DNA from: Ruficoccus sp. ZRK36
GTDB taxonomy: Bacteria > Verrucomicrobiota > Verrucomicrobiia > Opitutales > Cerasicoccaceae
Direction of reading: 5' to 3'
DNA: 64,000 nucleotides
NCBI RefSeq assembly: GCF_019603315.1
Contig: NZ_CP080649.1
Span: forward strand, 3,172,176-3,236,175
Positions 1-64,000 of this stretch are shown piece after piece. The notes beneath the pieces were generated by a model, which was not told the origin of the DNA, searched no databases, and saw nothing but the letters and a program-made list of their open reading frames with translations. A program made the position numbers and the translations under genes. Every line of letters starts with the position of its first letter. Position 1 is the first letter of the stretch.

Positions 1-2
1 CT

Positions 3-3000
3 GCAGCGAGCCCGCAAAAGCCATCCAATACGAAAGCCACCCCACCGAGCGAGCCAAGCAGCCCCGCGGCATTGGCAGCGCAGGGCTTTAAGGCGCTCGA
101 TCTGCTTGAGAGCTGGCCGGTAGAGGTCCATGTAGAGAAAATCGTCTACACCGCAGATCCACACACGATCACGGTCGAGCAGCCCTGCTACGAGGCGGGC
201 GTTTTCACGACGACAGTGAACACCTCCCTCACTGAGCAATCCCTCGCTATACGTGTCGATCGCCCCTCCCCGTCCGAACTGCGCGTCACGGCAACACTTT
301 CCCCCGAGCCCGTTCATCTGAAAACTGTGCTGGCGCTCACCACCGCGACTGAGCTTGATCTAAACGGCGAAATCAACTGGCGCGACCAGCCCGCGACCTT
401 CAGCACCCAGTGGCAGGGACAGGGGCTACTGCCAGACCGTGCCGCACTCAAAGCCGAAGACTGGGCTCTGCCGGAGGACCTTCTCACCAAAGACCAGCGC
501 CCCGGTTACGGTGCCCCCCATGCCTCATTGGCAGCCAACTGGGATGGCCAGCAATACACGCTCTCGCTCGATGCCTCAGCCGCTCCAGAGGACGAGACAC
601 TCCCGGCCCTGACAGCCCGCATCGCAGCCGAGGGCGATACCGAGGCGCTGAAGCTTGACCAATTCTCCATCGAGGGAGGCTGGATCACCGCGAATCTGAG
701 CGAGCCCGTCAACATCCCGCTCAACGACCTGAAAGACCTGCCTGCGGCGCGTTTCAATCTGGAGGCTGATCTCTCCGGGCAAAGTCTGCTGCCAGCCCGT
801 GGGCAGATCACGGCCTCGCTGGTCGCTGACGATCGCCCGGACAATGCCTATCCGCTCGTCACCGCAAAGCTGGAGGCCCGAGGGCTTGCTTACGAGGCGT
901 ACACCGCCGACTCTGCCGACGTTGAAGCCGAACTGGACTGGCCCCAACTCACCCTCAGCCGTGGCACGGTTACCCTTCCGCAGGACTCATCGCTGGCGTT
1001 CAGTGGCAGTTACGACATTGAGAAAGAAACGCTCAGTGCGATCGTGGCAGACATCGCCCTGTCCGGTCAACTCGTACAGCAGTACACGCCGCAAGCTCCT
1101 GACTTTGAGCGCCTGCGTGTGCAGGTCACCGTTGAAGGCCCCACCAGCCGCCCTCGGCACACCGGTGACATCACGATCACACAGTTGGCATGGGCAGACG
1201 ACCACATTGACACCGATCTGCACTGGAGCGGCGAGCACGGTGCCCTCAAAGTCCTCTCGGGTAAAGGCGGCAACGATGCGCTGGACTTCACGTGGGAAGG
1301 CAGCGCCGACATCGGCCCCGACCGGCAAAGCGTCACCCTCAGCCAGGCCCGTCTTGAACCACGCGACTACGCAAACGTCGAGCTCCAGAAGCCCTTTACG
1401 CTTTCTCGCGGAGAAGACGGGGTCATCACTCTGACCGAGGTCTCGATCCTCGGCAGCGAAGGTGGCAGCGTTCACGCACAGGCCCGGGTCGATTGGCCCC
1501 GGAGCGGGACCGTTTCGCTCTCCGCCAACGAAATCAGCCCGGTCTGGCTCAAAGCGGTCACAGACGCAAAGCTCCCCTTCCCCACGCATCTGGACAGCCT
1601 TAACGTCGATGCGCAGTGGGACAACGGCCCCATCGTCTACACCGTCAAAGGCGAGGCCATCGGAGAGCCCGAAGACCAGCCCACGCTGAGCCTTTCCCTC
1701 GACATTGCCGGGGACGCCGAGGGGCTGCGCCTCAACAGCCTCTCCGCGCAGCAGGGCCAGACTCAGCTCGCCAATGCCCACGGTCAGGTACCGGTCACCC
1801 TTGATCCCACTCAATCTGAAATGCTGCGCATCGAGACCGAGGCTCCGGCTGACTTCTACCTGGTGGCTAACCCCGGATCGACCAGTCTCTGGCGCTGGCT
1901 GCAGGAGCAGTACCACCTCGTGCTTGAGCAGCCGAGCCTGGAGCTCGCGATCAAAGGCAGCCTGGCCGCGCCCACCGGTAAGCTCAGCGCCAGCCTGGCC
2001 AAACTCGAATCCACCGAAGGCGGCGATCTGCCCGAGCTGCCGCCCGTGGATAGTCTCCGCGTAGATGCCGCTTTCTCCCCGGACGAGATCACCCTGAGCC
2101 AGTTGAGCCTGAATCTGGCCGACCGCCCCCTCTCGGCAAACGGCAAGCTGCCCATGTCCGAGGAGGCTTGGGAGGCCCTGATCTCGGATGCACAGCCGCC
2201 GAAAATCGAAGATGCCTCCGGCACCCTGCGCCTGGACGACGTCCCCCTGAGCGCCTTTTCCGGCTACCTACCCGATGTCTTGCGCAGCAGCGGCACCGTC
2301 GGCCTGAGCGCCGAGCTCAAGCCGGGGTTGAATTGGTCCGGGCAGCTCAACGTCGAAGGCGTGGAGACGATGCCACTGCCACAGCTCGGCTCCGTCACCG
2401 GCATACAGGCCCAGATGCAGTTGGTCCAGACTCGGCTGAACATCACCCGTGCCTCAGCCCAGCTCGGCGGGCAAGAGCTCGCGATCACCGGCACGATTGA
2501 CGTCGAGTCGCTGGAGCAGCCTCGCTTTGATCTCGCCATCAAGGGCGAGCAAATCCCGTTCGTGCGCTCGCCGGGGCTGATCCTGCGCGGCAGCCCGGAC
2601 CTCACTGTCGTGACGGATGATGAGGACATCACGACGGTGGCCGGAAGCGTAAAGCTCGACGAAAGCTTTTTCACCATCGACCTGACCTCGCTCACCACCG
2701 GCGGCGGGGGCGGAGGAGGCGGTGGCGGCCCCGGTCGCCCCTTCCCCTACGTCTCAATCGAGGACGAACCTCTCGCCTCCTGGCGGCTGCGAATTGACAT
2801 CGAGGGCGACGAATTCCTGCGCGTGCGCACGCCAGTCTTTGAGGGGATGGTCTCGGCGGACCTGCAGGCTCTGGGCACGATGCGCGAGCCGATGGTGCTG
2901 GGGCAGGTGCTGATCGATCAAGGCGTCGTCATGTTCCCCTTTGCCAATCTCCGCATCCAGCAGGGCAATGTCACCATCCGGCAGGATCAGCCGGATCAAC

Positions 3001-3413
3001 CCATCATCGACATTACAGCCACAGGTCGCGCCTACGGCTACGATCTGGTCATGCGCGTAACCGGTGGCCCGGACGACCCGCAACTGAGCTTCACCTCCAC
3101 GCCTGCGCTGGAGCAGGGAGACATCCTCCTCATGATCACCGCCGGGCGCATGCCCGACAGTGACCAACGCTCGACCCAGAGCCGCCTCACGGGCTTGGGC
3201 GTCTTTATCGGCAACACTATCCTGGTGGACCTCGGGCTGGTCGATCCTCTTGACGACCAGTTGCAGGTGTATGTCGGCGAGGACGTCACCCTCACCGGCA
3301 AGGACACCATCCGCGTCATTTACCGCATCGACGAAGACTGGGCTATCGTAGGCCAGTACGACCGCTTCGACGACTACACCCTGGACTTTAAATGGACCGT
3401 CTACTCCGACTAG
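3..3413 (+). CDS. tamB: TamB-like translocation and assembly module protein (5' end outside window)
   Basis: The frame is open from the window edge, so the N-terminus and membrane anchor lie upstream; about 1136 residues are visible. The visible part is a long run of alternating hydrophobic/polar beta-strand sequence, as in the AsmA/TamB hydrophobic-groove proteins. The last 250 residues resemble the TamB C-terminal domain (DUF490): a VFPFANLRIQQGNVTIRQ stretch, then a LLMITAGRMP segment and a strand-rich end. Known TamB proteins span the periplasm from the inner membrane and work with TamA in outer-membrane protein or phospholipid transport. The next gene is a TamA/BamA-type barrel and overlaps by 22 bp, which supports the assignment. 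Oddity: a run of ten glycines near visible residue 900 (about 2699-2734). Family assignment is firm; cargo is unknown. Confidence 0.88.
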   Translation, partial: AASPQKPSNTKATPPSEPSSPAALAAQGFKALDLLESWPVEVHVEKIVYTADPHTITVEQPCYEAGVFTTTVNTSLTEQSLAIRVDRPSPSELRVTATLSPEPVHLKTVLALTTATELDLNGEINWRDQPATFSTQWQGQGLLPDRAALKAEDWALPEDLLTKDQRPGYGAPHASLAANWDGQQYTLSLDASAAPEDETLPALTARIAAEGDTEALKLDQFSIEGGWITANLSEPVNIPLNDLKDLPAARFNLEADLSGQSLLPARGQITASLVADDRPDNAYPLVTAKLEARGLAYEAYTADSADVEAELDWPQLTLSRGTVTLPQDSSLAFSGSYDIEKETLSAIVADIALSGQLVQQYTPQAPDFERLRVQVTVEGPTSRPRHTGDITITQLAWADDHIDTDLHWSGEHGALKVLSGKGGNDALDFTWEGSADIGPDRQSVTLSQARLEPRDYANVELQKPFTLSRGEDGVITLTEVSILGSEGGSVHAQARVDWPRSGTVSLSANEISPVWLKAVTDAKLPFPTHLDSLNVDAQWDNGPIVYTVKGEAIGEPEDQPTLSLSLDIAGDAEGLRLNSLSAQQGQTQLANAHGQVPVTLDPTQSEMLRIETEAPADFYLVANPGSTSLWRWLQEQYHLVLEQPSLELAIKGSLAAPTGKLSASLAKLESTEGGDLPELPPVDSLRVDAAFSPDEITLSQLSLNLADRPLSANGKLPMSEEAWEALISDAQPPKIEDASGTLRLDDVPLSAFSGYLPDVLRSSGTVGLSAELKPGLNWSGQLNVEGVETMPLPQLGSVTGIQAQMQLVQTRLNITRASAQLGGQELAITGTIDVESLEQPRFDLAIKGEQIPFVRSPGLILRGSPDLTVVTDDEDITTVAGSVKLDESFFTIDLTSLTTGGGGGGGGGGPGRPFPYVSIEDEPLASWRLRIDIEGDEFLRVRTPVFEGMVSADLQALGTMREPMVLGQVLIDQGVVMFPFANLRIQQGNVTIRQDQPDQPIIDITATGRAYGYDLVMRVTGGPDDPQLSFTSTPALEQGDILLMITAGRMPDSDQRSTQSRLTGLGVFIGNTILVDLGLVDPLDDQLQVYVGEDVTLTGKDTIRVIYRIDEDWAIVGQYDRFDDYTLDFKWTVYSD

Positions 3414-5518
3414 TACACGCGCTCAGAAGCCTCTGTCTGATGGCGCTGCTGCTAGCCGCGCCCTGCCGCGGCGCGGAGGTGTTCGGCCTGATCGGTAACC
3501 CCGATGTCGCCATCAGCGGCTTCGGGCTTATCGGGAACATCGAGCTAACCCGCACGCTACAGATTTTGGAGCCGCAGGACGAGCACCTGACGACCTTTGA
3601 CACCATCTACCTGGAGGACTCGCTGTGGATCCTCTCCGGTGAGCTCAAGCGACGCGGCTACCTCCACCCCGCGATCAACGCGAGTCTGGCCCGTGGAGAC
3701 GAAATCATCTGGGAAGGCCGCTGGGAAGAGGGAGAAGTGACGCCGAAACTCCCGCCCAAGCTCGAGGGCGACCACGTCAACCTCATGATTGAGGCGGGCG
3801 TGCTCTTTTACTTTAACAACGTACAGGTCAACGGCCTGCCCGCAGAGATCACCCGCGAGCCGGAGAGCTTCTTCTACTCCACGGACCGGCTCATTATCTC
3901 CGAAGGAGACCGGTTCTTCTCCAGCGGACGGATGGCCAGCGGCGTCAGCGCTATCGAGCTCACCCTGCGCGGTCTCGGCTATCGTGACGCTGCAGCCAAA
4001 AGTAAAGTCACCGCCGAGGACCGCGAAAGCGGTGCGGTGGACATCCAGGTGGATGTCGAGCCCGGCCCCCTCTACATGATCGAGCGGCTCACCCTGATCG
4101 CCCCAGCCGCTGGTAACCAGACAGCCCTGGAGGAGAGTCAACTCGTCGATCAACGCTTCGACCCGGCCTGGCTCCAGCGCCAGTCACGGGACCTGCGCAG
4201 CCGGTACTTTGCCAGCGGCCACCCCGACGTGGTCATCAACCAAAAGGTCGAGGTCCTCGATGAAGAGGGGGACGTGCGCCGCACCCATGTCACCCTCAGC
4301 GCCGAGCCGGGTCCGGTCGTCCACCTCGGAGATGTCAGCTTTAAGAAGGCCGAAAGCGTGAGCACTCCCCTGCTGGAGCGTCAGGCCAACCTCCAGTCCG
4401 GCGAGCTGCTCGACCGCTCCCAGGTCGAGGAAGGCCGTGAACGCCTGAGCCGTCTGGGCGTTTTCCGAACCATCCGCATCGACTACGAAGACGCTGGCGA
4501 TGGTCAGTGGAATGTTGTCTACGACACCGAGATGAAAGAGCAGACCGAGATCAACCTGATCTTCGGTGTGGGCAGTTTCGATATCGTGCGCGGTGGCTTC
4601 GAGATCATCCAGAACAACCTCTGGGATCTCGCCCACCACTCAAGCTTTAGCGCGATCAAATCCGTCAAGGGCACGTATCTCGACTACACCTACGCCATCC
4701 CGCAGATCATGGGCGAGGATCTCGACTACTTCCTCTCTGCGAACTATCTGTACCGCGAGGAGATCAGCTTCGACCGGGAGGAGTACGGCGGCTCGACCGG
4801 GCTTCAGCACTACTTCAGCGACATCGACACCTCGGCCAGCGTGCAGTATAACTACGGGCAGGTGGAGGCCAACAACGGCAACTTCGTCAATCCCCCCGGC
4901 CCCACCAAGTCGCTCGTCTCCAGTGTCACGCTTAAGGCTAACCGCAGCGAACTCGACAACCCGATTTTCCCCACTGACGGCTGGCAGGTCTTTGGCAGCT
5001 CGGAGTTCGCCTTCCCGGAGCTGGGCGGGCAGGTAAACTTCCAGCGTATCGAGGTGGGCGGAGCCTGGCACAAGCCGATCACGGATAGCGGGCTGGTCTT
5101 TCACGCCGGGTACAAGACCGGCATCATCACCTCCTTCGGCTCGGCCAGCGATAACATCCCCATGCCGAAGCGCTTCTATCTCGGCGGTGAGAATACCGTG
5201 CGCGGTTACCGCCGTGACCAGGCCTCCCCTGTCGATGCACAGGGGCAGGAGATCGGCGCTGTCAGTTACATGCTGTGGCAGGTCGAGTTCGAGCAGCGCC
5301 TGACAGAAATGATCTCCGTAGTGGCTTTCTGTGACACCGTCGGAAACGCCGCCGAGATCGAGGACTACCCCTTTAACGAGGTGCTCATCAGCGTCGGCGC
5401 CGGGATCACCCTGCGCACGATTGTCGGCCCCCTGCGCTTCGAGTACGGCTACAACGTCAAGAAACGCACGTTTGACCCGCAGGGAACCTTCCAGGTCGCT
5501 CTCGGCTTTCCCTTCTAG
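3392..5518 (+). CDS. tamA: TamA/BamA-family outer-membrane protein
   Basis: 708 residues. An N-terminal signal peptide is visible (hydrophobic LCLMALLLAAP then CRGAE). POTRA-like segments follow (roughly residues 100-350, e.g. GPVVHLGDVSF and LDRSQVEEGRERLSRLGVFRTI), then an Omp85-type barrel from about residue 390. The barrel carries the family motif FYLGGENTVRGYRR near residue 600, the lid-lock type VRGY signature, and ends in Phe (ALGFPF), as expected of an outer-membrane barrel recognised by the Bam machine. The start overlaps the tamB end by 22 bp, implying co-transcription and coupling. In this context it is best read as the TamA partner of TamB rather than the essential BamA, though the family split cannot be proven from sequence reading alone. 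Confidence 0.88.
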   Translation: MDRLLRLVHALRSLCLMALLLAAPCRGAEVFGLIGNPDVAISGFGLIGNIELTRTLQILEPQDEHLTTFDTIYLEDSLWILSGELKRRGYLHPAINASLARGDEIIWEGRWEEGEVTPKLPPKLEGDHVNLMIEAGVLFYFNNVQVNGLPAEITREPESFFYSTDRLIISEGDRFFSSGRMASGVSAIELTLRGLGYRDAAAKSKVTAEDRESGAVDIQVDVEPGPLYMIERLTLIAPAAGNQTALEESQLVDQRFDPAWLQRQSRDLRSRYFASGHPDVVINQKVEVLDEEGDVRRTHVTLSAEPGPVVHLGDVSFKKAESVSTPLLERQANLQSGELLDRSQVEEGRERLSRLGVFRTIRIDYEDAGDGQWNVVYDTEMKEQTEINLIFGVGSFDIVRGGFEIIQNNLWDLAHHSSFSAIKSVKGTYLDYTYAIPQIMGEDLDYFLSANYLYREEISFDREEYGGSTGLQHYFSDIDTSASVQYNYGQVEANNGNFVNPPGPTKSLVSSVTLKANRSELDNPIFPTDGWQVFGSSEFAFPELGGQVNFQRIEVGGAWHKPITDSGLVFHAGYKTGIITSFGSASDNIPMPKRFYLGGENTVRGYRRDQASPVDAQGQEIGAVSYMLWQVEFEQRLTEMISVVAFCDTVGNAAEIEDYPFNEVLISVGAGITLRTIVGPLRFEYGYNVKKRTFDPQGTFQVALGFPF

Positions 5519-5585
5519 AGGACGTACACAAAAAGCATAAAAGTCGGCGTTGCCGTGGCTGCGAATATACGCAGGATGCTTTCGA

Positions 5586-6494
5586 ATGGATTGGGTAACT
5601 CTGGGGCTGTTTTCGGCAGTCGTCCTCGGCTTATATGACCTTGGGAAAAAGCATGCGGTGCGCGACAATGCGGTGCTACCGGTGCTGTTCTGGGCACAGG
5701 TGGTCTCCGCGACGATCTGGCTGCCATGGGTCATAACAAGCCATGTACGCCCTGAGCTGATCCCGACCAACCTGCTGCAGGTCGAGCCTATTGACGCATT
5801 AGGGCACTTACGGCTCTTTGCAAAATCAGCACTGGTTGGCACCTCGTGGATATTCGCCTATTTCGCCCTCAAGCATCTGCCCATCTCACTGGTGGCACCG
5901 ATACGGGCGACCAGTCCGGTGTGGACACTCATCGGGGCGCTTGTGCTCCTCGGGGAACGCTTTAGCGGGCTCCAGTGGACCGGTATCGCCGTGACGCTGG
6001 CGGGCTTCTATATTCTGTCCATCGCCGGTAAAAAGGAGGGGATCCGTTTTTCCCGTGACCGCTGGGTGCTGTTTATCATCGCCGCAACGTTGCTGGGGGC
6101 TGTCAGCTCGCTCTATGACAAGTATCTGCTGAACATCGTCGGCTACAGCGCGCCCACCGTGCAGTCCTGGTTTGCGATTTATCTGGTGGTGTTCTTTTTC
6201 CCGTTTTTCTGGGGCTGGAAGCAGCGTTGGTGGCCCCGCGGAGAGTTCGAATGGCGCTGGTCGATCCCCTTTGTCGGCGTGGCCCTGCTAATCGCGGACT
6301 TCGCCTACTTCCGGGCGCTGGAGATGGACGGCGTCCTGATCGGGGTCATGTCCTGCCTGCGCCGGGGCAGCGCGCTCGTCTCGTTTGCCGGTGGTCTGTG
6401 GTTTTTTAAGGAAAAGAATGGGATGCAGAAATTCCCCGCCCTGCTTACGATCCTGCTCGGCATCATCCTACTCGTGATCGGTAAGGGATCGTAG
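5586..6494 (+). CDS. EamA/DMT-family membrane transporter
   Basis: 302 residues with about ten hydrophobic segments arranged as two EamA-like halves. Typical features are the conserved end of half one (LKHLPISLVAPIRATSPVWTLIGALVLLGERFSGLQWTGIAVTLAGFYIL) and a second half ending LLGIILLVIGKGS. ATG at 5586 is preferred to an upstream in-frame TTG at 5550 because AGGA lies 9 nt before it and the membrane segment begins at once. The family exports metabolites or amino acids; the substrate cannot be told. It stands 67 bp after tamA on the same strand. The following 296 bp up to the next gene hold no gene and are AT-richer, likely the promoter region of the surface-protein gene. Confidence 0.8.
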   Translation: MDWVTLGLFSAVVLGLYDLGKKHAVRDNAVLPVLFWAQVVSATIWLPWVITSHVRPELIPTNLLQVEPIDALGHLRLFAKSALVGTSWIFAYFALKHLPISLVAPIRATSPVWTLIGALVLLGERFSGLQWTGIAVTLAGFYILSIAGKKEGIRFSRDRWVLFIIAATLLGAVSSLYDKYLLNIVGYSAPTVQSWFAIYLVVFFFPFFWGWKQRWWPRGEFEWRWSIPFVGVALLIADFAYFRALEMDGVLIGVMSCLRRGSALVSFAGGLWFFKEKNGMQKFPALLTILLGIILLVIGKGS

Positions 6495-6790
6495 ACAACC
6501 CCGTCGGTAATCCGTCCTGCCGTATAAGCCCCTTCGCCTGAAGGCTGCAAAGTCGAGAGAGCCTACCCGCATGGGGTAATCAGTCTAGCCCTATGCCTGT
6601 CGACAAGGGTACCCCCTCTAAATTCATTAGGCTCCAGACCAACATAAGGAAAATAGCCTATTCGTAGCAATAAGAACATACTCTCAATATCAGGTTTAAT
6701 AATACCCAGAATAAGGATGAGACTTTAGTATCATCGGTTAAAAGACTATGTATTCCGGTCCTGAAAAAGGCTGAAACACTCGTGTTTACC

Positions 6791-9700
6791 ATGAAAAAAA
6801 CGGACCGAATCCTCTCTTCTCTCTTTCTGTGGACCGTCTTGGGGCTTGGCATCTCCGGGAGCGCCTATGCAGACAACGCCGCCATCACCGGCTTCGGTGA
6901 TGGCTCCCCTGGTGACGGATGGCAACCTGACGACGTACGCCTCAATAACGTCAATATCATCACAGATGATACTCACGCACCTGCTTCCGGCGCTACGAAC
7001 GACCCGAGCGCGGTGGAGAACCAGATTTACTGGAGTAATAACTATGGCACCCGGGGTAATCTGGGTGGCGTCCACCTCGATCAGAGCGGGCCTTCGTCTA
7101 AAAGCACGATCAGCCTGATCAACAGCCCGACCGGCTTCGGCTCAGCATCCAGCCTTCTCAATACAGACTTCCGGGCTGACTTTGGCTACTCGGTCGTCTC
7201 CAGAAGCAGCCCCTCCTCCTACTCCCCTCCCTCTCTGAAGATCGGCATCCAGAGCTCTCTCTGGGGCACGGGTACGGGCGAGTCACAGGATGGCTTCAGC
7301 GCCAGCCGCTCAGGCGAAGGCAGCTGGGACATCATCATCGTTGGCTGGAACCAGAACGCCGACGAGGCTGGCGAGTTCTACAACGAAAGCTACACCTACA
7401 GCGGCACCGGCGATAACATCTGGTACGTCTATGGACAGGCCGGGAATGGTTTCTACGGCTCAGGCCCGCTGGGCACCTTTAACTCGCTCGAAGAGATCAT
7501 GGAGAGCGAAATTGTTCTCAACGGTAAGGGTACGCTCGGGGACCTCGTCTCCAACGGTACCGTTGCCAACATGCAGTTCGGCGTTGGCTCTGGTGGAGAC
7601 GAAGCCTCCAGCAGCCTCGACTGGGCCGCCGTCAATTTCCTCAACGACGGTGACGTGATCGACTTTGTCGATGCCTCCACCTGGGTTGGCGCGACGACCG
7701 GCACGCAGGACTTTGCACTGGCAACCAACTGGAGCGACGATGAAGGCCCCTCTGCCACCCAGAACGTCGTCTTCACCGATGTCGCGACCTTCACGGCTGC
7801 GATTAACAACGACACAGACGCCCGCAGCATCGGCGTCCTCAACGGCGACGTCACCCTGAATGTCGCCAGCGGCATGACGCTCACCCTCAACGACGACGGC
7901 TACCTTTTCACGGAAAATGACGCCACGATGAACCTGACCGGTGACGGAAGTACAGAAGCCGCCGCCATCGAAACCTACGGCGACACCAATATCTCCAGCA
8001 CCGTCACTCTGAGCGGCGGCAGCGAGGATAACCCCAACTACGAAGGCCGCTACGGCATCATCGTGGCTGAGGATGGTGACCTCGTCCTGCAGAACGGAGC
8101 CGACGTCACCGTCGCCCAGGATGGCATCAGCCCCGACATCTACGTGGGCGGTGAAGAAGACGGCAACTACGCCACCCTCACTCTTGAAAGCGGCTCCAGC
8201 CTGGAGCTGATCGGCAGCGGCAGCGGCTCCGCCCAGTTGTTCGTCGGTAACGGCTCCACCGGTGTCTTATCCATCGATGGCGGTACCCTCACGCTCGGCC
8301 TCGATGGGGCACTTGCTCGCCTGGAGGTCGGCATGGACGGTGGCTACGGCACGGTCAACATGACCGACGGCCTCATCACCAGTGCTCAGTATGACACGGG
8401 ACAGTACGTCACCTACGATGTTGGTTGGGGCACCGGCTCTACTGGTATCGTCAACCAGACTGGCGGCACCGTGGACTTCGATACGGCAGCAGCTCTGCAG
8501 ATTGGTGTCGTTGGTGGCTCCGGTACTTATAATCTCCACAACGACGCCAGCCTCATCCTCGGTGGCGACGGCTCCACCTTCTATCTGGGTGAGAGCACGG
8601 ACGGCGTCGGTGTTATGAACCTTTACGATAACGCTCAGTTCATTCAGGAGATCGACACACAGTCCTTCATCGGCGAGGGCGGTAGCGGCACGATCAACCA
8701 GTACGGATCGGGCACCGTAGTCGAGTTCCGGGGTGACACCGCAGGCCGCGCGGCCTGGTTCGGTACCGCCGCCGGAGGCTCCGGCACCTACAACCTTGAG
8801 GACGGCGCCCTGACATTCGACACGGTCAACCTGCGCTTTGGCTCCTCTGAGGATTCCACCGGCGTACTCAATCAAAGCGGCGGTACACTCACCGCCACCA
8901 ACACGACCACCAGCATCGGTACCAACGGTGACGGCGAATACAACATGAGCGGCGGTACGGCTTCCTTCGACGGCGACGTCACGGTGGCCAGCGGCTCCTC
9001 CTCCACCGGTAGCATCACGCAGACCGGCGGCACGATTTCCATCACGGATGGTGCACAGCTGAAGTTCGGCTCCGGCACAGGCTCATACACCCTCACGGAG
9101 GGCACACTCGAGATTGGCGGCACCAACGGTATCCTGAATGGATCCGGGGATAATACCTTCACCCTCGGTGGTGGTACCCTTAAGGTCATCGACAGTGACC
9201 TGACCACCTCGATGGACCTCACCGTCGTTAACAACGAAACCCTCCCGGCCTTTACACCGTCTGTCATCGACACCAACGGTCTCAATGCAACCCTTTCGGG
9301 TGGCATTAACGGTGACGGCTGGCTCGTCAAAACGGGTGACGGTAACCTCAATCTGCAAACCGCAGACCGGACCTTTTATGCCCTCGCAGTGGAAGAAGGT
9401 GAAATCGAGCACATCTCCGGCACGACGAACCTCGCGCGTCTGTTGATCGGTGCTGAGCCCTCCGTGCTCGGCGTCGCCAACGGCACCTTTACCCTCACCG
9501 ACGGCACGATCAACCTGAACCAGACCAACGGTGCGGACCTCTTCGTAGGCAGCCAGGATACCGCTGCCAACACAGGGGTACTCAATATCGATGGCGGTGT
9601 CATTAACCTGGGGGATGGCTCTGATGGAGCTCTCCGGTCGGACATGTATGTCGGCGCATTCGGCACAACCGGCTCCGGCACCGTTAACCAGACCGGCGGT

Positions 9701-10924
9701 ATCGTCAACAAGCTCTCCGACGAGGGTATCATCCACATCGGTAATCAGGCCACGGGCGTGTACAACCTCATCGCAGGTACGATCAACATCAGCGGCGCCA
9801 ATGGCATGGTGCTCGGTCGCTCCGGCACCTGGGGTGACGGTGACGGCACGCTGAACATCAGCGGCGGGGACCTCACCTTTACCGAGGGCACGGACTTGCT
9901 CCTGGGCGGGGCTCAGGATACCGAGCCTCTCACGGGCTCGGGTACGGTCAACCAGACCGGCGGTACCGTCTCGATCCGCGACGGTGGCAGCCTCGTCATC
10001 GGGCAGCGCGGTACCGGCACGTACAATCTCGACGGTGGCGTCCTCGAGGCCGGCGGCAGCAACCGCATCCGTACCGGTAACAGCGGCGCGGCCAACTTCC
10101 GCTTCGGCGGCGGTACCCTGCGCGTGATTGAGAGCGACCTGACCGTCAGCACCGGCATCAACCCGGAGCTGCGCACCGGCACGACATCGACCGTCGACAC
10201 CAACGGCCTGAACGCCAGCTTTGCGGGTAACTTCACCGGCTCTGGTAAGCTCGTGAAAAACGGCATTGGTAACCTGACCCTCACCGGCACCAACACGAAT
10301 ACCGGCGAGTTTGAAATCAATCAGGGCCTGCTGACCGTGAACGGCTCTCTCGGTGGCACACTCGTCGTAAACAACGCTGGCACCCTGGCGGGAACGGGCA
10401 CGATCAACGCCGCGACAACCATCAATGGTATTCTCGCCCCCGGTAACTCACCCGGCATCCTGACCTTCACCAATGGGCTGACCCTGGCTGAAGATTCCAC
10501 CGTCCAGATCGAATTCATCGACAACACCACCAGTGGCCGTGGCACGAACTTCGATGGTGTGGACGTAACCGGTGGCACGCTGACCATTGATCCGGCTGCA
10601 TCGCTCTACCTGTCGTTTGACGGTAACTCCTCCATCGTCAACTTCACGGATGCGTTCTGGGATACCAACCAGTCCTGGCTGATCTTTGACAACACGCTTC
10701 CCCCCGATGTGAACCTGGCCGTGTTCAATAACATCCAGGTCTCGCAGGACGCTTACGGCAACGACTTCGATGCCGGGGTCGGCAGCTTCACGCTGTCACT
10801 GATAGACGACGACGTATACCTGGACTTCACGGCGGTCCCCGAGCCCTCCGTCACTGCGCTTCTGCTGGCGCTTGGAGCCTCGGTCGTGGTCTGGCAGCGC
10901 CGTCGTAATCGCAAGGCCAGCTGA
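6791..10924 (+). CDS. Autotransporter-like beta-repeat surface protein with PEP-CTERM anchor
   Basis: 1377 residues from ATG 6791; a GTG three codons upstream is possible. Signal peptide: MKKTDRILSS then a hydrophobic run ending SAYA. The body is built of many degenerate beta-helix repeats of the type GTVNQTGG / GTYNL / LNISGG, as in passenger-associated-transport repeat proteins. It ends with a PEP-CTERM sorting signal: VPEPS, a 16-residue hydrophobic segment and RRRNRK. Proteins with this tail are exported and processed by an exosortase, usually linked to exopolysaccharide. No autotransporter barrel is present, so secretion relies on the sorting tail. A strong terminator follows. The exosortase encoded at 14258 is of another subtype, so a separate PEP-type exosortase probably lies elsewhere in the genome. 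Confidence 0.85.
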   Translation: MKKTDRILSSLFLWTVLGLGISGSAYADNAAITGFGDGSPGDGWQPDDVRLNNVNIITDDTHAPASGATNDPSAVENQIYWSNNYGTRGNLGGVHLDQSGPSSKSTISLINSPTGFGSASSLLNTDFRADFGYSVVSRSSPSSYSPPSLKIGIQSSLWGTGTGESQDGFSASRSGEGSWDIIIVGWNQNADEAGEFYNESYTYSGTGDNIWYVYGQAGNGFYGSGPLGTFNSLEEIMESEIVLNGKGTLGDLVSNGTVANMQFGVGSGGDEASSSLDWAAVNFLNDGDVIDFVDASTWVGATTGTQDFALATNWSDDEGPSATQNVVFTDVATFTAAINNDTDARSIGVLNGDVTLNVASGMTLTLNDDGYLFTENDATMNLTGDGSTEAAAIETYGDTNISSTVTLSGGSEDNPNYEGRYGIIVAEDGDLVLQNGADVTVAQDGISPDIYVGGEEDGNYATLTLESGSSLELIGSGSGSAQLFVGNGSTGVLSIDGGTLTLGLDGALARLEVGMDGGYGTVNMTDGLITSAQYDTGQYVTYDVGWGTGSTGIVNQTGGTVDFDTAAALQIGVVGGSGTYNLHNDASLILGGDGSTFYLGESTDGVGVMNLYDNAQFIQEIDTQSFIGEGGSGTINQYGSGTVVEFRGDTAGRAAWFGTAAGGSGTYNLEDGALTFDTVNLRFGSSEDSTGVLNQSGGTLTATNTTTSIGTNGDGEYNMSGGTASFDGDVTVASGSSSTGSITQTGGTISITDGAQLKFGSGTGSYTLTEGTLEIGGTNGILNGSGDNTFTLGGGTLKVIDSDLTTSMDLTVVNNETLPAFTPSVIDTNGLNATLSGGINGDGWLVKTGDGNLNLQTADRTFYALAVEEGEIEHISGTTNLARLLIGAEPSVLGVANGTFTLTDGTINLNQTNGADLFVGSQDTAANTGVLNIDGGVINLGDGSDGALRSDMYVGAFGTTGSGTVNQTGGIVNKLSDEGIIHIGNQATGVYNLIAGTINISGANGMVLGRSGTWGDGDGTLNISGGDLTFTEGTDLLLGGAQDTEPLTGSGTVNQTGGTVSIRDGGSLVIGQRGTGTYNLDGGVLEAGGSNRIRTGNSGAANFRFGGGTLRVIESDLTVSTGINPELRTGTTSTVDTNGLNASFAGNFTGSGKLVKNGIGNLTLTGTNTNTGEFEINQGLLTVNGSLGGTLVVNNAGTLAGTGTINAATTINGILAPGNSPGILTFTNGLTLAEDSTVQIEFIDNTTSGRGTNFDGVDVTGGTLTIDPAASLYLSFDGNSSIVNFTDAFWDTNQSWLIFDNTLPPDVNLAVFNNIQVSQDAYGNDFDAGVGSFTLSLIDDDVYLDFTAVPEPSVTALLLALGASVVVWQRRRNRKAS

Positions 10925-10956
10925 TAGCCAGCCACCACGAAAAGACTTCACAACAA

Positions 10957-10990
10957 ACCCCGGCTCGCACCTGCGAAGCCGGGGTTTTTC
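10957..10990 (+). terminator. Rho-independent terminator after the PEP-CTERM gene
   Basis: Perfect 9-bp stem ACCCCGGCT / AGCCGGGGT with an 11-nt loop, followed by TTTTC, 33 bp after the stop codon. Confidence 0.9.
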
Positions 10991-11087
10991 TTTGTCGAAT
11001 GTAAACGCTAAGGGCGTTGAAGAGATAGCCGTTTAGAACCTCCAGAGAGGTTATGTATCCCCTGCCCTCGTCTACAGCGCGCAGCAG

Positions 11088-11306
11088 CTACATCTGTCTT
11101 TGCTGCTCCAGTGGGATGCGCTTGGTGTTCCAGTGGAATTTTTTCTGGATGTCCTTGTACATGGCGCGCACTTCCGACTCGGAGCCCTGGAAGCTGCACT
11201 TGATGCAGTAGTGCTGGTCATTCTCGTGCTGCATGAGCACGTCCACGTCCCGTGAGAAACACACGGGGCAGCGCATGACTGATGTATCGTTAAAAGCCTG
11301 TTCCAT
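11088..11306 (-). CDS. Small zinc-ribbon protein
   Basis: 72 residues with two Cys pairs, CPVC at about residue 13 and CIKC at about residue 34, the spacing of a single zinc ribbon; the C-terminal half is charged and helical. No signal peptide is visible, so it is probably cytoplasmic. It lies 30 bp downstream of the 583-residue gene on the same strand and may be co-transcribed. I do not recognise a function. Confidence 0.65.
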   Translation of the reverse strand: MEQAFNDTSVMRCPVCFSRDVDVLMQHENDQHYCIKCSFQGSESEVRAMYKDIQKKFHWNTKRIPLEQQRQM

Positions 11307-11336
11307 CGTTCGATCCGTTAAGGTTCTGAGTGTTGT

Positions 11337-13088
11337 TTAAATTTTTGACAGTTTCAGCTCGCTCTCGACGCTGCCGTTACCGGTCAGCTGATGCGTGAGC
11401 TGGAGTGTAAAGTACGGACTGAAAAGCGTCCCGCACCGGAGGGTACCCCCCGTGACAGTTGCACCGGTAGCACTCAGGCTGAGCAAGGTGCTGACCTGAG
11501 GCACACGTGCGCAGACGGTACTGGCACCGTCCACCGACACAGGCACACCCGAGTAGTCAAAGTCCAGCTCCGTGCCATTAGGCCCGTCGGCCTTCAGCGT
11601 GATGCCAGTCAGGTCCTCGGCATACTCCGTGCGGCCGGGAGCGCCCTTGAGGTGCTCGGTCACAGTAAGAGTCGCCGACGGGTCCGACAGCCCCTGAATC
11701 GTGCGCGTAATACCCGTGCAGCCGGTGTTGTGTCCGAAAACATAGGTCGTAACGACTTCACCGCTCAGACCGTTGGCGAAGCTGAACTTCGCAGGCGTCA
11801 GCGTCAGTGTGGAGGCCTCGTCCGTACGCTCAAGCTTGGCAACCTTCGTGCGGACGCCTGCCAGGTCGATGCTCTCGTCCCCGTGCCCGATGAGGCATGA
11901 GGTGCGGGAGCCATCCTCGTAGTGGTGGGCGAAACCGGTGCGCTGCTGCGACTGGATCAGGTACGGATATGAGCCAATCTCGCGGTTGGGAGTATCCGGC
12001 CCGGTCTCGACCGCGTGGCGGCCAGCGTAGCTACGCATATCCCCGATCGAGCCCCCCTGGGCCGTATCGACCAGCATGCGCTGCTCGCCGTCGAGATACC
12101 AGAAGTAGTGCTTACCGGAGCCGTAGAGCATTTCCTTGGCGTGGTAGACCTCGGGCTCGCCGTACTGGCGGTTTTCCCGGAACCAGCGACCGTACTCGCT
12201 CAGGTACATATCCTGAGCCGCGCCCTGCTCGCGCAGCTCCACCAGATAGCGCAGCATGGTGCGGTACAGGTGCCAGCAAACTTCGGGCGGGTACTCGCTG
12301 TTGTGGTTCCACGTCAGCCAGTTTACCCCGACAAAGGTATTCAGGTACGAAGGCCGTCCGTTGAACTCCTCCTGCATGCGATACTGGTCGATGAGGTTCA
12401 GGTCGTACGGGTTAAACGAGGCCTCATTACCCATGCCGCGAACAACGTTCGGCGGATGGCTGGCCCAGAAGTCATTGCGCCCTTCGTAGGAGAGGCTCAT
12501 GTCGCGCACCAGGTGCGGTACGGCGACCACACCCGCGCTGTCCTCCTCGGAGACTGCGGGGCGCAGGCTGTGGCTCTTGCTCGGGAACCAGGGGCCCCAG
12601 GGCATCCCCTCGTTAAAGAGGTACCAGCTGTGGTTACAGCCATGAAAGACGCGAACGCCCTCCTCGAAGCAACCGCCGATGACGGTCTCACACTCGGGGC
12701 AGAGCTCCTTTAGGATAGCCAGTGAAGAGCTGTCGAAGTGGTAGCTGCCCACGGCAGTCGGCGCCTTACCAAAGACGGCCTTGAAGCGGGTGAGGATCTT
12801 GTCCAGGACTTCGCGTTTCTTCGCCTTGTTAAACAGCCAGATGGCGTGGAGGTTACCCACCAGTTTATCCATATCCGGACCATCCAGGTCATGCAGCGCG
12901 AGCCCGATCTCGTCGCCATACTCCTTGGCGTCGTCCATCAAGACCTTGAGCATCGCCTCGTCAAAGAGGTCCTTGTAGTGGACGAAGACCGTGGTCTTGA
13001 TGCCCATCTCGTGGACCGTCTGCTGCTGCTCGCGAAAGACGGAGTATTTGGCACCCTGTGCGGTGCGGTGCATGATATTATATAACAT
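11337..13088 (-). CDS. Unrecognised protein with a NodB/glycosidase-like N-terminal region
   Basis: 583 residues, no signal peptide. The first 250 residues (GIKTTVFVHYKDLFDE, EIGLALHDLDGP, AVGSYHFDSSS, WGPWFPSK) resemble a TIM-barrel or NodB-type polysaccharide deacetylase/glycosidase, with candidate acidic and His residues in LALHDLDGPD. A central Trp/Tyr-rich part (NTFVGVNWLTWNHNSEYPPEVCWHLYR) fits carbohydrate binding, and the C-terminal 200 residues look like beta-sandwich. The gene sits 129 bp after a SASA-type esterase on the same strand, consistent with a polysaccharide context. Family membership was not identified. An alternative is a glycoside hydrolase with a C-terminal beta domain. 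Confidence 0.6.
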   Translation of the reverse strand: MLYNIMHRTAQGAKYSVFREQQQTVHEMGIKTTVFVHYKDLFDEAMLKVLMDDAKEYGDEIGLALHDLDGPDMDKLVGNLHAIWLFNKAKKREVLDKILTRFKAVFGKAPTAVGSYHFDSSSLAILKELCPECETVIGGCFEEGVRVFHGCNHSWYLFNEGMPWGPWFPSKSHSLRPAVSEEDSAGVVAVPHLVRDMSLSYEGRNDFWASHPPNVVRGMGNEASFNPYDLNLIDQYRMQEEFNGRPSYLNTFVGVNWLTWNHNSEYPPEVCWHLYRTMLRYLVELREQGAAQDMYLSEYGRWFRENRQYGEPEVYHAKEMLYGSGKHYFWYLDGEQRMLVDTAQGGSIGDMRSYAGRHAVETGPDTPNREIGSYPYLIQSQQRTGFAHHYEDGSRTSCLIGHGDESIDLAGVRTKVAKLERTDEASTLTLTPAKFSFANGLSGEVVTTYVFGHNTGCTGITRTIQGLSDPSATLTVTEHLKGAPGRTEYAEDLTGITLKADGPNGTELDFDYSGVPVSVDGASTVCARVPQVSTLLSLSATGATVTGGTLRCGTLFSPYFTLQLTHQLTGNGSVESELKLSKI

Positions 13089-13217
13089 ACGTATATTCCT
13101 CTACCTCTTGGCTATCGTTCTGATGATGGTCACCACGCACGGGTGACATTCACGTATAAAAGTTCTCACTCTTGGTCTGCGCACACGAAACCATGCGCGA
13201 CGCTCCCTGACCGCCTC

Positions 13218-14051
13218 TTATGGCTGCGGCTCGCTGATGACCTCCTCATAGACCTCGGCGTACCGGCGGCCGAACTCGCGCTGCGACTCGGCGTTAAAGT
13301 GAATCATGTCGGGGTTGCTGGTCAGCCCGTCGCTGGGGACGAACCCCACATAGGGCAGCTCCCTGGCGATCTCCTGCTGAGCCTGATCGACCTTGCGGCG
13401 GCTACTGTTCCAGTGCTTGCCGGGATACTGGCCGAGCTGCCCGATGATGATGGGCAGGTCCGGGTCGTTGAACTCCGTGCGAAATCGTTTGATCAGCTCG
13501 ATGAGCCGCTCCTTGTACATCTCTGCGTTGGGCTCCTTGCTGTCTGACTCACCCTGGTGCCAGAGCACGCCCATCAGCGTACCGTCCTGCATCGCACGGC
13601 GCGTACGCTCCAGCGCATCGTCGTAGGGGTGGCTGCGTGTCTGATCATGATAGCCGCCGGGCACCCATGTCGTGATGGATGAGCCCCCACAGGCGGTAGG
13701 GATAAGGCCGATGACCACGGTGTCGTCCTCCTCGGTCAGAGCCTCGGCAAAGGACCGCCCCGGCCCGACACCGGCAGCCTTCTTATCATAATGGACCGGA
13801 TCAACCGCCGGTACCCACCGGCCCTCGCGGTTAAGCATCAGCACGCGCGGATTCGGCTCATTATCCTGAGGGTCCACGAAGCCGCGGCCCGCCATGTTGG
13901 ACTGCCCCGCCAGCAGAAACAAATGGAAGTGCTCCTTGTCCGGGATAGCCACTTCGCCGCCGTTCGCGCAGGCAGTCGTTACGCCGAGAAACGGCAGGGT
14001 AAAGCTCAGGGTACAAAACAGCCTAAGGCTGCGTAGAAAACTTACTTTCAT
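13218..14051 (-). CDS. Secreted SASA-type carbohydrate acetylesterase
   Basis: 277 residues from ATG 14051; an in-frame ATG at 14060 is also possible. Signal peptide: hydrophobic segment ending GVTTACANGG. The mature part has the block I motif LLAGQSNMAGRG, whose Ser is the predicted nucleophile, and GVLWHQGESDS, a catalytic-region motif of the sialate O-acetylesterase/DUF303 (SGNH) family. MIHFNAESQREFGRRYAE near the end supplies the likely catalytic His. Such enzymes remove acetyl groups from plant or microbial polysaccharides. It is the upstream gene of a possible three-gene minus-strand unit with the 583-residue protein and the zinc ribbon. Confidence 0.82.
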   Translation of the reverse strand: MKVSFLRSLRLFCTLSFTLPFLGVTTACANGGEVAIPDKEHFHLFLLAGQSNMAGRGFVDPQDNEPNPRVLMLNREGRWVPAVDPVHYDKKAAGVGPGRSFAEALTEEDDTVVIGLIPTACGGSSITTWVPGGYHDQTRSHPYDDALERTRRAMQDGTLMGVLWHQGESDSKEPNAEMYKERLIELIKRFRTEFNDPDLPIIIGQLGQYPGKHWNSSRRKVDQAQQEIARELPYVGFVPSDGLTSNPDMIHFNAESQREFGRRYAEVYEEVISEPQP

Positions 14052-14257
14052 AGAAACCATCTATAACTTAGTCGTATCGGATTTCTCTGGTTGAGATCAA
14101 TCACGCTGCCGATCAATACGTATTAAAGGACGGATTTCCCCGATGCCTCTGCGAACAACCAGAGAGGAAAATATTCAATCTCAATTTCACTACTAACAAG
14201 GTGATATAATAATTTATACCTCGTCATTCGACCCTTGCCTCTATTGAAGGTTTTAAG

Positions 14258-14797
14258 GTGAAGAGCCCCTCGTCATACTTGCCCTGTATTTTTTCTGCAT
14301 GCTTGCTGATCGGTCTATTCACGCTCAAGCACTTCTTCCCCGAGATAGCCTCGGATGGCTTTGTGCTGCCGGGAGGAAAACTAGCGGCATGGATGCTGGG
14401 GGCCGCCCCTGCGACCTGGGATGGTGCCAGTGTCAGCTTCTATGTGCAGGGGCTTCTGGTGCAGGTGACTTCAGCCTGTAGCGGGTATGGGTTTTTCTGC
14501 ATTCTATCTGCCTGGGTGGGCTATCAGCTCGGCTCAAAAGGCTTGCGATTCGTACTTCTGCTTCTGCCCGCGTGCTGGCCACTCGCGGTCTGCATTAACG
14601 CACTGCGCGTAACAGCTTCGGTTCATACGCGCCAACTGGCCGCCGAGTTTCTGCCCGACACGTACTTCAATGTCGTCCATCAGGCCACGGGGATGCTTGT
14701 TTTCCTTACGTTTCTGATCCTCGTGTCCATCATCATTCAAATCGTTGCCCGTCATGTCTCAGCCTCAGCCCCCGCAAAAACACTCCCTACTGCCTGA
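14258..14797 (+). CDS. xrtK: Exosortase (exosortase K-like)
   Basis: 179 residues, several membrane helices. The exosortase/archaeosortase catalytic triad is visible: Cys74 in TSACSGYGFF, Arg117 in INALRVTASV and His141 in NVVHQATGM. The GTG start at 14258 is preceded by GAAGG with 7-nt spacing. The gene is short compared with PEP-type XrtA and overlaps by 44 bp a gene for a VIT-domain protein with a C-terminal sorting tail. That pairing is the one I know for exosortase K and MSEP-CTERM proteins, so the subtype is inferred mainly from the neighbour. It should act in the inner membrane as a transpeptidase on the partner's tail. Confidence 0.82.
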   Translation: MKSPSSYLPCIFSACLLIGLFTLKHFFPEIASDGFVLPGGKLAAWMLGAAPATWDGASVSFYVQGLLVQVTSACSGYGFFCILSAWVGYQLGSKGLRFVLLLLPACWPLAVCINALRVTASVHTRQLAAEFLPDTYFNVVHQATGMLVFLTFLILVSIIIQIVARHVSASAPAKTLPTA

Positions 14798-17705
14798 TGC
14801 CCTCCGCCGCCCCCACATGCTGCTGTGGATTTGGGCGCTGCCCATGGGCATTCTCCTGTTGCTCAATTACCGGTCGTGGTGGGTGGTCGAGGGAGAGATG
14901 TCCCCCGAGCAGCAACATCTGGCACTCCTGTGGGGCGGACTCAACCTCTGCAACCTCCTCGCGGCTCTGGCCACATACGCCATCCTGAAGTGGAAGCGTG
15001 CCACATCTAACTGGCTCATCGGCACCATCCAACTCATCCTGCAATGCGGGTTCCTGTGGTTCGCGACCATACAGGCGAGTGAGGTACTGCCAGCGAGCGT
15101 CACCACATGGATTCTCCCCCCAGAGCATGTGGTCTTTAACCATTGGACATGGGTGATGCCGTCCGCATTCTTCGGGGTAGTGCTCCTGGCTGGATTCCCT
15201 CTCCGATACAGCCTCAGAAGCGAGACAGGGCTGTCAATCCTGGCAGTCGTTGCGGGACCGGTGTTGTTTTACGCCGTCATAAACCTTTCCATGTTTTTTT
15301 CAATAGCGGCTCCTGTCGCATTGGTTACGGCGCTAGCTATCCTGCTCACGACCATATCCAGCTTGTTGCTTGGGTTGGGGCTAGTCCGACTGCTGCTGAT
15401 TCGGCTATCGTGCCTCCTGAAGAGAAAAGCCAGGGCCATGAATGTGCTGGTCGTGCTCTTTGCTCTGGTGCTGCCTCTGGGGGGGCTTCTGCTAAACCGC
15501 TCAATCCCTTTCCCAGCCGATTACCAAAGCATATGGGTCTACGTGCTGACGGTCCTCAATGCCATCGTCCTGAGCGTACCTGCCAGCCGCTCACCGTGGG
15601 TTAACGCTGCCCTCCTGCTGCTGCGCAGTCTGCTATTTCCTTTTACCCTCTACTTCTTCCTCGTTTTCCTCCCCTACCTTCCTCTTGCCATTCCGGCGAT
15701 TATAGCCGTGGCGACGGGTTTCCTCATCCTTGCGCCGACCGTCCTGTTCATCGTTCATGTACTGCGCCTGCGTGACGTGTGGACCGGTGAGCTGCCCTTC
15801 GGGCGAGCTACGGCATTCGGGCTGAGTTTGCTGGCCTTTGCGGTACTGCCCGGCTTCATCACGCTGCAATCGCTCTATCTCGGCCACCAGCTCAGAAACG
15901 GACTCAATTGGGTATATGCCCCCGATGCCACTTCGCAGGCTGCTTTCGATGGGAATCCCGAGGCCGTCACGGAGGCGTGCCTGTGGTTACATGATTACAA
16001 AAGCGATCGCTTTCTACCCTACCTGACGCCTTACCGCGAGTGGCTCATGTTCGACGGCTTTGTGCTCCCGGACGACAAACTGACCCACGTCTACGAGGCT
16101 TTCAGCGGTAAGCCCCTCGATTTTGACGAAACAAACCTGAGGTCCAGCTTCGGCTTCTTCAGCATGCAGCGCAGTAACCGTGATCGCAACCGCAACCGTA
16201 GCCGTAACCGTCTGTTACGGGCGGCGTCTCCACCCGCTCGTCACGTCAATCTGGAGATGCTGTCCTCAAGCGTATCTGTCGATGCCGACGCGATTACCCG
16301 CAGCACCCTCAAGCTCGACCTCAAGGCTGAGGACACGCACGCTCAGCTCGAATACCAGTGCAACTTCACGCTCCCAGCAGGCGCGGTCGTCAGCGGCTTC
16401 TGGCTGCATATCGGCGATGAGCGTGTGCCGGGGCGGATTTTTGAGAAGAAGACAGCCCTGTGGGTCTACCAGATGATCCGCGACAGCCGCCGGGACCCCG
16501 GGCTGCTCTACTATACAGGCCCGCATGAACTGACGCTCCACGTCTTTCCCTTTAACTCCGGCGAGACACGTACCGTGGAGCTGGAGCTGATGTACCCTGA
16601 GGGCTTGGTGCGCACCGTCGAAATCGACGGAATAACCGCGCAACTGGGGAATATTGAACACGTCGCAGTGTCCTCATCAAACGCCGATTCCGTGGTTCTA
16701 AACAAGCCTGCGCTCGACGGCTTACCCCTTATTCAGCGTAAGCCGTACTGGCATTTCATCATCGATCACTCCACACAAGCCCTTCCGCCGGAAACAACGC
16801 TGGAGTGCATCCAGTCCGTACTCGAGAGCCATCCCTCCGTCACCGAAATGCGGGCCACCCTGGTAAACTTTGAGAGCGGGCAAAGCTATGACAATCTGGA
16901 TGATCTTAAGAGAGCCCTCATGGAGAATAAGCTGACCGCCAGGGGCGGTTTCCTGCCCGATCGCGCAATCATGCAGGCTTTAACTGCCTATGCGAACGAA
17001 ACCCTGCGCACCGATGCCGACTACGACACATACCCGGTTTTCGTGATCATCTCCGATCAATCCATAAAGCCATGGGAGCTCGACCTCAGCCCCCTCGCAG
17101 GCTGGGTCCCTGAAACGCCCGGCGTAGCGGTCACCGGCCCCGGTGAAGCATCGGGCATCGACTGGCAGGGGAACCCGATGGAGGCGCTTGCCCCCACTCC
17201 GGTACTCCCGGTAAGCATGCTCGCGAAAGGCGACTCTGTCCGGCCTCTGCCTGGCGGGGCCTGGAGCGCGGTAGCCACTTTTACGCCTGAGAGTCGCGGG
17301 CAGGAGCTACGTTTCCTGGAGTCCGAAGGGCGTACCTTTGTGCCGCTCGATCAACTCACTGAATTGTCCTTAGAGAATCCCTATATCAAAGCGACGAACC
17401 TCCAATCGGCTTCGCTCGCAGCCGAGCAAAACCCTGCCAGACTCACAGGGGCCCTGCCTGAGCTCGTTAGTACCAGTAAGGCACAGGGCATCTTGATCCC
17501 CCAAACCAGCTATATCGTAGTGGAGAACTCCGCACAGTGGCGGATGCTGGAAAAAACAGAAAAGGAAAAACTGGACGCAAATCCGAATCTGGAACTGGTG
17601 GAAACTCCTGAGCCTGCCATCTGGCTGCTCGGCATCTCATTGTTTGCTTTCGAGGCAGTACGACGCAGGATCATCGCGTCATCGCGGACGAAGCAGCCTG
17701 AATGA
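14754..17705 (+). CDS. MSEP-CTERM-type membrane protein with VIT domain, exosortase partner
   Basis: 983 residues from ATG 14754. About ten N-terminal membrane helices fill residues 20-395. A soluble part follows with an Arg-rich linker near 475-490 and a VIT-type domain around 510-620 (GAVVSGFWLHIGDE, KKTALWVYQMI, HVFPFNSGETRTVELE). A VWA-like stretch (TYPVFVIISDQS) is near 760. The end is a sorting tail: ETPEPAIW, a hydrophobic segment, then RRR. It matches the architecture known for MSEP-CTERM proteins, each normally the sole substrate of a neighbouring exosortase K. The start overlaps that exosortase by 44 bp. The sorting motif here reads TPEP instead of MSEP. The biological role of the family is not established. 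Confidence 0.8.
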   Translation: MSQPQPPQKHSLLPDALRRPHMLLWIWALPMGILLLLNYRSWWVVEGEMSPEQQHLALLWGGLNLCNLLAALATYAILKWKRATSNWLIGTIQLILQCGFLWFATIQASEVLPASVTTWILPPEHVVFNHWTWVMPSAFFGVVLLAGFPLRYSLRSETGLSILAVVAGPVLFYAVINLSMFFSIAAPVALVTALAILLTTISSLLLGLGLVRLLLIRLSCLLKRKARAMNVLVVLFALVLPLGGLLLNRSIPFPADYQSIWVYVLTVLNAIVLSVPASRSPWVNAALLLLRSLLFPFTLYFFLVFLPYLPLAIPAIIAVATGFLILAPTVLFIVHVLRLRDVWTGELPFGRATAFGLSLLAFAVLPGFITLQSLYLGHQLRNGLNWVYAPDATSQAAFDGNPEAVTEACLWLHDYKSDRFLPYLTPYREWLMFDGFVLPDDKLTHVYEAFSGKPLDFDETNLRSSFGFFSMQRSNRDRNRNRSRNRLLRAASPPARHVNLEMLSSSVSVDADAITRSTLKLDLKAEDTHAQLEYQCNFTLPAGAVVSGFWLHIGDERVPGRIFEKKTALWVYQMIRDSRRDPGLLYYTGPHELTLHVFPFNSGETRTVELELMYPEGLVRTVEIDGITAQLGNIEHVAVSSSNADSVVLNKPALDGLPLIQRKPYWHFIIDHSTQALPPETTLECIQSVLESHPSVTEMRATLVNFESGQSYDNLDDLKRALMENKLTARGGFLPDRAIMQALTAYANETLRTDADYDTYPVFVIISDQSIKPWELDLSPLAGWVPETPGVAVTGPGEASGIDWQGNPMEALAPTPVLPVSMLAKGDSVRPLPGGAWSAVATFTPESRGQELRFLESEGRTFVPLDQLTELSLENPYIKATNLQSASLAAEQNPARLTGALPELVSTSKAQGILIPQTSYIVVENSAQWRMLEKTEKEKLDANPNLELVETPEPAIWLLGISLFAFEAVRRRIIASSRTKQPE
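16174..16212 (+). repeat. Short Arg/Asn codon repeat inside the MSEP-CTERM gene
   Basis: Six-base units close to CGCAAC or CGTAAC are repeated about six times, encoding alternating Arg-Asn/Ser/Asp in a linker between the membrane part and the VIT domain. Such repeats can change length by slippage in steps of two codons. Confidence 0.7.
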
Positions 17706-17809
17706 CGCATGAGGGCTTCGAGACGGAGTTATTTCTAAAGTCTAGTCGTCCCTAGATTAGGGTATTGACTTCCCGGCATGGGGCATCGCCTATAAAGGCA
17801 AAACTAATC

Positions 17810-20800
17810 ATGCCCATTAGTAACACGCTCTCTCTCGTGGCAACTCTCGCCTGGCTTATCCCGGCAGTTGCGGTTTTCGCTCAAAAGGTTGACTGGAGCA
17901 ATGCTCCCGTGAACCCGATTCCGGTCAAATACAAGGCTGAGCACTTTAACCTGAAAGGACCGGTTTTCTCTGCGGACAAGAGGGTCTTCGATGAGGACGG
18001 CCTGCTCATCAAGGAAAGCAGCTACGTGTATTACGAGGACGGGCTCCCCACCGGCAAAGGCTCCGTTATCTGGGAGACGGATGTCGAGGGAAACGTGACC
18101 CGTGAGTCCTACTCTTCTGGCCTCGACACAGACTACACCTACAGCAATGGCCGACTCGTCAAAGAATCCACGAAATACAAAGAGAAAGAAAGTGAGAAGA
18201 CCTACGATTATGACAATGCCGGGCGCCTCTCTCGAGTGGACAGCCATGATGGTGATAAAACGGAAACCACCACCTATACCTACACCGTAGACGGTGACAG
18301 TGTCCATGTCACCGAGACCATCCAGCGAGGCACAGCTCCGGCCAAGCGCAATTTCCTGACCTACAAGGACGGCCACCTGACGGCTTCACGCACAGAGGGC
18401 GACGCCATCGAGCTGAAGATCGAGTACGAGTTCGATCAGTACGGAAATCCCGTCAAGTGGATCCATACGCAGAACAACGGCGTCCGTGACGAATTTTCCA
18501 CCTACTACCAGTACTACCCGGATCTGCAGCAGCGCAACCAGCTCAGCTACGGCGCGATCCGCAAGGACAGCGTTACCCCCGTCTCCGTATTCCGTAACGG
18601 CCAGATTGCCGAGGATGTCGTCTTTGGCGCTCGCTCGGATAAGAACGAGATTCTTGTCTACGATGATTTCGAGAAAAGCTACTACCTCGTACCGACTGGC
18701 TCTGACCTCAAGCCGGGCCAGAGACTCCCGGTAACGGAGCTGATCATGAAAGGCACCGACAGCATTGCCTTTTTAAACGGCTCAAACATCGAGCCTTATT
18801 ACGCAGGACGATCGGTCTTTAAAGGCTCAAAGAACAAAGCAGTCATGACCGCGAACGGCGGCATCCTCACCTACTCCGTGAACCAAACCTTCTTCAATAA
18901 GTACTCACTCTATTTTGACATGGAGCCGGGCCAGAAGGTACTGCCAGGGCGTTTACTCGAGACCTCGAGACAACTGCACGGCAGGCACCTGTTCTACGTC
19001 GTCGGAGACAAGGGCGAGCTGGAACTCTTTCGCTTCGGCGAGCGCATCGAGAACCCGATTGGTTTGAAAAAGGGCAAAGTAAACGACACCGACCTCCTCC
19101 TCTATAACAACAGCGGTGATCCTTATGCCTTTGACTATGTGCTCCCCAACGCGCTGTCCAAGCCAGCTCCCGGCATCTATCCTGCCCGCTATTTCAATAG
19201 TGAAAAGGAAAGCGTGGAGCCTCTGCCGGACGATTTTCAACTGGACCTCCAGCCACCTGCAGCCGCGAGCGTCGGCACCCGTGAGACTGTCCCCGGCTAT
19301 AGCGAGCAGGATGTGGCCGCGCTCTACTCGATCACGGCCGAGGAGAAGTCCTCCTATGTGCGCCCCTATGTCAACCTGACGGACGCGCCCGTCAATCCGC
19401 TTCCCTACGTCGGCAGTCTCTACGACCTCAACTGGGACGGCGACATCGCCTACCTCCACCACAACGATCAGAGTATGTACTTTGACGAGGACGGAACGCG
19501 CTATGATCCCACCCACAACTACTTCACCGACGAGGAAACAGCCCTCCGCGAAAAGGGCACCTACCGGCTTTTTGACAACGGCGGTAAACTCCTGCTGCAA
19601 AAGCCGAGCATCGGCACGGTGTGGGATGTAGATGTCATCTACAAATACAATTCCGACGGGACCGTACAGCGCTGGTACTACATCATGGACGGTCAGCTCA
19701 TCGAGGTATGTACGCTTGAGTACGATAACGACCGTCGCCTCGTCAAATCCCTGCGCCAGCGCGGCAAAAACAACATCACCACCAGCCACAGCTACGAGGA
19801 AGTTGACGGCCAACTCCACGTCTTGACAAAGGTGCAGGGGCTAGGCGACGAAATCACCCGCCGTAGCGTCTTCGGGAACGGTCGCCTGGTCAGCGAGATC
19901 GAGGATCTGGGCAGCTCGCACTCCGAAAAGACCTACCAGTACATTAATGACGATTACGGCAACCCGTACGTTAGCCTCGATCAGGATGGCAAGGAAATCG
20001 AGAAACGCCATTATTACCACAGCGACACGTGGCAAATGGATCGCTGGCACTGGCTCAACGAGAAAGACTACGACGCCTACAGGCCCTACGTATATGCCTA
20101 TGACCGGCGAGCGGGCCCGATCTACGGGAACTCCGGCGATGACTCCCCCTTCGCGCATGGCGTTTTTTATGAACCCGTGGGCCAAAACTACATGATCGCC
20201 GAAAACGCCCTCCTCCCGGAGACGATCAAAAACCCTGACGCCAGAGGAAAGATGCAGGTAAAGGTTTCCGGCCCGGCGATGCTCTACCTGACTAAGAGCG
20301 GCCATTTGCGCCTTTACGACTACGGGGAGATCCTGGGCGGCCTTAAGCAGTTCCGGGGCGGCAATACGCTTATTCTTTTCAACGGAAAAAACGGACATAC
20401 CTACCAGGTGCAGGGCTTCCAAACCGGGCAGGAAAAATTCTTCCGCGCTGAAGATTTGGGGCGAGATGTAGCCGTCTGGTATCAATCGCCGGACAAAAAG
20501 AAATTCAGCTTATTTTTCAATGGCGGTTCCCCTGACGGTAAACTGACGCCTGGAGGCGCATACCCCAACGGCGACGCTCTCGTCCTCAAGGACGGTCAGC
20601 CCTGGGGTATCCTGGAGGCGAACGACCTCAAGCGCCCCGGCAACATCCACCGCATGCTTCCCTACGATAACCGCGGTCGACCGGGCCAGGCCCCGCCCCC
20701 GCCGAAGAACCCTCAGGAAGTCATCCAGCAGTACGCCTACGGCGTCCCCATCACGCTCAAACGCGAGGCGGGGAAGTACCGCTTCTACCAGAAAGGTAAG

Positions 20801-21343
20801 CAAATCTTTGAGCCCAAGGCATTCGTGGTCGGAGACTCCGGTAACGCCTTCGCCTTTTACGGCTCCACCAGCTACCACCTCTTCAAGCAGGCCAAAGGTC
20901 TTCGCGATGGTGAGTCGTTACTGGAAGAGCAGATGGTCACCGATCCGATCCTGGTTGAGAATAACGGCTCAGAAACGCGTGTCTGGCTGAAAGGCGAGCC
21001 CGTACCGGAAGACGAATACAGCTTATTTTCCTGCGACAACGGCAACCGCTTCCTCTACGTGCAAAAGGGTGCGGAAGCTTGCGTACTCAAGCCTGAAGGC
21101 AGTTACCTGAACTACCAAGTCACGGGCAGAGTCGGTAACCCGGATGTGCTGATCAAGAACAAGGATGACTTTATCTATGTCGTGCGCGGTGTCGCCCAGC
21201 CGACTGAAGAAGTCACGCTGTACCCGCACAAGGGTGAGATCATCATCTACGTCGAGTCGGACCCCGCACACGTCATCAGCGACATTGGGTCGCTCGACGA
21301 GCTCACCCCCGGCATCTATTCGCTCCGCCACTTCACCTACTAG
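17810..21343 (+). CDS. Large secreted protein with YD-like repeats, two homologous halves
   Basis: 1177 residues from ATG 17810, where a signal peptide begins (MPISNTLSLV... VAVFAQ); an upstream TTG at 17765 would add 15 residues that do not look like a signal. The protein has two related halves. Each opens with a similar box (WSNAPVNPIP near residue 30 and LTDAPVNPLP near 540), followed by short strands such as EYEFDQYGNPVKW, YDYDNAGRLSRV and LEYDNDRRLVKS that resemble RHS/YD repeats. Later parts have repeated short beta units (GHLRLYDYGE, NGNRFLYVQKG). No membrane anchor or C-terminal toxin-like domain is seen. TTGACT at 17765 and TATAAA at 17791 are present but 20 bp apart, too far for a standard promoter. 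Function unknown; surface or periplasmic location inferred. Confidence 0.75.
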   Translation: MPISNTLSLVATLAWLIPAVAVFAQKVDWSNAPVNPIPVKYKAEHFNLKGPVFSADKRVFDEDGLLIKESSYVYYEDGLPTGKGSVIWETDVEGNVTRESYSSGLDTDYTYSNGRLVKESTKYKEKESEKTYDYDNAGRLSRVDSHDGDKTETTTYTYTVDGDSVHVTETIQRGTAPAKRNFLTYKDGHLTASRTEGDAIELKIEYEFDQYGNPVKWIHTQNNGVRDEFSTYYQYYPDLQQRNQLSYGAIRKDSVTPVSVFRNGQIAEDVVFGARSDKNEILVYDDFEKSYYLVPTGSDLKPGQRLPVTELIMKGTDSIAFLNGSNIEPYYAGRSVFKGSKNKAVMTANGGILTYSVNQTFFNKYSLYFDMEPGQKVLPGRLLETSRQLHGRHLFYVVGDKGELELFRFGERIENPIGLKKGKVNDTDLLLYNNSGDPYAFDYVLPNALSKPAPGIYPARYFNSEKESVEPLPDDFQLDLQPPAAASVGTRETVPGYSEQDVAALYSITAEEKSSYVRPYVNLTDAPVNPLPYVGSLYDLNWDGDIAYLHHNDQSMYFDEDGTRYDPTHNYFTDEETALREKGTYRLFDNGGKLLLQKPSIGTVWDVDVIYKYNSDGTVQRWYYIMDGQLIEVCTLEYDNDRRLVKSLRQRGKNNITTSHSYEEVDGQLHVLTKVQGLGDEITRRSVFGNGRLVSEIEDLGSSHSEKTYQYINDDYGNPYVSLDQDGKEIEKRHYYHSDTWQMDRWHWLNEKDYDAYRPYVYAYDRRAGPIYGNSGDDSPFAHGVFYEPVGQNYMIAENALLPETIKNPDARGKMQVKVSGPAMLYLTKSGHLRLYDYGEILGGLKQFRGGNTLILFNGKNGHTYQVQGFQTGQEKFFRAEDLGRDVAVWYQSPDKKKFSLFFNGGSPDGKLTPGGAYPNGDALVLKDGQPWGILEANDLKRPGNIHRMLPYDNRGRPGQAPPPPKNPQEVIQQYAYGVPITLKREAGKYRFYQKGKQIFEPKAFVVGDSGNAFAFYGSTSYHLFKQAKGLRDGESLLEEQMVTDPILVENNGSETRVWLKGEPVPEDEYSLFSCDNGNRFLYVQKGAEACVLKPEGSYLNYQVTGRVGNPDVLIKNKDDFIYVVRGVAQPTEEVTLYPHKGEIIIYVESDPAHVISDIGSLDELTPGIYSLRHFTY

Positions 21344-21374
21344 GCTAGTAACAGGCTCTTCAACTTATCTGCAC

Positions 21375-22820
21375 ATGAGTGTCCCCAGCAAGGCAGCTTC
21401 CGTATTCACCGCTCTCTTCCTCATCATCTTCGGCTGTGTGTTCACCGGGGTTGGCGTGATGATGTTCTTCATGTTTGAGGACACAGGCAGCGGTATAGCC
21501 GAAGCGATCCCGACATTTATCGCGACGGTGTTCACACTGGCCGGGCTCGGAATCATCGGGGGAGCGTTCTACTCGATCCCCCACGCAGCAGCCCTGCGTG
21601 AGCGCGCCGCCCGCTACCCAGACCAGCCATGGATGCTAAACAACGCCTGGGCCACCGGGCGTATCCGGGATGGTAATACCGTCACCCTGATCATCATGGC
21701 CATCATAACCGTGGTCTGGTGCGGCATCACCGCAAAGGTACTCATCTCCATGCTGATCGATGGCGACTTCGCGCAGGAAAAGTTTTCGCTGTTCGCACTT
21801 GTCCTACCCGCGATCGGCCTGGCGCTGATCGGCACCACCCTTTACCTCTTCCTGCGCTACCGTAAGTACGGAGTTTCGGTCTTCGAGATGGCCGACATGC
21901 CGGGTGTCCTGGGCGGCAGCCTCGGCGGCGTCATCCTCACGCGCACCCCTGTCCGCACCACTGATGGCTTTCGGCTGATGCTGCGCAACGTCCACCTCTG
22001 GAGCACCGGCACGGGCAAGAACCGTAAGACCCACCGCGAGACGCTCTGGGAGCGTGAACAGCGCCTGCCTAAAACACTCGACCAAACAGACGGGCAGCGG
22101 GCATTTCCGGTGCTTTTCACGATCCCCTACTCCTGCCACCCCACCCACAAGGTGAGCTACAACAAGGAGTATTACTGGGAGCTGGTACTCTCGGGGAAAG
22201 CGCCGGGCATCAACTACAAGGCCACCTTCCGCGTCCCTGTATTCAAAACTGAACACAGCTCACCGACTGTAACCGGCGAGCTGGAGAGCCTGCCCGAAGA
22301 TGAGCGGACCTCTCTGGGGACGGACATCCTCACCATCCCCGGCCTGAGCGTCCGCAAGTCTCTCTTCGGTGGTGAGGAGCTGAGTTTTTCCTCCACTGCG
22401 GGCCGTAAAGTCGGGGCGGTCTTCACGCTGCTGGCTTCGTTGGGGCTTCTGGGGGCGGCCTTCATCGTCGGGCTCGGCGGGCTCTCCGTCTTTATGGGAT
22501 TAGTGCTCGCAGCGATGGGGGTGTACGCAGGCTGGCGCGCACTCGGCTCGCTGTTTGGCTCGACGTTGATCGGCATTCATCCTGACAGGCTGGAGGTCAC
22601 CCGTAAGTTTATCGGACTGACCACCTCGAACCGGGTGGTCCTGGGTAAAGAACTTCAAAACATCCAGGTCATCTCCACCCGCGCCTCAAACGAAAGCAAC
22701 CACTACACCCTACGGCTCGACCTCGACGGTGACGAGCGCATCCGCCTGCCCCTGCGTATCAGCGGGCAGGTGAACGCCGAAGTGCTCGCAGCTCACATCC
22801 GGAAGCTTGCGGACATGTAG
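21375..22820 (+). CDS. DUF3592-like membrane protein
   Basis: 481 residues from ATG 21375, 31 bp after the preceding gene. The longer reading frame upstream is an artefact overlapping that gene. Two N-terminal helix pairs (about 8-60 and 100-165), a soluble strand-rich domain (about 175-340) with HLWSTGTGKNRKTHRETLW and PYSCHPTHKVSYNKEYYWEL, and a second pair of helices near 350-400. The layout is like DUF3592-type proteins. Likely co-transcribed with the large secreted protein, but no role is known. Confidence 0.65.
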   Translation: MSVPSKAASVFTALFLIIFGCVFTGVGVMMFFMFEDTGSGIAEAIPTFIATVFTLAGLGIIGGAFYSIPHAAALRERAARYPDQPWMLNNAWATGRIRDGNTVTLIIMAIITVVWCGITAKVLISMLIDGDFAQEKFSLFALVLPAIGLALIGTTLYLFLRYRKYGVSVFEMADMPGVLGGSLGGVILTRTPVRTTDGFRLMLRNVHLWSTGTGKNRKTHRETLWEREQRLPKTLDQTDGQRAFPVLFTIPYSCHPTHKVSYNKEYYWELVLSGKAPGINYKATFRVPVFKTEHSSPTVTGELESLPEDERTSLGTDILTIPGLSVRKSLFGGEELSFSSTAGRKVGAVFTLLASLGLLGAAFIVGLGGLSVFMGLVLAAMGVYAGWRALGSLFGSTLIGIHPDRLEVTRKFIGLTTSNRVVLGKELQNIQVISTRASNESNHYTLRLDLDGDERIRLPLRISGQVNAEVLAAHIRKLADM

Positions 22821-22868
22821 GTCCGTTCGACTTGATCACGAGCAGCCCTGGTATTGATGAGGCTCACA

Positions 22869-23411
22869 TCAATGCTGATGACCGGCAGGCATGCTCTTGT
22901 CGTTCGTGTCACCCGCAACTTGCTTTTGGATGCTGCCGCAATGCAACATCATCGCGCCAAAATACGGGTTGGTGATGGTTTTATCAGCCTGTAGCCAATC
23001 GCCACCCTTTCCGCCTAAAGCCATCGGGCAGTGAGCCAGATATAAATCGGTACCGGCAGGCACTCCAACATGTGCAATCAGCGATTCCATTTTCGTGGAG
23101 AGAGTCGCGAAGGCTTCGCGCGCTGTTGCGAGCGTCGTTGCCTGGGCAATGGACTTGGCCGGTGCGTACAGATCCTCGACCACTGAGTCTACGCGTTTAC
23201 TTCCCGAAGGGGCCTGCTCCATGGACTTGAGGAAGCTCTTAGCGCCGATCTGGGCGTCGGATAGGTCATCCGATGAGAGGGCTTTCTGCATGCTCAGGTA
23301 GGGGCTGACGAGGGTGTCCACAAAGCCCGGCTTAAAGGCGTCGTCATGCGCCTGTGCGATATTCGCCAGGAGAAGTGAGAGCCCTAGGATAATAGTACGT
23401 ATGCTTTTCAT
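22869..23411 (-). CDS. Periplasmic DUF3347-type metal-efflux accessory protein
   Basis: 180 residues with a signal peptide (MKSIRTIILGLSLLLANIAQAH). The body is helical with the DUF3347 signature near the end: HCPMALGGKGGDWLQ then NPYFGAMMLHCG, and a His-rich tail GHQH. These Cys/Met/His sites probably bind metal. The start overlaps the pump gene by 4 bp (ATGA), making it the last gene of the seven-gene metal operon. The same domain forms the C-terminus of the adaptor protein at 27180-28982, so this looks like a free-standing copy that may hand metal to the pump. Confidence 0.78.
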   Translation of the reverse strand: MKSIRTIILGLSLLLANIAQAHDDAFKPGFVDTLVSPYLSMQKALSSDDLSDAQIGAKSFLKSMEQAPSGSKRVDSVVEDLYAPAKSIAQATTLATAREAFATLSTKMESLIAHVGVPAGTDLYLAHCPMALGGKGGDWLQADKTITNPYFGAMMLHCGSIQKQVAGDTNDKSMPAGHQH

Positions 23412-26400
23412 GGTTTGGTTGATTTGAGTTTCAAGGTGTGAGTGATTTCGGCCAATCCGCAGTAAAGAACCGGCACAACAAAAATGGTCAGGATAGCCAG
23501 CAGCATACCGCCAAAGGACGGGATAGCCATCGGCACCATGATGTCCGAGCCACGGCCAACAGAGGTGAGGACCGGCAGGAGCGCGAGAATCGTCGTCGCG
23601 CTCGTCATCATGGCCGGGCGCACGCGGCGGGTGCCGGCCTCAACGGTGGCGGCCCTGATTTGCTCAAGAGTCGTTGGATTCTTTTCTCTGAAAATCTGCT
23701 GAAGATAGGTGCAGACGATGACGCCGTTGTCGGTAGCGATCCCAAAGAGAGCCAGGAACCCGACCCAGACGGCTACGCTGAGATTGACCGTGTCCACCTG
23801 AAACAGTGCCCTCAGGTCGTGCCCGAAGAAGCTGACATCGAGGAACCAGGGCTGGCCGTAGAGCCAGATCAGGATGAAACCACCCGACCAGGCGAAGACA
23901 ATGCCTGAGAAAACAAGCAAGGTCGTGGCAATCCGCTTGAATTGGAAGTAGAGGATCAGCCAGATCGCAAACAAAGCGATCGGCAGCACGATGCGAAGCT
24001 TTTTCTCGGCGCGCACCTGATTCTCGTAGCTTCCGGTGAACTTGTAGCTGACCCCGGCGGGGATGACGAGCTCACCGCTATTTATTTTATCCTGCAGGAG
24101 TTGCTGCGCCTGCTCGACAACCTCGACCTCTGCGTAGCCCTCGGCCTTGTCGAAAATCACGTAGCCGACCAGAAAGGTGTCTTCACTCTTGATGACCTGA
24201 GGCCCGCGCACGTAGTCGATACTCGCGAGCTCGCGCAGGGGGATTTGCGTACCGTCGGGTGCCGCGACAAGGATGTCCTCAATCGCCTCGATGGTATCCC
24301 GCAGCTCACGCATGTAGCGTACGCGCACCGGATAGCGCTCGCGCCCCTCAACGGTCTGCGTGATAGGCTTACCGCCGATGGCGACCTCGATCACATCCTG
24401 CACGGACTTGATTTTGATGCCGTAGCGCGCGATGGCGTCCCGGTCGATGTTGATTTCCAGATAGGGTTTGCCGACGATGCGGTCCGCGAGCACCGTCTCC
24501 GGGTTGATGGACGGCACCTGCTTAAGCGCACCCTCGATCTCCATGGCAACACCCTCCAGCGTCTCCAGGTCCGGCCCATACACCTTCAAGCCCATTGGTG
24601 CCCGCATGCCGCTCTGTAGCATGACAATGCGCGCCGCAATGGGCTGGAGCTTCGGGGCGGACGTCGTACCGGGGATCGTCGCGGCCTTCACGATCTCCTT
24701 CCAGATATCATCGGGACTCTTGATCGTGTCGCGCCACTGGCGGAAGGGGCGACCGTCTTTGTCGGGGATGAGCTCCCCGGCTTCGTCACGCTTGAAGTCC
24801 CCGGCAGACTTGTCGTAAGCAAAGGTGAGGATACGCCCGTTCTCGTCGGTGATGTACTCCGGCTTATAGGTGATGATGGTCTCGATCATCGAGATCGGCG
24901 CGGGGTCGAGCGGGCTGTCCACCCGGCCCAGTTTACCCACAGCGCGCTCCACCTCGGGAATGGCATTGATAGCCATGTCCTGCTTGCTGAGCACATCCCT
25001 GACCTCACCGATAGAGGCGTGTGGCATCGTCGTAGGCATGAGCAGGTAGGAGCCTTCGTCCAGCGCCGGCATAAACTCCTTACCAAGGCCTGGGATAGCA
25101 TGCGCCATCGTCACGTAGGGACGGGACTGGCGGATAGATTCCGGTAGCCAGCCGAAGACCTTCCCCCACCCCAGCCAGGCCGTAAAACCAAAAAGGATGA
25201 TAACGAAGCACGCCGCCAGGAACAGCAACTTCATGCGCAGCAGCGATGCCAGTATCCGGGAGTAAAACTTGATGAAGAGCAGGAAAAACCCCAGCAGTCC
25301 GCCCACCACGATCAGGACAAAGAAAATGTTGCTCAGGTGCTGCTCGGGGCCGAGGGGCTTCCAGTCCGCAGCCAGCCAGAGCGCCACGATCACGGCCACG
25401 ATGAAATTGAAAGCGAAGAAGACGCCCCGGCGCACCCAGTCCGGTATTCTGGAACTAGCCAAATGAAAGGCGGCTGCCACGATCATCAACAGGCCAAGCC
25501 ATCCGGGGAACCAGCTGATGAGCAGCCCCCCGATGAGACCGATCACGCCAACGCCGGACCACAACCCGGTCTTTGCCCAGGACGACTTGTAACGACCAGC
25601 AATAAACCAATGGGCAAGCGGCGGTATAATCGTCAGCGCGACCACGATCGAGCCGATCAGGGCAAAGGTCTTGGTATAGGCCAGCGGGCGGAAGAGCTTA
25701 CCCTCGGCGGCCTCCATGGTGAATACCGGCAAAAAGCTGATGACCGTCGTCAGCACGGCTGTCACCACTGCGCCGCCGACCTCGCTGCACGCACGATAGA
25801 CGACCTCTAGGCGATCCTCCCCCGGTGGGGCCTCGTCGAGGTGCTTCAGGATATTCTCAATCAGGACCACGCCCATGTCCACAATCGTCCCAATGGCGAT
25901 GGCTATACCGGAGAGCGCGACCACATTAGCGTCCACGCCAAAGAGCTTCATACCGATGAAGGCAAACAGGACCGCCAGTGGCAGAACACCTGAGATCAGC
26001 GCGGCACTGCGCAGGTGCAGCACCATGAGAACAACGACGATGATGGTGACGAGGATCTGTTGCCGGACCGCGTCCTCCAGCGTGCCCAGCGTCTCGTGGA
26101 TCAGACCGGTGCGGTCATAGAACGGAACAATCTCCACCTGGCTCACCGTGCCGTCCGCGAGGGTCTTTTTCGGCAGGCCGGGAGATATCTCTGCGATTTT
26201 CTCTTTGACCCGTTTGATCACCGCCAGTGGGTTTTCACCGTAGCGCGTCACGACTACACCGCCCACGGCCTCGGCTCCAGCCTTGTCGAGCGCACCGCGG
26301 CGCAGTGCCGGTCCGAACTCGATCTCGGCCACCTGCTCCAGGGTGATCGGCACGTTATCCCGCTGCGTGATGACGCTCTTGCGCAGGTCATCCAGATTCT

Positions 26401-27190
26401 TGATGAAGCCGAGCCCCCGGACCACGTATTCGGCGGCATTGATTTCAATCGTACGAGCGCCGACATCCAGATTACTGCCACGCACGGCCTCGAAAACCTC
26501 CTGCAGGGTAATGCCGTAGGTGCGTAAGGCGTCGGGATCAACATCCACCTGATACTCTTTCACATAGCCACCGATGGAGGCCACCTCGGCCACCCCGTCT
26601 ACGCCCTGGAGCGCATACCGGACGTACCAGTCCTGTACACTGCGCAGCTCCTCCGGGTCCCAGCCTCCGGCAGGCTTGCCGTCCGGGCCCATCCCCTCGA
26701 GCGTGTACCAGAAAACCTGCCCAAGCGCGGTAGCGTCCGGCCCGAGCTGGGGCGACACTCCCTGCGGCAAGGTCCCCGACGGCAGGCTGTTGAGCTTTTC
26801 CAGGATGCGGCTGCGCGTCCAGTAGAACCCGGCGTCCTCCTTGAAGATGATGTAGATCGAGGAGAACCCGAACATCGAGTAACTGCGGATCGTTTTAACC
26901 TCCGGAAGACCGAGCAAGGCCGTTGTCAAGGGGTACGTGATCTGATCTTCGATGTCCTGTGGCGAGCGCCCCATCCACTCCGTGAAAACAATCTGCTGGT
27001 TTTCTCCGATGTCCGGGATCGCATCCACGGGCACAGGGTCGCGCGGGAGGATATCCGACTCCCAGTCAAAAGGAGCAACGGACACGCCCCAGAGGATGAG
27101 CACCACCGCAAAGAGGATGACGACCAGCTTGTTTTCGAGACAAAAGCGAATCAGGCCGTTGATGGGATTAAACGAAGGTTTACTGCTCAT
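23408..27190 (-). CDS. cusA: Heavy-metal efflux RND pump (CusA/CzcA family)
   Basis: 1260 residues from ATG 27190, which overlaps the adaptor stop by 11 bp; the frame extends ten codons further upstream but that lies inside the adaptor gene. Twelve-helix HME-RND architecture with DPVPVDAIPDIGENQ at the N-terminus, porter loops, and the TM4 motif AIAIGTIVDMGVVLIEN, which resembles the Cu(I)/Ag(I) group (AIGxxVDxxxVMIEN) more than the Ni/Co/Zn groups (DFGxxxDGA). Met residues are kept in GKEFMPALDEG, LLMPTTMP and RIVMLQSGM, where CusA has its methionine relay. It is longer than E. coli CusA (about 1047): an extra block of about 150 residues around 555-700 adds several membrane segments. It pumps metal from periplasm or cytoplasm into the TolC-like channel; the exact metal is uncertain. 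Confidence 0.88.
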   Translation of the reverse strand: MSSKPSFNPINGLIRFCLENKLVVILFAVVLILWGVSVAPFDWESDILPRDPVPVDAIPDIGENQQIVFTEWMGRSPQDIEDQITYPLTTALLGLPEVKTIRSYSMFGFSSIYIIFKEDAGFYWTRSRILEKLNSLPSGTLPQGVSPQLGPDATALGQVFWYTLEGMGPDGKPAGGWDPEELRSVQDWYVRYALQGVDGVAEVASIGGYVKEYQVDVDPDALRTYGITLQEVFEAVRGSNLDVGARTIEINAAEYVVRGLGFIKNLDDLRKSVITQRDNVPITLEQVAEIEFGPALRRGALDKAGAEAVGGVVVTRYGENPLAVIKRVKEKIAEISPGLPKKTLADGTVSQVEIVPFYDRTGLIHETLGTLEDAVRQQILVTIIVVVLMVLHLRSAALISGVLPLAVLFAFIGMKLFGVDANVVALSGIAIAIGTIVDMGVVLIENILKHLDEAPPGEDRLEVVYRACSEVGGAVVTAVLTTVISFLPVFTMEAAEGKLFRPLAYTKTFALIGSIVVALTIIPPLAHWFIAGRYKSSWAKTGLWSGVGVIGLIGGLLISWFPGWLGLLMIVAAAFHLASSRIPDWVRRGVFFAFNFIVAVIVALWLAADWKPLGPEQHLSNIFFVLIVVGGLLGFFLLFIKFYSRILASLLRMKLLFLAACFVIILFGFTAWLGWGKVFGWLPESIRQSRPYVTMAHAIPGLGKEFMPALDEGSYLLMPTTMPHASIGEVRDVLSKQDMAINAIPEVERAVGKLGRVDSPLDPAPISMIETIITYKPEYITDENGRILTFAYDKSAGDFKRDEAGELIPDKDGRPFRQWRDTIKSPDDIWKEIVKAATIPGTTSAPKLQPIAARIVMLQSGMRAPMGLKVYGPDLETLEGVAMEIEGALKQVPSINPETVLADRIVGKPYLEINIDRDAIARYGIKIKSVQDVIEVAIGGKPITQTVEGRERYPVRVRYMRELRDTIEAIEDILVAAPDGTQIPLRELASIDYVRGPQVIKSEDTFLVGYVIFDKAEGYAEVEVVEQAQQLLQDKINSGELVIPAGVSYKFTGSYENQVRAEKKLRIVLPIALFAIWLILYFQFKRIATTLLVFSGIVFAWSGGFILIWLYGQPWFLDVSFFGHDLRALFQVDTVNLSVAVWVGFLALFGIATDNGVIVCTYLQQIFREKNPTTLEQIRAATVEAGTRRVRPAMMTSATTILALLPVLTSVGRGSDIMVPMAIPSFGGMLLAILTIFVVPVLYCGLAEITHTLKLKSTKP

Positions 27191-28982
27191 GGCCTGAGTG
27201 GTCCTGGGTTTCGTCGCCAATCGTTTCCATCACGTCTCCGCAGCCCAGCATCCCGGGGCCATAATACGGGTTCTGCAAAGGCTCTGAGACCTGCAGCCAA
27301 TTCGCGCCCGCGTTGTTGTTGGCCATCGGGCAATGCATCACGACCAAGGGCTGAGTCAGACGGTCGGGATGTTGCTTCGCGGCCATAATGAGCGCATTCG
27401 ATAAGCTCTCAAAGGATGGCAGGCGGAAAGCCTCCAGCGTCTTCGCGGCAAGCATTTCATGGAGCAGTGCAGGCAGGCTGCCGCTGTGTCCGGTGATCGC
27501 CATCATGGCTTTGGCCTGCTCCTTGGCGTCGCTCAGATCGTCTGCCGCGAGGGCTGTCTGCATCTTCAGGTAGGGGTCAAGCAAAGCAGGTAGCTTATCC
27601 ACAGGGATTTCCAGCATCGTCATCCCGGCGTTCGAGGCGTGTTCGCCACTGCTAGCCGCCGGTGTCGAGCCTCCGTGGTTGTGGCCGGGCACGGGACCGC
27701 CGCCCTCGGGGTTCATCATGCTCGGCTTGGCCTGGATCTGCAGAGCGCTGTCGATCTTAAAGGCCCCGTGGGTGACGACGCGCTCGCCAGCGCCCAGACC
27801 GGAGACGACGATGTAATGATCCCCGGCCCGTGGCCCGAGAACGATCTCGCGCCCTTCGTAGGTCGGGCGCTCCGCACCCGGCTTCTCCACATAGACGACC
27901 GCACGCTTACCGGTGCGCAAAACCGCGGACGCGGGGACAATGACGGGCGGCGATTCCGCCTCATCAACGCTCCCCCCTACTCCCAGCCGCGCCTTAACCT
28001 CAGCGCGCACAAACATGCCCGGCTTCAGGCGTTCATCACCGTTGGGCACATTCAGGCGGACAGGGATCGTCCGGGTCTTACGATCTACCACCGGCTCGAT
28101 GAATACGATTTCCCCATGGAAGGTCTCCCCCGGTACCGACTCCACGGTGAAAGTCACATCCTGCCCCTCACGCAGCCAGGGCAGGTCGGACTCATAGGCG
28201 TCCAGCGTGGCCCAAAGCTCGCTCAAATCGACAATCTTGAAAAGCGGCTCTCCAGTTTTGACGTAATCGCCTTCCTTAACATTTTTGGCAACGACCACGC
28301 CTCCGACCGGCGCTTTCAGTTCGAAGTGATCCCGAGCCTTTCCGCTTTCGATGATCTCATCAATCTGCTCGGGCAGCAGGTCCCAGAGCCGGAGTTTATC
28401 TCTGGCGACACGGGTCAGCGAACTGTCAGGGCCAGCACGGTAGGCGGTCAGAAGCTCACGCTGTGCGCTCAGCAGCTCAGGGCTATAAACCGTGGCCAAG
28501 CGATCGCCCGCCTTCACGCGGATGCCCGTATAATTAACGAACAGCTCATCGATGCGGGCAGGGAAACGGGCAGCGAGAGATTTCTCGCGGGTTTCGTCAT
28601 AATCGAGCTTACCCACCAGCCGAATATCTGCCTCGGGAAAATCCTGGCGCACCAACGTCGTCTGAATATCCGCCAACGCCCGAGACGCCTCGCTCATGCT
28701 CAGAACCCGTGGGCCATCCTGCCCCCCGGCCTCTTCGACAAGCGGTATCAAATCCATGCCGCAGATGGGGCACTTACCCGGCTTTGTCTGCCGGATCTGA
28801 GGGTGCATCGAGCAGGTCCAGATGGTCGGCTTGGTGGCCTCGTCAGTCTTTTGCGTCGTCGTCGCATCAGAGGCAGACACCGTTGCGGTGGTATCCTCCG
28901 AGACGTAGTGCCCGATCCCAATACCCGCAAGGAGTGCTGCCGCCACGAGGGCGCCCGCTGTAAAAATCGTTTTCTTATTCAT
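27180..28982 (-). CDS. cusB: RND efflux periplasmic adaptor with heavy-metal-binding domain and C-terminal DUF3347
   Basis: 600 residues. N-terminal membrane anchor or signal (residues 8-25). A heavy-metal-binding domain spans about 54-82 with Cys57, His60, Cys71 and Cys74 in WTCSMHPQI and CPICGMDL. The membrane-fusion-protein core (barrel-sandwich, hairpin, beta-barrel) is at about 90-425. A His-rich linker (PGHNHGG) leads to a DUF3347 domain at about 460-595 with MHCPMANNN and NPYYGPGMLGCG. CusB-type adaptors carry Cu/Ag from periplasmic chaperones to CusA. Its start overlaps the channel gene stop by 8 bp. The fused DUF3347 is a duplicate of the separate protein at 22869-23411. Confidence 0.88.
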   Translation of the reverse strand: MNKKTIFTAGALVAAALLAGIGIGHYVSEDTTATVSASDATTTQKTDEATKPTIWTCSMHPQIRQTKPGKCPICGMDLIPLVEEAGGQDGPRVLSMSEASRALADIQTTLVRQDFPEADIRLVGKLDYDETREKSLAARFPARIDELFVNYTGIRVKAGDRLATVYSPELLSAQRELLTAYRAGPDSSLTRVARDKLRLWDLLPEQIDEIIESGKARDHFELKAPVGGVVVAKNVKEGDYVKTGEPLFKIVDLSELWATLDAYESDLPWLREGQDVTFTVESVPGETFHGEIVFIEPVVDRKTRTIPVRLNVPNGDERLKPGMFVRAEVKARLGVGGSVDEAESPPVIVPASAVLRTGKRAVVYVEKPGAERPTYEGREIVLGPRAGDHYIVVSGLGAGERVVTHGAFKIDSALQIQAKPSMMNPEGGGPVPGHNHGGSTPAASSGEHASNAGMTMLEIPVDKLPALLDPYLKMQTALAADDLSDAKEQAKAMMAITGHSGSLPALLHEMLAAKTLEAFRLPSFESLSNALIMAAKQHPDRLTQPLVVMHCPMANNNAGANWLQVSEPLQNPYYGPGMLGCGDVMETIGDETQDHSGHEQ

Positions 28983-30312
28983 CGTTCTGTGTCACGTGAA
29001 AGGTTCCCAGGATTGGAAGATTCGCCAGGGCCTGGATGTTAACGCGCTGCTGCCAGGCATCCGAGGCGGCACGCCAGTAGAGCAGTTGCAGGTCGAGCAG
29101 CGAGCGCTCGCTGTCGATCAGGTCCAGTATCCCGAGCTGTCCGGTCTCATAGCCCGATCGGCTATTCTCAGCGGCCTGCTCGGCCAGCCCCAGTAAATCC
29201 TCTCCGTAGAGCTGCAGCCGGCGATTAGCATCCGCCAGACCAGACAGGCTCACGGTCAACTGCGTGCGCAGAGTGTTGAGCTGGTTGTCATATTCACTCT
29301 CGAAGGAGCGCTGGTTGGCCAGGGCCTCGGCCTTGGCGGCATCGTACTTACCGAACCAGATGGGGATGTTTACCGCGACGGTGAAGCCCCAAGGGTCCTG
29401 GCCCGCATCGGGTGTGTTCGGGTTGACCACGGGGTCGCCTGTCTGGATGTAGTTAAAGCCGAGGGTAATGTCGGGATAGCTTTCCAGGCGGGCGATCTCG
29501 CGTCGCGCCTCAGCACTGGTGATTTTACGCTCCAGCATTTGCAGGCCGGGGTTGTTAGCCTCCATCGCCACTGCCAGGGAGGGACCATCCGGAGTGATGA
29601 TATCTGGAGCCTCCCACTGCGGCCAGGGCAGCACCTCTTCTCCGGGCAGGGCGAGCAACTCCCGCAGCCTGGCGGACTGTGAGACGCGCTGCTGCTGCAA
29701 GGATTGCAGCCGGTCATCCACTTTCCCGATCTCCACCTTCAGGCGCAGGAGCGCATTGATATCGCCACCTGCCCGGATCTTTTCTTCGATGATCGGCTCC
29801 AGCTTACTGAGCAGCTCAACATTCTCCTGCGTGAGCCGGATGGCCTCCTCGATGTAGCCGTATTCGTAGAATGCGACGGACACGCTACGGGCCAGCGTTA
29901 ATTGCTGATTCTGGTAGGCGAACCAGAGCGCCTGGGCCTCGGCCGATGCGGCGCTTTCCCGGCTGCTCAGCTTACCGAACCACGGAATCTTCTGACTGAA
30001 TGTAAATACGTTCTCCTGCGGGCCGGTGCGCGTCTGGACCGACTCGACGAAATGCGTCACCTGAAACATCGGATCCGGCAGAGCAGAGACCTGCGGGACG
30101 CGCTGCGTGGCGGCGTCATAGCGGCGAGAGAAGGCTTTCAACTGCGGGTTGGCGGCCATCGCCTGCGCCAGGTAGCTCTGCAGATCAGACACCGGCATGG
30201 GCAGGGATTCGGAAGCTTCAACGGCTGCCTGAAGCGACTGGCCTGCCCCCAGTACCGCCATGGCAAAACCAATGCCTGCTCTCAGCGTTTTTATAAATGG
30301 GCTTCGATTCAT
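28975..30312 (-). CDS. cusC: TolC/CusC-family outer-membrane efflux channel
   Basis: 445 residues with an N-terminal signal (hydrophobic segment ending GAGQSLQAAVEA) and the repeated helical coiled-coil pattern of TolC-family proteins (AYQNQQLTLARSVSVAFYEYGY, LRTQLTVSLSGLADANRRL). There is no clear lipobox Cys, unlike E. coli CusC. It forms the outer-membrane exit duct of the pump. It is the first structural gene of the efflux part and is preceded by its own copy of the ECF-like promoter (30323-30355). Confidence 0.85.
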   Translation of the reverse strand: MNRSPFIKTLRAGIGFAMAVLGAGQSLQAAVEASESLPMPVSDLQSYLAQAMAANPQLKAFSRRYDAATQRVPQVSALPDPMFQVTHFVESVQTRTGPQENVFTFSQKIPWFGKLSSRESAASAEAQALWFAYQNQQLTLARSVSVAFYEYGYIEEAIRLTQENVELLSKLEPIIEEKIRAGGDINALLRLKVEIGKVDDRLQSLQQQRVSQSARLRELLALPGEEVLPWPQWEAPDIITPDGPSLAVAMEANNPGLQMLERKITSAEARREIARLESYPDITLGFNYIQTGDPVVNPNTPDAGQDPWGFTVAVNIPIWFGKYDAAKAEALANQRSFESEYDNQLNTLRTQLTVSLSGLADANRRLQLYGEDLLGLAEQAAENSRSGYETGQLGILDLIDSERSLLDLQLLYWRAASDAWQQRVNIQALANLPILGTFHVTQNDE

Positions 30313-30322
30313 TTATGCCTAC

Positions 30323-30355
30323 TTAAACGCAGGCATCGCCGTAAACCCTCAAAAT
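30323..30355 (-). promoter_or_regulatory. ECF-like promoter before the efflux channel gene
   Basis: On the minus strand, TTTTGAGGGTTTAC, then 10 nt, then GCGTTTAA, in the 45-bp gap between the sigma-factor gene and the channel gene. The same two boxes with the same 10-nt gap stand before the first gene of the operon (31766-31799). The second box ends 10 nt before the ATG at 30312, so the transcript would be leaderless or nearly so. In Cupriavidus the CnrH sigma factor drives exactly these two positions (cnrY and cnrC promoters). The assignment here is inferred from the duplicate and the context. Confidence 0.7.
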
Positions 30356-30357
30356 AT

Positions 30358-30942
30358 TCAGAGCAGATTGGCCAGTTTATCGCGCAGCCACTTTCTGGCC
30401 CGGTAGATGCGCGTTTCCACCGTCTTGCGGCTCGTCTTCAGGATCGCCGCGCACTCATCGTAGGCGTGCTCCTCCAAAACACAGTACACGAAGGGGAATT
30501 TCAGCTTCTCTGGTAAAGTGTGGATGGCGGTATTGATGCGACGGATCGCGTCCGAGGACTGTAGCTCCTCATGCGGATCAGCTCCCCCCGCATCGATAGA
30601 CCCGAGCAGAGGGGTTACGCCTTGCCGATCATCGGAGGGGGTGTCCAGGGATACATTCCCACGATGCTTTTTCTGGCGGCGCAACCGATCCCTGCACAAA
30701 TTCAGCGCGATCGCAAAGATCCACGTCTTTACCGCAGCACGGGGAGAGTAGCGGGCTGCGTTTTGATAGACGCGATAAAAAGCCTCCTCGGTTATCTCAG
30801 CGGAATCACTTTCATTACCCAAGTACCGGTACGTGAAGCGGAAAAGCGGCTCCTTGTAGCGTCCCATCAGGCAGGCCAAGGCCTGTTCATCTCCATGGGC
30901 GATTCGCTGGATGAGCTGACTGTCGTCATCGTTTTCCGGCAT
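30358..30942 (-). CDS. ECF-type sigma-70 family factor (CnrH-like position)
   Basis: 194 residues. Region 2 is at about 20-95 (LFRFTYRYLGNESDSAEITEEAFYRVY and KTWIFAIALNLCRDRLRR), followed by an acidic linker and region 4 at about 135-190 (LPEKLKFPFVYCVLEEHAYDECAAIL and SRKTVETRIYRARKWLRDKL). It has only regions 2 and 4, as in ECF factors. It is the third gene of the operon, after a membrane anti-sigma-like protein and a periplasmic sensor, which is the CnrY-CnrX-CnrH order. Expected action: held at the membrane until metal binds the sensor, then it transcribes the operon from the two matching promoters. Confidence 0.88.
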   Translation of the reverse strand: MPENDDDSQLIQRIAHGDEQALACLMGRYKEPLFRFTYRYLGNESDSAEITEEAFYRVYQNAARYSPRAAVKTWIFAIALNLCRDRLRRQKKHRGNVSLDTPSDDRQGVTPLLGSIDAGGADPHEELQSSDAIRRINTAIHTLPEKLKFPFVYCVLEEHAYDECAAILKTSRKTVETRIYRARKWLRDKLANLL

Positions 30943-30949
30943 GAGAGAA

Positions 30950-31420
30950 TCATTGGGGAATACTCAACGCCTGCCCTGCAAGCTTCTTGAGGCGCTCTTG
31001 CTTATCCGGAGGCAGGACACTCATCATCTGGAAATAATGACGGATGGCCAGCTCCTGCAACTGCCCATGGACGAGGTGGAGCTCATGGATCGCGTGCTGC
31101 ACCTCAGGGGAAAACTGATCGGAACTGACAAGCAGCTCCCGCAGGTCCTCGATCTTTGCCTGAAATGCCGCCTGCAGGACTGCCTTCTCTTGGCGGTATT
31201 TCGGCTCAAACTCATCGATAGCCGCCGCTTCTTCATCCGTTAAATTCAGCTCCTTGTGCAGCCACTGATGCCCGTGCGCGGCGTCATGTTGACTCCAGTC
31301 CTCACGGGGCATCATGAACAACGAGGTCAGAAACGACACCCCAATACAGAGCACGATGAGACCGGCAAAGACTGCGAGCAGGAGACCCGCTTTACTCCCT
31401 TTATGACTTCCGCCGCTCAT
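30950..31420 (-). CDS. Periplasmic metal sensor, CnrX-like
   Basis: 156 residues: an N-terminal membrane helix (about 11-36) and a helical periplasmic domain of the Metal_resist/CnrX type. The five residues that bind Ni/Co in CnrX (His42, His46, Glu63, His119, Met123) all have a counterpart shifted by exactly nine: His51 and His55 in HQWLH, Glu72 in FEPKY, His128 and Met132 in HYFQM. The gene lies 2 bp after the anti-sigma-like gene and 7 bp before the sigma gene. It probably senses periplasmic metal and controls release of the sigma factor. The ligand match is read from the sequence; the metal is inferred. Confidence 0.82.
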   Translation of the reverse strand: MSGGSHKGSKAGLLLAVFAGLIVLCIGVSFLTSLFMMPREDWSQHDAAHGHQWLHKELNLTDEEAAAIDEFEPKYRQEKAVLQAAFQAKIEDLRELLVSSDQFSPEVQHAIHELHLVHGQLQELAIRHYFQMMSVLPPDKQERLKKLAGQALSIPQ

Positions 31421-31422
31421 GC

Positions 31423-31758
31423 TCAGTGCGCGTTATCAAAGTTCATGATTTCGTTGTTGCTCAAAACGCCAAAATCTAGCGCCCTGACGGCTAGCTGCTG
31501 CTTGTGAGCGACAGAGATTTGGGTAGTGGTCTTCATGACTGTCATGAAGACACTTACGCCAACAACCAGGGTAATGACTGCGGCCACAAAAGCAGGTTTC
31601 GGCAGGAGGGCCGTGAACCACGACCAAAGCAGTCCCTCTGATTCATTACGGGATAGTCGGACTCTACGCAGTACATGACTTTCCAGCGAACCAGGGCAGT
31701 CCGGGAGTGGCGACTGCCTGACCTGCGTAATGAGATTATCAAATTCCTGATCCGTCAT
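31423..31758 (-). CDS. Membrane anti-sigma-like protein (CnrY position)
   Basis: 111 residues: a cytoplasmic N-terminal half of about 50 residues, one membrane helix at about 55-75 (PAFVAAVITLVVGVSVFMTVM) and a short periplasmic tail. Size, topology and place as first gene before a CnrX-like sensor and an ECF factor match CnrY, the membrane anti-sigma factor of CnrH. No zinc-binding anti-sigma motif is seen. Direct similarity to CnrY is weak, so the role rests on topology and context. The ATG is only 7 nt from the downstream box of the ECF-like promoter and there is no Shine-Dalgarno sequence. Confidence 0.65.
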   Translation of the reverse strand: MTDQEFDNLITQVRQSPLPDCPGSLESHVLRRVRLSRNESEGLLWSWFTALLPKPAFVAAVITLVVGVSVFMTVMKTTTQISVAHKQQLAVRALDFGVLSNNEIMNFDNAH

Positions 31759-31765
31759 AGTCTAT

Positions 31766-31799
31766 TAAACGCGAGTTTCCCTGAAAACCCTCAAAAATG
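31766..31799 (-). promoter_or_regulatory. ECF-like promoter before the metal operon
   Basis: On the minus strand, TTTTGAGGGTTTTC, then 10 nt, then GCGTTTAA. It is the twin of the promoter at 30323-30355: about 20 of 22 box positions match and the spacing is identical. The downstream box ends 7 nt before the ATG at 31758, predicting a leaderless mRNA and autoregulation by the operon's own sigma factor. Confidence 0.7.
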
Positions 31800-31894
31800 A
31801 TTTCATAGAAAAAACGCCGAAGTGGAAGAACGAAATCATGCGATTCAGCGGCCGTGGCGACAACTGCGAGACAAACCCAGCTGTCAGCACTGCA

Positions 31895-31940
31895 AAACCC
31901 CGGCGTCCCTACCCGACTTCCCCGGCCAGGGACGCCGGGG
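31895..31940 (-). terminator. Terminator of the LVIVD-repeat gene
   Basis: A perfect 13-bp inverted repeat (CCCCGGCGTCCCT at 31898-31910 and its complement at 31928-31940). On the minus strand the stem is followed by TTTTGC. It lies 39 bp beyond the stop of the minus-strand gene at 31979 and insulates it from the metal operon promoter. Confidence 0.8.
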
Positions 31941-31978
31941 GGCGCACGTGGTTTTATCTTTTCCGCTGGAGGATAATT

Positions 31979-34597
31979 TTACTCAGAGGTGAGCCCAGCC
32001 AGCTCAAAGCTGGCGAGCCCCCCGTAGCCCAGAGGGAGATAGATGCGGTTTCCATCTGAGATTGGACGAGAGGGATTTCCCTTGAACGTGACTTTCTTAA
32101 CAAGCGCCGGGGCCACGCTCCTGTCTTCAGAGAGTTTATAAACGGATAACTCCCCCTTACTGCGACTCGCAATAAGCAGGTAGTCACCGATCACGGTAGG
32201 GACTCCCGCTGTATAATTTATCGATAAGGTTTCCACATGCGGGTTAGAGGCCAGAGAGGATGAGTAAACGCCTTTATTTGTAGGATCAAAGCGGTACAGC
32301 TTACTCCCGGCGGTTCCCAGTACTTGATCACCATCGGCAGCCAAGCCGAAGCCCTGTCGCATACCACTTACCCAGGTTTCGTTGATCACGGGGTCAGCAG
32401 CGCTTCCGCCCACGCCAAAATCGCACACAACGGTTTTCGAGCCATTGGCGAAGACCATCAGGTATCTGTCTTGAGCGCACTCCCGGGTGATTTGATTCTG
32501 GTACACCATTGTGTAGGGGAATTTCTGGTACGCCTTCGGATTTGCGATATCCGACACATCGATAAGTGCTGAGGTATTCCCTCTCTGTACGAGTGCAAAC
32601 CTGGCATCGGGCGAAAGCGCCACCTCTACAATCGGCGAAACACCAGATTTGTAGCCGCCCTTGTAGGTGATTTTATCCGGGCTGGTCTCGTCGATCTCGT
32701 AAATGCACAGGCCAGCCGTGTTCTCAGCAGCGTAGATCTTGTTTCCAACGATTTGGATGTCATTGGTGATATCGTGCGAGGGGTATTGGCTGATGATGTT
32801 CATCTCATCGTCGATGACGTAGATACCATCTGCCCCCGATGCCACGTAGGTGTAGTCACCATACCTGGCACAGGCCCAGACCTGACTGCCCGGCTGAAAT
32901 AACCTACCCTCCTTAAAGCCCATCGCACTCAGGTCATTCGAGAAATAAGAGCCCGTGTATGCCTGCTTCGGGAAAACCGTTGAGTCATCTTTATCCGTAG
33001 CCTCTGCCAGATAATCCTTTCCGTGGAGCACATACAGATCATTCGACTTATTGGCGATATACATGGTCCCGTCCTGTACATCGCAGTCGATCAAGGCCCC
33101 ATGTCTTTCCAGCTCTGGATCGTACGGAAAGACCCAGGTAGACTTCGGCTTAGACTTACTAAACCCGGGCTCCCCCTCCTTGGCCATGACCTCGATGTGT
33201 GCCACGCGTTTCGGCAGGCGCTTATCTGTCGTATCGTAGACGTAGATGCCATTATAGGTGCTCGCAAGGTATGCGTAATGACCGGCAACACTCACACGCC
33301 AGACATCCGGGTAGGAGCAGTACATGCGCCCATCGGCTCTCACCCGGGAGAGCAACACAGGATTCTCAGGGTCGGTGATATCATACATCTCCATACCATT
33401 ACCGAGTGCGTAGCCTGGGCTCGTCGCCTGCGGAGTCTTACTCTCCATATGCCCGGTGGCAGCGTACAAGATACCCTGCTTGATATTAACGCCGTCGCCA
33501 CGCCCTTTCAGCTGTATGTCACCGATAACACGGGGATTTTCAACATCGCGCACGTCGCACACTCTCACCTTACAAGCCCCCCATACGCCCGCATAGAGGT
33601 ATCCGTTGTAGACCTTACAGTCCTGCGTCTCTCCGGTCGGGATATTAGAGACCATGACAGGATGATAGAGGTCAGAGATATCAACAATATCGACGCCAAA
33701 GACCCGGTCCGCGATAAAGCAATACTTACCCTGTATATCAATCCCTGTGGCTGCCTCCAGCGAATCAATCCGGGACGCAAGTACTGGATTCACAGGATCG
33801 GAGATGTCGAAGACAAAAACCTCATTCGTTCTGGCGGTCACGACAAGCCCCTGCCCGTCGTCGGTGATACTCATTTGTCTAAAATCGCCATAGGGCTTCG
33901 TGCTCTTAACCAGCGTTGGGTTATCGCCACGATCATTGGCCTGGAAGACGTGCAACCCCTTATTCGTAATGGCGTAGATATACTCGCCGTTTGCGATAAC
34001 ATCCGCGCAGTTACCGATCCCCATGCCTTCGCCCCAATCGACAACAACAGTCTCCCAGCCATCAGACTCGACCATGTAGTAGCCGCTCCTGGCTCCCTCG
34101 AATGTGGTATCACTGGCATCGACGCGAATCCCCCCCAGGTAGACTTTCTGGAGCTGCCCCCCGAGTGTCATCCGGATATTCACCTCGTTGCCGGTAGCTT
34201 TGAAAGGAACAAAGATCTGCGTCCATTGCCCGCAAAGCTGATAAGTGAAACCCGTGAGCTCTTTTCCAGACTTGTCGTCGATCGACACCTTCAGCGTGTC
34301 ATACGCATCGGTCACTTTTGCATAAAAACTGAGCACGTAGACCTTTCCGGCCACCAACTCAAACGGCTCGACGGGCACACTGATCCCAAACGAGTCGCTC
34401 TTCGGCAAAGCCGTGCAATCAAGCTCCAAAGCGTTTGTCAGACCGGCGCAATCATTGACCGGGGCGTTTTTCAGGGTCCCATATTCACCGCCGACCAACG
34501 TAATGTCAGTCGCATCGGCTTCCATGGCATAGGCACTTGCTCCCAGGAAGAACAACAGGGCAAACATCAGGGGTAGGATTTTATCTTTCATCAGCAT
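31979..34597 (-). CDS. Secreted LVIVD-repeat beta-propeller protein with N-terminal carbohydrate-binding-like domain
   Basis: 872 residues. Signal peptide MKDKILPLMFALLFFLGASAYA (ATG at 34597 or 34591). Residues 30-165 look like a jelly-roll carbohydrate-binding domain (VPVEPFELVAGKVYVLSFYAKV, IFVPFKATGNEVNIRMTLGG). After that come at least eight LVIVD-type blades, each with a pattern like VFDISDPVNPVLASRID, VDIVDISDLYHPVMV, VCDVRDVENPRVIG and MYDITDPENPVLLSR. Such propellers are extracellular or periplasmic and usually bind partners. It lies next to the beta-mannosidase gene, suggesting a role in glycan handling, but no enzyme motif is visible. Confidence 0.8.
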   Translation of the reverse strand: MLMKDKILPLMFALLFFLGASAYAMEADATDITLVGGEYGTLKNAPVNDCAGLTNALELDCTALPKSDSFGISVPVEPFELVAGKVYVLSFYAKVTDAYDTLKVSIDDKSGKELTGFTYQLCGQWTQIFVPFKATGNEVNIRMTLGGQLQKVYLGGIRVDASDTTFEGARSGYYMVESDGWETVVVDWGEGMGIGNCADVIANGEYIYAITNKGLHVFQANDRGDNPTLVKSTKPYGDFRQMSITDDGQGLVVTARTNEVFVFDISDPVNPVLASRIDSLEAATGIDIQGKYCFIADRVFGVDIVDISDLYHPVMVSNIPTGETQDCKVYNGYLYAGVWGACKVRVCDVRDVENPRVIGDIQLKGRGDGVNIKQGILYAATGHMESKTPQATSPGYALGNGMEMYDITDPENPVLLSRVRADGRMYCSYPDVWRVSVAGHYAYLASTYNGIYVYDTTDKRLPKRVAHIEVMAKEGEPGFSKSKPKSTWVFPYDPELERHGALIDCDVQDGTMYIANKSNDLYVLHGKDYLAEATDKDDSTVFPKQAYTGSYFSNDLSAMGFKEGRLFQPGSQVWACARYGDYTYVASGADGIYVIDDEMNIISQYPSHDITNDIQIVGNKIYAAENTAGLCIYEIDETSPDKITYKGGYKSGVSPIVEVALSPDARFALVQRGNTSALIDVSDIANPKAYQKFPYTMVYQNQITRECAQDRYLMVFANGSKTVVCDFGVGGSAADPVINETWVSGMRQGFGLAADGDQVLGTAGSKLYRFDPTNKGVYSSSLASNPHVETLSINYTAGVPTVIGDYLLIASRSKGELSVYKLSEDRSVAPALVKKVTFKGNPSRPISDGNRIYLPLGYGGLASFELAGLTSE

Positions 34598-34922
34598 CGA
34601 AACAGTTTCCTTTTCAAGCGTGAGGATTGGGGGTCACAGGCTCTCAGTCAGTGATAAAAAAGGAACTTCTTATTCACCGTAGCGAGTGGTGGCAAGGATG
34701 AGACAACGACAAACAGGGTCGGCACCTCAGCCTTCGGGAAGAATTGCGCACTACCACGGCTCCAGTACGAAATGACTAGCTCCCTCTGAACCTCAACACG
34801 ACCCACAAACAATCCAAAGAAGATTGCTCATCAAAGCGTTGCTTCCCTGCTCGTCGTAATCTTCACGCTTTGGTTCAATACGACTCAGGACAGACATCCG
34901 TTTACATGTGCAACTGTCTTTC
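34598..34922. other. Intergenic region, 325 bp
   Basis: No gene seen. It lies between two minus-strand genes and should hold the promoter of the LVIVD-repeat gene. TTTACATGTGCA at 34901-34912 nearly repeats TTTACATATGCA found before the beta-mannosidase gene at 37502-37513. No terminator with a clear T-run was found for the mannosidase gene. Confidence 0.5.
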
Positions 34923-37472
34923 TCACACTTGATTCACACACGATGCCTTGAGATTACTGACATCAATGTCTGCTGCATTCTGAATCACCACTGTGCGCGA
35001 TTGCCCTGCAAGCAGATCGAAGTAATGATCGCTCAATCGGTACCCTCCGGGTAGATTAAAATGCACCGCATGAGCAAAGACATCACTATGAACCGTGACA
35101 TGCAACGTATCGTCAACACGCTCACATGCCTCGACTGTTACTTTGGCATGAGGGAGATGCAGTGTGCGATACGGCCCGCGTAACCAACTAACCGCCTCCA
35201 GCGCAGTGCCTGGGTCCGGGAGGGCGACCACAGTACCTTGTTCAAGTTGATCGGTAGAAGGCATGGGCATTGTTGCGATCACGGAATGATCAAACGGCGC
35301 CGTGCGGGCCTCCAATGACATGAGCTCGCTGTATGCCCCATCGTAACTCTGATACCCCCACTGCGCACGCACATCCATCGTCGACGGCGTATCGTTTATG
35401 GCGATGAGCAGTATTTCACCGGGTTTTCCGCCATAAACCTCACCGCCCTTACGCAGCAGCAGACGCTGATGAGCCAAGCAACGCTTAACATGATAGTACG
35501 AAACCTTGCGACGAAGATAATAGTCAATGATGGTCCAACCGTTCTCGCCCCACGTGTCGTTATACATCCAGAAGATGCCGCCCATCGTTTGCGGGTTGGC
35601 GCGCATGCTCTCCAGAGAGTAGCCCAGATTTAACCCCTGACAGAGGCCGCCAAGCAGAATGTATTCATCCAGCGATAACCCTCCAGCATCGCAGTAATGT
35701 TCCGTTATGCTGAAGTTAACGCGCTGCATATCGTAAAACGCGTTGGTGTGCTGACGTCCCGTTTCATCAAACAGATTGGGGCTGTCGCTGTCGAGATACT
35801 GCTTTGTACTTTCGATGCAGCAGGGTCCACCATAACCATACTCAGAGTTGAAGATAGGAACATCATCGGTGTCCCAGTACCATGGGTTAGACCAGTATTC
35901 CGTCTCCGGCAGCATAACCGTCCAGTGATGACAGTCCCCATCCTGGTGATCGTGTACGGTCGTCTCCCCTCCATAAGGACTGGTCGGCCGATAGGGCACT
36001 TGCGGACAAAGCTCCCGGATTAAGGTAGGCAGAAGCTCGTGATACAGTGCCCATCCTGGATCGCGTAGCTGCTGGATTTTGCCTGTAAAATCAGGATCTT
36101 CATAGAACTGTGAGACTTCATTATTACCACACCATAGCATCAGACATGCGCGACTACGGAGGCGTTTGATCTGGTATCTTGCTTCCGCTTCATAGCTACG
36201 AACAAACCAATCACGATCAGCGGGCAAAGCAGAGCAAGCACTCATGAAATCATGCCACAGCAGAATCCCATACTCGTCGCAGGCATCGTAAAAGCGGTCT
36301 GCTTCATAGCGCCCCCCACCCCAAACTCGCAAGCAGTTGAAGTTGGCATTAGCAGCCTCGGCAACCAACGTCGTCAGCTTAGCATCGGTGATGCGTCCAT
36401 ACAGGCTGTCGGATGGGATCCAGTTGCCACCCTTGATGAAGATGGGCTGCCCATTCACAGCAATAGCGAAATGACCCGGCTCATCGATCAAGCGGATGGT
36501 GCGCAGACCGACCCTGGTCTTGTGAGCATGCACGCATTGGCCCTCGACTGTAATGGTTGTGACCAATTCATAGCGATGCTGCTCACCAGCACCGTTGGGC
36601 CACCACAGCCGGGCATCGGGGATCATGCAGCGCAGATCGAGGTGGCAGCGCCCACAATTCAATATCACATTGCTGCGTGTGCTTGAGAATGCCTCACCAG
36701 CTTCATCGGTGAAGCTTACCGTGACATCTGCGCGGCAGGTGGTGGTGATCACGTGGTAATTCGTTTCGACACACACATCCACGATGGCATCCTTGCCCTG
36801 CAAGGTTGTGACCACGGCCACATCCTTGATCTGTACGGTGGGCACGGGCTTGAGCATCGCATGCCCCGTGATGCCGCATGTAGCAAGATACGGCCCCCAA
36901 TCCCATCCCCATGTGTAGGCGGGCTTACGCAGGAAAATACGATGCCTCATCCCTCGCTCGGGATAGCCGCGCGCCGCTTCAGTTGCGGTAGCATTGCACA
37001 GAGGATCGTCCCGGTACTGCTCTGCGATATCACGCCCTGTTGTCAGGCGTACGAGCAGCGTATTCGCACCGCCCCATTGCAGGTGTGGCTTCACATCACA
37101 CTCAAACGGATAGAACGCAGAATCATGATGCCCAAGGTGATGACCGTTGAGCCAGATGTCTGCGCCGTAGTCGAGGCCATCGAGAGAGAGCTGCACGCAC
37201 GCCAGCGTTTTCCATGCGGTAGGCACATCAACCTCGCGACTCATCCACCATGAGCGATCATCGATCCAGTCAAACTGCTGAAAATTCAAACCGACCAGGG
37301 GCTCAGGCATCTTCCCGGCCTGCACTAAACTGTCACTCACATCTCCGGGGACATGACAGGTTATCGCATCCGACATAGCCGCTTGCACATCCTGCATGGC
37401 ATGGGTGTCGTCGCTCAAAGGACGCTCCAGCAGTTTCCAGGCACCGCTCAGATCAATGGGGTCAAATTGCAT
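34923..37472 (-). CDS. GH2-family beta-mannosidase
   Basis: 849 residues, no signal peptide, so probably cytoplasmic. Standard GH2 layout: an N-terminal sugar-binding domain (DLSGAWKL, CHVPGDV, WWMSREVDVP, LDGLDYGADIWLNGHHLG), a beta-sandwich, then a TIM barrel from about residue 330. The barrel holds NFNCLRVWGGGRYE, the acid/base Glu in LWCGNNEVSQ, and the nucleophile Glu in FNSEYGYGG. AYTWGWDWGPYLATCGI is typical of beta-mannosidases, which release mannose from the non-reducing end of manno-oligosaccharides. The size is normal. Neighbouring isomerase, kinase and aldolase genes fit use of the released mannose. It is separated from the kinase gene by 192 bp and may have its own promoter there. 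Confidence 0.9.
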   Translation of the reverse strand: MQFDPIDLSGAWKLLERPLSDDTHAMQDVQAAMSDAITCHVPGDVSDSLVQAGKMPEPLVGLNFQQFDWIDDRSWWMSREVDVPTAWKTLACVQLSLDGLDYGADIWLNGHHLGHHDSAFYPFECDVKPHLQWGGANTLLVRLTTGRDIAEQYRDDPLCNATATEAARGYPERGMRHRIFLRKPAYTWGWDWGPYLATCGITGHAMLKPVPTVQIKDVAVVTTLQGKDAIVDVCVETNYHVITTTCRADVTVSFTDEAGEAFSSTRSNVILNCGRCHLDLRCMIPDARLWWPNGAGEQHRYELVTTITVEGQCVHAHKTRVGLRTIRLIDEPGHFAIAVNGQPIFIKGGNWIPSDSLYGRITDAKLTTLVAEAANANFNCLRVWGGGRYEADRFYDACDEYGILLWHDFMSACSALPADRDWFVRSYEAEARYQIKRLRSRACLMLWCGNNEVSQFYEDPDFTGKIQQLRDPGWALYHELLPTLIRELCPQVPYRPTSPYGGETTVHDHQDGDCHHWTVMLPETEYWSNPWYWDTDDVPIFNSEYGYGGPCCIESTKQYLDSDSPNLFDETGRQHTNAFYDMQRVNFSITEHYCDAGGLSLDEYILLGGLCQGLNLGYSLESMRANPQTMGGIFWMYNDTWGENGWTIIDYYLRRKVSYYHVKRCLAHQRLLLRKGGEVYGGKPGEILLIAINDTPSTMDVRAQWGYQSYDGAYSELMSLEARTAPFDHSVIATMPMPSTDQLEQGTVVALPDPGTALEAVSWLRGPYRTLHLPHAKVTVEACERVDDTLHVTVHSDVFAHAVHFNLPGGYRLSDHYFDLLAGQSRTVVIQNAADIDVSNLKASCVNQV

Positions 37473-37501
37473 AAAGCTACTCCTTGCACGTCTCCTGACG
37501 A

Positions 37502-37513
37502 TTTACATATGCA
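37502..37513. promoter_or_regulatory. Possible operator before the beta-mannosidase gene
   Basis: TTTACATATGCA lies 30 bp upstream of the mannosidase start. A one-mismatch copy is at 34901-34912, upstream of the LVIVD-repeat gene. Two near-identical sites before two functionally linked genes suggest a shared regulator, but the motif is short. Confidence 0.35.
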
Positions 37514-37664
37514 GGCTGCATGTTCTGTTTCTTAACGGTTGGACTAAATGATAAACGCTTCTGCATTGATGGTCTTTTCGTTTCCATTGCGTTTTGGATT
37601 CTTCGGCACTGGAGGGCTCCGCAATCAGCACGATACGCCCTCTCCCCAAGCCGACGCTCACGGT

Positions 37665-38699
37665 CTATTGCCCAGAAGGGCTTGCTTCGCCCAATTGCCG
37701 AAACCCGTGTTCGTCGCCGAGGGCAAGACATGCCTTCCACGGACGTATGGCATCGGAGCAGGTAGGCGCCTCAAGCGAAGCGGCAGCGGAGCAGACAGCT
37801 AGCCGCATGCACTCGGCCCATGGCCAGTCTTCGTGGAACCCATAGAGCAGCCCGGCGAAGAAGGCGTCACCAGCACCAGCCGCACCACGTATGCACTCAG
37901 GCGGCAGATTGAGGGAGCCTTGGAGGTGGGTTTCTCCGGAAGCTGAGGCGATGACGGCACCTTCTCGGAAGTGGATGGCCACGGCTCGCCGGACGCCCCG
38001 TTCGAGTAACGCGTGTGCCTGAACCTGGAGCACATTGAGGTTCACCGCACCATGGTTGTCATTCGGAATGCCAGTCAATTGGGCGGCCTCCCATTCGTTG
38101 AGCACGAGAAGATCGAGATACGGAAGACTGGGCCCCACGATAGCGGGGAAATCGCAGGGTGTGCTAACAAGGTCAGCGCATGTCAGCATCCCCAGCTCGG
38201 AAGCACGCGCGAAGACCTTGGCGTGGCCATTACTTCCGCCGAGGTCGATTGCATCGAGGGCATCAAGCAGGCCGAAGTAGCCCATGACAAAAAGACGAGC
38301 CGGGCAGTCATCCAGGCGAATATGTTCTGTAGACAACAGTGCATTGGTGCCGCGCTGATGAAAAAACGTGCGGCGGCCAGTCGTGCGATCGGTCATCACA
38401 TCCGTGTACGAGGTGGGAGCCTCCGATGTGAACTTCAACCCTGTGGTGTCGATACCGTGCGAGCGGCAATCAGCGATGATCGTGCGCCCGTCTGCGTCGT
38501 CCCCGAGCAATCCTGCCGCATATAGCGGGAGTCCATGATGAAGCTTGGCCAGGTCTTTAGCCACGTTGTAGGGGCAGCCACCGTTACCGTCTGACTCCTC
38601 TGTGATGGTAGCGAGTCCGTCTTGGTGCGGCCAGGCGTCGAGCACTTTGACGTGATCAATGATCCAGTTTCCTGCGCAAAGGATGCCGTTTCTCATCAT
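37665..38699 (-). CDS. PfkB-family sugar kinase
   Basis: 344 residues of the ribokinase/PfkB fold: an N-terminal substrate region (GGCPYNVAKDLAKL), lid region YAAGLLGDDADGR, and the C-terminal signature GAAGAGDAFFAGLLYGF with the catalytic Asp and anion-hole Gly residues. Fourth gene of the deoR-aldolase-isomerase-kinase unit, 24 bp after the isomerase. The likely substrate is the ketose made by that isomerase (fructose, or xylulose if the substrate is lyxose). Substrate assignment is inference. Confidence 0.85.
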   Translation of the reverse strand: MMRNGILCAGNWIIDHVKVLDAWPHQDGLATITEESDGNGGCPYNVAKDLAKLHHGLPLYAAGLLGDDADGRTIIADCRSHGIDTTGLKFTSEAPTSYTDVMTDRTTGRRTFFHQRGTNALLSTEHIRLDDCPARLFVMGYFGLLDALDAIDLGGSNGHAKVFARASELGMLTCADLVSTPCDFPAIVGPSLPYLDLLVLNEWEAAQLTGIPNDNHGAVNLNVLQVQAHALLERGVRRAVAIHFREGAVIASASGETHLQGSLNLPPECIRGAAGAGDAFFAGLLYGFHEDWPWAECMRLAVCSAAASLEAPTCSDAIRPWKACLALGDEHGFRQLGEASPSGQ

Positions 38700-38723
38700 G
38701 GGGGAATGGGGCGAGAGGATAGG

Positions 38724-39296
38724 TTAAGGTTCGCTGATCAGCCGTACGGTGGAGGGTTCGTCTTCCTCGATACCCGGGAAGCGCCCAATAGCCGGATCGA
38801 CGAAAATATTGTCGTTGGCGTCGTCGTTAGCGGTAGAGACCTCGCCGATGATACAGTCTTCAGCCTCGGGCCAAAACTCATGGTAAACACCGGGCGTCAG
38901 GGTAACGCGCTCCCCCGCCTCAAGCACGAGCACCTTACCCGAGACATGGGCGCGGGGGGCGCCGTTCACGCGCAGAGTCAGAGTATCGCCGCTCGTGCCG
39001 CGCTCGGGGTGACCGCCCCACAGGCGCAAGGCCATGCGTCCGTGTCGGCAGATAATGTCTTCCTTTTTACGAGCGTGCGTGTGTGCAGGGGTGCGTTGGC
39101 CGGGGCGAGCAAACATCAGCTTCTCACAATACTCGGGCTCCTCGGCCAAGTTGATGAGGACGAGCCCATACTCATCGAAACGCCCGAGACCGAAGTCCGT
39201 AATGTCCCAACGGGGTTCTGGCGGCAGGGCCCAGCCATGGCGTTCGAAGCACGCGCGGGCTTCGTGGAAGATAGCGTTGATCGCTGAACGTTTCAT
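38724..39296 (-). CDS. D-lyxose/D-mannose-type cupin sugar isomerase
   Basis: 190 residues with a cupin fold. A metal site is visible as PAHTHARKKEDI (two His and a Glu) with a second His in PGVYHEFWPE, the pattern of D-lyxose ketol-isomerases (EC 5.3.1.15), which often also convert D-mannose to D-fructose. The gene is 4 bp after the aldolase gene. With a beta-mannosidase next to the operon, the mannose-to-fructose reaction is the more likely role; D-lyxose to D-xylulose is the alternative. Confidence 0.8.
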   Translation of the reverse strand: MKRSAINAIFHEARACFERHGWALPPEPRWDITDFGLGRFDEYGLVLINLAEEPEYCEKLMFARPGQRTPAHTHARKKEDIICRHGRMALRLWGGHPERGTSGDTLTLRVNGAPRAHVSGKVLVLEAGERVTLTPGVYHEFWPEAEDCIIGEVSTANDDANDNIFVDPAIGRFPGIEEDEPSTVRLISEP

Positions 39297-39300
39297 CGGG

Positions 39301-40347
39301 TTAGGAATAGCTTAAACTTGTCTCAGTAAGCACGAGATCTTCTTCGAGTGGTCGGACAGGGTGAATGCCTGATCGCTGGAGTACACCGTGGTAAGCACGG
39401 ACGGCTTCCTTCGGGCCGATCTCTCCGTCTGTAATGCGGCGCAGAAACTCGATAAAAGCCAGCGGATGTTCGGAGAGGTTAATCTTACGTCCGAAAAGAG
39501 CGACCTTCGCTCCATGCTTCTGGGCGTCATGGATAAGTTGAAAGGCGTCGAGAGTCGTCCCGGCGCTACCTCCGAGGATGCCAACCACGAGCGAAGGGTC
39601 ATAGGAAACCAGTTCTTCCAGCGGGCCGGGGCCGTTGTAGGGAATCTTCAGGAAGACCGGACGACCGACGCGAGTCACCCCCGCCAGGCAGCGGATGATG
39701 TGGTCGTTGAGAAAGGAGCCGACCTGCCTGGGTTCAATACCAGGATCAACATTCGGATTAAATACTTCGAGAAAGTAGCGAAAGCGCTTGGTCTCAGCCT
39801 CCAGACGGAATTTGTGAAACTCCTCCAACGCCCGGTAATCCCAATCGATATTGTTAGTGAAAGTGATCGAGTACAGTCCCAGGTCCGCACCGACGTGCGG
39901 ACGGTGATAATTGGTTTCGAGCTTGCCATACTTGATATGGTCGAGCGTCGCCGTCCGGAAATGCCGCGAGGGCTGACTGGGATATTTGCCGCCGCGCACG
40001 ACCCACACATCCGTCGTGTCATTGGCGCGAGCCGCAGGTGTGATGGGCGAGTTACGGAAGAGTTTTTCCTCAATCGCTAGCTGCTCGACGTTGGAGGCGG
40101 ACAGGAGCATGATGTCTACCAGCCGCTGCTTGATCACGGCACGGATCTGCTCGCGGTAGTCGGCGAGAGTCTTGTAGCAGCCATCGGATTCGTTGTAGCC
40201 GTGGGGGCAGGCCCCGGCACGATTGGGGCCAGGAGCGGTGATCCCGAAGGCCATGTCCGCGTCCTTGGCGTCGGCGATGATGAAATCCGAAGCGGTAGCG
40301 GTACCGGCATGAATGCGGGCGAGTTTCTGATCGAGGCTCTTTAGCAT
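39301..40347 (-). CDS. Class I aldolase-like protein
   Basis: 348 residues, TIM-barrel-like. A GRPVFLKIPYNGP segment near residue 230 carries the lysine expected for Schiff-base formation in DhnA/LacD-type aldolases. SYDPSLVVGILGGSAGTTLDAFQLIHDA matches the phosphate-binding region. RIHAGTATASDFIIADAKDADMAFG is at the N-terminus. It lies between a DeoR regulator (7 bp) and the isomerase (4 bp). It probably cleaves the phosphorylated ketose made by the operon's kinase. The exact substrate, a ketose 1-phosphate or a bisphosphate, cannot be read. Confidence 0.7.
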   Translation of the reverse strand: MLKSLDQKLARIHAGTATASDFIIADAKDADMAFGITAPGPNRAGACPHGYNESDGCYKTLADYREQIRAVIKQRLVDIMLLSASNVEQLAIEEKLFRNSPITPAARANDTTDVWVVRGGKYPSQPSRHFRTATLDHIKYGKLETNYHRPHVGADLGLYSITFTNNIDWDYRALEEFHKFRLEAETKRFRYFLEVFNPNVDPGIEPRQVGSFLNDHIIRCLAGVTRVGRPVFLKIPYNGPGPLEELVSYDPSLVVGILGGSAGTTLDAFQLIHDAQKHGAKVALFGRKINLSEHPLAFIEFLRRITDGEIGPKEAVRAYHGVLQRSGIHPVRPLEEDLVLTETSLSYS

Positions 40348-40354
40348 GATCGTA

Positions 40355-41119
40355 TTAAGAGGCTGAGGCTATCGTGACTTTCAGTTGTTTTCTCAGCTGG
40401 CGCAGAAGATCAGGTGGGACGTCCTCGTCCGTGATCCAGGAATCGAAAGCCTGCCAGTGAGCAAAATTCACAGGGGCGCTCAGACTCAGTTTTTCGCTAT
40501 CGGCAGCGAGCAGTGCGGTTTCAGCGTGCTGCAGAGCCTGGCTCTTAACATCGGCCTCACTCATTTCGGTCGTGAATACCCCCGCCTCAGCATCCAACGA
40601 AGAGGCACCGATGACTGCGTAGTCAAAGCGCAGGTGCCGCAACCACTCCAGCGCCATACCACCGACCAGTGCCCGGCTGATGGATCGCACCTCGCCACCC
40701 AACGCGATCACACGCCCTGGCTGAGAGCAGCCGTGATAAAGCAACGGTAAGGAGTTCGTGAACAGAGTGTTCGCATTGCGCTCCAGCAGGGCTAACCCTG
40801 CTTCGAGACACGTTGTACCTGCATCAATAAAAACACTCGCGCCCTTCGGAATAAAGCTGGCGGCTGCTCGACCGATACCGCGCTTGTGCGCAGGTACGCG
40901 CTGTTGCTTGACGGAAAAACTCGGCTCAGCGGAGAGTTTGCGCGGGTGCAATACGCCGCCATGCGTGCGCACCACCCTGCCCTCTTTTTCGAGCTCTACC
41001 AGATCTCGTCTCACAGTCGCCGGAGACGCCCCAAGAGTGTCGACTAAGGTTCGCACAGCGATGCTTTCGTCCTCACGGACGAGTTCAAGAATTCTCTGGC
41101 GACGATCAAAAGTGGTCAT
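40355..41119 (-). CDS. DeoR-family transcriptional regulator
   Basis: 254 residues from ATG 41119; upstream in-frame starts would add sequence unlike the family. N-terminal winged HTH (QRILELVREDESIAVRTLV, ASPATVRRDLVELEKEGRVVRTHGG) and a DeoR sensor domain with FIDAGTTCLEAGLAL, ALGGEVRSISRALVG and the typical end KLSLSAPVNFA. First gene of the unit with aldolase, isomerase and kinase. DeoR repressors usually respond to phosphorylated sugar intermediates and control their own operon. Confidence 0.88.
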   Translation of the reverse strand: MTTFDRRQRILELVREDESIAVRTLVDTLGASPATVRRDLVELEKEGRVVRTHGGVLHPRKLSAEPSFSVKQQRVPAHKRGIGRAAASFIPKGASVFIDAGTTCLEAGLALLERNANTLFTNSLPLLYHGCSQPGRVIALGGEVRSISRALVGGMALEWLRHLRFDYAVIGASSLDAEAGVFTTEMSEADVKSQALQHAETALLAADSEKLSLSAPVNFAHWQAFDSWITDEDVPPDLLRQLRKQLKVTIASAS

Positions 41120-41654
41120 AAGAGCAACAATGAACATATGTGATCGATTTTGATCATAATCGTCAACACATTCTTGCACGTAGGAGTGGGACGAAAGCGC
41201 AAGATAAGTTGCCCCAAAACAGGGAGTTTTTCGAGACTGGGCGCAATGCATTGAGACTGAATGAGACTCGGACCGACTGGTCTAAATCCCCTAAGTCTCT
41301 CCAACACAACGGAAAGTGTAGAATGTAAATCGTAGACGCTACAGGGCTCGAACCTGCGTTCGACTAAGTGCAAATCGTAATATTTAAAATGTTAATCAGT
41401 TTTCTATTTTTTATGTGATCATTCACCCAAGCAATCCATCTGTCTCCATGCTTGCTGAACTCGTGCGAGTGGGCAAAGTCTTCACTGATTTTGCACATTT
41501 GATTGTGACCTGATACAGAGTTAGAAATGAGAGACGAGCGGCCTGCTCACGTATAGCCTTCGTTGTTGACCACCCTCGGGCGCTACTGCTCGCTTCGCGA
41601 CCTTACCAGGTAATCCGATGACAGCCCCCAGCCACTCCCAGAAGAAAACTTCCC
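41120..41654. other. Divergent intergenic region, 535 bp
   Basis: No gene seen. It separates the DeoR operon (minus) from the LacI gene (plus) and should hold both promoters. The part 41370-41420 is very AT-rich. ATGTAAATCGTA at 41323 and GTGCAAATCGTA at 41369 are similar repeats around a minus-strand stretch (about 41340-41365) that looks like a tRNA T-arm with GGTTCGAGCCC, possibly a tRNA remnant. CTGATACAG at 41510-41518 matches half of the motif found before two downstream genes. Confidence 0.5.
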
Positions 41655-42710
41655 ATGCAGCATAAACCAAAATCGGATAACACTGCAAAAAGGACTACTC
41701 AAAAGGACCTGGCTATAGAGCTGGGGCTAGCTCAATCGACCATCTCAATGGCTCTGCGGCGTCACCCCGACATCCCGCAGGAAACGATTGAGAAGGTATT
41801 GAATCTCGCTAAGACCAAGGGATACAAGCCGGACCCGTATTTGACGGGTCTCGCCGCTTATCGAAAAAAGAATGCATCGCCCCACTACACGGCAACGATC
41901 GCCTGGCTGTCCGTTGTGCCAACCATCTGGTCGTGGCGAAATTCAAGAATCTACACCGCTTATCATCAGGGTGCTTGCCAGCGTGCCAGCGACTTGGGCT
42001 ATCGCATTGAAGAGCACACCCTGGACTTGGAAAAAGACAACGCGAAGTCACTGAGGAGAATCCTCAACGCCAGAAAGATTCAGGGTATTCTCCTGCCGCC
42101 ATTACCAGGCTATGACAACACACTCGAGTTCGACTTTTCCCCCTTCTACGCCATTACCTTTGGCTATACCCTTAAGTCCCCCAAACTGAATCTGGTCTCC
42201 CATCAGCACTTTAAGTCGGCCTGTGTTGCCATGCAGGAACTGCGTGCACGGGGCTACCGTAAAATCGCCTTTTGCATTTCCGATGAGACCGACAGACGCA
42301 CGTTTCACGGATGGAGTGCCGGTGTCCGCTCCTATCAGGCCCAGATGCCGAAAGAAGAACGCATCCCGCTGCACTTTACGCCGATCAACGAGGAAACCCG
42401 TGTGCTGGAATGGTACAGGGCTGTAAAGCCTGACGCGATTCTGACGCAGGGCTCCTATGTTTATGAGATTTTGACCCGGGCAGGCATCTCCATCCCAGAG
42501 GAAGTGGGCTATGCCGTCCTGGATGCCTGGAAAGACACTCCGCACCTCTCGGGAATCGACCAGAATGCGCACTTAACAGGAGCCCGGGCCACTGAGTTGC
42601 TCGTTGAAAAACTCAATATACAGGACGTTGGCATCCCTGAGATTGCCACGCAGGTTCTGGTCGAGGGGTCCTGGATCGAAGGTGCCACCCTACGTCCACC
42701 TTCAGGCTGA
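41655..42710 (+). CDS. LacI-family transcriptional regulator
   Basis: 351 residues. N-terminal HTH and hinge: RTTQKDLAIELGLAQSTISMALRR, DIPQETIEKVLNLAKTKGYKPD. A periplasmic-binding-protein-like domain follows (QGILLPPLPGY, CVAMQELRARGYRKIAFCI, DAILTQGSYVYEIL, YAVLDAWKDTPHLSGIDQNAHLTGARATELLVE). It is followed by an alginate-lyase-family gene and other plus-strand genes, some of which carry a repeated motif in their upstream regions, so it may control them. Confidence 0.88.
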   Translation: MQHKPKSDNTAKRTTQKDLAIELGLAQSTISMALRRHPDIPQETIEKVLNLAKTKGYKPDPYLTGLAAYRKKNASPHYTATIAWLSVVPTIWSWRNSRIYTAYHQGACQRASDLGYRIEEHTLDLEKDNAKSLRRILNARKIQGILLPPLPGYDNTLEFDFSPFYAITFGYTLKSPKLNLVSHQHFKSACVAMQELRARGYRKIAFCISDETDRRTFHGWSAGVRSYQAQMPKEERIPLHFTPINEETRVLEWYRAVKPDAILTQGSYVYEILTRAGISIPEEVGYAVLDAWKDTPHLSGIDQNAHLTGARATELLVEKLNIQDVGIPEIATQVLVEGSWIEGATLRPPSG

Positions 42711-42744
42711 GACAGTGCAAAGGCTAAAAAGGTCAGCTCGCCCT

Positions 42745-42761
42745 AGCTGAACTGTATCAGA
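42745..42761. promoter_or_regulatory. Repeated motif before the alginate-lyase-family gene
   Basis: AGCTGAACTGTATCAGA, identical over 17 bp to 44123-44139, about 47 bp before the start codon. The core CTGA-N6-TCAG has matching ends, as in a regulator half-site pair. CTGATACAG before the LacI gene (41510) equals part of its reverse complement. Confidence 0.5.
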
Positions 42762-42807
42762 AAGGCTCTTCTTGCGAGGCCGGTGAGTGAAATGCACACT
42801 CACATCC

Positions 42808-44079
42808 ATGAAGCCTACCCCTATGTGCCTCTTCCTTGCTGCTATCGCTACCCTTTTCATCAACGGATGCCAGGAGACAAAACAGGTTCACGCTCCGACC
42901 GCTTCAGGTAAAATCTCAATCGATGAGCCTGCGGTCACTCCCACCCCGGCCACAACGATCTGGCAGGGCGAATGGCTCGCCCAGGTAAAGGAGATGTCGT
43001 TAGCCGACTCATCCGAGCAACGCCCCGAGATTACCGAGCTACTTCAGTATGCAGAGGCTGACCTCAACCGAGAGCCACCCACCATTGTAAATAAAGCGGT
43101 GCTACCGGCCAGCGGTGATCCACACGACTACTTTAGTATGGGTCCGTACTGGTGGCCAAATCCCGACACCGAGGATGGGCTGCCCTATGTCCGCAGGGAC
43201 GGTCAGTTTAACAAAGAGAATTTGAATGATATGCAGAGCCTGGGGACAGTCATAAGCACCGTCCGTCGTCTGGGACTAGCCTACTATTTAACCGGTGACG
43301 AGCGTTATGCACAACAGGCAAGCCTCTGGCTACGCACGTTCTTTCTGGATGAGGCAACCCGGATGAATCCCCATCTTCGTTACTCCCAGGCGATACCGGG
43401 CAAGTGCGAAGGGCGCTCTATCGGTATGATTGATACGTGGTCGCTCCCCACGATGCTCGACGCCGTCACCCTCCTGCAAGGCTCACCATACTGGACCGCT
43501 CAGGATGAGTCGGACTTCCGGCAATGGGTTAGCGACCTGCTGGATTGGTTTCTGCACAGTGACTACGCAGCTATAGAATCATCTCAAAGGAACAACCACA
43601 GTGTATGGTATTTCGCACAGGTCGGTGCCTACGGTATATTCTCCGGACGGGGCGAAGAGATCCGGCAGCTATATGTGGAGAAGGTACCAGAACTGACTCA
43701 GCAAATATCGCCCGATGGCAGCATGCCGGAGGAACTCTCGCGAACCCGTCCCCTGCACTACACGACGTTTTGCCTGCAGGCCTTCCTCGATATTCAGGCT
43801 GTCTGCGATGAAGTCGACTTAGAGCTTACGGACCAACAGGTCCGCGTCCACCAGGCGGTATCCTACCTCGGATACTACATGGATCATCCGGATCAGTGGC
43901 CATACAAGGAAATGCGCAAGAATGATGCCCGTGATCTATGGACAGTATTTCGCCGCGCAGGCACACGCTTCGACGACCCCCGCTGTAGCGTATGGGAGCA
44001 GGAGGCTCCGCCGCCCAGTAAAAAAGATATGTATATGCGCCTGGTTTTCGCACCACCTCCATCTATAGAGACCCTGTAA
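42808..44079 (+). CDS. Alginate-lyase-family lipoprotein
   Basis: 423 residues from ATG 42808; a GTG seven codons upstream is possible. The start leads into a lipoprotein signal MKPTPMCLFLAAIATLFINGC with lipobox Cys. The body matches the alginate lyase (PL5-like) superfamily, an alpha/alpha toroid: DYFSMGPYWWPNPDTEDGLPYVRRDGQ, YYLTGDERYAQQASLWLRTFF, EGRSIGMIDTWSLP, SQRNNHSVWYFAQV with probable catalytic Asn-His, and DGSMPEELSRTRPLHYT. Predicted membrane-anchored lyase acting on uronate-containing polysaccharide in the periplasm. The true substrate may differ from alginate. Confidence 0.82.
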   Translation: MKPTPMCLFLAAIATLFINGCQETKQVHAPTASGKISIDEPAVTPTPATTIWQGEWLAQVKEMSLADSSEQRPEITELLQYAEADLNREPPTIVNKAVLPASGDPHDYFSMGPYWWPNPDTEDGLPYVRRDGQFNKENLNDMQSLGTVISTVRRLGLAYYLTGDERYAQQASLWLRTFFLDEATRMNPHLRYSQAIPGKCEGRSIGMIDTWSLPTMLDAVTLLQGSPYWTAQDESDFRQWVSDLLDWFLHSDYAAIESSQRNNHSVWYFAQVGAYGIFSGRGEEIRQLYVEKVPELTQQISPDGSMPEELSRTRPLHYTTFCLQAFLDIQAVCDEVDLELTDQQVRVHQAVSYLGYYMDHPDQWPYKEMRKNDARDLWTVFRRAGTRFDDPRCSVWEQEAPPPSKKDMYMRLVFAPPPSIETL

Positions 44080-44122
44080 TATCGTTCATCTTAGTGCTCC
44101 ATGAAACTATGTTAATCATGAC

Positions 44123-44139
44123 AGCTGAACTGTATCAGA
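44123..44139. promoter_or_regulatory. Repeated motif before the PEP-CTERM-like gene
   Basis: Second identical copy of AGCTGAACTGTATCAGA, about 105 bp before the next start codon. See 42745-42761. Confidence 0.5.
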
Positions 44140-44244
44140 GGAAGCCATCTTGATCCTTTGTTATGAAATTCATATCTTAATCATCGACAATATAACCCAT
44201 TCCCAAAAACCCAAATCAGAACAAACAAAACCCCTGAAATCATA

Positions 44245-45174
44245 ATGACAATGAACCACCCCATACCTAGCCTCCTGTTGCGTGTAGCACTTATTTCCAT
44301 CTTCGCAGGAGTTGGAGCTACCAGTCAGGCAGCAACATTGTTTGAATTCGGCCCCTCCTCCTCATACGTGAGCAGCGATGTTGATTTCGCTCGGCAGACA
44401 AGCGAATCAACGACCGGTGCTGGCTACACCTTTGAAACAGCATTTAGCGACTCGCAGGCCCTGAGCCCCTCCAGCGGCTACTCTGGCCCCACGTTCTACG
44501 GTGGCTATCGTTTTACCAGCAGCGATATCGACAGCGGCCTTACAAACCAGAAAGTACGCAGCGACTATACCAACCTGAACAATAATGACGCCTTGTGGCT
44601 GCAAACCTATCGCTCCGAGGGCTGGGCAGATGGCACCTACTCATTTGCCGCTGTCTTTGTCTTCAAGCAGGAAGACTTCAATGCTGAATACACGACCGGA
44701 GACATCGGCGTTGATGGCATGTCTACCACGTTTTACTATAACTCCAGCGGAACAGCCAGCGATGTCTTTAACCCGGAAGGTCGTTGGCTGATCGAGAAGG
44801 ACGGATCTTACTACATCTCGGAAGCAACGATCATGGGCCCCAAAGGCGGATCATCCACGGTCGAAATAAGCGGTAGCGAACTCACCTCGACGCAATGGGC
44901 AGCCTACAACCCGACGGACTCACTGCTCTTTGACTCCGGTTCTGCCAGCTTCGAGAGCATTAGCCTGAGCGGTATTACATCCGTAGGTGTCTACTTCGGC
45001 GACGATTCGTTCACCGGCAGCACCAGTACAAATGCGTCCGTCGTATCCTTTGGCATTTCGGAATTCTCAGCCTCGGGCTCAAACATCCCGGAAGCCGACT
45101 TTAGCATGCTGCTCCTCCCCCTTCTGATCCTGGTCGGCGGGCGACGGATTCTGAAAAAACGGTGCCGCTGCTAG
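44245..45174 (+). CDS. Secreted protein with PEP-CTERM-like tail
   Basis: 309 residues. Signal peptide (LLLRVALISIFAGVGATSQAAT) and a Ser/Thr/Tyr-rich beta-type body with no recognised domain. The tail is IPEADFSML, a hydrophobic segment LLLPLLILVGG, then RRILKKR, the three-part layout of a PEP-CTERM signal with PEA in place of PEP+Ser/Thr. It is probably exported and processed by an exosortase. It follows the lyase gene by 165 bp and shares the same upstream 17-bp motif. Confidence 0.72.
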   Translation: MTMNHPIPSLLLRVALISIFAGVGATSQAATLFEFGPSSSYVSSDVDFARQTSESTTGAGYTFETAFSDSQALSPSSGYSGPTFYGGYRFTSSDIDSGLTNQKVRSDYTNLNNNDALWLQTYRSEGWADGTYSFAAVFVFKQEDFNAEYTTGDIGVDGMSTTFYYNSSGTASDVFNPEGRWLIEKDGSYYISEATIMGPKGGSSTVEISGSELTSTQWAAYNPTDSLLFDSGSASFESISLSGITSVGVYFGDDSFTGSTSTNASVVSFGISEFSASGSNIPEADFSMLLLPLLILVGGRRILKKRCRC

Positions 45175-45222
45175 CCAGTCGCTCCGAAAGACTCCTTTAC
45201 TAGAAAAAGTTTGGTTCTGAAA

Positions 45223-45240
45223 GCCCCACCCAGGTGGGGC
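45223..45240. terminator. Stem-loop after the PEP-CTERM-like gene
   Basis: Perfect 8-bp stem GCCCCACC / GGTGGGGC with a 2-nt loop, 48 bp after the stop. No T-run follows, so it may be an mRNA-end structure rather than a strong terminator. Confidence 0.5.
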
Positions 45241-45291
45241 AAGGGTTATTGTCGACTCACATCCATGCTGTAGACACCTCACACACCGCAT

Positions 45292-46005
45292 ATGCACTCT
45301 ACCCCACAGAAACGCCTACACCAATGCCGCTGCCCAATGCGTAGCGGGCAGAAGCACCCTGGCTTTTCCTTAATCGAGCTACTTACCGTGATTGCGGTCA
45401 TTGCGATACTTGCTACGCTTATCATAGCAAGCATCCAGCGGGTACGGACAACCGCAGCCTTGAGCAAAAGCATCAGCAACCTGCGCTCATTGCAATTGGC
45501 CAACTCTCTCTACAGCAGTGACCACAATGGCTGGTATGTCCCCATCGCCAGTTGGACAGATGAGGGTGAAGCTGTCTTCTGGCACAACGACCCGAAGTTC
45601 CGCGCCTACTTCTCCCTCGAGCCTGGTAATAATTGGCCGTCCGGACTCGTCGCTCCCAAGGCGGAAATAACCACCTCGAGCGGTAAGCTGCGCCTGGACC
45701 GCGCATACGGATACAACATTACATCGATGAACGGGAAATGGGCCGAGCCTGGTCAAGGCTACCAGGTCAACAGGGCCGACATTCCCAACCTGGACAACAA
45801 GATGGCTTTCGCAGATGCGCTGGACTGGATCATCCACCGAGATAACGCTGATGACTATACCGGCGAAGAGGTCTATACCAAACATGCAATCGCCTATCGA
45901 TATAATGGCTCTGCCGCAGTCGTCTACTACAGTGGCCGCGCGACGGGCCTCCCGCGCGAGGAAGTCATCGGGAACCGTGGCCTGTGGGACATCTGTGAAG
46001 ATTAA
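45292..46005 (+). CDS. Type II secretion/pseudopilin-type protein
   Basis: 237 residues. A short basic leader with two Cys leads to the type IV prepilin motif GFSLIELLTVIAVIAILATLI with the conserved Glu at +5, so a prepilin peptidase should cut before Phe. The rest is the GspG/H-like domain common in large paralogous sets in Verrucomicrobia and Planctomycetes (LRSLQLANSLYSSDHNGWYVP, NRADIPNLDNKMAFADALDW). Function of these single pseudopilins is not known; some may be surface-displayed proteins. Confidence 0.8.
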   Translation: MHSTPQKRLHQCRCPMRSGQKHPGFSLIELLTVIAVIAILATLIIASIQRVRTTAALSKSISNLRSLQLANSLYSSDHNGWYVPIASWTDEGEAVFWHNDPKFRAYFSLEPGNNWPSGLVAPKAEITTSSGKLRLDRAYGYNITSMNGKWAEPGQGYQVNRADIPNLDNKMAFADALDWIIHRDNADDYTGEEVYTKHAIAYRYNGSAAVVYYSGRATGLPREEVIGNRGLWDICED

Positions 46006-46070
46006 ATGACGCCAACATCCTCGCGCTCCGTCCCCTACGTATAAGACCCATCACCTACCGCACCTATCGC

Positions 46071-47075
46071 ATGTCGTACCGACCACAGAGCGTTTACTTA
46101 CTGGACCAAAGATCCCTTCATAAAATCTATTCCAGTGAGACACAGCAGCGTATCCGAGAGCTAACTCGCCCCATGCCACAGCTAGTAACCGCTGAAACCT
46201 GGCGGGCTCATACAACAGAACTCGCATCCGTCGAGTACATCCTCTCGGGCTGGGGGATGCCGATCATGGATGAGGAGCTCCTGGCAGCTATGCCAGCACT
46301 CAAACATGTGTTCTACGGCTCTGGATCAATCCGGCAGTTCTATACCGAAGACGCCCGAAACCGAGGCATCGGCGTATCATCTGCCTGGCGGGCGAACGCC
46401 ATCCCCACTGCGGAGTTCGCCTATGCCGTCATTCTTCTAAGTCTAAAAAGATGCTGGCGCGCTCAGCAATATACCAAACAAAACAGGACATGGAAGAAAC
46501 CAGCCGAAGCGGCAGGTATCTTTCGCTCAAAGGTAGGAATCGTATCCTTGGGCACCATCGGCCGAAGAGTTGCCCGGTCACTAACCTGTGGGCACACTCT
46601 CGATGTCTTAGCCTACGACCCCTACGCAACAGCCGAGGACGCAGCCAACCTAGGGGTACGTCTCGTATCGCTCGATGAGTTATTCTCGCAGTCAGATGTC
46701 ATCAGTCTGCATGCACCGAGTCTCCCCGAAACCAAAGACATGATCGGAATGAACCTGCTCATGTCCATGAAGCCAAATGCCACGCTGATAAACACGGCCC
46801 GTGGAGCCCTGATCGAGGAATCCTCACTGATCGAGGTACTGAAACAACGCACGGACATTGACGCCATACTGGATGTGACGAATCCGGAACCCTGCCCTCC
46901 CGCCCATCCTCTGTGGCAACTGCCAAACGCTTTTATCACGCCGCATATTGCCGGCAGTCTGAATCAGGAGTGCTATCGCCTGGGTGAGTACATGGCCGAT
47001 GAGCTAGAGCGCTACCTCGCCGGGCTACCTCTGGAACATGAGGTCACGGAACAAATCTATCAAACCATGGCCTAG
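46071..47075 (+). CDS. D-2-hydroxyacid dehydrogenase family protein
   Basis: 334 residues. NAD-binding motif in VGIVSLGTIGRRVARSL, substrate Arg in NTARGALIEESSLIEVL, conserved Glu in DVTNPEPCPPAHPLWQLPN and catalytic His in AFITPHIAGS. All catalytic residues of the family are present. Located 65 bp after the pseudopilin gene and could be the last gene of the polysaccharide region. Substrate unknown (glyoxylate/hydroxypyruvate-type possible). Confidence 0.85.
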   Translation: MSYRPQSVYLLDQRSLHKIYSSETQQRIRELTRPMPQLVTAETWRAHTTELASVEYILSGWGMPIMDEELLAAMPALKHVFYGSGSIRQFYTEDARNRGIGVSSAWRANAIPTAEFAYAVILLSLKRCWRAQQYTKQNRTWKKPAEAAGIFRSKVGIVSLGTIGRRVARSLTCGHTLDVLAYDPYATAEDAANLGVRLVSLDELFSQSDVISLHAPSLPETKDMIGMNLLMSMKPNATLINTARGALIEESSLIEVLKQRTDIDAILDVTNPEPCPPAHPLWQLPNAFITPHIAGSLNQECYRLGEYMADELERYLAGLPLEHEVTEQIYQTMA

Positions 47076-47488
47076 CTCCTGTTTCCCCGGGTAGCGTAAG
47101 CACACCCCAAGCACTAGATTTGCCACAGGAGATCGCTGTTTCGGCCTAACGCAGCATGCTCTGCATTTTACCCGAAGCTTCTTCACTCACCTTCATTGAC
47201 CCAGCGGCGGAAGTCGCCTTGGGAATGGCCTTCAAAAAGACTAGCACTAACAATGGGTGACGCTGGCCGAAAAAGAAATTAACCACGCAATCCGCACCCA
47301 GTCAGACGTCGATCTGACAGAAACGTGGGAATTTCCACGTTAAAGTGTGCTGCCTTGATACCCCACTTAATACCCCAAGGCTAAAAATTGTGCCCATCTC
47401 TGCCGATTTCTGCGCATTTTTCGCCCAGAATCGTGAAACCCGGCCAAACACACCTTTTCACAAACCGTTGATTTAAAAGGTGTTTCAT
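47076..47488. other. Non-coding stretch with decayed sequence next to the tRNA fragment
   Basis: No intact gene. It contains a remnant of the gene found at the right end of the window (47189-47241) and a palindrome-like hairpin AACGTGG / CCACGTT at 47322-47341. Probably the scar of an earlier insertion at this attachment site. Confidence 0.55.
47189..47241 (-). pseudogene. Decayed fragment of the HTH/excisionase-like gene seen at 63533-64000
   Basis: About 53 bp nearly identical to 63899-63952: three differences, including one deleted base that breaks the frame after FLKAIPKAT. The matching part encodes the HTH start of the intact copy. Flanking sequence is unrelated and there is no open frame. 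Confidence 0.7.
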
Positions 47489-47535
<47 letters not shown>

Positions 47536-47541
47536 CCCGGA

Positions 47542-47568
47542 TATATATAAATAAACTATTTATATATA
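47542..47568. repeat. Perfect AT-only inverted repeat beside the attachment site
   Basis: TATATATAAATA / TATTTATATATA, 12-bp arms and a 3-nt loop, 6 bp from the tRNA fragment and 67 bp before the integrase start. Possible binding site for integrase or excisionase, or a cruciform. Confidence 0.65.
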
Positions 47569-47635
47569 AATACTTACACAGTCTCAATAAGTTTATTACT
47601 CGACAGTTGCCCAAAATATTGCCCATACTACAAGC

Positions 47636-49036
47636 ATGGTTAGGCCGAACAAGAAGGAGCGGTTCAAGATTGAAGACTTCAGGAATGCTTCGGGCAACAT
47701 ATCCTATCGTGTAGCGGGCTATCGCCCGGATGGCGAGCGTATCCGCAAAAACTTCCGCTACAAAGCTGATGCCATCGAATTCAGGGCTCGCATGGAGAGG
47801 GAGTGCGAGGAGGGTAAATTTGACCGTCACCTCACCCGGACGAAGTTGACCCCGGAACAGATCGCCGATGCGGAAACCGCCCTCTCCCACAACCCCAATC
47901 GTACGCTGACCGAGCAGGTACTGGAGTTGCAGGCGCTGAACGAGCGCATCACCAAGGTCAGTGATGTCGGCCTCGAAAACGCTGTCGCCTTCTTTGAAAG
48001 GCATTACCGACCGGAAATCTCCTCGATCGGCATCTACCAGTCCGCTGAGAAGTTCCTGGCCTCACGCGTCGGTCGTTCGCCCCAGACCATCAACTACTAC
48101 CGCAAGTGCCTGCAACTGCTCTATCAAGGTGACCCGAACAAAACGGTCCACGCCTTTACCACCCGCAATATATCCACCATACTGTCCGCCTATGAGCATA
48201 TCGGCTCCCAACGCAGCTACCGACGGGGCCTCAACGCATTCTTTAACTGGGCTGTGCGGGCGAAGTATTGCCTGGAAAATCCCTGCGACCACCTGGAGGC
48301 CCTACCGCGTCAGAAGCGTAATGTCGTGATCCTTCAGTTGGAGGAAGTCCGGCAATTGCTCCGGGCTGCGCAAAGCTACCGTGAGGGTGAGCTGGCTGCC
48401 TCGGTAGCCATCATGCTTTTTGCCGGGCTACGTCCCAGCGAGCTGGCCGACCTGAAAGTCTCGGACATCCGGACAGGTAATCTCATCATCTACGGCGGAA
48501 AAATGGAGGGCAAAATCAAGCGCCGTGTCACCATTGTGCCCGCACTGGAGGCGTGGCTGGAGCAATTTCCGTTCACCGGTATACCGAAAAACTGGTATAA
48601 GAAAATGGGCACCCTCAAAGACGCTGTCCAACCCCAGGAATGGGTCAGCGACATTCTCCGGCATACGAGTATCAGCTACCAGATCGAGCGCGACGAAGAC
48701 ATCGGCAAAGTCGCAACCCGCAACGGTACCAGCGACAGCATGATCATGCTCCACTACCGTGACGTGGTGGAAGACCCGCAGGATGTGACCGAGTTCTGGG
48801 CATTGACTCCAGACGCCCTCAAGAACGTACCCCTCACTGGATCGCTACCCGCGAAGCAGAGCGTAAGCTGGCCCGACGACACAGAGCTGGCCAAACTGGT
48901 GTGGGAAAAACCATTATCGAAGCTGTCCAAGGATTTAGGGATCTCGGACAACGCGATCCGCAAGCGCTGCATCAAGCACAACATCGACTTGCCCAAGAAC
49001 GGCTACTGGCAGCGACAACGGGCACTCGGGCTGTAA
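47636..49036 (+). CDS. Tyrosine-type site-specific integrase with C-terminal HTH
   Basis: 466 residues. N-terminal arm-binding part, a core-binding domain (SPQTINYYRKCLQLLYQ) and a catalytic domain with the box I Arg in MLFAGLRPSELADLKVSDI. It also has DILRHTSISYQ for the HxxR region and MIMLHYRDVV with the nucleophile Tyr. The first His of HxxR and the His/Trp of the LGH motif are not evident (SDILRHT; ATRNGTSDS). The last 50 residues (KLVWEKPLSKLSKDLGISDNAIRKRCIKHNI) form an added HTH. Position beside the tRNA fragment identifies it as the element's integrase. Confidence 0.82.
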   Translation: MVRPNKKERFKIEDFRNASGNISYRVAGYRPDGERIRKNFRYKADAIEFRARMERECEEGKFDRHLTRTKLTPEQIADAETALSHNPNRTLTEQVLELQALNERITKVSDVGLENAVAFFERHYRPEISSIGIYQSAEKFLASRVGRSPQTINYYRKCLQLLYQGDPNKTVHAFTTRNISTILSAYEHIGSQRSYRRGLNAFFNWAVRAKYCLENPCDHLEALPRQKRNVVILQLEEVRQLLRAAQSYREGELAASVAIMLFAGLRPSELADLKVSDIRTGNLIIYGGKMEGKIKRRVTIVPALEAWLEQFPFTGIPKNWYKKMGTLKDAVQPQEWVSDILRHTSISYQIERDEDIGKVATRNGTSDSMIMLHYRDVVEDPQDVTEFWALTPDALKNVPLTGSLPAKQSVSWPDDTELAKLVWEKPLSKLSKDLGISDNAIRKRCIKHNIDLPKNGYWQRQRALGL

Positions 49037-49082
49037 GCCCCCTCCCCTGCGCAAAAAGCATTCGACCTGCGTTATATATCCG

Positions 49083-49145
49083 TGATAGCGGGACGTGCTC
49101 GCTATCAGAAGCCCGGCAGACACCGACCCGTCGCCGGGCTTTTTC
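49083..49145 (+). terminator. Stem-loop plus rho-independent terminator after the integrase
   Basis: Two hairpins in a row: TGATAGCG / CGCTATCA (49083-49106) and AGCCCGGC / GCCGGGCT (49110-49140) followed by TTTTTC. The second is a classic terminator for the integrase transcript. The pair could also be the end of a short RNA or a leader of the next gene. Confidence 0.7.
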
Positions 49146-49178
49146 GTACCCACACGGTCGCATTCGAAAGGATTCCTC

Positions 49179-49655
49179 ATGGCTATCACCCTCGAAGCCA
49201 ACTACTCGAAGAAGCTGGGCCTGCCGCAGTTCTCTTCGCACCAGTATTCCATCACGGTCCGCACGGAGGTTAACGACCTCGCCCACATCCAGCAGGCCAG
49301 CACGCACCTGTACCGGCAACTGCAGGAGGCGGTGGACCGGGACATTCAGGAGACGGGCTTTTTGCCTGTATCCGGTTCATCGCTACACGAGCCCGCACGC
49401 ACACCGCTACGGGCAGACCCCAACCGCCCGGCCTTCAGCCAACAGGCATCGAGCGGATGGACTTGTTCTCCTAAACAGCAGGCCCTGATCGAGCGGATGA
49501 TGAAGGAGCACGGCCTCACGACTGATGCGCTGGAAGAGTTAGCCCAAAGCCGCTTCCAGACGCCCCTCACCCGCCTCAACAAGATGCAGGCCTCCGGACT
49601 GATCGACGAACTGATCGGCACCTACGGCTCTGCCAAGGGGAGGAACCGGTCATGA
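49179..49655 (+). CDS. Element-borne protein, possibly recombination-linked
   Basis: 158 residues from ATG 49179 with GAAAGGA 6 nt upstream. N-terminal strand-rich half (SSHQYSITVRTEV), Pro/Ser linker, and a helical end WTCSPKQQALIERMMKEH with LTRLNKMQASGLIDELI. Such tails occur in proteins of phage and element recombination modules. It overlaps the Cas4-like nuclease gene by 4 bp, so the two probably act together. No enzyme motif seen. Confidence 0.6.
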   Translation: MAITLEANYSKKLGLPQFSSHQYSITVRTEVNDLAHIQQASTHLYRQLQEAVDRDIQETGFLPVSGSSLHEPARTPLRADPNRPAFSQQASSGWTCSPKQQALIERMMKEHGLTTDALEELAQSRFQTPLTRLNKMQASGLIDELIGTYGSAKGRNRS

Positions 49656-50473
49656 TCCAGCCACTGGAACATGACCGCAACGGCCAGCAGCCCTCCACCG
49701 ATGGCTTGCTTGATCACATCTCGGCCAGCACGGTCAAACTCTACCTGACTTGTCCGCTGAAGTTCTGGTACAAGAAGGTCCTGAAGTTGCCCGAGCCTGT
49801 CTCCCCAAGCCTGCACCTGGGTAAGGCTGTCCACGCCGCCTTGCAACACTTTCACCGCGCTCGCTGGCGCGGGGAGTGCCACGAGCGGACGACGGTGATC
49901 GAGGCCTTCACACAGGCGTTTAATGCGCCTGATGAGGCCCCTGTGTATCCGGACATGGATACGCGACAGACCAATCACGACAAAGGCATCAAGATGGTCG
50001 AGGCTTACCTGGACTCCGAGCACGGGCAGATGACAGAGCTTCCGCTCGGTGTCGAAGTCCAACTGGAGGAGGACCTGCCGGTGCTTCCCAGCCCGGTCCT
50101 CGGTTACATTGACTTGGTTCGGGTGGGCAACGTACCGGTCGATTACAAGACCTGTGCGAGCACCCCAAACGTCCAGCTCGAAGCCTTTCAGCACGAGGTA
50201 CAGCTCACGCTCTACCAACTGTTGATCGAGTCGGCCACGAGCGAAAAGGTCGAGGGTCGCGAACTGGTTTTCCTCGTCAAGACCAAGGTCCCGAAGGTTA
50301 TCGTGCACCGGCTGGCACCGGCGAGCGAACGAGAGAAACAGCGCGTGTTGGACATCGCCTGCGCGGCGGTGGATGGCATTTACCACGAGCGGTTTCATCC
50401 GCAACCGGGCATGCACTGTGCCTGGTGCAGCTACCGCTCGCAGTGCGCAAAATGGACGGGAGGGGCGCGATGA
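49652..50473 (+). CDS. Cas4/AddB-like PD-(D/E)XK nuclease with Fe-S cluster motif
   Basis: 273 residues. Four Cys in the Cas4/AddB arrangement: Cys34 (YLTCPLKFWYKK) and Cys256-x2-Cys259-x5-Cys265 (HCAWCSYRSQCAKW), expected to hold a 4Fe-4S cluster. Nuclease motifs: GKAVHAALQHF, Asp in VLGYIDLV, Asp-Tyr-Lys in PVDYKTCAS, and QLTLYQLL. All active-site positions are present, so it is probably an active DNA exonuclease. ATGA overlaps join it to the genes on both sides. It is not near any CRISPR array or Cas1, so a role in element recombination or replication is more likely. Confidence 0.82.
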   Translation: MIQPLEHDRNGQQPSTDGLLDHISASTVKLYLTCPLKFWYKKVLKLPEPVSPSLHLGKAVHAALQHFHRARWRGECHERTTVIEAFTQAFNAPDEAPVYPDMDTRQTNHDKGIKMVEAYLDSEHGQMTELPLGVEVQLEEDLPVLPSPVLGYIDLVRVGNVPVDYKTCASTPNVQLEAFQHEVQLTLYQLLIESATSEKVEGRELVFLVKTKVPKVIVHRLAPASEREKQRVLDIACAAVDGIYHERFHPQPGMHCAWCSYRSQCAKWTGGAR

Positions 50474-50742
50474 TCCAGGCCATCCTCATCACTGTGATCA
50501 GTGTGGGCGCGGGCATTTTTATGCTCAACGACCACGACGAACCACCCTCACCTCCTCCGGTCGAGCAACCCGTCCTCCTGCCACTGGCCCATGCCCTGTA
50601 CTGGGTCGGGGGATGCTCGGTCGCCTGCTCCCTCATCTGGGGCAGCAGCATCGTGCGGGCCGCCAGGTATAAGCACCTGAGCCCGCCGCGCCGGATGAAA
50701 CGTAAACATAACAGCCTGCCTCACCATGAATGCCGTCCTTAA
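50470..50742 (+). CDS. Small membrane protein
   Basis: 90 residues with two membrane helices (residues 1-19 and about 42-65) and a basic C-terminus. ATGA overlap with the nuclease gene. No recognised family. Confidence 0.55.
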   Translation: MIQAILITVISVGAGIFMLNDHDEPPSPPPVEQPVLLPLAHALYWVGGCSVACSLIWGSSIVRAARYKHLSPPRRMKRKHNSLPHHECRP

Positions 50743-50962
50743 GCTCGTGCTCGTCGCGCTGACCGCCTACAGCGTCGGCACGCTGGTGGGGCCGGTGGCC
50801 ATCGGGGCCGTCAACGAGGCCAAGGAAACGCTCAGCCCGTTCCTGGTCATCTCCGTGGCGGTCCTCATCGGGTCTATCGGTTATGCCGTGGGAGCGGTGA
50901 GACGTTCGCCCTTCGTCCCGGAATACCCCGAGTACGAACGGGACCGTGAGCGCTACCGCTGA
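50726..50962 (+). CDS. Small membrane protein
   Basis: 78 residues with two membrane helices (about 4-25 and 38-60) and a charged tail EYPEYERDRERYR. Overlaps the previous gene by 17 bp. It ends the four-gene unit and is followed by a terminator. Unknown function. Confidence 0.55.
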   Translation: MNAVLKLVLVALTAYSVGTLVGPVAIGAVNEAKETLSPFLVISVAVLIGSIGYAVGAVRRSPFVPEYPEYERDRERYR

Positions 50963-50989
50963 GCCTGATCTGTCATACCCGGCCAATAC

Positions 50990-51024
50990 AGCCCCGCCTC
51001 GATCACACGAGGCGGGGCTTTTAC
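50990..51024 (+). terminator. Rho-independent terminator
   Basis: Perfect 12-bp stem AGCCCCGCCTCG / CGAGGCGGGGCT, 6-nt loop, followed by TTTAC. Closes the nuclease unit. Confidence 0.85.
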
Positions 51025-51225
51025 TTTTCCCAAACATCGGAGGCTATCCCACCTGCCCATTCGGTGCGGTATCAGGGACTGGGCACTCCCATACCCGGTT
51101 ACGACACCACTGACTCCCAGGCCAGTATTTATCGAACATACAGGCGAATCAGCATTTTCCCAAAAGCTACGAAAGCAGGACGTTTTTCGTAGTTTTCAAA
51201 ACCACAACCTCAACGCATCAACACC

Positions 51226-51996
51226 ATGATCACAGACACCATTGAACCCGTCTCACCCGCAGCTCCCCAACGCTGCAACCTGCTCCTGCACTGTGGCAGC
51301 CATGCCGTCAGCCGGTGCGACCTTGCCCAGATCAAGACTCCCCGGGCAACCTCTACCTGGAGACCGATTCCGCACATCCGGTTGTTACAAGTCGTCGAAC
51401 GCGCCCTACTCGAACAGGGCTTCACCGTTGCAGGCCAAGCCCACGGCCTCACCCATGACAACGCCCGCTACTTCGGGCTACTCGAAGTCGACGCCCCCGT
51501 ATCGGGACTTGAATACACCTATGTGGTCGGCGTCCGCAACAGCCACGACCAGCGTTTCTCCGCCGGAGTCGTTGCCGGGAGCCAGGTTTTAGTTTGCGAT
51601 AATCTCTCGTTCTCAGGAGAAATCCAGCTGGCCCGTAAGCACACTCCGCGCATCCTGCACGATCTCCCCAGTCTTGCCAAGGAGGCGGTGTCAGGACTCA
51701 GGCATCACTGGGACCGACATGACCGCCGGGTGGATTACTACCGTCGCATCACGCTTCAGGATCGCACGGCTCACGACCTGATTGTCCGCGCCGTCGATGC
51801 CGGTGTCATGGCCAACAGCACCATCCCCAAAGTCCTGCAAGAATGGCGTCAACCCCGGCATGAGGCCTTCCAGCCCCGGACCGCCTGGAGCCTTCAGAAC
51901 GCCTTCACCGAGGCCCTCAAAGGCAACCTCAACCTCCTGCCCACCCGGACCCACCGCCTCCACCAACTCCTCGATCACGCCCTAGGATTGAACTGA
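51226..51996 (+). CDS. DUF932-family protein
   Basis: 256 residues. Matches the phage/plasmid DUF932 family: YFGLLEVDAPVSGLEYTYVVGVRNSHDQRFSAGVVAGSQVLVCDNLSFSGEIQLARKHT is the family's central block, followed by a helical end with DRTAHDLIVRAVDAGVM and TAWSLQNAFTEALKGN. Members are found on mobile elements; some are suspected to be anti-restriction or replication factors, but the role is not proven. Stands alone between two terminators. Confidence 0.82.
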   Translation: MITDTIEPVSPAAPQRCNLLLHCGSHAVSRCDLAQIKTPRATSTWRPIPHIRLLQVVERALLEQGFTVAGQAHGLTHDNARYFGLLEVDAPVSGLEYTYVVGVRNSHDQRFSAGVVAGSQVLVCDNLSFSGEIQLARKHTPRILHDLPSLAKEAVSGLRHHWDRHDRRVDYYRRITLQDRTAHDLIVRAVDAGVMANSTIPKVLQEWRQPRHEAFQPRTAWSLQNAFTEALKGNLNLLPTRTHRLHQLLDHALGLN

Positions 51997-52027
51997 GCGG
52001 GCGACGGAGACTGTACAAGGTAAGCAT

Positions 52028-52043
52028 GTAAACCATGGTTTAC
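52028..52043. repeat. 16-bp perfect palindrome
   Basis: GTAAACCATGGTTTAC, just before the bidirectional terminator. AACCATGGTTTACA occurs again at 62992-63005 in the other non-coding control region of the element. Candidate operator or recombination site. Confidence 0.6.
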
Positions 52044-52046
52044 ACC

Positions 52047-52102
52047 AAGAAAAGCCCCTGTCCCGCCGCCCTAGCGCGTTGGGGCGCCGGGGCTTTTCTT
52101 TT
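52047..52102. terminator. Bidirectional terminator between DUF932 and res genes
   Basis: Perfect 12-bp arms AAGAAAAGCCCC and GGGGCTTTTCTT with T-rich sequence on both sides, so it can stop the plus-strand DUF932 and the minus-strand res transcripts. Confidence 0.85.
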
Positions 52103-52154
52103 AGCTGGAAGAACGTTGTCGGGCAATCGGGTGAAGAAATCAAGTCTGTGCCCC

Positions 52155-54722
52155 CTACACATAATCTCTTGCAAGCACGCCTTTGTATAAACTTTCCGCA
52201 CTGGATGCCTCCTTCACTGCCTTACGAACATCATCATCAAGCAGGTCCAATGATCGAAGTTTACCACCTACCAATGCTACAGCTTCGATCCTGCGGTAAA
52301 ACTGAGTATGGATTTCGGCATAAGCAGCCAAGCCCTGTAACTTAGGGAGAGCGTCAGCCAAGTGAAAACCGTGTGGATCGACGATGTCTGCAACAATCTT
52401 GCCATCAACCTCGGCGAGGAAAACGAAGTCCGGCCTAACGATCTTAGTCTCATCGTCACACTTGTAGGCGATACCTAACGAGTCCTGACTCGGTCGATCG
52501 GGGTTACGATACCAGAACTTAAATCCATCACGCTTCAGTTCCACATCCAGGACTCCTTTCTCCCATGTCCAAAGCTCGACAGGATACATCCCTTGCTCGT
52601 TGCAAAGCAAATGCGCCCCATAGAGAGGAATATCCACTTCCAGCCCATTCGGTTCACGGGCTTTAGTCGGCTCGAATCGTGACATTGGCCGCGCCAACCC
52701 CACATCCTGTGGTTCTGTGCTTAGTGCTACGATCTGCCGATAGGCATCTTGCCTGTCGTCGGGCAGTTTCTTGATCTCGTCGCTGTAGTCTGAAAACCAC
52801 TGGTCGGCCAGCTTCTTGGCTTCGGCATCAAACACAGGCTGCAAATTCTCCATCAGATGAAGAGCTGCCACATCCTCACGAGCTTCAATCAAAGCATCAT
52901 CAAAATCATCTTCTGCCTCTGGTTGTCGTTTTGCCCTTTCAATAGTGTAGGTCCGGGCAATGTCTGGACTGACGATCCGTGCCGTGCGCCGATAGGCATC
53001 ACCAATTACTGCCTCATCAGCTTCGGCTTGGAAAGAAGCATCGCTGGTACCACCTTTCAGCATGTCAGCAATGATCGTACGACCTTCGACCGTCATCACA
53101 GATTTACGCTTCTCTTCGAACGCATCAGCCCTTTCATCAATGAAGTTATCCAGCACCTTGTGCATCGCTGCATGTGCCTTGCCTCCCGCGCCCGAGAGCA
53201 GACCATCGGCTGACAGCTCATGCGCCAATGCAGTCAAGCGAATCGCAGGCTTTGCTCCGCGCTGTGGCCGAGTCTGCGACGGCAGGGAAACGAATTTCTC
53301 CCAAACCAATTCCGGCACTTCCGGGTTCGGCTTCATCTCCTCCGGATTTATCAGAATGCGTCCTGTCGGCGGGGTGTCACCTCCACCTTGACGCAAGACC
53401 CTTACAACCGCCTCTACCGTTTCCTTGTCAAACTTCGGCAGCAAACAATCGACGGAGTTGAGTCGGTCATTACCGGGAATACGCCGAGCTAGAGGAGTGC
53501 GCACCATCCGTCCAAGCAACTGCGCGATATAGGTCTGATCGCTTGCCGGGCGGAAAGAAATCATCACTTCTGCGCGTGGGCAATCCCAGCCTGTACTGAT
53601 GGCATCCTTGGCAATCAGAATGCGTACCCACATGTCATCCTGCACGCGCTGAGGCTGAATGTAAGGGACTGAATAGTTACCGAATTCCTGGGTTGTATGC
53701 TCACCAAAAACATGCGCCACATTGTGTTCAGTAACATCTGGCCAGCATTGAAAAATGATCTCAAGCGCTCGTCCAATATCCTTGGGGCTGGGCTTGTTTG
53801 GCACTTGCATCACCATCAATGGCAAAACGGCCTCATCGGTGCCCTGTTGCTTCGTGTAGCTGGCCCATTCTTTCGATGATTCCTTTAGTTTATCGGTGGC
53901 CCGACGAACCAGAACCGTATCGAAATCTCCCGTCGCTTCATCGGGAATATCGAGGATTACGGTGTCTTTCAGCAAGCCAGATTCTTGCACCAGCACGGGA
54001 TCAACAGTCACTGGCGGAAGGGTTGTACGGCCAGTGGCCACTTCCATCGCCTTATTGAAACGGTCCACCGTCGCGGAAATCCCCCAAACCACGGGAATAC
54101 CCGGCACACCGTTTTCTCCGTTGATAAGGCGTTTGACGATGGTGGACTTCTCACGGACTTGGGTGCCCATCCCCCTATGGGCCTCGTCCAGGACCAGATA
54201 CAGCGTCAATGCCGGATCTTCAATGGTGTTTCGGATCGTGTCCCAGATCGTGTGGCTACGTAGATCGGGCCGCATGGTGGGAAATGTCCCGTCTTCCTCG
54301 TCACCTTCGAATCCGCGCACAAGCAGGCTCTTTTTGCCTAACTTCTGAGTGTTCAGAAAATAGATTTTTCCGGGGTCAAACTTAGCACGATTGAAGGTAT
54401 TCTCCACGACAACCAAATCCGTATGCCGCAGGCGGTCCGAGGACTCCATCAGACGAAAACGCGTCTGCTCGTTCAGGGAAGGGTCGTCACTGAACCAGAT
54501 CACAACCGCGCCGGGATCGCGGTCGAAGTTAAAACCATCGTCGCCATGAAACAACGCCTCGAAGACAGCGGCAGCCATCACCGTTTTACCCGCCCCGGTG
54601 GCTGCTGTGAGTGAAAACGCATGACGGTCGGTATCTTCGTGCCAGCGTCTGCGGGCCTTCTTCAAATTATCCAGCACGTCGATGACGGCATCAGTCTGGT
54701 AGCCTTTTAGGGTAAATTTCAT
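52155..54722 (-). CDS. res: Type III restriction enzyme, Res subunit
   Basis: 855 residues. SF2 helicase motor: Walker A AATGAGKTVMAAAVFEAL (about residue 42), Walker B LVLDEAHRGMG, motif III WGISATVD, and ISTGWDCPRAEVMISFRPAS with QLLGRMVRTP (motifs V-VI). Near the end RPDFVFLAEVDGKIVADIVDPHG occupies the place of the PD-(D/E)XK nuclease. The Asp residues are there, but a lysine right after the second acidic residue is not visible, so this may be a variant active site. Overlaps mod by 4 bp (ATGA). Works only in complex with Mod, cutting between two inversely oriented sites. Confidence 0.88.
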   Translation of the reverse strand: MKFTLKGYQTDAVIDVLDNLKKARRRWHEDTDRHAFSLTAATGAGKTVMAAAVFEALFHGDDGFNFDRDPGAVVIWFSDDPSLNEQTRFRLMESSDRLRHTDLVVVENTFNRAKFDPGKIYFLNTQKLGKKSLLVRGFEGDEEDGTFPTMRPDLRSHTIWDTIRNTIEDPALTLYLVLDEAHRGMGTQVREKSTIVKRLINGENGVPGIPVVWGISATVDRFNKAMEVATGRTTLPPVTVDPVLVQESGLLKDTVILDIPDEATGDFDTVLVRRATDKLKESSKEWASYTKQQGTDEAVLPLMVMQVPNKPSPKDIGRALEIIFQCWPDVTEHNVAHVFGEHTTQEFGNYSVPYIQPQRVQDDMWVRILIAKDAISTGWDCPRAEVMISFRPASDQTYIAQLLGRMVRTPLARRIPGNDRLNSVDCLLPKFDKETVEAVVRVLRQGGGDTPPTGRILINPEEMKPNPEVPELVWEKFVSLPSQTRPQRGAKPAIRLTALAHELSADGLLSGAGGKAHAAMHKVLDNFIDERADAFEEKRKSVMTVEGRTIIADMLKGGTSDASFQAEADEAVIGDAYRRTARIVSPDIARTYTIERAKRQPEAEDDFDDALIEAREDVAALHLMENLQPVFDAEAKKLADQWFSDYSDEIKKLPDDRQDAYRQIVALSTEPQDVGLARPMSRFEPTKAREPNGLEVDIPLYGAHLLCNEQGMYPVELWTWEKGVLDVELKRDGFKFWYRNPDRPSQDSLGIAYKCDDETKIVRPDFVFLAEVDGKIVADIVDPHGFHLADALPKLQGLAAYAEIHTQFYRRIEAVALVGGKLRSLDLLDDDVRKAVKEASSAESLYKGVLARDYV

Positions 54723-56887
54723 GCGTCTTCTCCGTTAGCGAATGCGAAATTGGTCAGGTAAGATTCATAGAGCCGGACTGCCTCCACCCCTTCGGGCAGG
54801 CGACGGGCCAGCGACTGGAAGCGGCGCTCGTCGTCGGTAACAATATAGGCAACCCGGAGACGATCAGCCTTGTGGACGGCTTTTAGATAATCTGTCGAAC
54901 GATCCAGATCCACCAGCAGACCGTAAGCGTCTGCAACAGCCCACCCCTCAGCGGGAAGTTTATCGACGCGTCGGCCAACACTGCCTGCACGCAACCAAAG
55001 CAAGGGTGCTATGCGAGCAAAAGCGGTCTGATAACTGACGGCCAGCGGAGTCTCATAAGTCAGGGTGAAGAACTCCGCGTTTTCCTCAAAGCCGTCCGCC
55101 ATCGGGAACTCGTCGGTAAACTTGTAGTCGCCTTTGATCGGCTCGCCTTCCGGCGTCTTCCCGGTAATGGCAGCCTTCACACGAGGCTTGGTGATGTAAT
55201 CGCAAATGCCGAATTTTTCCCATTTGGGATCGCCAGGGCGCAAGCCCTGCTCGCGGAGCCCCTTTTGCTCGTCCGCACTTACTTCATTGTTGGTCACACT
55301 GATACACTGACGGTTGCCTCCGTCCTGCTTATTGAGCCGCATGACTGCGTGAGCCGTCGTACCAGAGCCAGAGAAGAAATCGAGTATAACGGCTTCAGGT
55401 TTGTTTACTACGAAGAGACGTAAAACATCCTCCACAGCATAGAGACTTTTTGGAAAAGGAAATTTTCGTCGACCAACGAGGGCTCCCAATGTTTTGGTCC
55501 CATAGTGCTCTGCATTATGGGACCTCAAAAACCACTGTGTCGGAGGGGCCTTTGCATTTGGTTGTTCGTAGAATGCAACAACAGAGCCGTCTTTATTGTG
55601 CCCCTCTACGATAGCGCGCCCCTCCTCAATATCTAAAATAGGGCCACTCTTAAGGTATTGGATAATATATGGCTGCGGCTTATTAGGCGTAGCTTTTCCA
55701 GCACGAGCATAGCCTTTTTTCCATCGGTCAACAAACGTGGTGCGCGTTACACTCCAATTCATCTCAGTACCATCATCGCGGACTGGAAACACAGTCACAC
55801 ATCCCGGTCTGCTTTCGACAGCATGTCTATCCTGTTCATGTGGGATTGCTTCACCGATCGATTCAATCAGTCCCGTGAGTTTGTTAACGTAGATCGGAAA
55901 GAACTGAGCAGGACGGGTTCTCCTCACTGATTGAAGGTCTCGCCTACGTGCCGTTTGCCAGTCTAATCCGATACGGGGAGAGGTATCTTCATCGTCGCTT
56001 GGGTCGATTTCAACCCCGTCAATGGGCTTAGCGCCAAGAAGTGGCGTAACGCTTGGAGTGATGTCCTGTGAACCAAAACGAGCGATGAAAAGATATTCGT
56101 CAACACGCTTATACCCTTCGCTAACTCCGACCCCTTTCGAGTTAATCTGGGTTGAAATCATCCGAATCCTAGCCTCAGGCAATACCTGCTCTAGTAGTAA
56201 CCCCAATCTCAGATATTCCTTCTCATCAATGGTGACAATTAGCACCGAGTCAGCCGGATTCAGCAACTCTTTCGCCACAAGCAAGCGTCGCTCCATCATC
56301 GCCAGCCACTTGCTGTGCCGGTACAGGTCCTCACCCTCGACGTAATCGTTGTTGTATTTCCAATCCTTTGCCCCGGTATTGTAAGGGGGGTCGATGTAGA
56401 TGGCATCCACTTTGCCCCGGTGCGTCCAAGTCAGGGCTTTCAGGGCATGGTAGTTCTCACCATTGATGACCGTGTGCCAGGGCTTATCGCCGCCTTGTGA
56501 GACTTTCCCCGTGGAAATGAGCCCCGGATATATCTTGTCGCCAAACTCTGCGATAACGATGAGATCGTCTATTGCTACAGTTTGAACCTCTACCTGCTCT
56601 GCCTCTGGCAATTCAAGGTCAGCCTCATTCTTGCCCTTCCGAACAGCCTTTACCTGCCACAGCCGCTGATCGCCCGTGGTGGTCGAACCACGGGGAGGCA
56701 GCACCCGAACCTTGTCCCCCTTGCGTACCGGTCGATTTGGCAGTTCAACCGCTTCCGGCCTGTGACGCTCGAAATTCAAGCCAAAAGACAGCCGTGACGA
56801 CAATGCACGAAACTCGCGCTCCAGATCGGCTCCAAGCTGTGGGTCTTCTGCTTTTGCCTTAGATATGAGATCAGTTAATCGGGACAC
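54719..56887 (-). CDS. mod: Type III DNA adenine methyltransferase, Mod subunit
   Basis: 722 residues, GTG start. Beta-class order of motifs: DPPY motif in AIYIDPPYNTGA (about residue 170) before the AdoMet-binding motif LDFFSGSGTTAHAV (about 500). The variable stretch between them is the target-recognition region, which cannot be translated to a sequence target by reading. Upstream gene of res; an XRE regulator gene lies 80 bp further upstream on the same strand. N-terminal 130 residues form an added strand-rich domain. Confidence 0.9.
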   Translation of the reverse strand: MSRLTDLISKAKAEDPQLGADLEREFRALSSRLSFGLNFERHRPEAVELPNRPVRKGDKVRVLPPRGSTTTGDQRLWQVKAVRKGKNEADLELPEAEQVEVQTVAIDDLIVIAEFGDKIYPGLISTGKVSQGGDKPWHTVINGENYHALKALTWTHRGKVDAIYIDPPYNTGAKDWKYNNDYVEGEDLYRHSKWLAMMERRLLVAKELLNPADSVLIVTIDEKEYLRLGLLLEQVLPEARIRMISTQINSKGVGVSEGYKRVDEYLFIARFGSQDITPSVTPLLGAKPIDGVEIDPSDDEDTSPRIGLDWQTARRRDLQSVRRTRPAQFFPIYVNKLTGLIESIGEAIPHEQDRHAVESRPGCVTVFPVRDDGTEMNWSVTRTTFVDRWKKGYARAGKATPNKPQPYIIQYLKSGPILDIEEGRAIVEGHNKDGSVVAFYEQPNAKAPPTQWFLRSHNAEHYGTKTLGALVGRRKFPFPKSLYAVEDVLRLFVVNKPEAVILDFFSGSGTTAHAVMRLNKQDGGNRQCISVTNNEVSADEQKGLREQGLRPGDPKWEKFGICDYITKPRVKAAITGKTPEGEPIKGDYKFTDEFPMADGFEENAEFFTLTYETPLAVSYQTAFARIAPLLWLRAGSVGRRVDKLPAEGWAVADAYGLLVDLDRSTDYLKAVHKADRLRVAYIVTDDERRFQSLARRLPEGVEAVRLYESYLTNFAFANGEDA

Positions 56888-56967
56888 AATCTATCATTGA
56901 TAAGTTTTCAGCGGACAAATCGAGTGAATTCTTGAATTTTAGCCACTTAGCTCGAATAAACAGCCCC

Positions 56968-57240
56968 TCACCCCCGATGCACCCGGCTGCTGGGGGCTTT
57001 CCTGGTTAGCTTTGAGTCTTCGGGCATGTCTGGGGTCAATAGCTGCCACGCCCTTAAGCCATAGGGGGCGGCAAGGCGTTCCACGGTCGAGAGCCAGATC
57101 TCTTTCTTCCGGGCACCTTCGATGTCCTGGTAGAACTTGTAGCCGATACCCGCCAACTGTGCAAACTCCTCCTGTGTGAGGCCATGCCTGGCCCGTAATG
57201 ACCGTAATCTGTCTCCCAGTTCCGCCAGCGAATTATCCAC
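56968..57240 (-). CDS. XRE-family HTH regulator
   Basis: 90 residues. HTH at about 8-62 (LGDRLRSLRARHGLTQEEFAQLAG, YKFYQDIEGARKKEIWLSTVERLAA). Same strand as mod and res and 80 bp before mod. It may act like the controller protein of a restriction system, delaying Res until DNA is methylated; this is inferred from position only. It may also control the divergent cassette that starts at 57344. Confidence 0.78.
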   Translation of the reverse strand: MDNSLAELGDRLRSLRARHGLTQEEFAQLAGIGYKFYQDIEGARKKEIWLSTVERLAAPYGLRAWQLLTPDMPEDSKLTRKAPSSRVHRG

Positions 57241-57343
57241 CCCAAAACAATACGATCGTAGGGCTTGACGGGTAACCCTATGATCTTATGTTTTTGTGTT
57301 AGTCGGTCCGTTTTAAGGATCAAAACAACCCACGGATAACTCG

Positions 57344-57558
57344 ATGAAAACACCAACCTGTCTCCTGCGGGGTCCAGTTGCTTTTGCTTCTCCGCGCTGC
57401 TTCTGTGCCTTATCGCCACCATCTGCCTGTTGGGGTGCTCAGAGCAACCCAAGAAACCAGAACTGCCCGTGCACGTGAGCTTTCTGCAATCTGTGCTGGG
57501 GAAGGGAAAGGTCGTCATCTTCTCCAATACCTCGAACAAGTACCTGAAAGTACCCTGA
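57344..57558 (+). CDS. Small lipoprotein, start or frame uncertain
   Basis: The frame ending at 57558 encodes a convincing lipoprotein signal (ALLLCLIATICLLGC, Cys codon at 57436) and a 40-residue mature part SEQPKKPELPVHVSFLQSV to SNKYLKVP. The frame is open only from 57340 and holds no ATG or GTG. The only nearby ATG (57344, MKTPTCLLRG) is in another frame, which would have to shift near 57376. Either a CTG/TTG start is used or a one-base indel has broken the gene. Its stop is 1 bp before the next gene's ATG, so it is the first member of the six-gene cassette. Confidence 0.55.
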
Positions 57559-57559
57559 C

Positions 57560-57910
57560 ATGGACTCTGTCACCACAACAACCTCAACCGTTGGCGCTAG
57601 TCTCTATCGGGACATATTCTGGACCATCCTTTGGGGCTTTTGGGCATGGGCGGTATGGAAACAAACCAAGTCACTCTTGCGGCTCTGGATCAATTGCCGG
57701 TACTTGCGAGCGATGCTCAGGAGCAAATCCACTTGCACATGGATGCTTCCGGGCAACAGGCCGACATCCCTTCCCCGGGGAGTAGGCCGTAACCGGTATC
57801 GGCTAGTGCTGTGCATGGGAACGCTGCGCTACCGGGAGAAACTCTATAATCTGCTCGGACTAGCCCTGTATGCAGGCATGTGCGTTGGGTTTTATTTTTA
57901 TGGCCGCTAA
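57560..57910 (+). CDS. Membrane protein of the envelope cassette
   Basis: 116 residues with helices at about 18-36 and 96-114 and a basic, Arg-rich middle. No recognised family. Overlaps the next gene by 11 bp. Confidence 0.55.
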   Translation: MDSVTTTTSTVGASLYRDIFWTILWGFWAWAVWKQTKSLLRLWINCRYLRAMLRSKSTCTWMLPGNRPTSLPRGVGRNRYRLVLCMGTLRYREKLYNLLGLALYAGMCVGFYFYGR

Positions 57911-58352
57911 AGCAGCGAGCAATTCTCCGGGGTGGCTACTCACACTCGGCCAATGGCGAATGGGCATGATGCTCTTTGTCTGCTGCCTGTTTGGATCCGG
58001 TGCCTCGCTGGAGGCAGCTCGATTGTATCCAGAATCTCACTACAGAGATTGTGCTGCTAGGGTGTTGAAGGGGGAAATGGAAATCTCCCTTCCCAACGGA
58101 ACACGCTGCGACATCCTGACCGACGAGTACGCGATTGAGGTCGATTTTGCCGACAAGTGGGCCGAGGCCATTGGGCAGAGCCTTAACTACGCGGCCCAGA
58201 CTGGCAGGCGTGCCGCGATCATTCTCATCATTGAGAAACCGTCCCACCAGAAATACCTCCATCGCCTGGAGGGAGTCATCGAGAGCCATGCCTTGCCGAT
58301 AGTGGTTCTGCCGTACCGGCAGGGGCATTTCTTCCCCTGCGACAATCCATGA
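57900..58352 (+). CDS. Secreted PD-(D/E)XK-like protein
   Basis: 150 residues from ATG 57900. A hydrophobic segment at 22-36 ending SGASLEAAR looks like a signal peptide. The mature part has a compact nuclease-like core: NGTRCD71ILT, AIE80VD82FADK86WAEAIGQ93SLNY97, then strand RRAAIILII. The Asp/Glu-x-Asp pattern with QxxxY resembles the PD-(D/E)XK fold, though the usual Lys is replaced by Asp82. I know similar short secreted proteins in many genomes, but no experiment. Linked by overlaps on both sides (11 bp and 4 bp). Confidence 0.65.
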   Translation: MAAKAASNSPGWLLTLGQWRMGMMLFVCCLFGSGASLEAARLYPESHYRDCAARVLKGEMEISLPNGTRCDILTDEYAIEVDFADKWAEAIGQSLNYAAQTGRRAAIILIIEKPSHQKYLHRLEGVIESHALPIVVLPYRQGHFFPCDNP

Positions 58353-59083
58353 ACACGCCACCTCTTCAAGAACACGATCCATCGTCAGAGCCCGAAGCTC
58401 CGAACCCGGTAGAGTCAGGTACTTGGGACAAGCTCGCTGGGCTTTGGGAACACGAACGGCTTAAACGCTTCAGGGAGAGTGGCTGGTATATTCCGCTGCT
58501 GGTTGTGCTGGGGGTTGCGCTCTTTGCCGGTCTGTGGGGAGACAACCACGATGAGGAAACCGGCTTCATCGCCGGGCAGCCCTTGAAATCAGGGGCAACC
58601 TATTACGTCTGGATCAGCGAGGTCAACCTGTTCTCCCGTCCGGGAGGCTGGGACCTGGATGGGAGTGCCCCGGATATCGCTTACGAACTCTATACCGGGC
58701 ACGGCAATGAGCGCATTTTTAAGAGCGATGTACGCCATGATACCCTGCTGGCCCAATGGTCCGAGATCGGGCTGAGGTACTCGGGCGAGATACTCGGCTT
58801 TGCGACAAGCGGAGCGGGCACGGTATCGCCCGAGGAAATGATTCAGGCCGCGAGGCTATTGGCAACCGACGGGGCAAGCCTGACCATCAAGGTGCTTGAT
58901 AAGGACCTGACGACAGACGAAGTCGCGGGTACCTATGCGCTGGCCCTGGATGAACTCCACACTGGTAGCAACGCCTACACCGGGCAGCGCATGGACGGGG
59001 TGAGCGAGGTCTCAAGCCTGAGCCTCGAAATCGTCCCCACCGAACTCCTCACCGATTACCTCAAGCAGAAGTATGCCCGCTGA
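58349..59083 (+). CDS. Membrane-anchored protein of the envelope cassette
   Basis: 244 residues: an acidic N-terminal cytoplasmic part (about 1-45), one membrane helix (about 47-65), and a long periplasmic domain with strand pattern (SGATYYVWISEVNLFSRPGG, APDIAYELYTGHGNERIF, AQWSEIGLRYSGEILGFA) that looks like a C2/beta-sandwich. Overlaps neighbours by 4 and 11 bp. No known family recognised. Confidence 0.55.
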   Translation: MNTPPLQEHDPSSEPEAPNPVESGTWDKLAGLWEHERLKRFRESGWYIPLLVVLGVALFAGLWGDNHDEETGFIAGQPLKSGATYYVWISEVNLFSRPGGWDLDGSAPDIAYELYTGHGNERIFKSDVRHDTLLAQWSEIGLRYSGEILGFATSGAGTVSPEEMIQAARLLATDGASLTIKVLDKDLTTDEVAGTYALALDELHTGSNAYTGQRMDGVSEVSSLSLEIVPTELLTDYLKQKYAR

Positions 59084-59579
59084 GATGAGACGACGCAAGC
59101 TGGCTGGTATCCGCAGGTTACTCCTTTTGAGCGCGGTTACGCTTGGACTGGGGCTTGTTTTGCCGTGCCTGACAATAAAGCCCGGCTTTTGGGGCGTGGA
59201 GAATTACCTCCCGGTCGGCGAGCCCGAGAGCAAGTCCATCCTATCGGGCATCTGTCACCTGGCCCTCTCCGGGGATCTCTTTCTGGCCAGCCTTCTGCTG
59301 GGGTTCTCAGTGCTGTTCCCTGTCTGGAAGCTCTGCGTGTTTTACAGCGCTGTCTATCGACTGGAGCATGGGCTTCCGGCTACCAGGTCGCTCAAGTTTG
59401 CCGGAACGCTGGGGAAGTTCTCCATGCTGGATGTGATTGTCATGGGCATGCTCGTCCTGGCCTTTCAATCCTTCCCCGGCGGTACACGCATTCATATCGA
59501 ATGGGGCATCGGTTTTTTTCTGCTCTCCGTCATCCTGAGCATCGTTGCGTCTATCCAGATCAAGCCCCTGACCCATTAG
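59073..59579 (+). CDS. PqiA/YebS-like membrane protein, single domain
   Basis: 168 residues with four helices. The pattern LPCLTIKPGFWG in the first loop, LLLGFSVLFPVWKL and LGKFSMLDVIVMGMLVLAF matches one PqiA domain (typical PqiA has two). PqiA-type proteins are inner-membrane parts of MCE lipid-transport systems, but no MCE protein is encoded here. Might deal with the envelope in an element-specific way. Confidence 0.72.
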   Translation: MPAEMRRRKLAGIRRLLLLSAVTLGLGLVLPCLTIKPGFWGVENYLPVGEPESKSILSGICHLALSGDLFLASLLLGFSVLFPVWKLCVFYSAVYRLEHGLPATRSLKFAGTLGKFSMLDVIVMGMLVLAFQSFPGGTRIHIEWGIGFFLLSVILSIVASIQIKPLTH

Positions 59580-59611
59580 ACTTCCCTTCATTAACCCTGA
59601 CTGAACAGAAC

Positions 59612-60163
59612 ATGATCGTACTCCTCCTGAGATTACTGGGCATCGCACTCGCGTGCTGGGCCATCAATACACCGTTACATGTCGATGGCACATTGGGAAT
59701 CGAGCCCACTTATGATGACGATCGCTACATCACGTCTTTTGTCATCACCAAAGGCGGGAAGACTATCCACACCATCCATCCACGCTATGCTGATGTGCTG
59801 TAGGAAAGCACCTGTCTGGAGCTGCCCTATGAGGCGATGTCTGTCTTCTCCCCGCTAAGGCCGTGGGATGCGGTCGCGGCACCGGCAGTTCCAGCGCTGG
59901 TCATTATGGAACGCGAGCGGGAGTTTCCAGCTACTGGTGCCCCTGAGTGGGTCATGCGTATTTTCCTGCTGGAAAATGGCCATATACGTGAGCTTCCCCC
60001 CGTACGCGGTGGGGGCGAGGTCTATCACTTCCGCGACTTCGATTCGGACGGCACTCTGGAGTTTGTAAACGAGGAAGGTCATTCCGGCAGGGGCGATGGC
60101 ACCGTGCCGCAGTCAAAGAGGGTCTATATGTTCGATGGAGAGCGATACAGACCGACGAGGTGA
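59612..60163 (+). pseudogene. Gene interrupted by an in-frame amber codon
   Basis: One continuous frame from ATG 59612 to the stop before 60164, broken only by TAG at 59801-59803. The first part is MIVLLLRLLGIALACWAINT (signal) to HPRYADVL. The second continues ESTCLELPYEA through WVMRIFLLENGHIRELPP, FRDFDSDGTLEFVNE and VYMFDGERYRP. The joined product would be a secreted protein of about 183 residues with an FG-GAP/calcium-loop-like DFDSDG. Either a recent nonsense mutation or read-through. Last gene of the cassette. Confidence 0.65.
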
Positions 60164-60210
60164 AAGTCTCTTGATCGTACCGCCGGTGAGGGTGTGTTTT
60201 TTTTTGAGGT

Positions 60211-60241
60211 AAAAAAACGAGCCCGGTGATAGCTGGGCTCG
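60211..60241 (-). terminator. Terminator of the primase-helicase gene
   Basis: On the minus strand, stem CGAGCCC / GGGCTCG with 10-nt loop, followed by seven T. Lies 17 bp beyond the stop of the minus-strand replication gene. A T9 run on the plus strand just to its left may help stop the cassette transcript. Confidence 0.85.
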
Positions 60242-60257
60242 CGAAATAGCTGAACAA

Positions 60258-62540
60258 TTACAACGGCTGCCCTAAGTCGGGGCCGCATGTAGTCCCTTTG
60301 ACGATACTAAACGCCTCCTCGACATCGACCTGCGGCTTCAGGTACAGGGTAATATTCTGTTTGCGATCAGGGCCGAGTCGAACGGACCGTTTTTCATGGA
60401 CCGTGTAGCCGAGTTGCCGCAGGAACACTCCGAGCTTTTTATGGTTGGGCATCGGGGTAAGAATCGCAGCGGTATGCCGGGTTTGCGGGTCTGATTCCTC
60501 CCCGTGCTTTTCCTTCAGCTCTCGCAGGGAGACGAAGCGTTCGTTGATACATGGGCCGCCCCATTGCTCGATCCAGTTCCCCAACTCGACAGCACCGGCA
60601 GGCATGGCCTCCTCAATCATACGGAGGGTCCCACGCGTACGGGGAGCCTCATGGGCATTGAGGAAACTCTGACTCACGGGGTAATCCATCAGCGCTTTGC
60701 GAAAGGCCTCTGGTTCTTCACGAACCATCCGGTACAGCGTCGTATAATAATCCGGATGGCCCTGTACCCATGCCCTCAGCTCGTTCTTGCGGTCCACCCA
60801 TTGACTGGTCAGCACGCAGAAACGACGCTCATTGTCCGAGACAGGCAAGCTGTCGGAGTGGTTGGTGGCCGCGAGATAGTTTGCCGTCGCCCGCACCTCA
60901 CGGGGAGCCCTGCGCATTTCCCGCAGGCTGACACGGCGGTTGCCGATCAGGCTCTTCAGTCGCTCCAGCGTATCGTACTTGTGCACGTTATCCAGTTTCA
61001 GCTCCTCAATGAACGTGAGACACTTGCCATAGGCCGGAGAGGAGAACCGATCCTCAAGGTTGCTCGATTGAAGAACACCGACATTGTCCTCTCCCAAGGC
61101 CGCCTCCATCAACTCACGAAACCAGCTCTTCCCGTCTCCCTGCACACCGTATAGAATAATCATCCAGGACTTTAGCTGCCCGGGATTCTGCACGCACCAT
61201 GCCAGGTAATCGAGTAACAGGGCAGCCTCCTGCTCGTCCGCAAACATGTGCCCGACATGGTCGACCAAGACTTTATGTGCTGCCTCCACACGCTCACGGG
61301 AAGCAACTCCAACGTGTTCCACCGGCCGATAACGGTTGAGCATACGCTCTCCATTCCCAAGGACGAAAATCGGACGAACCTCTGCGGGGGCATACTCGAT
61401 CCCTGCGACTTCCGGACATCGCTCGATGGTGTATGTGCTGGGAGACATCGTTGAAACCTTATCTCCATTACGAACGAGAGGACGCTCGCGCGCATACTTA
61501 AAGTCAAAGCCCTTGCGCGTGCGTGCGGTTAGACTGTGTATGTCAACCAACTGGTCTGAAACGGAGTCATAGGCATAATCTCTCCAGTGAGTCCATGAGT
61601 CCAGGTAACGACTCTCATAGTCGGCCCACCCAGAGGGGTTAAGGCCCTTGGCAAGTGCCTCGGCTGCCTCAATGGGAGTAGGCCTGCGCTCACGGACCAA
61701 GACCTTGAGCTGCGACACATCTTCATCGAGGGGCCACTTCTCAGTAAAGATTGCGAGGACCTCATCAGCGGCAAGGCCATTAGCCTGTAGGTAGTTGGAT
61801 ACCCCACCGCAAAAGCGTATCCACTCTGAGTGTTCACCTACTCGATCCGGGACAAGCTCCAGCAAAGCCCGGCCCCTTTCCATCGCGCAGGAGTCGCCGT
61901 CCTCCTGTATCGAGAGTTCAGGACGCCGGGCATGCGCCTTCTCAATTTCAACGCATGGCAGCCGGTGCGCCTCCTCATTAATATAGAGGCCTGGATCGTA
62001 GCTGTAGTAGCACAGGCGGTTCACGTTCTTGCACGAGGGATCGATGCTCAGGTCGTGCTGACTCTTGTAGTAGGCCTCCACCATTTGGTAGTTCTCTGAC
62101 CAACTGGCCTGAGAGTCAGGAATTAGGTGCAGAACCTTAAAGCCGTTTCCGGACGGACTCAGAAAGCAGGCAAGCGTATGCTCGTCTTCCACGAGCAGCT
62201 GCCGCACCCGACTAACCTCCCCTGCGGACAGCTTATCGATGTCTACACAGATGATGCCATTAGGGTGTCCCTCAAGCTCTTCACGGGAATTGGTGGAACT
62301 AAAGCCACTGAAAACCAGAACGGGTAGCTGCCCTTTCAGTCGCCTCCTTTGCTCGTCTTCACCATCCCTCAAATCTCGGATGGTCTGAATCAGGGCCTGT
62401 AAACTGTGCCCCTTAAAATCGTGCCCACGACGGACCTGCTCAAGAGCCTCCCCGAGGACAATCTTTCTCATACTATGCTGCGCGGTATGGTTGGTGGCCG
62501 CGCCGATTTCGGTTTTTGATGTGATGTCTTTAGCAGGCAT
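60258..62540 (-). CDS. Primase-helicase (BT4734-like primase, SF3/VirE-type ATPase)
   Basis: 760 residues from ATG 62540; a GTG at 62555 is also possible. N-terminal primase-type domain with an Asp pair in ICVDIDKL (about residue 100), SPSGNGFKVLHLI (about 128) and DPSCKNVNRLCYYSYDP (about 167-183), as in BT4734/AEP primases. A PriCT-like linker follows. An SF3-type ATPase contains Walker A in ILYGVQGDGKSWFREL, Walker B in CLTFIEEL and the sensor Asn in AATNHSDSL. Such proteins start replication of plasmids, phages and integrative elements. It faces away from the non-coding region to its right. Confidence 0.85.
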   Translation of the reverse strand: MPAKDITSKTEIGAATNHTAQHSMRKIVLGEALEQVRRGHDFKGHSLQALIQTIRDLRDGEDEQRRRLKGQLPVLVFSGFSSTNSREELEGHPNGIICVDIDKLSAGEVSRVRQLLVEDEHTLACFLSPSGNGFKVLHLIPDSQASWSENYQMVEAYYKSQHDLSIDPSCKNVNRLCYYSYDPGLYINEEAHRLPCVEIEKAHARRPELSIQEDGDSCAMERGRALLELVPDRVGEHSEWIRFCGGVSNYLQANGLAADEVLAIFTEKWPLDEDVSQLKVLVRERRPTPIEAAEALAKGLNPSGWADYESRYLDSWTHWRDYAYDSVSDQLVDIHSLTARTRKGFDFKYARERPLVRNGDKVSTMSPSTYTIERCPEVAGIEYAPAEVRPIFVLGNGERMLNRYRPVEHVGVASRERVEAAHKVLVDHVGHMFADEQEAALLLDYLAWCVQNPGQLKSWMIILYGVQGDGKSWFRELMEAALGEDNVGVLQSSNLEDRFSSPAYGKCLTFIEELKLDNVHKYDTLERLKSLIGNRRVSLREMRRAPREVRATANYLAATNHSDSLPVSDNERRFCVLTSQWVDRKNELRAWVQGHPDYYTTLYRMVREEPEAFRKALMDYPVSQSFLNAHEAPRTRGTLRMIEEAMPAGAVELGNWIEQWGGPCINERFVSLRELKEKHGEESDPQTRHTAAILTPMPNHKKLGVFLRQLGYTVHEKRSVRLGPDRKQNITLYLKPQVDVEEAFSIVKGTTCGPDLGQPL

Positions 62541-63532
62541 AACTGAGGGGGCCACCCGAGTGTTTCATCGAATGACCCCGCCTGCCTGCTGAACACGTAG
62601 GCTGGATAAACCCAGCCCCAAAAACGAAGGTGATCTTAAAACAGCAGGCAGCACAGGGAAAACATCCCTAAAGACCAGAAAGGCATCATTAGATCAAATG
62701 AATGGGAAGTTGTCAAGTAGAAAATCTTATGAAAGGCATTTTTTATCTTGTCCCTCGTACCCCCCCCATGCCCCTAATCCTTCAGACATCCGAGGACACC
62801 TCCCATCCTTGCCTACGAAAGGCTTTATAGAGTTCTGTCCCCGTTGTCCCCGAATAAAATTCAGCTACCAGAGAAAGAGAGAGGCATCCCTCCAGGAATA
62901 GGAGAGCAAGAGAAACGAAGTCGAAACCATCTGAGGACAGGGGACAGAGAGGACACATAAAACGTGTCACGGGGGGGGGCATACATCCGACAACCATGGT
63001 TTACATCCGAAACGGGGTCCGCGAATACATTGCCCCTCCCCAGAAATCATCCCCGCCTCGCGCGCAAAACGTACCCTCCCCGGCCACAATAATAAGCCCC
63101 TGCTAAGTAGCAATAAGCGCCACGAGGGCGCATTTGGGGGCCTTGTTATTGACAATAAGGACCAATTAACGAGTCCTTTTCTATACTTAGTGTTCCCTTA
63201 TTACTGTTTTACGTGAAAATTCTTACTAACATTTAGTAATTTAAATTTCACCCCGAAAGACCAACATCTCTCCAATCTTTTCACTATCCGTTCATATTAA
63301 ATAACTTACAGAAATATCGTCATTTTTTTAGCACCCTCAAAAACGCACCAAAAGCTTCCCCCCCCGGATTTCAGGATATTCCCGGTGCACGTTCGTTTTT
63401 GTTTTCGGCGTGATTTACGCCAACGAGGTCAAAAAAAGTCGGCGCAGAGGGCTGTTATGTGCCCGATGATATGTCGTTTCATGATAGCGAATACAGGGTT
63501 ACTTCCTCTCTCCCCTACCATCTTCCGGCCAC
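62541..63532. other. Non-coding control region of about 1 kb, possible replication origin
   Basis: No credible gene on either strand. Contents: homopolymer tracts (C8 at 62760-62767, G9 at 62971-62979, C7 near 63359-63365); a 9-bp inverted pair TCTGTCCCC / GGGGACAGA about 100 bp apart (62833, 62940); TACATCCGA twice flanking AACCATGGTT (62982-63010); three CAATAA motifs between 63087 and 63160, one as TTATTG-A-CAATAA; and an AT-rich stretch at about 63170-63330 with TTACTA / TAGTAA. Beside a primase-helicase gene, repeats plus an AT-rich tract suggest an origin. Confidence 0.5.
62982..63010. repeat. Direct repeats around a copy of the AACCATGGTT palindrome
   Basis: TACATCCGA occurs at 62982-62990 and 63002-63010, exactly 20 bp apart, with AACCATGGTTTACA between and overlapping. 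The palindromic core is shared with 52028-52043. Confidence 0.6.
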
Positions 63533-64000
63533 TTATTCTCCATCAACGAAAGCTGCCGCATCTAAGGCATCTAGGAAACCATGCCGGTAGATGATGCGCT
63601 CGGACCGTTCCGTGTAGAGGTCCATGAGCTTGAGGTGCTCGGCCTTCAGGATTTGGATTTTGCCGACCTCTTCCGGGGTCAGTGTGCCGGGAAGTTTAAA
63701 ACGCGGTGGGGATAGTATCTCGAAGGCGGCGTCGGATTGCAGGACGGCGATGTAAAGTAACTGGCTATTCTTTAGGCCCTGGGGCACCTCCTGCCGCTCC
63801 TGCCGGAACTCCTCGACGTCCACTGGCTCCATCCCTTGGTGTACGAGCGTTTTGTTCAGCAGGTACCAGCCCTCCAGATCCCGGGCCTTCTTGATCTTAC
63901 CTTCATTGACCCAGCGGTGGAACGTCGCCTTGGGGATGGCCTTCAAAAAGACACGGTCAAAGTCCTCACGTCGGACAAAAATCTCGTTGTTGGGATCGTA
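63533..64000 (-). CDS. HTH (excisionase/terminase-small-like) protein, N-terminus outside window
   Basis: The frame is open through the right edge, so the start lies beyond; a TTG at 63946 is not a likely start because coding sequence (NNEIFVRREDFDRVF) continues upstream. 156 residues visible. LKAIPKATFHRWVNEGKIKKARDLEGWYLLNKTLV is a MerR/excisionase-type winged HTH. The rest is helical with LTPEEVGKIQILKAEHLKLMDLYTER, and the end is DALDAAAFVDGE. May be an excisionase-like or DNA-packaging-type protein. A decayed copy of its HTH lies at 47189-47241. Confidence 0.62.
   Translation of the reverse strand, partial: YDPNNEIFVRREDFDRVFLKAIPKATFHRWVNEGKIKKARDLEGWYLLNKTLVHQGMEPVDVEEFRQERQEVPQGLKNSQLLYIAVLQSDAAFEILSPPRFKLPGTLTPEEVGKIQILKAEHLKLMDLYTERSERIIYRHGFLDALDAAAFVDGE

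Follow-up and report, generated by a model that had tools for sequence, protein, structure and literature searches.

At 22869-31758 of the window (the whole 64-kb stretch of DNA that was analysed), a member of the Verrucomicrobiota has a metal alarm whose design resembles that of the Cupriavidus nickel switch, and the question that it raises is which metal this alarm answers to. In the portion of the source available, CnrYXH is presented as a nickel/cobalt device of Cupriavidus (PMC7689651). Here the genes of the locus, like those of related loci, suggest copper (or silver), and we consider it likely, with a probability of about 0.78, that the CusCBA-type efflux operon is under the control of a branch of the CnrYXH sigma switch that responds to copper/silver. 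The features of the locus are the following:

Y gene, 31423..31758, minus strand: small membrane protein with one helix and a predicted anti-sigma role
X gene, 30950..31420, minus strand: periplasmic metal sensor of CnrX fold with a predicted membrane anchor; H51, H55, E72, H128 and M132, together with H115 and H118
H gene, 30358..30942, minus strand: ECF sigma factor with sigma-70 regions 2 and 4, without Cys-rich tail
C gene, 28975..30312, minus strand: outer-membrane efflux channel of the OEP family
B gene, 27180..28982, minus strand: CusB-type adaptor with a heavy-metal-binding domain at the N-terminus and a DUF3347-like stretch at the C-terminus
A gene, 23408..27220, minus strand: CusA-type RND pump with the methionine triad M728, M778 and M867
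DUF3347 gene, 22869..23411, minus strand: family given by domain match; periplasmic metal-binding accessory as a guess
Predicted ECF promoter before Y, 31765..31793, minus strand: TGAGGGTTT-N13-CGTTTAA
Second predicted ECF promoter, before C in the H-C gap, 30323..30351, minus strand: TGAGGGTTT-N13-CGTTTAA

All seven open reading frames lie on one strand in the order Y-X-H-C-B-A-DUF3347, with the efflux genes downstream of the Y-X-H trio. Gaps of 2, 7 and 45 bases separate Y from X, X from H and H from C, and the genes overlap at C/B, B/A and A/DUF3347 (an internal ATG at 27190 is a possible alternative start of the A gene). The ORF coordinates thus agree with the order and the gaps given in the original prediction, which had also equated this order with that of cnr in Cupriavidus. 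The equation holds in six genes only, because cnrT is replaced by the DUF3347 gene. The locus is like cnrYXHCBAT of Cupriavidus metallidurans CH34 (pMOL28) in its YXH-CBA order, its ECF sigma factor, its CnrX-fold sensor and the same spacing of the five sensor ligands, and it is unlike it in the type of pump, in the DUF3347 gene and in a Y protein that has no detectable kinship to CnrY.

CnrX is a periplasmic metal sensor with a solved structure. A phmmer search with X retrieved NccX as well as CnrX with E values of about 2e-6, Pfam Metal_resist was matched above its cut-off (8.7e-10), and a profile made from 12 relatives of X matched NccX at 1.6e-10, so that the likeness of X to CnrX exceeds chance. 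The predicted structure leads to the same proteins, as had been expected of it: with Foldseek against the PDB the top 15 matches were all crystal structures of CnrX or NccX (best E 6.9e-4, two of the 382 matches being at 0.001 or below; TM 0.81 on the target), and the structural comparison of the model gave VIA Z 11.3 and an rmsd of 2.3 over 105 residues. A hydrophobic helix near residues 13-31 would be the N-terminal membrane anchor.

Aligned with CnrX of C. metallidurans, X has all five of the ligands, positions 42, 46, 63, 119 and 123 of CnrX falling on H51, H55, E72, H128 and M132 at a constant offset of 9. The conservation claimed for these residues is therefore correct for X itself, in which the whole set is intact, and does not extend to the family, in which three of the five vary. 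Among 24 distinct verrucomicrobial sensors, that of the window included, H42 is present in 23, H46 in 19, E63 in 21 (D in the other 3) and H119 and M123 in 24 each (CnrX numbering). Since the five-ligand site is whole in X, the sensor might still read nickel or cobalt through it, as in cnr, and the CusA-type pump would then have been recruited for those metals; the exact spacing of the ligands and the cnr order of six of the seven genes favour this. A second pair of residues speaks against it, because H115 and H118, invariant in the 24 verrucomicrobial sensors, stand at CnrX positions 106 and 109, where CnrX has E106 and A109. These positions are His/Met in 13/13 alphaproteobacterial sensors and Glu/Ala in 3/3 nickel-type sensors, and the copper-linked sensors examined thus have a residue pair that is absent from the nickel sensors examined.

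The pump bears on the same choice. Among PDB structures the pump matches CusA best, and M573, M623 and M672 of CusA, which we take to be its methionine triad, all have counterparts in A (M728, M778 and M867), whereas CnrA has S, A and E there; A and CnrA are 31% identical over the alignment. The triad occurs in all 11 pumps in which these positions are covered, among them the pump of the window and its paralogue, and transport of Cu(I)/Ag(I) by the CusA-type pump is predicted. The B adaptor stayed below the cut-off of the NCBI CusB model (130 bits, with 390 required), and its DUF3347-like stretch below that of Pfam (20.7 bits, with 25.5 required). With its triad, its CusB-type adaptor and its OEP channel the operon is like CusCBA of Escherichia coli. 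The Cus system of E. coli is placed under the CusRS two-component system in the available part of PMC10141476, while a sigma switch is found at this locus.

The same genome has a second Y-X-H locus, in which an ATPase gene lies between the trio and the CBA genes. This ATPase reached 605.9 bits with the NCBI copper-translocating P-type ATPase model (cut-off 397) and also passed the cadmium-family model (409.6 bits, cut-off 313.5). Within the 64-kb window, tblastn detected neither a copper ATPase nor CopB nor a multicopper oxidase. An integrase guessed by eye near the second locus had no Pfam match and was discarded.

When X was used as bait, Y and H were found adjoining it in all 24 distinct verrucomicrobial loci, Y always before X. 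Relatives that carry the locus include records of Pelagicoccus and Coraliomargarita. The 24 loci come from 28 taken from a longer match list; H was found in all of these 28, and Y in 24 of them. Four were left out: L032, which is divergent and has the full ligand set but no tblastn match to Y, yet a Y-like ORF before X; L033 and L034, in which four of the five ligands are missing and Y had no match; and L058, whose sensor frame stops early at 92 aa, likewise with no Y match. A gene for a CusA-type pump, a copper-type ATPase or a multicopper oxidase was present in 20 of the 24 loci, as judged from the sequence covered per locus. In the sequence covered of the other four (L030, L031, L043 and L051) none was above thresholds; below them, an ATPase match of 60 bases lies at the end of L043, and L051 shows an ATPase match of 38% and a pump match of 34%.

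With copper genes in 20/24 loci and also at the second locus of this genome, with the CusA methionines in the pump and neither the CnrA pattern nor cnrT, and with positions 106 and 109 not of the nickel type, a nickel/cobalt switch is in our view unlikely. The prediction of a sigma-controlled metal operon of cnr type survives as to architecture (the fold, the anti-sigma-like Y, the ECF sigma factor, the cnr order and the paired promoter elements) and is not supported as to the metal, given the CusA-like pump and the presence of copper genes both at the paralogous locus and in most of the relatives examined.

Plasmids of Sphingobium, Croceicoccus and Asticcacaulis, among others, carry an alphaproteobacterial trio, annotated as 'hypothetical protein - periplasmic heavy metal sensor - RNA polymerase sigma factor' near multicopper oxidase/CopB genes. 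Copper genes adjoin the trio in 12/12 annotated loci examined (a 13th is on a record without annotation and falls outside this count). These loci share with the one described here the trio order, the Y N-terminus, His 106 of the sensor, the promoter core and the copper neighbours, and some of them also the glutaredoxin/APC-permease/channel genes. They differ in having Met at position 109, where the verrucomicrobial sensors have His, and in that the trio mostly lies ahead of copper oxidase and CopB genes and not, as here, directly ahead of CusCBA. The original prediction had taken the system for one of proteobacteria and the locus for a far-flung copy. The locus does not stand alone, as is seen from the 24 verrucomicrobial loci and from the like trio with copper genes at the sphingomonad and caulobacter plasmid loci examined. 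We read this distribution as that of a copper/silver CnrYXH branch that is patchily spread, the nickel form being one branch beside the copper-linked trios of both groups. In a literature search that covered subscription journals thinly, no report was found of a CnrYXH switch linked to copper, nor of any in Verrucomicrobiota; for Erythrobacter ani, the available part of PMC9283347 lists nccX and cus genes together as annotations.

Y is predicted to be the anti-sigma factor from its place, its topology and its homology to the alphaproteobacterial Y proteins. Domain-model searches gave no family match for Y; the CnrY/NccY model NF033790, which does match CnrY itself, did not match it, and a profile of 12 Y proteins did not match CnrY (hhalign, 0.1%). 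Against the PDB the Y profile matched a designed protein at E 2.4e-4 and one other entry at E 0.84; both, like a weak match of the sensor profile to Y (7.7%), were put down to chance. Without a family for Y, and with CnrY missed by the profile, it could be argued that H is controlled by X alone or by another protein and that Y merely aids membrane assembly. This we hold to be very unlikely, since Y precedes X in 24/24 loci and its N-terminal stretch of about 36 residues matches that of the alphaproteobacterial Y in the same place with a score of 45.2, whereas 60 column shuffles gave at most 14.3.

Elements of a sigma-specific type were found both before Y and before C, as sequence elements. 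The pattern TGAGGGTTT-N13-CGTTTAA has five exact copies in the genome, all at the two Y-X-H loci (window and second), and the reversed pattern has none; allowing up to two mismatches gave six sites (control 0), and a looser pattern with one mismatch added three sites against four in the control and was thus not above it. Sigma-70-type promoters in the region were at chance level (3, with a mean of 3.0 expected). The pair, which is newly described here, is likely of ECF type, and its recognition by H is predicted. In the copy upstream of Y, the distance from the C of CGTT to the ATG is 13 nt. The cnrY and cnrC elements are CAAGGG and CGAGGG, followed by N17 and CGTA, with transcription starting, at the positions given in PMC9045368, 12 nt past the C of CGTA. 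In both systems Y and C are thus each preceded by an element with a GAGGG-like -35 part and a CGT -10 part, but the start in cnr is 23-25 nt upstream of the Y start codon and that predicted here about 1 nt upstream, near window position 31759; for C the predicted start is near 30317.

Across the 24 verrucomicrobial loci, which add up to 443,501 bases, TGAGGG-N16-CGTT occurs at 51 sites, while each of 20 block shuffles gave 0-3; of the 51, 18 are upstream of Y and 10 upstream of C. Counted by locus (23 of the 24, L055 being left out), 19 have the promoter before Y and L031, L041, L052 and L054 do not; with a looser pattern it was found in 13 of 14 proteobacterial loci, L038 being the exception. 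The motif makes a candidate copper regulon readable from sequence in little-studied bacteria. Other sites lie in front of the genes for a glutaredoxin-MauE protein and an amino-acid permease, and in front of 13 ORFs left unlabelled by the queries used. Such targets, and the fact that ZraP, Spy and CpxP share the fold of the X model at lower rank, would fit a switch for envelope or mixed-metal stress, in which X resembles these chaperones and senses misfolded protein or several metals, the pump being one target among others. This is highly improbable, given that CnrX/NccX rank first structurally, that the metal-ligand residues are mostly kept and that 28/51 promoter sites are upstream of Y or C.

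We therefore retain the copper/silver-responsive switch. Sequence and models establish its components and their order, the fold of X, the pair of promoter elements and the CusA triad, while the metal, the capture of H and its release are proposed, as follows. The cytoplasmic N-terminus of Y would tether H at the inner membrane, and X, held in the membrane next to Y, would bind copper (or silver) with its helical domain on the periplasmic side. A metal-induced change in X would be passed on to Y and H set free, whereupon RNA polymerase with H would initiate at the two promoters, before Y (autoregulation) and before C. More channel, adaptor and pump, together with the DUF3347 protein, would then clear the metal from the periplasm.

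As an ECF sigma factor with a link to copper, H is comparable to the CorE-type factors of Myxococcus xanthus. According to the part of PMC3107203 available, CorE has a Cys-rich C-terminal domain and no linked anti-sigma factor, and two Verrucomicrobia are listed there. H lacks such a domain, its four Cys being scattered at 24, 83, 154 and 164, and is thus not of the CorE type. Its sequence is nearer to SigW than to CnrH.

The probable copper branch in two phyla, the shared promoter core and the clean two-residue difference between the copper- and nickel-linked sensors examined make metal selectivity in this family testable by residue swaps. We would tentatively suggest, as an idea with somewhat less than an even chance, that the CnrX family, with members in at least two phyla, was copper-sensing at its root, and that nickel/cobalt sensing by CnrX/NccX is derived. 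The choice of inducer would then depend not on the five published ligands alone but also on the second pair on the same helix, positions 106/109 (His with His/Met copper-linked, Glu with Ala nickel-linked), as a second copper site or a gate.

The sigma tree had as references 6 of the 13 own-genome sigma genes above the cut-off (a set of 13 that includes the H genes of the two trios) and two plasmid ones. CnrH clusters in it with the alphaproteobacterial trio sigmas (support 97/87), and a joint clade of the verrucomicrobial H sigmas with CnrH is absent and not rejected (p-AU 0.233); the sigma factor may or may not have travelled along with CnrH. A nesting of the nickel trio in the copper-linked alphaproteobacterial group is suggested by the point trees, mostly at low support; alphaproteobacterial monophyly is not rejected (AU p 0.36), and the nesting was not adopted. 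As would fit a linked kinship of the two, X and H, searched separately in plasmids, have several identical alphaproteobacterial loci among the best matches of both.

The operon is best read as a copper/silver-type branch of the CnrYXH switch that drives a CusCBA pump. Its seven genes encode a predicted anti-sigma factor (Y), a metal sensor (X), an ECF sigma factor (H), an efflux channel (C), an adaptor (B), an RND pump (A) and a DUF3347 protein. They lie entirely on the minus strand and, as had been described, are spaced by 2, 7 and 45 bases before the downstream genes overlap. Pfam assigned X to Metal_resist (8.7e-10, above the cut-off), C to the outer membrane efflux proteins, A to the AcrB/AcrD/AcrF family and the seventh gene to DUF3347; H contains sigma-70 regions 2 and 4, and B contains a CusB/HlyD barrel-sandwich plus a heavy-metal-binding domain and, weakly matched, a DUF3347 stretch. 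DUF3347 occurs twice in this operon: as the weak match at the C-terminal end of the adaptor (27180-28982) and as a protein of its own at 22869-23411. Hydropathy indicates single membrane helices in Y (near residue 57) and X (close to the N-terminus), the latter suggesting that X is membrane-anchored with its domain in the periplasm. The original prediction of an operon of the cnr type (the nickel/cobalt system of Cupriavidus metallidurans) stands for the switch, whose build suggests a CnrYXH-like mode of action, and for the sensor; it fails for the pump, which is CusA-like, for cnrT, which is absent, and for Y.

X belongs to the CnrX family. It matched CnrX and NccX at about 2e-6 (phmmer, PDB), and a profile of 12 X relatives matched NccX at 1.6e-10. 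Alignment with cnrX of pMOL28 confirmed the five CnrX ligands at a constant offset of nine, as H51, H55, E72, H128 and M132. The structure prediction proposed for the sensor also pointed to CnrX: with the AlphaFold2 model (17 sequences, mean pLDDT 85.5, pTM 0.64) the best 15 PDB matches in Foldseek were all CnrX or NccX, only two reaching an E of 0.001, and VIA-align gave a Z of 11.3 to CnrX, followed by STV protein (9.4), ZraP (8.7) and Spy (8.5). Since helical bundles with Z under about 13 may represent a common arrangement, the assignment of the CnrX fold rests on this ranking and on the sequence matches. The Foldseek matches include 3epv, a CnrX structure titled apo and copper-bound.

Among the 24 distinct verrucomicrobial sensors the ligand columns hold, in order, H 23/T 1; H 19/S 3/Y 1/Q 1; E 21/D 3; H 24; and M 24. 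All 24 also carry His at H115 and H118 (CnrX 106 and 109). These two columns hold His and Met in 13/13 alphaproteobacterial sensors and in the divergent verrucomicrobial relative L032, and Glu and Ala in the nickel-type sensors compared, three only and mutually similar (CnrX, NccX and that encoded in a cnr-like locus of Cupriavidus sp. USMAA2-4). As His occupies position 106 on both sides, Glu/Ala looks, from these sequences, like the derived state wherever the nickel branch attaches. In the model, residues 115 and 118 sit 10-17 residues from 128 and 132 on the same predicted helix, so a contribution to the five-ligand site of their own chain is improbable; they might form a second site or lie at a dimer interface. 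Of all the findings, this difference at two residues most deserves testing. Two loci, L033 (4310-5466) and L034 (5012-6161), each encode, next to an ECF sigma gene, a CnrX-like protein in which four of the five ligands are missing and which is perhaps a sensor of something else.

Y matched no family among the Pfam and NCBI models, and its profile did not find CnrY. With the Y proteins of six alphaproteobacterial trios it shares a matching N-terminal stretch of 36 residues (hhalign 94.6%; score 45.2, the best of 60 column shuffles reaching 14.3). CnrY is the outlier, because in profile comparison it matches neither the verrucomicrobial nor the alphaproteobacterial set. Among solved structures, H matched SigW (8.5e-23) better than CnrH (6.8e-8). 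In the sigma tree L032 joins the verrucomicrobial H proteins in a single clade (96/92), L033 and L034 are placed elsewhere, and CnrH clusters with the sigma factors of the alphaproteobacterial trios (97/87). A clade uniting verrucomicrobial H and CnrH is absent from the tree but is not rejected (p-AU 0.233).

The best solved match of the pump is CusA (2.3e-190), then ZneA (1.1e-118). M728, M778 and M867 align with M573, M623 and M672 of CusA, which we take to be its methionine triad. Met occupies all three positions in 11/11 pumps covering them (window pump and paralogue counted). In a multiple alignment the Asticcacaulis pump has Met at all three and CnrA has Ser, Ala and Glu, the third position being read by eye from a stretch centred two residues too early. 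A gene for CusA, a copper-type ATPase or a multicopper oxidase (the oxidase query scores 825 against a cut-off of 479 for the NCBI copper resistance oxidase model) is present in 20/24 distinct verrucomicrobial loci; none of the three was found in the locus DNA examined of L030, L031, L043 and L051. Annotated copper genes also adjoin the trio in 12/12 annotated alphaproteobacterial plasmid loci, out of 13 picked non-randomly from match lists, one record lacking annotation.

The putative regulatory features, with a second Y-X-H locus in the same genome, are as follows.

31793-31765, minus strand: predicted promoter of 29 bases, TGAGGGTTT-N13-CGTTTAA, before Y
30351-30323, minus strand: predicted promoter, same 29-base element, in the H-C gap
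31902-31936: inverted repeat of high G+C content, GGCGTCCC...GGGACGCC, upstream of the operon
G000:C1:1018241-1031826: second Y-X-H locus (L110)

The inverted repeat comes after a same-strand LVIVD-repeat gene (31979-34597), of which it may be the terminator.

Five exact copies of the 29-base element occur in the 3.76 Mb genome (reversed control, 0) and a sixth when one mismatch is allowed; all six fall at these two Y-X-H loci. A looser pattern with one mismatch is uninformative, as it gives three extra sites vs four in the control. In the 24 verrucomicrobial loci (443,501 bases), selected for holding the trio, TGAGGG-N16-CGTT occurs 51 times vs 0-3 in 20 block shuffles. With ORF labels derived solely from 13 query proteins, 18 sites precede Y, 10 C, 3 DUF3347 genes, 2 B-labelled ORFs, 1 each an ATPase, multicopper oxidase, glutaredoxin and permease gene, and 13 unlabelled ORFs, and 1 has no ORF.

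Before Y, [TC][GA]AGGG-N15-17-CGT[TA] was found in 19/23 verrucomicrobial loci, and in all of these the start codon lies 13 or 14 nt beyond the C of CGT (-10-like box at 31765-31771 in the window). In cnr, a CGTA box stands 17 nt after CAAGGG or CGAGGG, its C lying 12 nt before the cnrY and cnrC starts published in PMC9045368; in that paper the cnrC start is classed as non-RpoD and the cnrY start is tabulated under RpoD, yet cnrYp is treated in the text as CnrH-controlled. By analogy, the verrucomicrobial Y message is predicted to start 1-2 nt ahead of its start codon and, with the box so near, would be nearly leaderless. With a looser pattern, a related element precedes Y in 13/14 proteobacterial loci, where 23-47 nt separate its CGT from the start codon.

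The second locus has four of the promoter sites, one with the mismatch, in the order promoter-Y-X-H-promoter-81 aa ORF-P-type ATPase-promoter-C-B-A-DUF3347, beyond which lie a DDE transposase gene and then the sixth site, before a small ORF without family; the locus is possibly mobile. Its ATPase exceeds the cut-off of the NCBI copper-translocating model (605.9 bits against 397) and, with a lower score, that of the cadmium-family model (409.6 bits against 313.5).

The original prediction knew this system only from proteobacteria and regarded the present copy as far-flung, a rarity contradicted by the 24 distinct verrucomicrobial loci. The sensor was found in 14/54 genomes around the window's own (own counted) and in 32/387 genomes of the phylum (own, weak and divergent matches counted), the records naming Coraliomargarita, Pelagicoccus, Puniceicoccaceae, Opitutales and one Kiritimatiellaeota (19 loci). 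Copper trios of both phyla have further genes grouped near them, and some of these genes follow the promoter element described above:

L023 12599-15142; L036 3930-6471; L123 1-2422 (comparison loci): genes for a glutaredoxin-MauE protein, an amino-acid permease and a small channel

The glutaredoxin (51%) and permease (53%) genes are related across phyla. Together with the plasmid-borne alphaproteobacterial copies and the transposase of the second locus, this sequence relationship makes movement of the module plausible.
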